From a virus, in IMG/VR virus record IMGVR_UViG_3300000117_000274, positions 1 through 22,982 of that record: 22,982 bases of DNA, one strand, 5' to 3'. The position numbers and the translations under genes are program-made. The notes below the pieces were generated by a model, which saw only the letters and a list, made by a program, of their open reading frames with translations, was not told the DNA's origin and made no database searches. Positions within the stretch are counted from its first letter, which is position 1, and the number at the start of each line of letters is the position of its first letter. Of this stretch, positions 1-22,982 are shown in pieces.

Positions 1-91
1 TTGCACTGGTGCTTCTGGATTCTCAGCGACTGGAACTGGCAAAGTAAGACTCTGCTTAGATCAAAATTTTGATGAAATAAACCTACCATAA
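1..91 (+). CDS. C-terminal end of a structural protein (partial)
   Basis: An open frame enters from the left edge (codons from base 2) and ends at TAA 89-91. The visible 29 residues finish with LCLDQNFDEINLP. The next gene starts one base after the stop, the same tight packing as the rest of the block, which supports this being a real gene end. Lying upstream of neck genes, it is probably a head gene such as capsid or decoration protein, but that is inferred from position only. Too little is visible to name a family. Confidence 0.55.
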   Translation, partial: CTGASGFSATGTGKVRLCLDQNFDEINLP

Positions 92-92
92 T

Positions 93-410
93 ATGGAAAA
101 CAAAATCTTACATTTAAAAGACTCAGTCTGGATGCTATCGCAACCGAATCCAATGCCACAGGAGCTGAAGGATCTAATTTACGATGAAAATGCTGACCAG
201 CAGGAAACCCTTGCAGCAATTAACACTTGGAAAGCTAGCCGATATTCTACACCAGAAGCAGCAGACGCAGAAGCGGCACAAGCTATTTTTGACGAAAAGA
301 AAATGGAGGGTAACAACCTTATTTCTGCAACAGTCTTTCTCCCTAGTGGCAATGGCATTATCAATTGCCGTCAACCCGAAACTCTGGAACACTGCCAGAT
401 TCGCTTTTAA
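93..410 (+). CDS. Hypothetical protein between head and neck genes
   Basis: A 105-aa soluble protein, not recognised. The N-terminal two thirds is charged and likely helical, with an Ala/Glu-rich stretch around residues 55-70. The last 30 residues look beta-rich and contain two cysteines. There is no signal peptide or membrane segment. The start lies one base after the upstream stop. The stop overlaps the next ATG (TAATG at 408-412), so the pair is probably translationally coupled. By position it could be a head-completion or connector protein; that is a guess from gene order. Confidence 0.7.
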   Translation: MENKILHLKDSVWMLSQPNPMPQELKDLIYDENADQQETLAAINTWKASRYSTPEAADAEAAQAIFDEKKMEGNNLISATVFLPSGNGIINCRQPETLEHCQIRF

Positions 411-574
411 TGAACACTCAATTGTTTGAACATTTTAAAATATGGGGAACACTGGGTGTTGCTCAGATAACTGCATCTATTTCAAGTGCAAATGAACTAG
501 CTAGTATATTTGCATTACTTTGCGGAGGAGTAGCATCCCTAGCCATCGCTTGGTGGCACATCTTTAAGAAATAA
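410..574 (+). CDS. Small one-TM membrane protein (possible holin or antiholin)
   Basis: A 54-aa protein. I chose the ATG at 410 because it overlaps the previous stop as TAATG, the coupling used elsewhere in this block; an in-frame start at 365 would overlap the previous gene by 46 bases. A polar N-terminus is followed by one hydrophobic segment at about residues 28-50 (containing LCGGVASLAIAWW), and the protein ends FKK, a positively charged cytoplasmic-type end. Small size, one membrane span and a second small membrane protein next door suggest a holin/antiholin pair, but holins cannot be assigned by sequence alone. Confidence 0.7.
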   Translation: MNTQLFEHFKIWGTLGVAQITASISSANELASIFALLCGGVASLAIAWWHIFKK

Positions 575-578
575 TATT

Positions 579-974
579 ATGACACCAGAACTATTAGCAA
601 TGCTTGGAGGAGGTGTTAGTGGGTTTGTCATGAAAATGATTGCAGCTCAAGCAGAAAATCAAGCCAGATTGTTTGAGCGGATGATTGCTAGGCAGACTGT
701 GGCAGATGAATCAGCTGATCGTGCATCAGCACGTGGAGGAGTATACATGCGAAGAGCAATTACATCCTCTGTCATCTTTGCCATTGTATTAGCCCCATTC
801 ATCTTTGCATTCACTTCTGTGGGGATAAGTGTTCAGCATGAGACATCTGGCTTTTTTGGCTTCTTTAAGAGCCTTAAATGGGACACAGTTCAAGGTTTTG
901 TAATCCTGCCAGAGATTCGTCAAACAGCATTGGCAATTGTGGGTTTCTATTTTGGTTCATCCCAAGTTAAATGA
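579..974 (+). CDS. Putative holin-like membrane protein
   Basis: A 131-aa protein. A Gly-rich N-terminal segment (MLGGGVSGF) is followed by a charged helix (about residues 22-55, rich in Gln, Arg, Glu), a strong hydrophobic span (about 60-80, SSVIFAIVLAPFIFAFTSV) and a weaker one near the C-terminus (about 115-128, ending FGSSQVK). Size and topology resemble the small 3-TM holin-type proteins seen in many environmental phages. The last codons overlap the next start (ATGA at 971-974). Its place between head and neck genes is unusual for a holin, so a structural or virion-associated membrane role remains possible. Confidence 0.7.
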   Translation: MTPELLAMLGGGVSGFVMKMIAAQAENQARLFERMIARQTVADESADRASARGGVYMRRAITSSVIFAIVLAPFIFAFTSVGISVQHETSGFFGFFKSLKWDTVQGFVILPEIRQTALAIVGFYFGSSQVK

Positions 975-1402
975 GTGATAAAATATCCAAGCTCAACATC
1001 ATGGTCGATGTTCAAATCCCAATTGCCACAACAGGTGAGTTGGGTGAAGTCATCAACACTTGGGGTGATACAAAATCACTGTGGGCAAACAACAAGCCAT
1101 TTGCAGCGGATGTTGGTTTTGAAGAAACTTTAAATCAAAAAGAGCAAGCACAGCAAAAGACTGAGTTTGAATTCAGATATGACAGGGATTTGATTGATAG
1201 TCATCACTTCTCTGCAATTTCAAGAGTTTTATACAATGGCTTTGTTTATGACATCTATGCGGTTGAGTTGATAGGCATGAATGATCGCATAGCACTTTTT
1301 GGAAAAGCATCGATTAATCCAGCCAGCTTCACAGGGGACTTCATTTTAACCGAGTCTTATGATCAAGTTTTGATCGAGACAGGAGATAATTTGGTAGTAT
1401 GA
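971..1402 (+). CDS. Head-tail adaptor (SPP1 gp16 / Phage_H_T_join type)
   Basis: A 143-aa protein with the layout of the head-tail joining family. A beta strand near the start (LNIMVDVQIPI) is followed by 'TGELGEVINTWGD', matching the family pattern of an insert before a Trp. A central E-F-E-F-R-Y-D strand (residues 66-72) and a late 'YNGFVYDIYAVE' strand follow, where the family has 'y.g..y.I..v'. The protein would close the portal vertex and form the platform for tail joining. It overlaps its neighbours on both sides by 4 bases (ATGA) and is followed by the other two neck proteins, as expected in siphophages. Confidence 0.8.
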   Translation: MSDKISKLNIMVDVQIPIATTGELGEVINTWGDTKSLWANNKPFAADVGFEETLNQKEQAQQKTEFEFRYDRDLIDSHHFSAISRVLYNGFVYDIYAVELIGMNDRIALFGKASINPASFTGDFILTESYDQVLIETGDNLVV

Positions 1403-1839
1403 GTGTAGATATTAAAATGCATGGCATAGAAGATATGCAAAGAAGACTTAAGGAATTGGGGACAAAGAAAGCTTTGCGTGCTCCAGCGGCTGCAGTCAGA
1501 GCTGGTTCCAAAATAATAATAAACAAATCCAGAAGTGCTGCACCAATTGATACTGGAACTCTGAAAAAGTCCATTGGTCAAAAGATCAAAACATATAGGA
1601 GTAGTAAGGTTGTGGTGTCAATTTTTGGAGTGCGCAATAAGCTTGTCATAACACCAAAGGGTAAACGTAATCCAGTTAAGTATGCTCACTTGGTTGAGTT
1701 TGGTACAAGTAATAACGTCAAAGCAAATCCATTCATGAGAAGGTCATTCAGCTCTTCTTCAAATTCTGCAAAGAGGGCCGTCATTGATAAAATGAAACAG
1801 ATCTTTCTAACAGAGTCAGCAAGCGTTAAAGTTAAATAA
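1399..1839 (+). CDS. HK97 gp10-like neck/tail-component protein
   Basis: A 146-aa protein of the HK97 gp10 family. The diagnostic stretch is 'SAAPIDTGTLKKSI' (about residues 48-61, family pattern 'aPvdTG.Lr.si'), followed by basic beta strands and 'YAHLVEFGTSN...ANPFMRRSF' (family pattern 'Ya..vEfGt....a.PFlrpa'). In related phages the protein sits at the head-tail interface. It overlaps the previous gene by ATGA, and the next gene begins on the base after its stop. Confidence 0.9.
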   Translation: MSVDIKMHGIEDMQRRLKELGTKKALRAPAAAVRAGSKIIINKSRSAAPIDTGTLKKSIGQKIKTYRSSKVVVSIFGVRNKLVITPKGKRNPVKYAHLVEFGTSNNVKANPFMRRSFSSSSNSAKRAVIDKMKQIFLTESASVKVK

Positions 1840-2262
1840 ATGAATTTCTTTAAACAGCTTTGTATATTTCAAAACACCCAAACATTTAAAGATGCAATTG
1901 GTGTTGATGTTTATCCTGCAAAATCCCCTCAAGATGGATTATTAAGGCCAACATACACCGCAAGTGGGTATTCAGTTTTTAACTTAATTCTTGATGATCA
2001 CATTCTGAGCCATCAAGGAGTTTCAAATATTGGGGAGTGTATGGTTCAATATGACTTCTATTCAAATGTTTTTTCAGACATCCAAACAATCCCAGTTAAT
2101 TTGATTGATCTTTATGAAGGCATAAAGCAAGATATCGGCAACAATTATGAGATCAACTATTGCAAGCTTGAAACTGATCTCCAGCAAAACAACCAAGATC
2201 TTGATCTTGTTTATAGAAGGACATTAGATTTTACATTCAGATACAGACTCTCTGTTGTCTGA
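1840..2262 (+). CDS. Tail completion / tail terminator protein (DUF3168-like position)
   Basis: A 140-aa protein. The 'FNLILDDHILSHQG...ECMVQYDFYSN' segment resembles tail-terminator proteins (lambda gpU, gp17 or DUF3168 types), where a strand ending 'vQid.ys' follows the first helix. The C-terminus 'LVYRRTLDFTFRYRL' also fits: the family typically ends in a beta strand of the type 'r...df.i.y'. It lies directly after the gp10-like gene and before the tube gene, the normal siphophage position. The role would be to cap the tail tube and dock it to the neck. The family call rests mostly on order plus this weak pattern. Confidence 0.7.
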   Translation: MNFFKQLCIFQNTQTFKDAIGVDVYPAKSPQDGLLRPTYTASGYSVFNLILDDHILSHQGVSNIGECMVQYDFYSNVFSDIQTIPVNLIDLYEGIKQDIGNNYEINYCKLETDLQQNNQDLDLVYRRTLDFTFRYRLSVV

Positions 2263-2294
2263 GACATTAACAACAAAAGAACAAGGACAATATT

Positions 2295-2723
2295 ATGGCA
2301 CAACAAGGATTTGGAATCACATTCCAGTACACAGTAGATTCGGGCACCAGTTGGGTGAGCATCGGTGAAGTTACAGATGCAACTCCACCAAGCATTAGTA
2401 AAGACACAATTGACACGACTCATCACCAAACACCATCTGGTGTTCGCACCTTTATGGGTGGCTTGGTTGATAATGGTGAAGCAACTGTTGAAGTAAATTA
2501 TGATGTGGCTGACACAGGTCATATTCTCTTGCGCACGCGTGCAGGAGAGGCAAACGATTTGCCACTTCTATATCGCTTCATCCACAGTGACACTGCAGGA
2601 ACAATTGATGAATTTTCAGCACTCATCACAGGCTTTGAATCTGAAAGCCCAATGGATGATAAAGTATCTGCAACAATCACTCTGAAGATTTCAGGCGTAA
2701 TCGACTACGACACAACAGCATAA
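2295..2723 (+). CDS. Major tail tube protein
   Basis: A 142-aa protein built of beta strands. 'SWVSIGEVTDATPPSISKDTIDTTHH' near the N-terminus matches the start of lambda gpV-like and other siphophage tube proteins ('w..ig.v.s.s.p....d.id.T...'). A central G-rich loop precedes 'NGEATVEVNYD', and 'DKVSATITLKISGVID' closes the domain, the usual last strand 'v....tl.vsG.i'. It polymerises as hexameric rings into the tail tube. The 32-base gap before it carries AAGGA about nine bases upstream of ATG, one of the better ribosome sites in this block and fitting for a highly made protein. Confidence 0.85.
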   Translation: MAQQGFGITFQYTVDSGTSWVSIGEVTDATPPSISKDTIDTTHHQTPSGVRTFMGGLVDNGEATVEVNYDVADTGHILLRTRAGEANDLPLLYRFIHSDTAGTIDEFSALITGFESESPMDDKVSATITLKISGVIDYDTTA

Positions 2724-2727
2724 AAAA

Positions 2728-3018
2728 ATGGCTAAAATAACTTACAAAGGAGAGCAGGTTGATTTAAAAATCACCAATAAAACAATGATGAAGTTTGAGA
2801 TGGCAGGTGGTTCATTCTCAGATTTCAGCAGTGCTCCCATCTCTCAATCAATTAAATTTGTCTGTGCAGCTTTAGGGCTTGAAGGTGATCCTTGTGATCA
2901 TGCAGATGACTTTGGGAAGATGTCTGATGTCTCGGAGGCAATTAAAAATGCACTTGAGGAATCAGGATTTTCTGAAGCTGAGGATGCTGAAGTTGATGAG
3001 GGAAAATCAGATGGCTGA
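2728..3018 (+). CDS. Tail assembly chaperone, short form (gpG-like)
   Basis: A 96-aa acidic protein ending at TGA 3016-3018. It starts five bases after the tube gene and ends in an acidic tail (SEAEDAEVDEG). In lambda the equivalent gpG binds the tape measure and recruits tube protein but is absent from the virion. A -1 slippery heptamer lies four codons before the stop, and an overlapping open frame continues to the tape measure start. This is therefore the unshifted product of a G/GT pair. Sequence similarity to gpG is not visible by eye; the identification rests on position, size and the frameshift. Confidence 0.85.
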   Translation: MAKITYKGEQVDLKITNKTMMKFEMAGGSFSDFSSAPISQSIKFVCAALGLEGDPCDHADDFGKMSDVSEAIKNALEESGFSEAEDAEVDEGKSDG

Positions 3019-3296
3019 GTGCAGCAGCCAGAGGTAAGGTATTTTATGGTATCGGCAAAAAAGAATGGGGATCACTAGACCAGCATGAAGTAACAGAACT
3101 GCATAATGCTTATGAGCTTCAACAGGAACGTGAAGACAGCAGGTTTGCAATGGTTTGTTCAATCATTGCAAATGTAAATAGAGATCCAAAAACCAGAAGA
3201 AAGCCGTATCAAATATCTGACTTCATGCCAAGAAGAAAACCCACCAGTAAGAAAGAGCTTATCACAAAGATTAAACAAATAAAGACAGGAATATAG
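2728..3296 (+). CDS. Tail assembly chaperone, frameshifted long form (gpGT-like)
   Basis: Predicted -1 frameshift product of about 189 aa: 93 residues in the first frame to base 3006, then codons from 3006 to TAG 3294-3296. The T part begins IRWLSAAARG, continues with 'FYGIGKKEWGSLDQHEVTEL', and ends in a basic tail rich in Lys and Arg. The family's T domains show the same small helical region ('EW..l...E...l...') before a basic end. No plausible start codon lies near the beginning of this frame, so shifting is the obvious way to express it. The stop directly abuts the tape measure ATG at 3297. In lambda the GT form links tape measure to tube protein during assembly. Confidence 0.85.
3000..3030 (+). 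promoter_or_regulatory. -1 programmed ribosomal frameshift site (slippery heptamer plus hairpin)
   Basis: The heptamer G GGA AAA (3000-3006) is in the correct phase with the chaperone gene: GGA at 3001-3003, AAA at 3004-3006. It fits X XXY YYZ; lambda's own site is G GGA AAG. After a 5-base spacer, TGGCTG (3012-3017) pairs perfectly with CAGCCA (3025-3030) around a 7-base loop. The in-frame TGA lies partly inside the hairpin. Slipping back one base opens the frame that runs to the tape measure. Confidence 0.88.
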
Positions 3297-5069
3297 ATGG
3301 CAGTTAAAATTGGATCATTGTTCGGGACAGTAAGTCTAAACACTACACAGCTTGATAAAGATATCAGTCGTGTTGGTGCAAAGATGAAAAAGTTAGGCAA
3401 CGGCTTTAAGTCTGTTGGCTCTTCTTTGTCTCGTACAGTGACTGCACCAATTGCTGCTATTGGTGTGGCCAGCATTAAGACCTTTATGGACTTGGAGCAT
3501 TCAATGATGAAAGTCAAAGCAATCTCTGGGGCTACAGACGCTGAGTTTGCTATGCTGGAGAAGGATGCGAAGAAGCTTGGTCAAACAACAATCTATACTG
3601 CTCAACAGATTGCAGGCCTTCAGTTAAATCTTTCAAAGCTAGGTTTCGACCCGCAGGACATAGTCAACTCAACAGAGTCAATTCTTGGTTTAGCGCAAGC
3701 TACAGATGAAGACCTTGGTGAGACTGCTTTGGTTGTTGCTGGAACACTTCGTGCGTTTGGCATGGAGACAAGTCAGACAAGTAGAGTGACTGACATGATG
3801 GCAAAAGCCTTCTCTAATAGTGCTCTTAATCTAGAAAAATATAAAACGGGAATGGGCACTTTAGCCCCAGTTGCTAACTCGTTTGGTTTATCTGCTGAGC
3901 AATCAACTGCAATGCTTGCAACCCTAGTAGACGAAATGGTCGAAGCGTCTACTGCAGGCACAGGAATAAGAAATATGCTCTTGGACATGATGGGAGCAGG
4001 AATGTCACTTGATGAAGCATATGATGCAATCACTGGTTCGGTTAATCAAGGTGCAACAGCATTTGATATGTTTGGTAAAAGAGGTGCAACAGTTGCTATT
4101 ATTTTGGCAAACAATCAAAATAAAACATTTGAATTTGCTGAAGCATTAGATCACGCAACAGGAGCAGCAGATGCTATGAGAAAGATCATGGAAAGCTCTC
4201 TTTATGGTCAGTTCAAACTTTTCTTAAGTGTTGTTCAAGCTACTGCTGAGCAGATCGGTGAAGTCCTATCTCCTGTTTTCCTTGCTTGGATGGAGGTCAT
4301 TAAAGGAGCACTTAAGGAGTTTATGGCTTTGGATAAAGCCACTCAAGAAAACAAAATAAACTTTGCAATATGGGTGGCCCTAATTGGCCCAGCTGTTGTA
4401 ATCATTGGCACACTGCTTGTGGCATTTGCAATGATTATTACAGCAGTGACAACTATTGTAGGTATCGTTACTGCTGCTGGATTGGCATTCTGGGGGCTTG
4501 TGCTTTATATCACTGGTCTTGTTCTACTCATCAAACAGCTTATACCTTTGGGGGAAAAACTAGGTGAGTGGATTGGTGAGCTGGCCTTTGTTAAGTTGCC
4601 AGCATTGATAGATAAATTGTATAAGTCATCACCAATGTTTCGTCTTTTTTTAGATGGCATGAAGTCCATCTGGAGTTTCATTAGAAGCAGTTTGATTACT
4701 GCAATTGATCAACTGGTAAACAAATTAAATTTCGTTTGGAGTCTGTTTAAAAGAGTTGCTTCAGCAGTTGGTAGTCTTAATCCATTTGGCGGTGGAGGAG
4801 GAGGTGGGATTGATGGTGCCAGAGCACAGGGTGGCCCAGTAAACGCTGGTGGAACTTATCTTGTTGGTGAAAATGGGCCAGAGTTGTTCAGCCCAAGATA
4901 CAGCGGCAACATAACATCAAATGAAGACATGAATGCGGGTGGTGGAATCACCATGAACTTTTCTGTAGGAACAAGCATGGAAACAGTAGCAGCACTCAAG
5001 AATATGAAAAACTCAATTGCTAAAATTGCGGTTGCTGCTGTGAAAGAAAACACAATGAGAACTGTATAA
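3297..5069 (+). CDS. Tail tape measure protein
   Basis: A 590-aa protein of the TP901-type tape measure family (PhageMin_Tail). The N-terminus has a helical 'DKDISRVGAKMKKLGNGFKSVG' segment. The conserved core runs over residues 60-240: 'FMDLEHSMMKVKAISGAT', 'LGQTTIYTAQQIAGLQLNLSKLGF', 'LAPVANSFGLSAEQSTAMLATLVD', 'STAGTGIRNMLLDMM'. A long hydrophobic region (about 350-420) has several membrane-type segments, typical of tape measures that enter the cell envelope. A run of glycines near residue 500 separates the C-terminal domain. The protein sets tail length; at roughly 1.5 angstroms per residue it implies a tail of about 90 nm. It overlaps the next gene by one base (TAATG). Confidence 0.92.
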   Translation: MAVKIGSLFGTVSLNTTQLDKDISRVGAKMKKLGNGFKSVGSSLSRTVTAPIAAIGVASIKTFMDLEHSMMKVKAISGATDAEFAMLEKDAKKLGQTTIYTAQQIAGLQLNLSKLGFDPQDIVNSTESILGLAQATDEDLGETALVVAGTLRAFGMETSQTSRVTDMMAKAFSNSALNLEKYKTGMGTLAPVANSFGLSAEQSTAMLATLVDEMVEASTAGTGIRNMLLDMMGAGMSLDEAYDAITGSVNQGATAFDMFGKRGATVAIILANNQNKTFEFAEALDHATGAADAMRKIMESSLYGQFKLFLSVVQATAEQIGEVLSPVFLAWMEVIKGALKEFMALDKATQENKINFAIWVALIGPAVVIIGTLLVAFAMIITAVTTIVGIVTAAGLAFWGLVLYITGLVLLIKQLIPLGEKLGEWIGELAFVKLPALIDKLYKSSPMFRLFLDGMKSIWSFIRSSLITAIDQLVNKLNFVWSLFKRVASAVGSLNPFGGGGGGGIDGARAQGGPVNAGGTYLVGENGPELFSPRYSGNITSNEDMNAGGGITMNFSVGTSMETVAALKNMKNSIAKIAVAAVKENTMRTV

Positions 5070-5659
5070 TGCCAACATATCCAATAGAACTTCCATCTAC
5101 CACATCTTTCACATCTATCAGATGGAATGCACACTCAGCAGTGGCAGTCTCAACTTCTAAATTTTCAGGCAAAGAAGTTGTTTATGCTCACTCAGGTCAA
5201 TACTGGGAAGTTGAATTTGATTTACCACCACTGAATGCATCACAATCTGCACAGTTTTCAGGTTCATTTTTAAGCTTGAATGGGCGTGAAGGCACTTTTT
5301 ATGTATACCCATCTGAAAGACAACCACAGTCACCAATCACAGGAACCAAGCTGATAAGGTCTGTGTCTGATTATGAGATCACATTTGAATCCATTAGTGG
5401 CTCAGGATCATTTACTGTTGGTGATTGGGTTACAATTGAGGGTGGTCTTTATAGAGTTACAGTTGTTACTTCAGCAACAGTAATTGAGGTTTGGCCAAAG
5501 CCTAGAGGAGTAACAACTTCAGAGCCACCAGAAGAAACAGGATCAATAATCTATTATAGTAACCCAAGAGGTGTATTTAGGTTGTATGATTCATTCTCTT
5601 GGGACATGAACTTGGCTAGAAATTATGGAATATCAGTTGCAGCCAGAGAAGTCATATAA
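5069..5659 (+). CDS. Distal tail protein (Dit-like)
   Basis: A 196-aa beta-rich protein. An N-terminal segment (about residues 15-85) contains 'YWEVEFDLPPLNASQSAQFSGSFLSLNGREGTFYVYP', a pattern of the proteins that follow the tape measure in environmental siphophages: a strand, a packing helix, then a 'G..gtF....P' turn. Then comes a small domain with 'GDWVTIEGGLYRV', and finally 'GVFRLYDSFSWDMNLARNYGISVAARE'. By position it would form the ring joining the tube to the hub. Its start and stop both overlap neighbours as TAATG, so three tail-tip genes are coupled. Confidence 0.65.
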   Translation: MPTYPIELPSTTSFTSIRWNAHSAVAVSTSKFSGKEVVYAHSGQYWEVEFDLPPLNASQSAQFSGSFLSLNGREGTFYVYPSERQPQSPITGTKLIRSVSDYEITFESISGSGSFTVGDWVTIEGGLYRVTVVTSATVIEVWPKPRGVTTSEPPEETGSIIYYSNPRGVFRLYDSFSWDMNLARNYGISVAAREVI

Positions 5660-8505
5660 TGCCTAGAGGATTATCAACATCAATTCTAGCACAGATTGCA
5701 TCCACAAATATGGAGCCTGTGTATCTATTGCACATAGGCTTTGATGGCTATGATCTAAATGCATGGACAGGTCAAGGCGATCTATCCTTTGACTCCAAGA
5801 CTTGGAAGGGTGAAGGCATTGTGCTTGAGTGGCCATCTGTTAAAGAATCAGTGGAGCTGGAGGCAGACAACATAACGCTGACACTTGATGGCAATTACAG
5901 CTATCCAATAAACATCACTGATCCAGATTTATACAGGGCAAGGACATGTGAGATTTACATTGGCTTCTTGGATGATGTTGGAGCATTGCTTGCCACCAAT
6001 GTTTATCAGGTTTTTTCAGGCAAGGTATCAACAGTTGGGCTTTCTGAGGATACTGTTGATGATACATTTTCAGTTTCAGCAGAATCAAGGTTGGTTGATT
6101 TATCTCGGGCAAAGGTTTCAAAATATACAAATGAATCACAGCTTCAAATCTTTCCTGCAGATAAAGGATTAGAGTATGCAACAACAGCACAGACCAAATT
6201 GTTCATCTCACGTGGTGACACAATAACTGAGCCGCAAAGCAAGAAGATCATTTATGGAAGAAACAAGGTTGATGGTACAGTTGTTTTCATTGGCACAAGT
6301 GGATCTGGGTCAAGATACTTAAACTTGGTTGTTGCATTTGCAGGGCATGAGTGTGAATCAATTGATCAAGTTTATCTGGATGACAGACCACTGCTAACAA
6401 ATGGTGTAGTATCAGGAGAGTTTGCTGGAGTAGTTACTTACTATCAAAGATTGGGATTTGAAAGCCAACCATACATATCACAACTCGCAACAGAAGTAGG
6501 GACAGGAGTTTGGACTTCAGCCCATCAGCTTAATGGCATTTGTTATGCATACATGAGGATATTGTATTCAGAGGATTTGTTTGGTAATGATGCTCCAGCA
6601 GTTTCAGCAGTCATTAAAGGAAAAAAGATTAATGACTCAAGGACAAGAGCCAACATAGATTTAACCAGCCCAGACTTTGAAGACGCTGCAGGTAGCTATT
6701 GGAATCTAACAACAGAATATGGCACCAGCATAGATGGACTTATTTTGTATGTGGATGGATCACCCAACAGCAATGTTGTTTTCTATCTGGATCCAACTGA
6801 TGGTTTTGCTAGGCTTTTTATTGAAGACAGAACAGGGATGACTCAAGGCATTGCAGTGAGAAGGCTTTATTCAGACAATCCTGCACTGGTTATCAATGAT
6901 TTTTTAATTGATGCTGTTGTTGGATTTGGAAGTCCATTATCAGGTGTTGATTCTGATTCTGTATCTGTTGCAGCCAATGATTGTGATTTTCTAGTTGCAA
7001 AAAAAGACACCACAACAGAAAAAAGATACACTTGCAATGGAGTGTTGGATACAGCCGACAGCATTGGGCAGAATGCTCAAAAAATACTGGACACAATGTT
7101 TGGCCAGCTAAGTTATTTGGGTGGAGTGTTTTCTGTTTATTCTGGAAATTATAGTTTGACAGGTATTGTTGGTTTTGATAATGACTTTTTGAGTGCTCTT
7201 GTATTAGACAACAGAAACTTGCGTGATAGTTACAATGGTGCAAAAGGATCATACAAGACAGAGCTGCTTAATTGGAGGGATGAAGAATACCCAGAGTATC
7301 AGCTTGCTAGTGGTGTTACAATTGATGGTGAGGAAAGATGGCTATCAAATGATTTGCCAATGGTAACAAGCCCATCTACTGCCCAGCGTTTATCTAAAAT
7401 AAAAGTAATGCGCAGTAGGGCAGTTAGAGAGGTTACTTTTGAATCAAAGCTGTCTTTGTTTGATATAAGATCAGGTGACACAATTTCACTAAGCACAGCA
7501 AAGAATGAGGTGGACAACTTTGTTTATAAAGTTAGGTCAATGGAGTTGAACATGGCACTGGAGCCAACTCTATCTTTTGATATGATTGAAGTTGCAGCAT
7601 CAGATTATGAATGGGATGCTGCAACAGAGGAAAAAGAATTGTCCATACCATCATCCACCTCTGACTCTATTCTTTCATGGACTCTGGCTAGGCTGAATCT
7701 TCCATCTGTATCACCAGCATCTAAATCATCATACTCTGCATTCAATGTGACTGCATATGCAAATGAAACTGGAGTTACAATACGCTACACAACAGATGGA
7801 AGTGAGCCAACTACAGGAAGTGCAAGTGTTGCAGATGGTGGTTCAATAACGATCAGTCAGACATTGACCTTAAAGTTGAAGACTTTTCAAATTGGTGGAA
7901 CACTGACTTCAAATGTTGCAACATATAATAATTTTACAGTAGACGTTCCAACTGAATTGGTGCCAACTCCAGTTAATACATTGGATCCCACTGCAGCTGG
8001 GCCAAGAATTTACTTCAGAAGTGCAGTTAATAACACCACGCTTTATGTTAGCCAAAATGGAGGTTCATCATGGTCAGCATATGCGGATGCTGATACTGAT
8101 GAGTATTATCCAACAGGTGGGTATACAATCACTAGTCCAAATTGGTCACCATCAAGTTTTAGAGCATATGCCACCAAAACAGGCTTTGTAGATTCAAACC
8201 AGCATCAGGTTCCAAACAAATTATGTTATCCATATACTGAAGAGCGTCAGGGCAGTTATCCTTATATATATCTTGATGTTTGGTGCTTTGTGCAAAATGG
8301 AGCATTGTGGCGAAGACAAAGAGAAACTGGTGGAACTTGGGGTAATTGGATAAAAATAACAGGTTTTAATTGGGGTGATAAGTATGGCACAACTCTGTAT
8401 ATAAGAAAGTCTGTATATGGCACTAACATCCCAAGAACATATCAGCATCAATTATATTGTGAGCAATCTGGCTGGATTAGTAGCGACACAGTACAAAGAG
8501 ATTAA
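5659..8505 (+). CDS. Tail-tip hub / host-contact protein with chitobiase-like C-terminal domains
   Basis: A 948-aa protein. The N-terminal 190 residues resemble DUF2163-type hub proteins ('PVYLLHIGFDG', 'LNAWTGQGDLSFDSKTWKGEG', then 'VFSGKVSTVGLSED'). The middle (about 200-660) is a beta-rich baseplate-type region. Residues about 690-757 match the chitobiase/beta-hexosaminidase C-terminal fold (CHB_HEX_C), with the signature 'VTIRYTTDGSEPTTG'. A second, weaker copy follows at about 780-845, and the last 100 residues are aromatic-rich. The hub would sit at the tail tip; the C-terminal modules are candidates for contact with surface glycans. No cysteine protease or lysin motif was seen. Confidence 0.8.
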   Translation: MPRGLSTSILAQIASTNMEPVYLLHIGFDGYDLNAWTGQGDLSFDSKTWKGEGIVLEWPSVKESVELEADNITLTLDGNYSYPINITDPDLYRARTCEIYIGFLDDVGALLATNVYQVFSGKVSTVGLSEDTVDDTFSVSAESRLVDLSRAKVSKYTNESQLQIFPADKGLEYATTAQTKLFISRGDTITEPQSKKIIYGRNKVDGTVVFIGTSGSGSRYLNLVVAFAGHECESIDQVYLDDRPLLTNGVVSGEFAGVVTYYQRLGFESQPYISQLATEVGTGVWTSAHQLNGICYAYMRILYSEDLFGNDAPAVSAVIKGKKINDSRTRANIDLTSPDFEDAAGSYWNLTTEYGTSIDGLILYVDGSPNSNVVFYLDPTDGFARLFIEDRTGMTQGIAVRRLYSDNPALVINDFLIDAVVGFGSPLSGVDSDSVSVAANDCDFLVAKKDTTTEKRYTCNGVLDTADSIGQNAQKILDTMFGQLSYLGGVFSVYSGNYSLTGIVGFDNDFLSALVLDNRNLRDSYNGAKGSYKTELLNWRDEEYPEYQLASGVTIDGEERWLSNDLPMVTSPSTAQRLSKIKVMRSRAVREVTFESKLSLFDIRSGDTISLSTAKNEVDNFVYKVRSMELNMALEPTLSFDMIEVAASDYEWDAATEEKELSIPSSTSDSILSWTLARLNLPSVSPASKSSYSAFNVTAYANETGVTIRYTTDGSEPTTGSASVADGGSITISQTLTLKLKTFQIGGTLTSNVATYNNFTVDVPTELVPTPVNTLDPTAAGPRIYFRSAVNNTTLYVSQNGGSSWSAYADADTDEYYPTGGYTITSPNWSPSSFRAYATKTGFVDSNQHQVPNKLCYPYTEERQGSYPYIYLDVWCFVQNGALWRRQRETGGTWGNWIKITGFNWGDKYGTTLYIRKSVYGTNIPRTYQHQLYCEQSGWISSDTVQRD

Positions 8506-8537
8506 TAGCTCAACAGTACAAAGATAATGGCTAACTC

Positions 8538-9665
8538 ATGTTAAATCAAAACCAACAGGAAGTAATTGATGCATACATTGAAGTTGGCAGCTATAGAGGT
8601 GCAGCCAGAAAGATTGGCAAAGCTGAAACAACAGTCAGGCAAATGATAAAGAGGCTGGAAAGGCTTGGGCAAGTGCCTTGGAAGTCATCAGCACCAACTC
8701 CTTCTCATTTGTCAGTTGGCAAAACAACTGTCCAGTATGACAGTGGAGGCAATGTCATTCAAGAGTGGAGGAGGCTTAGCCCAAACATTGAATCCATGCA
8801 AACATTTGTGGATGGTCTTTGTGACAGGGTAAAAGAAAAGGGTAAAGTACCAGTGCGAAAATCTCGCAAAACAGACACAGATGAATTGCTGTTTGAGTTG
8901 GATATTTATGATGCTCACGTTGGCATGTATGCTGATGAAAAAGAAACAAAGGATGCTGACTATGATTGCAACATTGCAGCATCTAGGATGGTTGCAGCTG
9001 CTGAGGGATTAGCTTCAAGGGCAAGGCGACCAGCCAAGTGTGTTCTGGTGTTTGGTGGGGACATGATGCACTCAGATAATCGAAGCAATCAAACTGAGGC
9101 CAGTGGTCATGTGCTGGATGTTGACACACGATACCATCGTGTAGTTGAGTATTTAATTCGTGCCTGTACAGATGTCGTGGATATCGCTGCCTCAGTCGCT
9201 GCTGAGGTGGAGATTGTTGTGATTGAGGGCAATCATTCATGGCATTCTGAGGTATGGCTTGCAAGGGTGTTGGATGCCTACTATAGCCAATGCCCAAACA
9301 TCAAAGTAAAATCCGATCCATCACCTAGAAAGCACATGGTTTGGGGTGACAATCTCTTGCTTTGGGCACATGGTGATAGAATTGCTGCTCAGAAATGGCC
9401 AATGATTATTGCAGCGGAGTTTGCCAAACAATGGGGCCAGACAAAGTACAGGCATTTGAAGATGGGCCACATACATCACAAGAAGACAATTGCACCAGTG
9501 ATTGTGGATGAGCAGTCTGGTCTGGTGGTCGAATACCTAGAGGCCCTATGTGCAACTGATGCTTGGCATTCTGGTGCTGGCTTTGTTGGTTCCCAGAAAG
9601 GTGCCAGTGCTTTTGAGTACCATAAGACTGAAGGATTGATAACTAGATATTTTAAATCAATTTAG
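8538..9665 (+). CDS. HTH plus calcineurin-like metallophosphoesterase protein
   Basis: A 375-aa protein with two parts. Residues 5-45 form a helix-turn-helix ('GSYRGAARKIGKAETTVRQMIKRLERLG'). Residues 118-375 carry the metallophosphoesterase motifs in order: D-x-H (D125, H127), GGD (173-175), GNHSWHS (231-237, family GNH[DE]), AHGD (277-280) and GHIHH (310-314). The metal-binding set is complete, so it should be an active nuclease or phosphatase, possibly guided to DNA by the HTH. Similar fusions close the tail module in other environmental phages with unknown role. It stands 32 bases after the hub gene and overlaps the oncoming nuclease gene tail-to-tail by 9 bases. Confidence 0.85.
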   Translation: MLNQNQQEVIDAYIEVGSYRGAARKIGKAETTVRQMIKRLERLGQVPWKSSAPTPSHLSVGKTTVQYDSGGNVIQEWRRLSPNIESMQTFVDGLCDRVKEKGKVPVRKSRKTDTDELLFELDIYDAHVGMYADEKETKDADYDCNIAASRMVAAAEGLASRARRPAKCVLVFGGDMMHSDNRSNQTEASGHVLDVDTRYHRVVEYLIRACTDVVDIAASVAAEVEIVVIEGNHSWHSEVWLARVLDAYYSQCPNIKVKSDPSPRKHMVWGDNLLLWAHGDRIAAQKWPMIIAAEFAKQWGQTKYRHLKMGHIHHKKTIAPVIVDEQSGLVVEYLEALCATDAWHSGAGFVGSQKGASAFEYHKTEGLITRYFKSI

Positions 9666-10109
9666 GCTGATCCTGTATACTCTCTCTACAATAAGACTGT
9701 GAAAAAAAAGATCAACAATTCCGATCCATTCAAAGTCTTGGTCTGAGCAAATTACATCTCCCATCTTTTCAAGCAAAACGCTAGAAACCTTTGTGTTGTT
9801 TCGGCTTATCTTTTGAGTGTATTGCGGTTGTACCCAAACTATAACTCTTTCTTTTCGGCAATAAACAAGGGTTCCAACCAGCGCACCAAGCTTATCAAGT
9901 TCATTTATTTTTGCAGGCTGTGCAGGCTGATATCCAATTTTGCAATCAATACTATTAACAACCTTCAGCTCAACAAATATAGTCAAAGGTGCATGATGCC
10001 TACTGATTAAGCATAGGTCTGGAATGCCAACCTCAGTTGCACGCTCAAGGCTTACCGATCTAAAGCTTGGTATAGATTTTATTTTTGAACTAAATTTAGA
10101 CTCATTCAT
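9657..10109 (-). CDS. VRR-NUC-like PD-(D/E)xK nuclease
   Basis: A 150-aa protein starting at ATG 10109. An upstream in-frame ATG would run 39 codons back into the helicase gene, whereas 10109 gives an 8-base stop/start overlap (ATGAATGA). The nuclease core reads 'ERATEVGIPDLCLI' (residues 22-35, D31), 'FVELKV' (45-50, E47, K49), then a Gln-rich helix at 61-65 and 'LDKLGALVGTLVYC'. This matches the VRR-NUC order G-x-PD, E-x-K, Q, G. Such phage proteins are thought to process branched DNA during recombination or packaging. It is paired with the SNF2-like helicase gene, as VRR-NUC genes often are in phages. Confidence 0.82.
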   Translation of the reverse strand: MNESKFSSKIKSIPSFRSVSLERATEVGIPDLCLISRHHAPLTIFVELKVVNSIDCKIGYQPAQPAKINELDKLGALVGTLVYCRKERVIVWVQPQYTQKISRNNTKVSSVLLEKMGDVICSDQDFEWIGIVDLFFHSLIVERVYRISLN

Positions 10110-11826
10110 GGCACATAAAGAAGGAGTGTGGGTCTTGCAGAATTTGCTCTGACAACACTTTCTTTTCTCGGAGTGATGTGATGATCTTACTGTCTTGAGT
10201 TTCTCCAGCGACCAAATCCCAAACATGTAGAGTGTGTTTTAATCCTTTTCTGTGTGCACGCTTCTCACACTCCTCACGCAAACGCAAGCTTGGGTCATTA
10301 CTGTAAAAGATAACATGCTGAGCAGCAGTAAGTGTGTGGCCAATCCCTGCTGTCTGTGGCTGACCAATGAAGTATAGCGTATTAGGGTCATTCATAAACT
10401 TACGTTTGGCTTCATCTCTTTCAGCAGAAAAGATACCACCGTGAAAGCTGACAGCCTTATCCCCAAGTGCTTCTTGGATCAACTCTAAATCAGCTCTGAA
10501 TCTTGCAAAGATTAAACACTTTTCTCCTTCATTGGCTTGGATCAATGAAAGTAATGCCTCCATCCTACTTGGGTTGGACTTATTGATTTTAATCAGTTCA
10601 TCTTCACCCTTAAACCACCCAGAGCTTATTTGTTGCAATCGCATGTTTTTGACAATTGCCAGTGACTCCTCCATCACCTCTCCATCTTCGGATAAAACTT
10701 CTTCCTTATCACCTTGAAAGTATGCCAAATCCTTACTTCTCAAATCATCAAATATCTTTCTCTCACCCTTAGACAATTGAAAGTTCCACATCTTATAAAT
10801 TCTTTCTGGCAAGTCTAAACAGTCATCTGCAAGCACACGATAGCAATGGCCATCAATTCTGTTGTGCAATTCACCAAGGTTTTTATACCCAACAATCTCA
10901 TTGAAGAAACCAATGCGACAAAACTCTGATTTGAATCCTGTCCAAGAGTTGTGTCCAATGATCCAAGGATCAAGAAACTTGAACTGTGAGTAAAGCTCTC
11001 CTGCTCCTTCAGCAACAGGTTGTCCATCCAGTATTCTTTTGTATGGTGCAAGGGTTGATATCTTGGTCAAATACTTTGTGCGTGATGCTGTTGGGTTTTT
11101 TATGCAAGCACTTTGATCAATGCATAGCAAATACCTTCCAGATTTTAAATACTTCTCAATCCAGTATCTTGCAGCATCACTGGTGAATGCCTCAGCATTG
11201 AATGCAATGACCTTGAACTTTTCAGATTCTAAGACTTTGTTCAACTCAGCTGTTTTCTTTATTGTCTTGTGTTGGGGTGTCCAAGTCACAGCATCATAAG
11301 GGATTGACATGTCTGCTGGCAATTCATATTCAATCCAATTGCGGTGGACACCATTTGGCCAAGCAACAATTATCATTCCATCAATCTCACTTTTCTGACT
11401 CAACCAACAAGCAGTGTCAATTGTTACCTTTGTTTTCCCTGTACCTTGCTGCATGAGAAGTGCAAATGCTTTGCGCTCACGTGATAATAAAAATGCAGTG
11501 CGCTGGTGATCCATTGGCTCACGCTTATATTCATAGTCACCATCATCACCAATTATTGCTCCTTGGTTTTTCTTTGTGACAAGCTCTTCAGACACACCTA
11601 GCATCCTCTCATGCTCTTCTAGGGTGTCTTGAGCTCCACCTATCCAATCTGCCATTGGCCAGTTGTTGACCACGTGCTGGACATTTAAACGTGTTATCTT
11701 GACAGCCAAACTTCTCCCAACCCATTTTGAGAATGAAGGAAAGCAACCCATAGTCTTGAATGTTTCTGGATCACTGATGTCTGCAGTTAGAAGCAGACTT
11801 TTGTTTTTGTATGGTGTGACTTGCAT
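10102..11826 (-). CDS. SNF2-like superfamily 2 helicase/ATPase
   Basis: A 574-aa protein. I place the start at ATG 11826 (MQVTPYKNKS); an ATG 19 codons upstream lies inside the terminator hairpin and is unlikely. Motifs: Q-like 'MDHQRTAFLL' (105-114), Walker A QQGTGKT (126-132), motif Ia 'IIVAWPNGVHRNW', motif II DQSA (237-240, where the family has DE[SA]H), motif III DGQP (267-270, where the family has TGTP), motif IV 'CLIFARFRADLELI', motif V 'GQPQTAGIGHTLTAA', and motif VI 'EECEKRAHRKG' with both arginines. The two altered motifs may reduce or change ATPase coupling. Expected role: remodelling DNA-protein complexes or branch migration in replication and recombination. Confidence 0.88.
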   Translation of the reverse strand: MQVTPYKNKSLLLTADISDPETFKTMGCFPSFSKWVGRSLAVKITRLNVQHVVNNWPMADWIGGAQDTLEEHERMLGVSEELVTKKNQGAIIGDDGDYEYKREPMDHQRTAFLLSRERKAFALLMQQGTGKTKVTIDTACWLSQKSEIDGMIIVAWPNGVHRNWIEYELPADMSIPYDAVTWTPQHKTIKKTAELNKVLESEKFKVIAFNAEAFTSDAARYWIEKYLKSGRYLLCIDQSACIKNPTASRTKYLTKISTLAPYKRILDGQPVAEGAGELYSQFKFLDPWIIGHNSWTGFKSEFCRIGFFNEIVGYKNLGELHNRIDGHCYRVLADDCLDLPERIYKMWNFQLSKGERKIFDDLRSKDLAYFQGDKEEVLSEDGEVMEESLAIVKNMRLQQISSGWFKGEDELIKINKSNPSRMEALLSLIQANEGEKCLIFARFRADLELIQEALGDKAVSFHGGIFSAERDEAKRKFMNDPNTLYFIGQPQTAGIGHTLTAAQHVIFYSNDPSLRLREECEKRAHRKGLKHTLHVWDLVAGETQDSKIITSLREKKVLSEQILQDPHSFFMCHE

Positions 11827-11832
11827 AATTTT

Positions 11833-11874
11833 AAAAAGCAAAAGCCCACCACACCTTTTTAAGCATGGTGGGCT
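11833..11874 (-). terminator. Rho-independent terminator after the DUF932 gene
   Basis: Bases 11843-11851 and 11866-11874 form a perfect 9-bp stem (AGCCCACCA with TGGTGGGCT) around a 14-base loop. On the - strand the stem is followed by TTTTGCTTTTT. It begins 14 bases beyond the DUF932 stop, and the U-tract ends only about 7 bases before the helicase ATG. Confidence 0.8.
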
Positions 11875-11888
11875 CAATTGCATTTGGT

Positions 11889-12662
11889 TTAAGCGCAGAT
11901 GGCTGAAACTGCATGAGTGTTAAGAACAGAGGTGAGAGCTTGGCTGCGTTTTGGCAAGCGCAAGATACCACCACGATAAACATTAGTGAAGGCATTCTGG
12001 AGTGACCAGAGATCACGGCCCTCAAACTGTTCGTGCTCTGGCTTGTGCCATTGAGTTACAACATCTGCCATCTGATTTTTGGTGCATGCACCTGCACGAT
12101 ATCCACGGACAATGAGATCATGCGCAGTACGGTCATCCAGCTTCAAGCTTTTGAAGGCATCAATACGATTGTCAGTGACTGCCCATGAATCCATCAGCTG
12201 TCCAATTGCTTGGCTAACTATTGTTGGCAGATCACGCATAATGTTTGTGGTGTGACGGCGACCCAAGACAATCTCATTATCAAAGATTAAGTTGGAGCAA
12301 ACAAACGGTGCATCACCAGCAGAGATGCCTGCACGAAATGCTTTATCGTGGGAGTTGCGCAGGGCCATTACGGTGCCAACCTCATCCCCGTGCTTGCGAG
12401 CAATACCCTTGACCTGAAACAGACCAAAGTAGCGTTGACCTTCACGGTGGAGACTGTGGTGTTCGTTTACAATCTCAAGCTCTGTATTGCCAACTGCCGA
12501 TCTGAACTGATTTACAAGTTCATCGTGAGCAACTGGGTGCCAGCGGTTTGAAGGTTGAGGTGTGTTAACATTTTTGACTGCAGCAAAATCGCATTCATCT
12601 GATGCGCATACGCTGAGGTTAAGAAGGTTAGAGTTAACGGAGTTTTCTGTATTTATGTTCAT
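11889..12662 (-). CDS. DUF932 family protein
   Basis: A 257-aa protein matching the phage/plasmid DUF932 family: a central 'IARKHGDEVGTVMALRNSHDKAFRAG' followed by 'APFVCSNLIFDNEIVLGRRHT', the family hallmark (R-N-S-D then 'vFVCsNl.f'). A helical half then ends in 'LWSLQNAFTNVYRGG'. Members are encoded by many phages and plasmids and have been linked to recombination or DNA metabolism, but no activity is firmly established. Its leader carries one of the repeated elements of this phage, and a strong terminator follows. Base use looks richer in G and C than in the neighbouring genes. Confidence 0.85.
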   Translation of the reverse strand: MNINTENSVNSNLLNLSVCASDECDFAAVKNVNTPQPSNRWHPVAHDELVNQFRSAVGNTELEIVNEHHSLHREGQRYFGLFQVKGIARKHGDEVGTVMALRNSHDKAFRAGISAGDAPFVCSNLIFDNEIVLGRRHTTNIMRDLPTIVSQAIGQLMDSWAVTDNRIDAFKSLKLDDRTAHDLIVRGYRAGACTKNQMADVVTQWHKPEHEQFEGRDLWSLQNAFTNVYRGGILRLPKRSQALTSVLNTHAVSAICA

Positions 12663-12681
12663 ATTTTTGATTTTGTTTTGG

Positions 12682-12722
12682 TTTTTCGGTGAGCAGGATT
12701 GCTAACTTATGACTGAAAATGA
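12682..12722 (-). repeat. Leader repeat, copy A (upstream of the DUF932 gene)
   Basis: Over its first 27 bases (12682-12708) this copy differs from copy B (14067-14093) at only three positions, and similarity continues weakly for another 14 bases. On the - strand the core reads AAGTTAGCAATCCTGCT, with a small AGCA/TGCT stem, then CACCGAAAAA and an A-rich run to the ATG at 12662. It has no Shine-Dalgarno. Confidence 0.8.
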
Positions 12723-12761
12723 GGATGAAACTTGGTAAGTCAAATCATTTTATTAGTTTTT

Positions 12762-13007
12762 TTAGCTCATGCAGTGTTTTTGTTTTTTGTTGGCCTCGAC
12801 AAACAGTTCAAAGTCTCGGTTGAAGACCGCTCGGTGTGTGACCTGTAGCCACTGACCAATGTGCTGTGGCTTAGTGTTCTTGTTCTGCCCGTTGATGCCT
12901 GCCCGTGCCAGTCGATCTTTAACAATCTTCTTGGCCTCCTTGTCGAGGGGTTCAGCTCCATCGTTAAGGTGGTGCATGTGTTCGTTCTTTGTGTATTTCT
13001 TAATCAT
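12762..13007 (-). CDS. Small basic hypothetical protein
   Basis: An 81-aa protein, not recognised. It is Lys, His and Asn-rich with a central basic helix ('KEAKKIVKDRLARAGINGQNKN') followed by 'HIGQWLQVTHRAVFNRDFELFVEANKK'. The second half resembles a short helical regulator but carries no decisive motif. There is no signal peptide or membrane span. It has its own 129-base leader with two hairpins, so it is probably controlled separately. Starting at an internal Met (residue 11) is possible; the first ATG is kept because the A/T-rich leader ends directly at it. Confidence 0.6.
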   Translation of the reverse strand: MIKKYTKNEHMHHLNDGAEPLDKEAKKIVKDRLARAGINGQNKNTKPQHIGQWLQVTHRAVFNRDFELFVEANKKQKHCMS

Positions 13008-13056
13008 AATGTTAGCTTTATATTATTTGACTTGATTTTACTTGAGCTGAAAATGT

Positions 13057-13119
13057 CCTCTGCCACCTCACTTTTAATGAGGGGCAGAGGGGTTTGTATT
13101 TGCGATGCTCCCCAGCATC
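13057..13119 (-). promoter_or_regulatory. Structured leader of the 81-aa gene (two hairpins)
   Basis: The 129-base gap 13008-13136 holds two inverted repeats. One pairs 13057-13064 with 13083-13090 (CCTCTGCC / GGCAGAGG) and 13066-13070 with 13078-13082, giving 13 bp with a single bulged base and a 7-base loop. The other pairs GATGCT (13104-13109) with AGCATC (13114-13119) around four bases. On the - strand the larger stem is followed by ACATTTTC, a weak U-tract, so it could be an attenuator or an RNA-stabilising structure. Confidence 0.6.
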
Positions 13120-13136
13120 ACGGGTTGCTACTGAGA

Positions 13137-13376
13137 TTAGTACATTGACATGATGAAGAATGAAGATGCCTTGCGAATGATGCGGATGGCTTCAGCAGGA
13201 GAAAGTTTCTCATCCTGAAGCTTGGTGTCTACGTTGCTGCACACTTCACTGATTGAGTATAGCTCGTCGTAATCCCCACACTGCCCACCGTCTAACCATT
13301 CGATTGTAACACTGTCTGGCTTGTTTAGGTTGGTGTCAAAAGAGACTTTGAATAATTCGGTTTTATAAGAGTTCAT
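13137..13376 (-). CDS. Small acidic hypothetical protein
   Basis: A 79-aa protein, not recognised. It has a beta-type first half ('TELFKVSFDTNLNKPDSVTIEWLDGG') and a helical, acidic second half ending 'AEAIRIIRKASSFFIMSMY'. No cofactor or nucleic-acid motif is seen. The start follows an A-rich leader ending CCGACCGAAAAT-ATG, close to the CCGAAAA stretch of the leader repeats, and the 28-nt repeat lies 27 bases upstream. The gene belongs to a run of small genes with separate leaders, a common place for host-takeover or antidefence functions, though nothing in the protein shows such a role. Confidence 0.6.
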   Translation of the reverse strand: MNSYKTELFKVSFDTNLNKPDSVTIEWLDGGQCGDYDELYSISEVCSNVDTKLQDEKLSPAEAIRIIRKASSFFIMSMY

Positions 13377-13403
13377 ATTTTCGGTCGGTTTGATTTTTTA
13401 TTA

Positions 13404-13431
13404 TGATGCAGTGTAGGATGCTGCTCCCCGT
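13404..13431 (-). repeat. 28-nt exact direct repeat, copy 1
   Basis: Identical over 28 bases to 13685-13712. It lies between the stop of the 74-aa gene and the start of the 79-aa gene, so it would be in the transcript leader. On the - strand it begins ACGGGGAGCAGCATCC and ends ACTGCATCA. A weak GCAG/CTGC stem is possible. The flank (GG then TAATTAT) is partly shared too. Confidence 0.85.
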
Positions 13432-13440
13432 TGGAGTTAA

Positions 13441-13665
13441 TTATAGACCGTAATTTGCAGCGATATAATTGAGAAGTTTAAGATCGTCTGCCTTTAGGTT
13501 ATTGCGACCGTAAGCGACAACCTCATTTAGCTCGTTCATTGATAGTCCATTGCCAGTCGATGTTCTGACATTGCATTCTCGATTTAAAACGTAAGTTTTT
13601 TTGCCTTGAAAGCGTAGCTCAAACTGATCGATGGATTCTACTGATGTTATATTTGATTCTGACAT
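13441..13665 (-). CDS. Small hypothetical protein
   Basis: A 74-aa protein, not recognised. A short polar N-terminus is followed by beta strands ('FELRFQGKKTYVLNRECNVRTSTG'), then helices ('LSMNELNEVVAYGRNNLKADDLKLLNYIAANYGL'). It has one cysteine and no membrane segment. Its leader carries the second copy of the 28-nt repeat about 20 bases before the ATG, and the first copy follows its stop. The leader has no Shine-Dalgarno. Confidence 0.6.
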   Translation of the reverse strand: MSESNITSVESIDQFELRFQGKKTYVLNRECNVRTSTGNGLSMNELNEVVAYGRNNLKADDLKLLNYIAANYGL

Positions 13666-13684
13666 GATGTGTATTTTTATAGTG

Positions 13685-13712
13685 TGATGCAGTGTAGGAT
13701 GCTGCTCCCCGT
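13685..13712 (-). repeat. 28-nt exact direct repeat, copy 2
   Basis: Second copy of the 28-nt element, between the stop of the 105-aa gene (13729) and the start of the 74-aa gene (13665). Spacing to the downstream ATG (19 bases) is similar to copy 1 (27 bases), which favours a leader function over chance duplication. Confidence 0.85.
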
Positions 13713-13728
13713 AGGTAATTATGTGAGC

Positions 13729-14046
13729 CTATGCGAATTGAGCTGTGAGATTAGACACTAACACCTCCCACTCATCTGCTGTGTGGTCTGTCCAGCTTGT
13801 CCAACGTGGAGATATGCCGTGGACATCTTTATAAATATCAAAGTATGTCTCCCACTCATTCACAGCACAGAAGTCTTCAAGGCTCTGTATGTTTGCATCC
13901 CAGTCAAGGATTGCCTCTACTTCAGCAACATCTTCTTTGTGAGATGTTTCATAAGGCTTCAGACCATGCTTAAGAGCATTAGCTTTACGCTCATTCTGAG
14001 TGTACTGTACGATTTGTGCTACAAGTTTTTCTTTTGATTGGTTCAT
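13729..14046 (-). CDS. Conserved phage hypothetical protein
   Basis: A 105-aa acidic protein. The C-terminal half, 'YFDIYKDVHGISPRWTSWTDHTADEWEVLVSNL', follows a pattern seen in many small phage proteins ('yKdv.G.rPR.......s.eEle..i..L'). The family has no established function as far as I know. The N-terminal half is a charged helix. It lies directly downstream of the polymerase gene but has its own leader with repeat copy B, so it may be transcribed or translated separately. Confidence 0.65.
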   Translation of the reverse strand: MNQSKEKLVAQIVQYTQNERKANALKHGLKPYETSHKEDVAEVEAILDWDANIQSLEDFCAVNEWETYFDIYKDVHGISPRWTSWTDHTADEWEVLVSNLTAQFA

Positions 14047-14066
14047 AATTTTATTCAGTTTTTGAT

Positions 14067-14107
14067 TTTTTCGGCCAGCAGAATTGCTAACTTGCCACTC
14101 AAAATGA
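14067..14107 (-). repeat. Leader repeat, copy B (upstream of the 105-aa gene)
   Basis: Matches copy A at 24 of the first 27 bases. On the - strand it reads AAGTTAGCAATTCTGCT, then GGCCGAAAAAATC, an A-rich run and the ATG at 14046. The AGCA/TGCT stem can extend through GGC/GCC. It lies in the 67-base gap after the polymerase gene. Confidence 0.8.
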
Positions 14108-14113
14108 ACATAA

Positions 14114-16963
14114 TTAATGTCTAGTCAACTCTTTTTTCTGATTTTTTTTAAATAGGTTGTTATCAGTAAGCTTTATGATTCGATCAATGAATAGCAGCGA
14201 CCAGTCAGCATTCTTTTTCCCTTTTATTATATACCAATCACCCAATTTCCCTTTGTCGAAGATCTCCTTGCCTATCTTCATGTACTTGTGTCGATCAACC
14301 ATTCCACCAATCATCCCAGTGTCATCCTCTAGCATTAGCTTTAAGAATAGAGTCTGCCCAGTCATTTCCCTTCCTGATCTTTTATCAACAGAGTGTGACT
14401 CATTGTGGCATCTCAAATTCTTTTCCGTCATCTTTGCAATAAAAACAAACTCACCTGATTCTCCTAATCCGACATTACCGATATGTGATATTTTTGAGGA
14501 CACATTATATTTTTCAGGCTCTTTAATTATGTGGCCCCACTTGTTTTGGCCTTCCCATATATCATCCCATGCTGTGGTGCCAGAAGTTAATATGTTCTTT
14601 TGCCTGAGTGTATATTCACCACCATTTCTTCTTTTCAAAATATCTGCAGCCAGCTTATCACCGACACCTTTTATTCCGACCAGACCACCAATTAACTTCC
14701 CATCTTGTACTGACCAATTTGCCAGTGATTTATCTTTATCATATGCCACATATTCATGCCCCTCTTTGCTAAGCTCTCTTAGTATCTTAATACTCTGGTC
14801 ATCATCCTTTGCATTTCTCAGGCATGCGGCGGCAAACTCAAGTGGGTGATGAGCCTTCATCACACAACACCAGTATGATATCATTCCATAAGCAACCGCA
14901 TGTGATCGGTTGAATGCCCATGACCCCATTGTATTAATGTTGTCCCAGATAATCTTTGCATCGATAGAGTCGATGCCATTTTCTTTTGCACCCTTCTCAA
15001 ACTGAAACCAGAACTTATCGAAAAACTCTTTCCCTAATGACTTACTCATCGCCTTACGCAAGCTACTAACATCGGGCCAGCTCATGTTGCCAATATTTCT
15101 TGCAATCTGCATGACCTGCTCTTGGTAAACAATGATACCAAGAGTGTCTTCTGTATGTTCTCTTAATGATGGGTGTACATACTTTACTGGAGATGCTCCA
15201 GACTTCCTACGTAAGAATTCTGCAGTACCACCAGAACTTAACGGGCCTGTTCTACCCAATGCATTCATGCATGCGATGTCATCAAAACACTCAAACACCA
15301 TTTGCCCGCAAAGACCTTGCAGTGTATTTCCTTCAAACTGAAAAACACCAGCAAAGTTTCCACTGTTTAGGATATCAATCGCCTTCTTGTCATCCATTGG
15401 CCAAGACTTCAATTGATCCCTGCTCATGCCAGACTGATCAAGAGCATCCTGTAGAACACTCAGGGTTCTCAATCCAAGGACATCAATCTTTAGTAATCCA
15501 ATGCCTTCAGCATTATACTTGTCGATCATTGCACATCCATTTTTCTCATCAACAGAGCAGTATTTTGTTATCGGGTCTGCAGTGACAATTATTCCAGCAG
15601 CGTGCATCCCCGTGTGCCTCACGTGGCCCTCAACCTCTGCAGCAATCAAAAGTTCTGGGTGTTTGGCAATGGTTTTCTTTCCTTCTGATTGAGTGTCAAA
15701 AGAATCCTGAAGACAATTACTATTTTTTTGTTCAATGATAGAGTTTTTTAAATCAGCAACTTCCCATGATGGAATATTTAATGACTTACTGACATCAACA
15801 ATTGCTGACTTAGGTTTAAACACACTGACTGTACCAAGCTTAGCCACACAGTCTGATCCATATTTCTTGCCAAGATATTCAACTAACATTTCACGTTTAG
15901 TATCTTCAAAATCAATATCAATATCTGGGTAATCTTCACGGTTAAGATCAATAAACCTTTCAAACAATAGATTGTACTCTATTGGATCAATGTCTGTGAT
16001 GCCTATCAGATAACAAACTAATGATCCGCAAGATGAACCCCGTGCTGGGCCAACAAACATTTTCGTCTTTGCATACTTAACAAGGTCTGCAACAACATAG
16101 AAATAGTCTTCAAAGTTTTTAGCAGATATCAGCCCTAATTCCTTATCAAGCCTATCACCGTAATCTTTGTCTTCTAGATCGACACCAAGAAGCATGGCAC
16201 CTTCTATGCACATCTGTCTTAGAGGCATATCGATTGGTGGTGATACCATCTTTGCAAATGGAACCTCCGCATGACAGTCTTTAAAAACTGATTCTGTACG
16301 AATCAAAACATCTTCGAATCTATCACCAAAATGTCCAAGCCATTCCTCTGTTGTCATTATATGACTTGGGCTTGTTCGCATTTCATAGTTTTGCATACCA
16401 ACAATAACTTGGTGCTTTTTTAAATCTTCTGGTCGTGGGTAATAGTTGTTGGAGCACGCCAAGATCTTATCCCTGTAAAGCTCAGATATCCTGTTCCTAT
16501 AATATGTATTACACTGACTATCAAGTGCGACATAAAACCCATCTCTGGACATAAACCTTTCTGCGTTAGACTCATCCCAGTATGCACCAAGAACAACTAT
16601 CACATTGTCAGAAACATTTTCAACAACACCCCAGTCAATCCTTGGGATATAATAAAACTTCTCTGTTGATAATGCCGTAATCTCATAAATCTCCCTAAGG
16701 CCCTCAGAGTTCTTTGCAAAAAATCTTGTGTATGATATTGCCTGTTTTGAACGCTCATCACAATTCATGACTGTGGCAACCTCAACACCAAGGATTGGTT
16801 TCTTACCAGCCTTCTTGCATGCCTTAATAAAATCTATATGACCCCAAGTGCTTGCACGATCACACATGCCAATCATCTCATCTGGGTTAGCATTTATGAC
16901 ATCACTTAAAGTTCCAGTAGCGATACGGAATGAATACTGTGTTCTGTTAGCAATATTAATCAT
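14114..16963 (-). CDS. dnaE: DnaE-like DNA polymerase III alpha subunit
   Basis: A 949-aa C-family polymerase, shorter than the roughly 1160-aa E. coli protein. Palm motifs are intact: 'GPARGSSCGSLV' (305-316), 'PDIDIDFED' (346-354, D349 and D351 as metal ligands), 'GLLKIDVLGLRTL' (third Asp) and 'FNRSHAVAYGMISYW'. The C-terminal 100 residues look like an OB domain ('GEFVFIAKM...GQTLFLKLMLED'). The N-terminal PHP domain is recognisable ('KACKKAGKKPILGVEV') but its metal ligands are replaced: the H-x-H site reads N-R-T and the TDH site reads CDR. It should therefore have no PHP nuclease activity. It overlaps the exonuclease gene by ATGA, so both are probably made together as a replicase core. 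Confidence 0.93.
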   Translation of the reverse strand: MINIANRTQYSFRIATGTLSDVINANPDEMIGMCDRASTWGHIDFIKACKKAGKKPILGVEVATVMNCDERSKQAISYTRFFAKNSEGLREIYEITALSTEKFYYIPRIDWGVVENVSDNVIVVLGAYWDESNAERFMSRDGFYVALDSQCNTYYRNRISELYRDKILACSNNYYPRPEDLKKHQVIVGMQNYEMRTSPSHIMTTEEWLGHFGDRFEDVLIRTESVFKDCHAEVPFAKMVSPPIDMPLRQMCIEGAMLLGVDLEDKDYGDRLDKELGLISAKNFEDYFYVVADLVKYAKTKMFVGPARGSSCGSLVCYLIGITDIDPIEYNLLFERFIDLNREDYPDIDIDFEDTKREMLVEYLGKKYGSDCVAKLGTVSVFKPKSAIVDVSKSLNIPSWEVADLKNSIIEQKNSNCLQDSFDTQSEGKKTIAKHPELLIAAEVEGHVRHTGMHAAGIIVTADPITKYCSVDEKNGCAMIDKYNAEGIGLLKIDVLGLRTLSVLQDALDQSGMSRDQLKSWPMDDKKAIDILNSGNFAGVFQFEGNTLQGLCGQMVFECFDDIACMNALGRTGPLSSGGTAEFLRRKSGASPVKYVHPSLREHTEDTLGIIVYQEQVMQIARNIGNMSWPDVSSLRKAMSKSLGKEFFDKFWFQFEKGAKENGIDSIDAKIIWDNINTMGSWAFNRSHAVAYGMISYWCCVMKAHHPLEFAAACLRNAKDDDQSIKILRELSKEGHEYVAYDKDKSLANWSVQDGKLIGGLVGIKGVGDKLAADILKRRNGGEYTLRQKNILTSGTTAWDDIWEGQNKWGHIIKEPEKYNVSSKISHIGNVGLGESGEFVFIAKMTEKNLRCHNESHSVDKRSGREMTGQTLFLKLMLEDDTGMIGGMVDRHKYMKIGKEIFDKGKLGDWYIIKGKKNADWSLLFIDRIIKLTDNNLFKKNQKKELTRH

Positions 16964-17505
16964 TTCAATTCTATATAGTTGTTATCAATCATCCACAAAG
17001 CACAGGTGCAAAGGGCCTCAACATCATTCATTGCTCTGTGCGCACCTGAAAATTCTAGACCATCGGTTGCCAATTCAAACAGTGCAGACTGCTTAAGCCT
17101 AAAGCCTTTGATATGAAAACTCTGCTCCACAGTGCATATCAAATTCGTTGGCATTTCAAAATCATCCCTCCCAGCTCTTTCAAACTCAAGCTCAAGCATC
17201 AGTTTATCAAAGGCCAGATTGTGAGCTATCAGATTATTTTCACCAGAAAAGAATGAAACTATCTCATCAATTTTATCCTCAAAAAAGCATGCATCTTTAA
17301 GCATAGAATCCGTAATGTTAGTTATCTTAATTATCTCTGGAGGTATTTTCCTCTTTGGATTAATCAAGAACTGTATGCGATCAGTTTCACGAAAGTCATC
17401 ATCAGAAAGCTTTATGGCGGCGAATTCAATTATCTTGGGTTGGTGCCTATTGTTAGATGCAATCGCCTTTGGAAGGCCCGTTGTTTCAGTGTCGAATATG
17501 ATCAT
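16960..17505 (-). CDS. dnaQ: DnaQ-like 3'-5' proofreading exonuclease
   Basis: A 181-aa DEDDh exonuclease. ExoI is 'IIFDTETTGL' (D5, E7). ExoII is 'LIAHNLAFDKLMLE' (D100). ExoIII is 'GAHRAMNDVEAL' (H156, D161). All catalytic residues are present. Its size fits the catalytic domain of the epsilon subunit without the C-terminal linker. Direct coupling to the DnaE-like gene (ATGA at 16960-16963) says it is the proofreader of that polymerase. The leader is short and A-rich, resembles a shortened form of the repeated leader element, and lies immediately after a terminator. Confidence 0.92.
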   Translation of the reverse strand: MIIFDTETTGLPKAIASNNRHQPKIIEFAAIKLSDDDFRETDRIQFLINPKRKIPPEIIKITNITDSMLKDACFFEDKIDEIVSFFSGENNLIAHNLAFDKLMLELEFERAGRDDFEMPTNLICTVEQSFHIKGFRLKQSALFELATDGLEFSGAHRAMNDVEALCTCALWMIDNNYIELK

Positions 17506-17540
17506 TATTGTTTATGAGTTTTTAATTTTTTCTGCTACTT

Positions 17541-17576
17541 AAAAAACTCCCACCAAGAACTTTGTCTTGATGGGAG
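17541..17576 (-). terminator. Rho-independent terminator after the SSB-like gene
   Basis: On the - strand, 17565-17576 and 17547-17558 form a 12-bp stem (CTCCCATCAAGA with TCTTGGTGGGAG, one U-G pair) with a 6-base loop, followed by TTTTTT (17541-17546). It lies 15 bases past the SSB-like stop and 35 bases before the exonuclease start. Confidence 0.88.
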
Positions 17577-17591
17577 CGATTTATTTAATGA

Positions 17592-18374
17592 CTAGAATGG
17601 TATTTCAGTATCATCTTCTGAAACCTTACTTTCATCATGTGTTGCGGTCTTAACTTCACCACTTACAATCTGATCACGGAAAGCCTTTGCGTCCATGTAC
17701 ATCTGAGTGCCACCATCAATCTCGGTCACTGTCTTATCACCACTGATCTTCCAGCCAAACCAATTGCCTTGGTCATTTGACTCTGGAACAGTCTCAAGCT
17801 TGTATGATCGATAGAACATTGCTGGGTTGAATGTTCCTTCACCTTTTGACTTAGGAAGTCGCAATTGGTTAATCATCGTATTCCACTTGCGCGACTTCTT
17901 GATCTGACTGCCATGCATCGACAATGCATAAGGAGAGTATGTGCCATCCTCTTTAATGACGTATACATAATACTCAGCAGCTGGCATGATAGTGTTGCCA
18001 TCTTTATTGATGTACTCTCCACGATCATTACGGGTGCACTGGGACAAGTCATAGTCTGCCTTGTGAACACCTGCCAAACCTCCTCCTGCCTTGCGTGGTT
18101 GCCATTCAAGGTGGATCTTTGCATAGGCAATCGGTAGCACTATCAAGCCAGTGTCACCAGCGATCAGGCTTTCCTCTACACTATCAATAATCATGCCAGA
18201 CTTGGCACCATCGATTGTGTTAATCTGATCACTAAGTGCTTGGAGAATTTTTAAGCGAGGGATTACATAATCATCCTTACTCATATTCTCCTGACCTAGG
18301 CCACCATCCTCTTCAAAAGATGATGGTGCAACCAGTTCAGTTTCTTGCGTCTTTGTTAACTTCTTATCTGTCAT
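17592..18374 (-). CDS. Single-stranded DNA-binding protein-like (acidic IPF tail)
   Basis: A 260-aa protein. The C-terminus ends SEDDTEIPF, the acidic Asp/Pro/Phe tail used by bacterial and phage SSBs to recruit replication proteins. The body starts with 'DDYVIPRLKILQALSDQ' (about residues 35-51), a pattern of a phage family often annotated as ssDNA-binding, and continues with beta-rich sequence. A canonical OB-fold cannot be proven by eye. It lies in the replication operon upstream of the polymerase pair. A weak AGAGGA lies before the start, and a 6-bp GCACCA/TGGTGC hairpin (18403-18417) ends at the preceding gene's stop codon. Confidence 0.75.
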   Translation of the reverse strand: MTDKKLTKTQETELVAPSSFEEDGGLGQENMSKDDYVIPRLKILQALSDQINTIDGAKSGMIIDSVEESLIAGDTGLIVLPIAYAKIHLEWQPRKAGGGLAGVHKADYDLSQCTRNDRGEYINKDGNTIMPAAEYYVYVIKEDGTYSPYALSMHGSQIKKSRKWNTMINQLRLPKSKGEGTFNPAMFYRSYKLETVPESNDQGNWFGWKISGDKTVTEIDGGTQMYMDAKAFRDQIVSGEVKTATHDESKVSEDDTEIPF

Positions 18375-18402
18375 TTGTTTTTCCTCTATTTGTTTTTGTT
18401 AT

Positions 18403-18417
18403 GCACCAGAATGGTGC
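18403..18417 (-). promoter_or_regulatory. Hairpin in the leader of the SSB-like gene
   Basis: GCACCA (18403-18408) pairs perfectly with TGGTGC (18412-18417) around a 3-base loop. On the - strand it starts at the last base of the preceding stop codon and is followed by an A-rich leader (ATAACAAAAACAAAT). This hairpin-then-A-rich layout recurs before several genes of the operon. There is no U-tract, so it is not a standard terminator. Confidence 0.5.
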
Positions 18418-19028
18418 TAGATTTTTCTCCGACCGAGCTTAAGCTCTGCCTCAATACCTTGGTAAATACCAAACACATCAAAGTCCAGATCATTACCCTG
18501 CTCTAGCTGTTCTTTAGCCCAAGCGGATAGTTGACCTGCATGAACTGATTTCTTACTGGAAACTTCATATCCAGATTCCACCAGCATTGATGTTAAAACT
18601 TCAGCCTCACCTGCTGAATTTCGTGGCACATCAACCTCAACCTTTGATCGTATTAAACTTGATGCTCCCATTTGGCCCAATGCTTCAAATGCATCCTCAC
18701 GCCTAGCGATCAACTCTTCCCTCTCATGATCTGATCGGGCCTTATTGATTGCAGTCTCTGATGGTATAGATGCTTTAACAAAATTCTTAACCCTCACCTT
18801 GATACCATTATCGGTTTCAAATGAATCTAAGCCAAGCTCTGCCATAGCATCTGGAAGCTGAACACAGTCAATATATCTAGCCTCCTTTTGATATGCCTTC
18901 ATGACACTTTCTAATCCATCAATGTTATCACTTAGATCTTTTCGCCTCTCAATAATCTCTTTGATTGTCTCGCAATTTAATGAGCTGCTTTGAACTGCCT
19001 CTTTATCGTTTTCGTATTGTGTTATCAT
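18417..19028 (-). CDS. Conserved phage protein of unknown function
   Basis: A 203-aa protein starting at ATG 19028, four bases after the previous stop; a 13-codon longer start would overlap the neighbour by 35 bases. The N-terminal 80 residues form a charged coiled-coil-like region ('IIERRKDLSDNIDGLESVMKAYQKEARYIDC'). Then 'PDAMAELGLDSFETDNGIKVRVK' and a late 'VHAGQLSAWAKEQLEQG' follow. Both patterns occur in hypothetical proteins of marine podo- and siphophages near their SSB genes; I know of no proven function. Its place next to the SSB-like gene suggests a DNA-replication or recombination role, which is an inference from position. Confidence 0.75.
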   Translation of the reverse strand: MITQYENDKEAVQSSSLNCETIKEIIERRKDLSDNIDGLESVMKAYQKEARYIDCVQLPDAMAELGLDSFETDNGIKVRVKNFVKASIPSETAINKARSDHEREELIARREDAFEALGQMGASSLIRSKVEVDVPRNSAGEAEVLTSMLVESGYEVSSKKSVHAGQLSAWAKEQLEQGNDLDFDVFGIYQGIEAELKLGRRKI

Positions 19029-19032
19029 TTTA

Positions 19033-19386
19033 TTATACTTTGATTGTGATTGGGAAGTAATAACCACCCTGTTTGTTTACTGATGATGGTCGCTTAGACC
19101 AAAAAAGAAAGTTAACCTTGTTGTGTCCCAATGCAACCAATGACATTGAAACCACCCACTGTGCAGATGGATCAGCAAAACCTGCCCATAGCAAAAAATC
19201 TTCCTCTGGGTTGAAGTCCTTAAGTTTTGATTTGGCTTTAGCAACTGATGCAGATGTGTCTGCGTATATGCGATCAGCTTTATCAAAAACATTCACTAGT
19301 GCTCCATGTTCTGCAGCGGTGCTCATGTCTGGTGTCCAACCATCACTTCTAGGTGCTGGTTCTTGAATTATGTATACTTTGCTCAT
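19033..19386 (-). CDS. Conserved phage protein of unknown function (MSKVYIIQEP type)
   Basis: A 117-aa protein. I chose ATG 19386 because it overlaps the previous stop as ATGA and gives the family's typical opening 'MSKVYIIQEPAPR'. Other features are 'DFNPEEDFLLWAGFADPSAQWVVSMSLV', 'NFLFWSKRP' and a final strand 'GYYFPITIKV'. Similar short proteins with this opening are common near replication genes in environmental phages and have no assigned role. The fold looks alpha/beta, without membrane segments or catalytic motifs I can name. Confidence 0.75.
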   Translation of the reverse strand: MSKVYIIQEPAPRSDGWTPDMSTAAEHGALVNVFDKADRIYADTSASVAKAKSKLKDFNPEEDFLLWAGFADPSAQWVVSMSLVALGHNKVNFLFWSKRPSSVNKQGGYYFPITIKV

Positions 19387-19562
19387 ATTTTTTTTATCTG
19401 TATGTCTGTTGTGAATTTTATGTTCTTTGAGTATCCTCTTCTTGTCCAAAAGTAAACCCATCCTTTGTGTATGTCTTTTTTTAGATTATCCATTTCATGC
19501 TTTTTAGAAGTAGAAAATAAATCTATGTCTTGCTTTCTTCCTTTTGTTGATTGTCTCTTCAT
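19383..19562 (-). CDS. Small basic hypothetical protein coupled at both ends
   Basis: A 59-aa protein. The ATG at 19562 overlaps the primase-helicase stop (ATGA), and its own TGA overlaps the next start (ATGA at 19383-19386). A frame that fills this gap exactly with overlaps at both ends is strong evidence for a real gene. The protein is very basic (opening MKRQSTKGRKQD, ending IQIKKI) with a central aromatic stretch 'KGWVYFWTRRGYSKNIKF'. It could bind nucleic acid, but no known motif is present. Confidence 0.75.
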   Translation of the reverse strand: MKRQSTKGRKQDIDLFSTSKKHEMDNLKKDIHKGWVYFWTRRGYSKNIKFTTDIQIKKI

Positions 19563-21685
19563 ACAGGCTCACTCTCCAAAAGCTTATTAGTCTCTTCAAT
19601 GTTTCCATTAGCCATCCCATCCTCATACAGTTGGGATATTAGCTTTCGGTTATCTTCATAGGTTTCCATGTGGGTTCCGATGTTTCTCAACGCCCAAAGT
19701 CTTCGTGTGCTTCCAGAACTTAAAGTAAGCTGTGCTGGAAACTGAACTGCACCAAGCTCTTTTATCTTCCTACCTATGGCATGACTGGTTATTGATTTAC
19801 CAAACTTCTTCTTAATGACCTCAGACAAGTCTGATACCGATATGATATCATTAATGAATGGCCACTCACGATTTTCAAACCTCTCATCAATGAACTCATC
19901 AATTGGCATCTTTGTTGCATTGATTGCGATTCGCTTGCCAGCTGTCATTGGTGCGTGGCCATTAGGATTGAACTCACTGATATCTCTATTCAAAAAGTAA
20001 TATAGAATGCAGTCATAATTATCACGTGTCCAGTTCCACAGCTTACCATAGTAGGATGATGGCTGTGGCTTAACATCTGAATAAACCATACAGTATCTTC
20101 GGTCATCCTTGTCCACAATTATTGAGTCATCATAGTTCGTAAATGCAATTAGGTTGGCAACATTCTTCATCTTGTATGCTGGCTTATGCATCTCTCTAAT
20201 CTGAACAACACCCTGTGTGATGATTGGCTTTAGCTTGTTCATCAAATCCATTCTACCTCTAGCCATCAACTCCTCAATAATTATTAGATGACTGCTCTTT
20301 AACCATCCTGTGTATATCTCATGAATCTCATCATTGCTTGGCATACTGACATTGTGCTGACCAAGCAAATGCACTAAGACATCACCAATGTAAGACTTGC
20401 CTGTGCCCTGATGGCCACGAAGGATAAGCATCCAAAGTATCTTATGACCTTTTTTCTGAACACAATAGGCCATGAAATCCAAAACTATCTTACGCTCATT
20501 ATCATCTATAAAAAGATAATCAAAGTGATCAAGCAGGATAGAAACATCACCCTCTTTAGGAGTTAGCTTTGACGGCCTATAAAGATTATAGGTCTGCTGA
20601 GCATTGTCAGAGTCGATATAAACCAATGGTTGCTTAGGGTCATATGCCAACTGTGGATATTTCTTAAACTGTGGATTGGATATTGCATTCTTCGATGCTG
20701 TCCCCCGCTCCACAAGGTGAGCAAACTCATCACTGTACTGCTCCTTATCATATTCAATCATTGTCTCAACGTTATGAAATCGCTTAGTGCTTACCACATA
20801 TACCCATCCCTTTGGCTGGTTTGGCATCAACATCTCTGAACAGAACTCTTCTGCCTGCTGATCTGTCATTAAGCTTATAACATCCTTGTTCCCATCAATC
20901 AGGACATCATCAATGCCCTTGCCAGCACACATGGGCCAGTCCTCTATGATCGGCCTTCCAACCTGCTGATCTCTGATTGAGCAATACAACTTGGCCAACG
21001 CAACTCCAACCTTTGGCAAGTCCTCTTGGCTTGGGTCTGATGCACCATCCTTATTGATGTATGGGTTTGCCTTGTCTTTATCTGCATCAAAACTCAACAG
21101 GATTTTCTTTGGTTTTAATTCTTGAATGGCATCCATTGCCATCCTCCAATTACTGACTCCAGATATTGAGATCGTATACACACCAGTGAATTTTGTTGCC
21201 AGCTCAGCCTTGAATTCGCCTTCAGTTATTCGAATAACGCCACCCTTACAATTCTCTTTTCCCCACAATGGAAAATGATTAGACACTGTTGCAGCTGTGC
21301 CTTCTGGGTATTTGACTTCACCGTTTTTCGCTGGTCTAGGATTAGTAGACAAAAGCAAATACTTGCTGGTAGGGTTGACTGGCCTATCACTCCTGATCTT
21401 AAGACCTAAGATCTCATTGGATGAACTGCGTACTGGAATGATTATGCCAGAGCAGCCTGATAATGCCCAGCTGTCGTTATCCTTATAGAATCCAGCACAC
21501 TTACCTAGATCAGACTCATCGACAGTCTCTAGGAGCTTCTGAACAACAGACTTCCTACGCATAGGCATTGTTCTAAACTGACAAAGCTCAATCGCCTCAT
21601 CCGTAAAGCCTCGGTTAGTCAAGTCGGTCTTGTGCTGTGAGCTTAGGTCTAGTAACCCAATTAACTTTTCGTATATACTATGCAT
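19559..21685 (-). CDS. Primase-helicase (TOPRIM plus superfamily 3 ATPase)
   Basis: A 708-aa protein. The TOPRIM-type primase region has 'IRITEGEFKAELA' (151-163, E155), 'TISISGVSNW' and 'ILLSFDADKDK' (195-205), as in DUF3854-like primases. The ATPase region has Walker A 'GHQGTGKS' (424-431), Walker B 'HLIIIEEL' (466-473), and 'NLIAFTNYDD' with 'DKDDRRY' (511-531) as the SF3 sensor and arginine-finger area. The C-terminal part looks like a winged helix ('SDLSEVIKKKFGKSITSHAIGRKIKELG'). It would unwind the fork and prime lagging-strand synthesis. No N-terminal zinc ribbon is seen. The start overlaps the lysin stop by 8 bases, and the stop overlaps the next ATG. Confidence 0.9.
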   Translation of the reverse strand: MHSIYEKLIGLLDLSSQHKTDLTNRGFTDEAIELCQFRTMPMRRKSVVQKLLETVDESDLGKCAGFYKDNDSWALSGCSGIIIPVRSSSNEILGLKIRSDRPVNPTSKYLLLSTNPRPAKNGEVKYPEGTAATVSNHFPLWGKENCKGGVIRITEGEFKAELATKFTGVYTISISGVSNWRMAMDAIQELKPKKILLSFDADKDKANPYINKDGASDPSQEDLPKVGVALAKLYCSIRDQQVGRPIIEDWPMCAGKGIDDVLIDGNKDVISLMTDQQAEEFCSEMLMPNQPKGWVYVVSTKRFHNVETMIEYDKEQYSDEFAHLVERGTASKNAISNPQFKKYPQLAYDPKQPLVYIDSDNAQQTYNLYRPSKLTPKEGDVSILLDHFDYLFIDDNERKIVLDFMAYCVQKKGHKILWMLILRGHQGTGKSYIGDVLVHLLGQHNVSMPSNDEIHEIYTGWLKSSHLIIIEELMARGRMDLMNKLKPIITQGVVQIREMHKPAYKMKNVANLIAFTNYDDSIIVDKDDRRYCMVYSDVKPQPSSYYGKLWNWTRDNYDCILYYFLNRDISEFNPNGHAPMTAGKRIAINATKMPIDEFIDERFENREWPFINDIISVSDLSEVIKKKFGKSITSHAIGRKIKELGAVQFPAQLTLSSGSTRRLWALRNIGTHMETYEDNRKLISQLYEDGMANGNIEETNKLLESEPV

Positions 21686-22064
21686 TGTTGTTTAAAGTTT
21701 TTTTGATTTTAATCCAATATTTATTGGTTGATGCTTTCTTCCAACCATTAGGGCCACCATTCCAAATTCTTGCAAGGGTTTCAAATGTCGGGGTCTTACC
21801 AGTTGTTCTATAATAGTGCTTTCCATAGTGATACAAGTACAGGTAAGCAATGTCCATACATTCATCAGGGTCATACCTGTCACTAAGCCTGTAATCCTTA
21901 TCGTATATACGATTAACATCTTCAATCACACAGGGATGTATCTGCATACAGCCAACAGCCTTACCTCCATCACCGACTGCAGATGAATCGCCATTACTCT
22001 CAACACTAATTATTGCTGAGAATAGCCACAACCATGCATGAAGGTCTAACCCAAAAGCACTCAT
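21678..22064 (-). CDS. Lytic transglycosylase-type endolysin (SLT fold)
   Basis: A 128-aa protein. The start at 22064 is decided by AAGGAGG about 7 bases upstream and by the ATGA overlap with the 57-aa gene; the longer open frame would run through that gene. The motif 'FSAIISVESNGDSSAVGDGGKAVGCMQIHP' (about 15-44) is the SLT lysozyme signature with Glu in 'SVESNG' as the likely catalytic acid, and 'TLARIWNGGPNG' is the second conserved block. It cleaves peptidoglycan glycan strands. There is no signal peptide, so it would need a holin or act within a virion. Placement at the head of the replication operon is unusual. Confidence 0.88.
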   Translation of the reverse strand: MSAFGLDLHAWLWLFSAIISVESNGDSSAVGDGGKAVGCMQIHPCVIEDVNRIYDKDYRLSDRYDPDECMDIAYLYLYHYGKHYYRTTGKTPTFETLARIWNGGPNGWKKASTNKYWIKIKKTLNNNA

Positions 22065-22234
22065 GTTGCATCCTCCTTCTCTAACAGATAGCTGACTGTT
22101 GCACAGTGCTTGAATGCCAAGTGTTGACCACCAAACCAATTCTTTAAAGTCTTGTCTGGGACACTGCGCTCAAGCCAAAATGACTGAGCTGCTTTGCTGC
22201 GATAGTATGTCACTAGTGGTGAATATTCTTTCAT
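22061..22234 (-). CDS. Small first gene of the replication operon, unknown function
   Basis: A 57-aa protein, start ATG 22234, stop overlapping the lysin ATG (ATGA at 22061-22064). It opens MKEYSPLVTYYRSKAAQ; a middle stretch 'FWLERSVPDKTLKNWFGG' and the final 'HCATVSYLLEKEDAT' suggest two or three helices. The lysin's ribosome-binding site lies inside its last codons. Its leader carries copy C of the repeated element. The size and position as the first gene fit a small regulator, but I see no reliable helix-turn-helix. Confidence 0.75.
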   Translation of the reverse strand: MKEYSPLVTYYRSKAAQSFWLERSVPDKTLKNWFGGQHLAFKHCATVSYLLEKEDAT

Positions 22235-22253
22235 GATTTTGTCTTTCTGTTAG

Positions 22254-22281
22254 TTTTTTGGGCCAGCAAAATACTGGCTTG
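22254..22281 (-). repeat. Leader repeat, copy C (upstream of the first operon gene)
   Basis: Aligns with copy B allowing one single-base gap. On the - strand it reads AAGCCAGTATTTTGCTGG, then CCCAAAAAAC, followed by an A-rich run to the ATG at 22234. Here the stem is clear: GCCAG (22262-22266) with CTGGC (22274-22278) around 7 bases. Sequence drift with the stem kept suggests that the RNA structure matters. Confidence 0.65.
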
Positions 22282-22732
22282 ATGAGAATCATTTGTAAGG
22301 TTCAATAAAAGTCAACTGATTTTTAGGATATTCTTTTTTAAAAAGGGTAGGCCCTAAAGCCCTAAAGCTGTCAGCATATTGAGGGATTGATGAACAGTAA
22401 TAGTACCGAGCTTATACAATAATATACAGTGCTATTATCTAAAAGATATTATCGGATGCTTTTGGTTATTTTGAACAGAGTAATTATCTATAAATACTCT
22501 GGATTAATGGATTGATATTTGGGTGGATTTTACAGCTAAACTCTAACTTATTATTCTGCTTATTAGTAAGACATCTTCATGGAAAACAGCTTAGAATTAT
22601 TTATATGACTTGTCGTTAATGATAAATATTTTTTTTAAAGAAATCATATTAAACACAGAGCCTTTTGATTTTTCACCTACCATAAGAAGACTTTTAATTA
22701 GCTGATTTTAGCTCTAATTCTCTGAAGCTGGG

Positions 22733-22753
22733 GATTTTGAAATTTTCAAAATC
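22733..22753. promoter_or_regulatory. Perfect 21-bp palindrome (operator or origin-site candidate)
   Basis: GATTTTGAAA (22733-22742) and TTTCAAAATC (22744-22753) are exact reverse complements around a single central T. An odd-length, uninterrupted palindrome of this kind is typical of dimeric repressor operators. There is no T-tract or GC-rich stem to make it a terminator. No repressor gene is visible in the window. Confidence 0.55.
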
Positions 22754-22786
22754 ACCAAATAACATTTTTCCCCTATTTCAGTGGGT

Positions 22787-22819
22787 TTTTACATTTATTT
22801 TACATTTTTTTTACATTTG
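22787..22819. repeat. Three tandem 11-bp repeats (TTTTACATTT + 1)
   Basis: TTTTACATTTA (22787-22797), TTTTACATTTT (22798-22808) and TTTTACATTTG (22809-22819) follow each other without gaps, identical at the first ten bases. The 11-bp period is close to one helical turn, so the units face the same side of the helix. This fits an iteron-like binding site or a bent AT-rich unwinding element. Confidence 0.75.
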
Positions 22820-22827
22820 GAGGTTTT

Positions 22828-22982
22828 GGCCCGCAGGCACCGAGGCACCGAGCCATCAGGGCACCGAGGCACACCGAGGCACAGGGCCATCAGGCCCGCA
22901 GGCACACCGAGGCACCGAGGCACCGAGCCATCAGGGCACCGAGGCACAGGGCCATCAGGCCCGCAGGCACACCGAGGCACCG
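22828..22982. repeat. GC-rich mosaic tandem repeat, 65-bp period, cut by window end
   Basis: The motif GGCCCGCAGGCAC occurs at 22828, 22893 and 22958, exactly 65 bases apart. Each full 65-bp unit is made of the same short modules: CGAGGCAC, ACCGAGGCAC, CGAGCCATCAGG, GCACCGAGGCAC and AGGGCCATCA. In unit 1 the ACCGAGGCAC module comes late, in unit 2 early. The third unit starts like unit 2 and is cut at the edge. The base composition contrasts sharply with the AT-rich DNA next to it. Open frames across it are low-complexity and not taken as genes. Confidence 0.85.

Follow-up and report, generated by a model that had tools for sequence, protein, structure and literature searches.

The sequence examined here is a single metagenomic virus record from an uncultivated phage (IMGVR_UViG_3300000117_000274), analysed over a stretch of 22,982 nt that is referred to below as the window. 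Two overlapping reading frames sit between its tail tube and tape measure genes, and the features of this region are the following:

2295..2723, + strand: lambda-like tail tube (major tail) protein gene, upstream of G (PF16461, E 3.5e-12; phrog_158, E 4e-19)
2728..3018, + strand: gene for a G-like tail assembly chaperone of 96 aa (0 frame), flanked by the tail tube and tape measure genes
3000..3006, + strand: slippery heptamer G GGA AAA, in phase with gene G
3007..3011, + strand: 5-nt spacer TCAGA
3012..3030, + strand: predicted stem-loop of 6 bp, TGGCTG (3012-3017) with CAGCCA (3025-3030), a likely stimulator
3016..3018, + strand: 0-frame stop TGA, at the 5' arm/loop of the hairpin
3006..3296, + strand: T extension, -1 frame, 96 aa plus stop TAG (3294-3296), identified by PF06223 and dN/dS
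3297..5069, + strand: tape measure protein gene, 590 aa (PF10145, E 3.5e-30; phrog_1533, E 1.9e-74)

In the 0 frame, gene G ends as ...GAG GGA AAA TCA GAT GGC TGA. The -1 frame is open from 3000, is bounded on its 5' side by a TGA at 2997-2999 and runs to the TAG at 3294-3296, with the tape measure ATG (3297) directly 3' of this stop. Since the two frames are bounded by the TGA codons at 2997-2999 and 3016-3018, a change of frame is possible only within 3000-3018, and this overlap contains exactly one slippery heptamer. The first-pass annotation had described a gene G ending four codons past an in-phase G GGA AAA, a 5-base spacer followed by a perfect TGGCTG/CAGCCA hairpin, and a -1 frame open for 96 codons up to the tape measure gene, all of which are borne out by these coordinates. 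The heptamer is not rare as such, as GGGAAAA occurs six times in the window against 3.3 expected occurrences. Among the 6327 codons of the window genes, in-phase heptamers of any XXXYYYZ kind were found at 30, and GGGAAAA or AAAAAAG in phase at only 4, a frequency that makes a chance occurrence within the five-codon overlap unlikely. The non-random aspect of the heptamer is its phase and place, not its letters.

The closest relatives, L002 and L003, are IMG/VR contigs that are identical to each other in this region and share 88% identity with the window across the G-T DNA. They carry the identical heptamer with a 0-frame TAA directly 3' of it, while the last upstream stop of the -1 frame lies one codon before it, which leaves the heptamer as the sole possible shift site. 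Further relatives (L013 to L017) were found by searching with the GT fusion, whereas the T extension or the tape measure protein as lone query, as well as tape measure profile scans, returned L002/L003 only or nothing. In L013, L014, L015 and L017, the G proteins are 48-55% and the T proteins 32-38% identical to those of the window, and the T frame is open. The heptamer of L013-L017 is A AAA AAC or A AAA AAA, positioned at the equivalent site, with the 0-frame stop ending 12 nt further on; this stop is a TAG at the place of the TGA in the window. Conservation of the heptamer, which had been proposed as a check, thus holds for its slippery function but not for its letters (GGGAAAA, AAAAAAC, AAAAAAA). 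The relatives keep the T frame together with a slippery heptamer.

The T extension alone matches the Pfam family Minor tail protein T (Phage_tail_T, PF06223) with an E value of 6.1e-10 and a score of 39.8 bits (curated cut-off 25.9) over residues 37-94, and the same family is matched by all six aligned T frames. The expectation that the 96-residue extension would be gpT-like was therefore confirmed, and the earlier warning that ORF calling alone would create a false gap at 3019-3296 is agreed with. The probability of an open frame of 96 codons in base shuffles of the region is about 0.001. In three pairs of related contigs, dN/dS in the -1 frame is 0.23, 0.10 and 0.18, as opposed to about 0.9 or more for the same DNA read in the other two frames. 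The T extension is a real coding region, which to judge by these ratios evolves as a protein in the -1 frame only. Profile comparison with lambda T or with the G protein of phage PV036453 yielded no significant score, so that the assignment to T depends on PF06223, and the AlphaFold model of T (pLDDT 55) was too poor for a fold search.

Synthesis of T alone from an internal or non-standard start, with no frameshift, might be considered because the frame contains two ATG codons (3150 and 3225), and because the T frames of L013 and L014 hold a start codon from which 89 aa could be translated. However, these two are the only ATG, GTG or TTG codons in the T frame of the window, would yield 48 and 23 residues, and both begin inside the T domain (ATG 3150 is residue 49); moreover, the position of ATG 3150 is a TTG in L002, while L015 and L017 have no start that gives at least 60 aa. 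In the alignment of relatives, protein conservation starts directly past the heptamer, where a W-L pair is invariant, which further argues against an independent start; this explanation is very improbable. The earlier statement that the T frame has no usable start is right in substance. Still less credible is the notion that the split reflects an assembly frameshift error or a decayed gene rather than a programmed event. Although the window is one metagenomic virus record, at least four distinct relatives from different records are split alike, each at a slippery heptamer, and purifying selection acts on both frames.

A further alternative is that the frame is changed not by the ribosome but by transcriptional slippage on a run of A, for which the eight consecutive A at the site in L015 and L017 could be cited. 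RNA polymerase slippage usually needs longer homopolymers, and this counts against it here, as the run in the window and in L002 is just four A long, preceded by three G; transcriptional slippage is accordingly regarded as highly unlikely.

The hairpin of the window has a predicted folding energy of -8.6 kcal/mol, a 7-nt loop (3018-3024) and a stem that overlaps the 0-frame stop. A perfect stem of at least 6 bp located 4-9 nt downstream would arise by chance in 0.7-1.5% of cases; the folding energy itself is unexceptional, as 12% of gene windows and 25-42% of synonymous recodings fold equally well. This hairpin is the weakest element of the site, just modestly better than chance, and stronger support comes from the relatives. 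The hairpin of L002/L003 equals that of the window letter for letter and, being invariant in the only close relative, the window hairpin offers no covariation of its own. The hairpins of L013, L014, L015 and L017 have energies of -12 to -19 kcal/mol (the lowest being -18.8 kcal/mol in 40 nt); they are strong in L015 and L017, that of L015 being more stable than 99.97% of its synonymous recodings. In L013-L017, the heptamer is followed after 5 nt by an invariant TGGCT and then by a hairpin longer than that of the window, and the distance from heptamer to TGGCT is equal in all seven sequences. The hairpins of the window and L002 on one side and L013-L017 on the other have a common start but another register and different 3' arms, which indicates conservation by position rather than pair by pair; counting pairs for compensatory changes across these two sets gave no clear signal. 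Of the stem that homologues were expected to conserve, a downstream hairpin at the same place was recovered, but its pairing differs in L013-L017. Spacers are typically 5-9 nt long (PMC7618472), a range that the 5 nt observed here fits, and the hairpin at this distance probably helps slippage. It may tentatively be suggested, at odds that are against rather than for the idea, that this one tail-module family has exchanged both its heptamer and the register of its stimulatory hairpin but preserved the 5' arm ATGGCT at an unchanged spacing. If true, the family would be a natural experiment in which heptamer strength and hairpin stability are traded against each other so that the ratio of G to GT is maintained.

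In position and length, the G protein fits a putative tail assembly chaperone. Its homologues were found in L011 and L013-L017 (48-91% identity), and the G proteins of two relatives match weakly (best E 0.0064) to phrog_2115 'tail protein', the family to which the equivalent PV036453 gene belongs. The G protein of the window had no match above threshold among the Pfam and PHROG chaperone (TAC) families, and no matches to phages by tblastn, and its AlphaFold model (pLDDT 57) was too poor for a fold search. Profile searches of the PDB returned no credible match.

In bacteriophage lambda (NC_001416), the G/T junction likewise lies between the tail tube and tape measure genes and shifts in the -1 direction, and an in-phase G GGA AAG (L008:510-516) is situated a few codons before the G stop, as had been claimed; in the same test, lambda T also matches PF06223. 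The two systems differ in the last base of the heptamer (G in lambda, A in the window), in the end of T, which overlaps the tape measure ATG in lambda but stops directly before it in the window, and in G, which matches PF06894 only in lambda. There is also no comparable hairpin after the lambda heptamer (MFE -6.6, with 71% of recodings folding equally well). The description of the cassette as 'lambda-type' is thus appropriate for the heptamer and its position but not for the hairpin. A heptamer identical to that of the window, GGGAAAA, is given for the tail chaperone frameshift of TM4 in a passage of PMC4626039 citing Xu 2004, and is annotated in that of Bush (PMC11749239). These phages share the gene pair, a likeness known from papers rather than from sequence comparison, but differ in having actinobacterial hosts.

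T proteins belonging to PF06223 also occur in Syntrophomonadaceae phage IMGVR 15540650 (PV036453) and Pasteurella phage Pmp14 (OR544131), with 42-46% identity to T of the window over ~50 residues. In both, the T frame lies in -1 relative to G and opens as G ends, at in-phase C CCA AAC, or C CCA AAG and A AAA AAC; the heptamers differ from that of the window, no hairpin is clearly shared, and the frames are annotated as separate genes. In PV036453 (L009, 1366-1719), the T-like frame, which the record lists as a hypothetical gene of its own, opens at a C CCA AAC TAG that terminates the upstream gene; it matches PF06223 and, weakly, Phage_TAC_6, a double match that hints at a connection of lambda-type T with GTA-type chaperones. 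Roseobacter phage CRP-831 (PV211014) has a related distal tail gene, and its G/T region is likened to that of the window by layout only. Its annotated chaperone (L020, 2878-3036) ends A AAA AAC TAA, and an unannotated -1 frame of 52 codons fills the gap before the tape measure gene, a probable missed GT extension in the public record. In Roseobacter phage CRP-6, a -1 frame is open between the gene and the tape measure, and no XXXYYYZ heptamer was found there.

G-T frameshifting is conserved among long-tailed phages (PMC5009743), and the arrangement described here almost certainly represents a conserved -1 programmed ribosomal frameshift between the tail assembly chaperone genes G and T. This reading rests on the gene layout, the gpT homology, the selection on the -1 frame and the conserved position of the shift site; beyond these, we infer the slippage itself, its efficiency, a role for the hairpin and a function in assembling the tail. 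Most ribosomes would read gene G through to the TGA at 3016-3018, while a minority would move one base back on G GGA AAA, probably aided by the hairpin, and continue in the -1 frame to 3296, giving a GT fusion of 189 residues. By analogy with lambda, excess G may coat the tape measure protein and the T domain of GT may recruit tail tube subunits, and both proteins presumably act ahead of tail tube polymerisation around the tape measure. The G/GT frameshift put forward by the first-pass annotation is thereby supported through the gpT-like extension and, in the relatives, the conserved heptamer position, the hairpin and the T frame. The locus is an ordinary, well-supported example of the known G/GT frameshift of siphoviruses; it holds little surprise and changes nothing fundamental. 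Its value lies in a correct two-product annotation of the tail chaperone, where an ORF caller would leave 3019-3296 empty, for a phage group that had no close cultured relative among the collections searched, and in four or five additional, distinct G/GT junctions at which related phages use different slippery heptamers.

Several other features of these contigs were observed. In L016, the T frame (3219-3422) is shortened by a stop near the contig edge, unlike in its near twin L015; this stop may be a contig-edge error or a real nonsense change. Ahead of the tail tube position, L017 (1497-2552) and L016 (910-1989) have an extra gene of ~350 codons that is absent from the window and L015. L018, a genome_contigs match, was rejected as short, of low identity and without a G or T frame around it. 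The window itself encodes its own bacterial-type replicase on the minus strand (14114-17505), a DNA polymerase III alpha subunit of 949 aa (PF07733, PF17657, PHP), whose gene adjoins that of a DnaQ-like exonuclease (PF00929), and a primase-like gene is located at 19559-21685. At the right end of the record (22787-22982), a degenerate tandem repeat with units of 8/24/41 bases, GGCACCGA, adjoins a short AT-rich repeat and may be either an artefact of the assembly end or a terminal repeat region.
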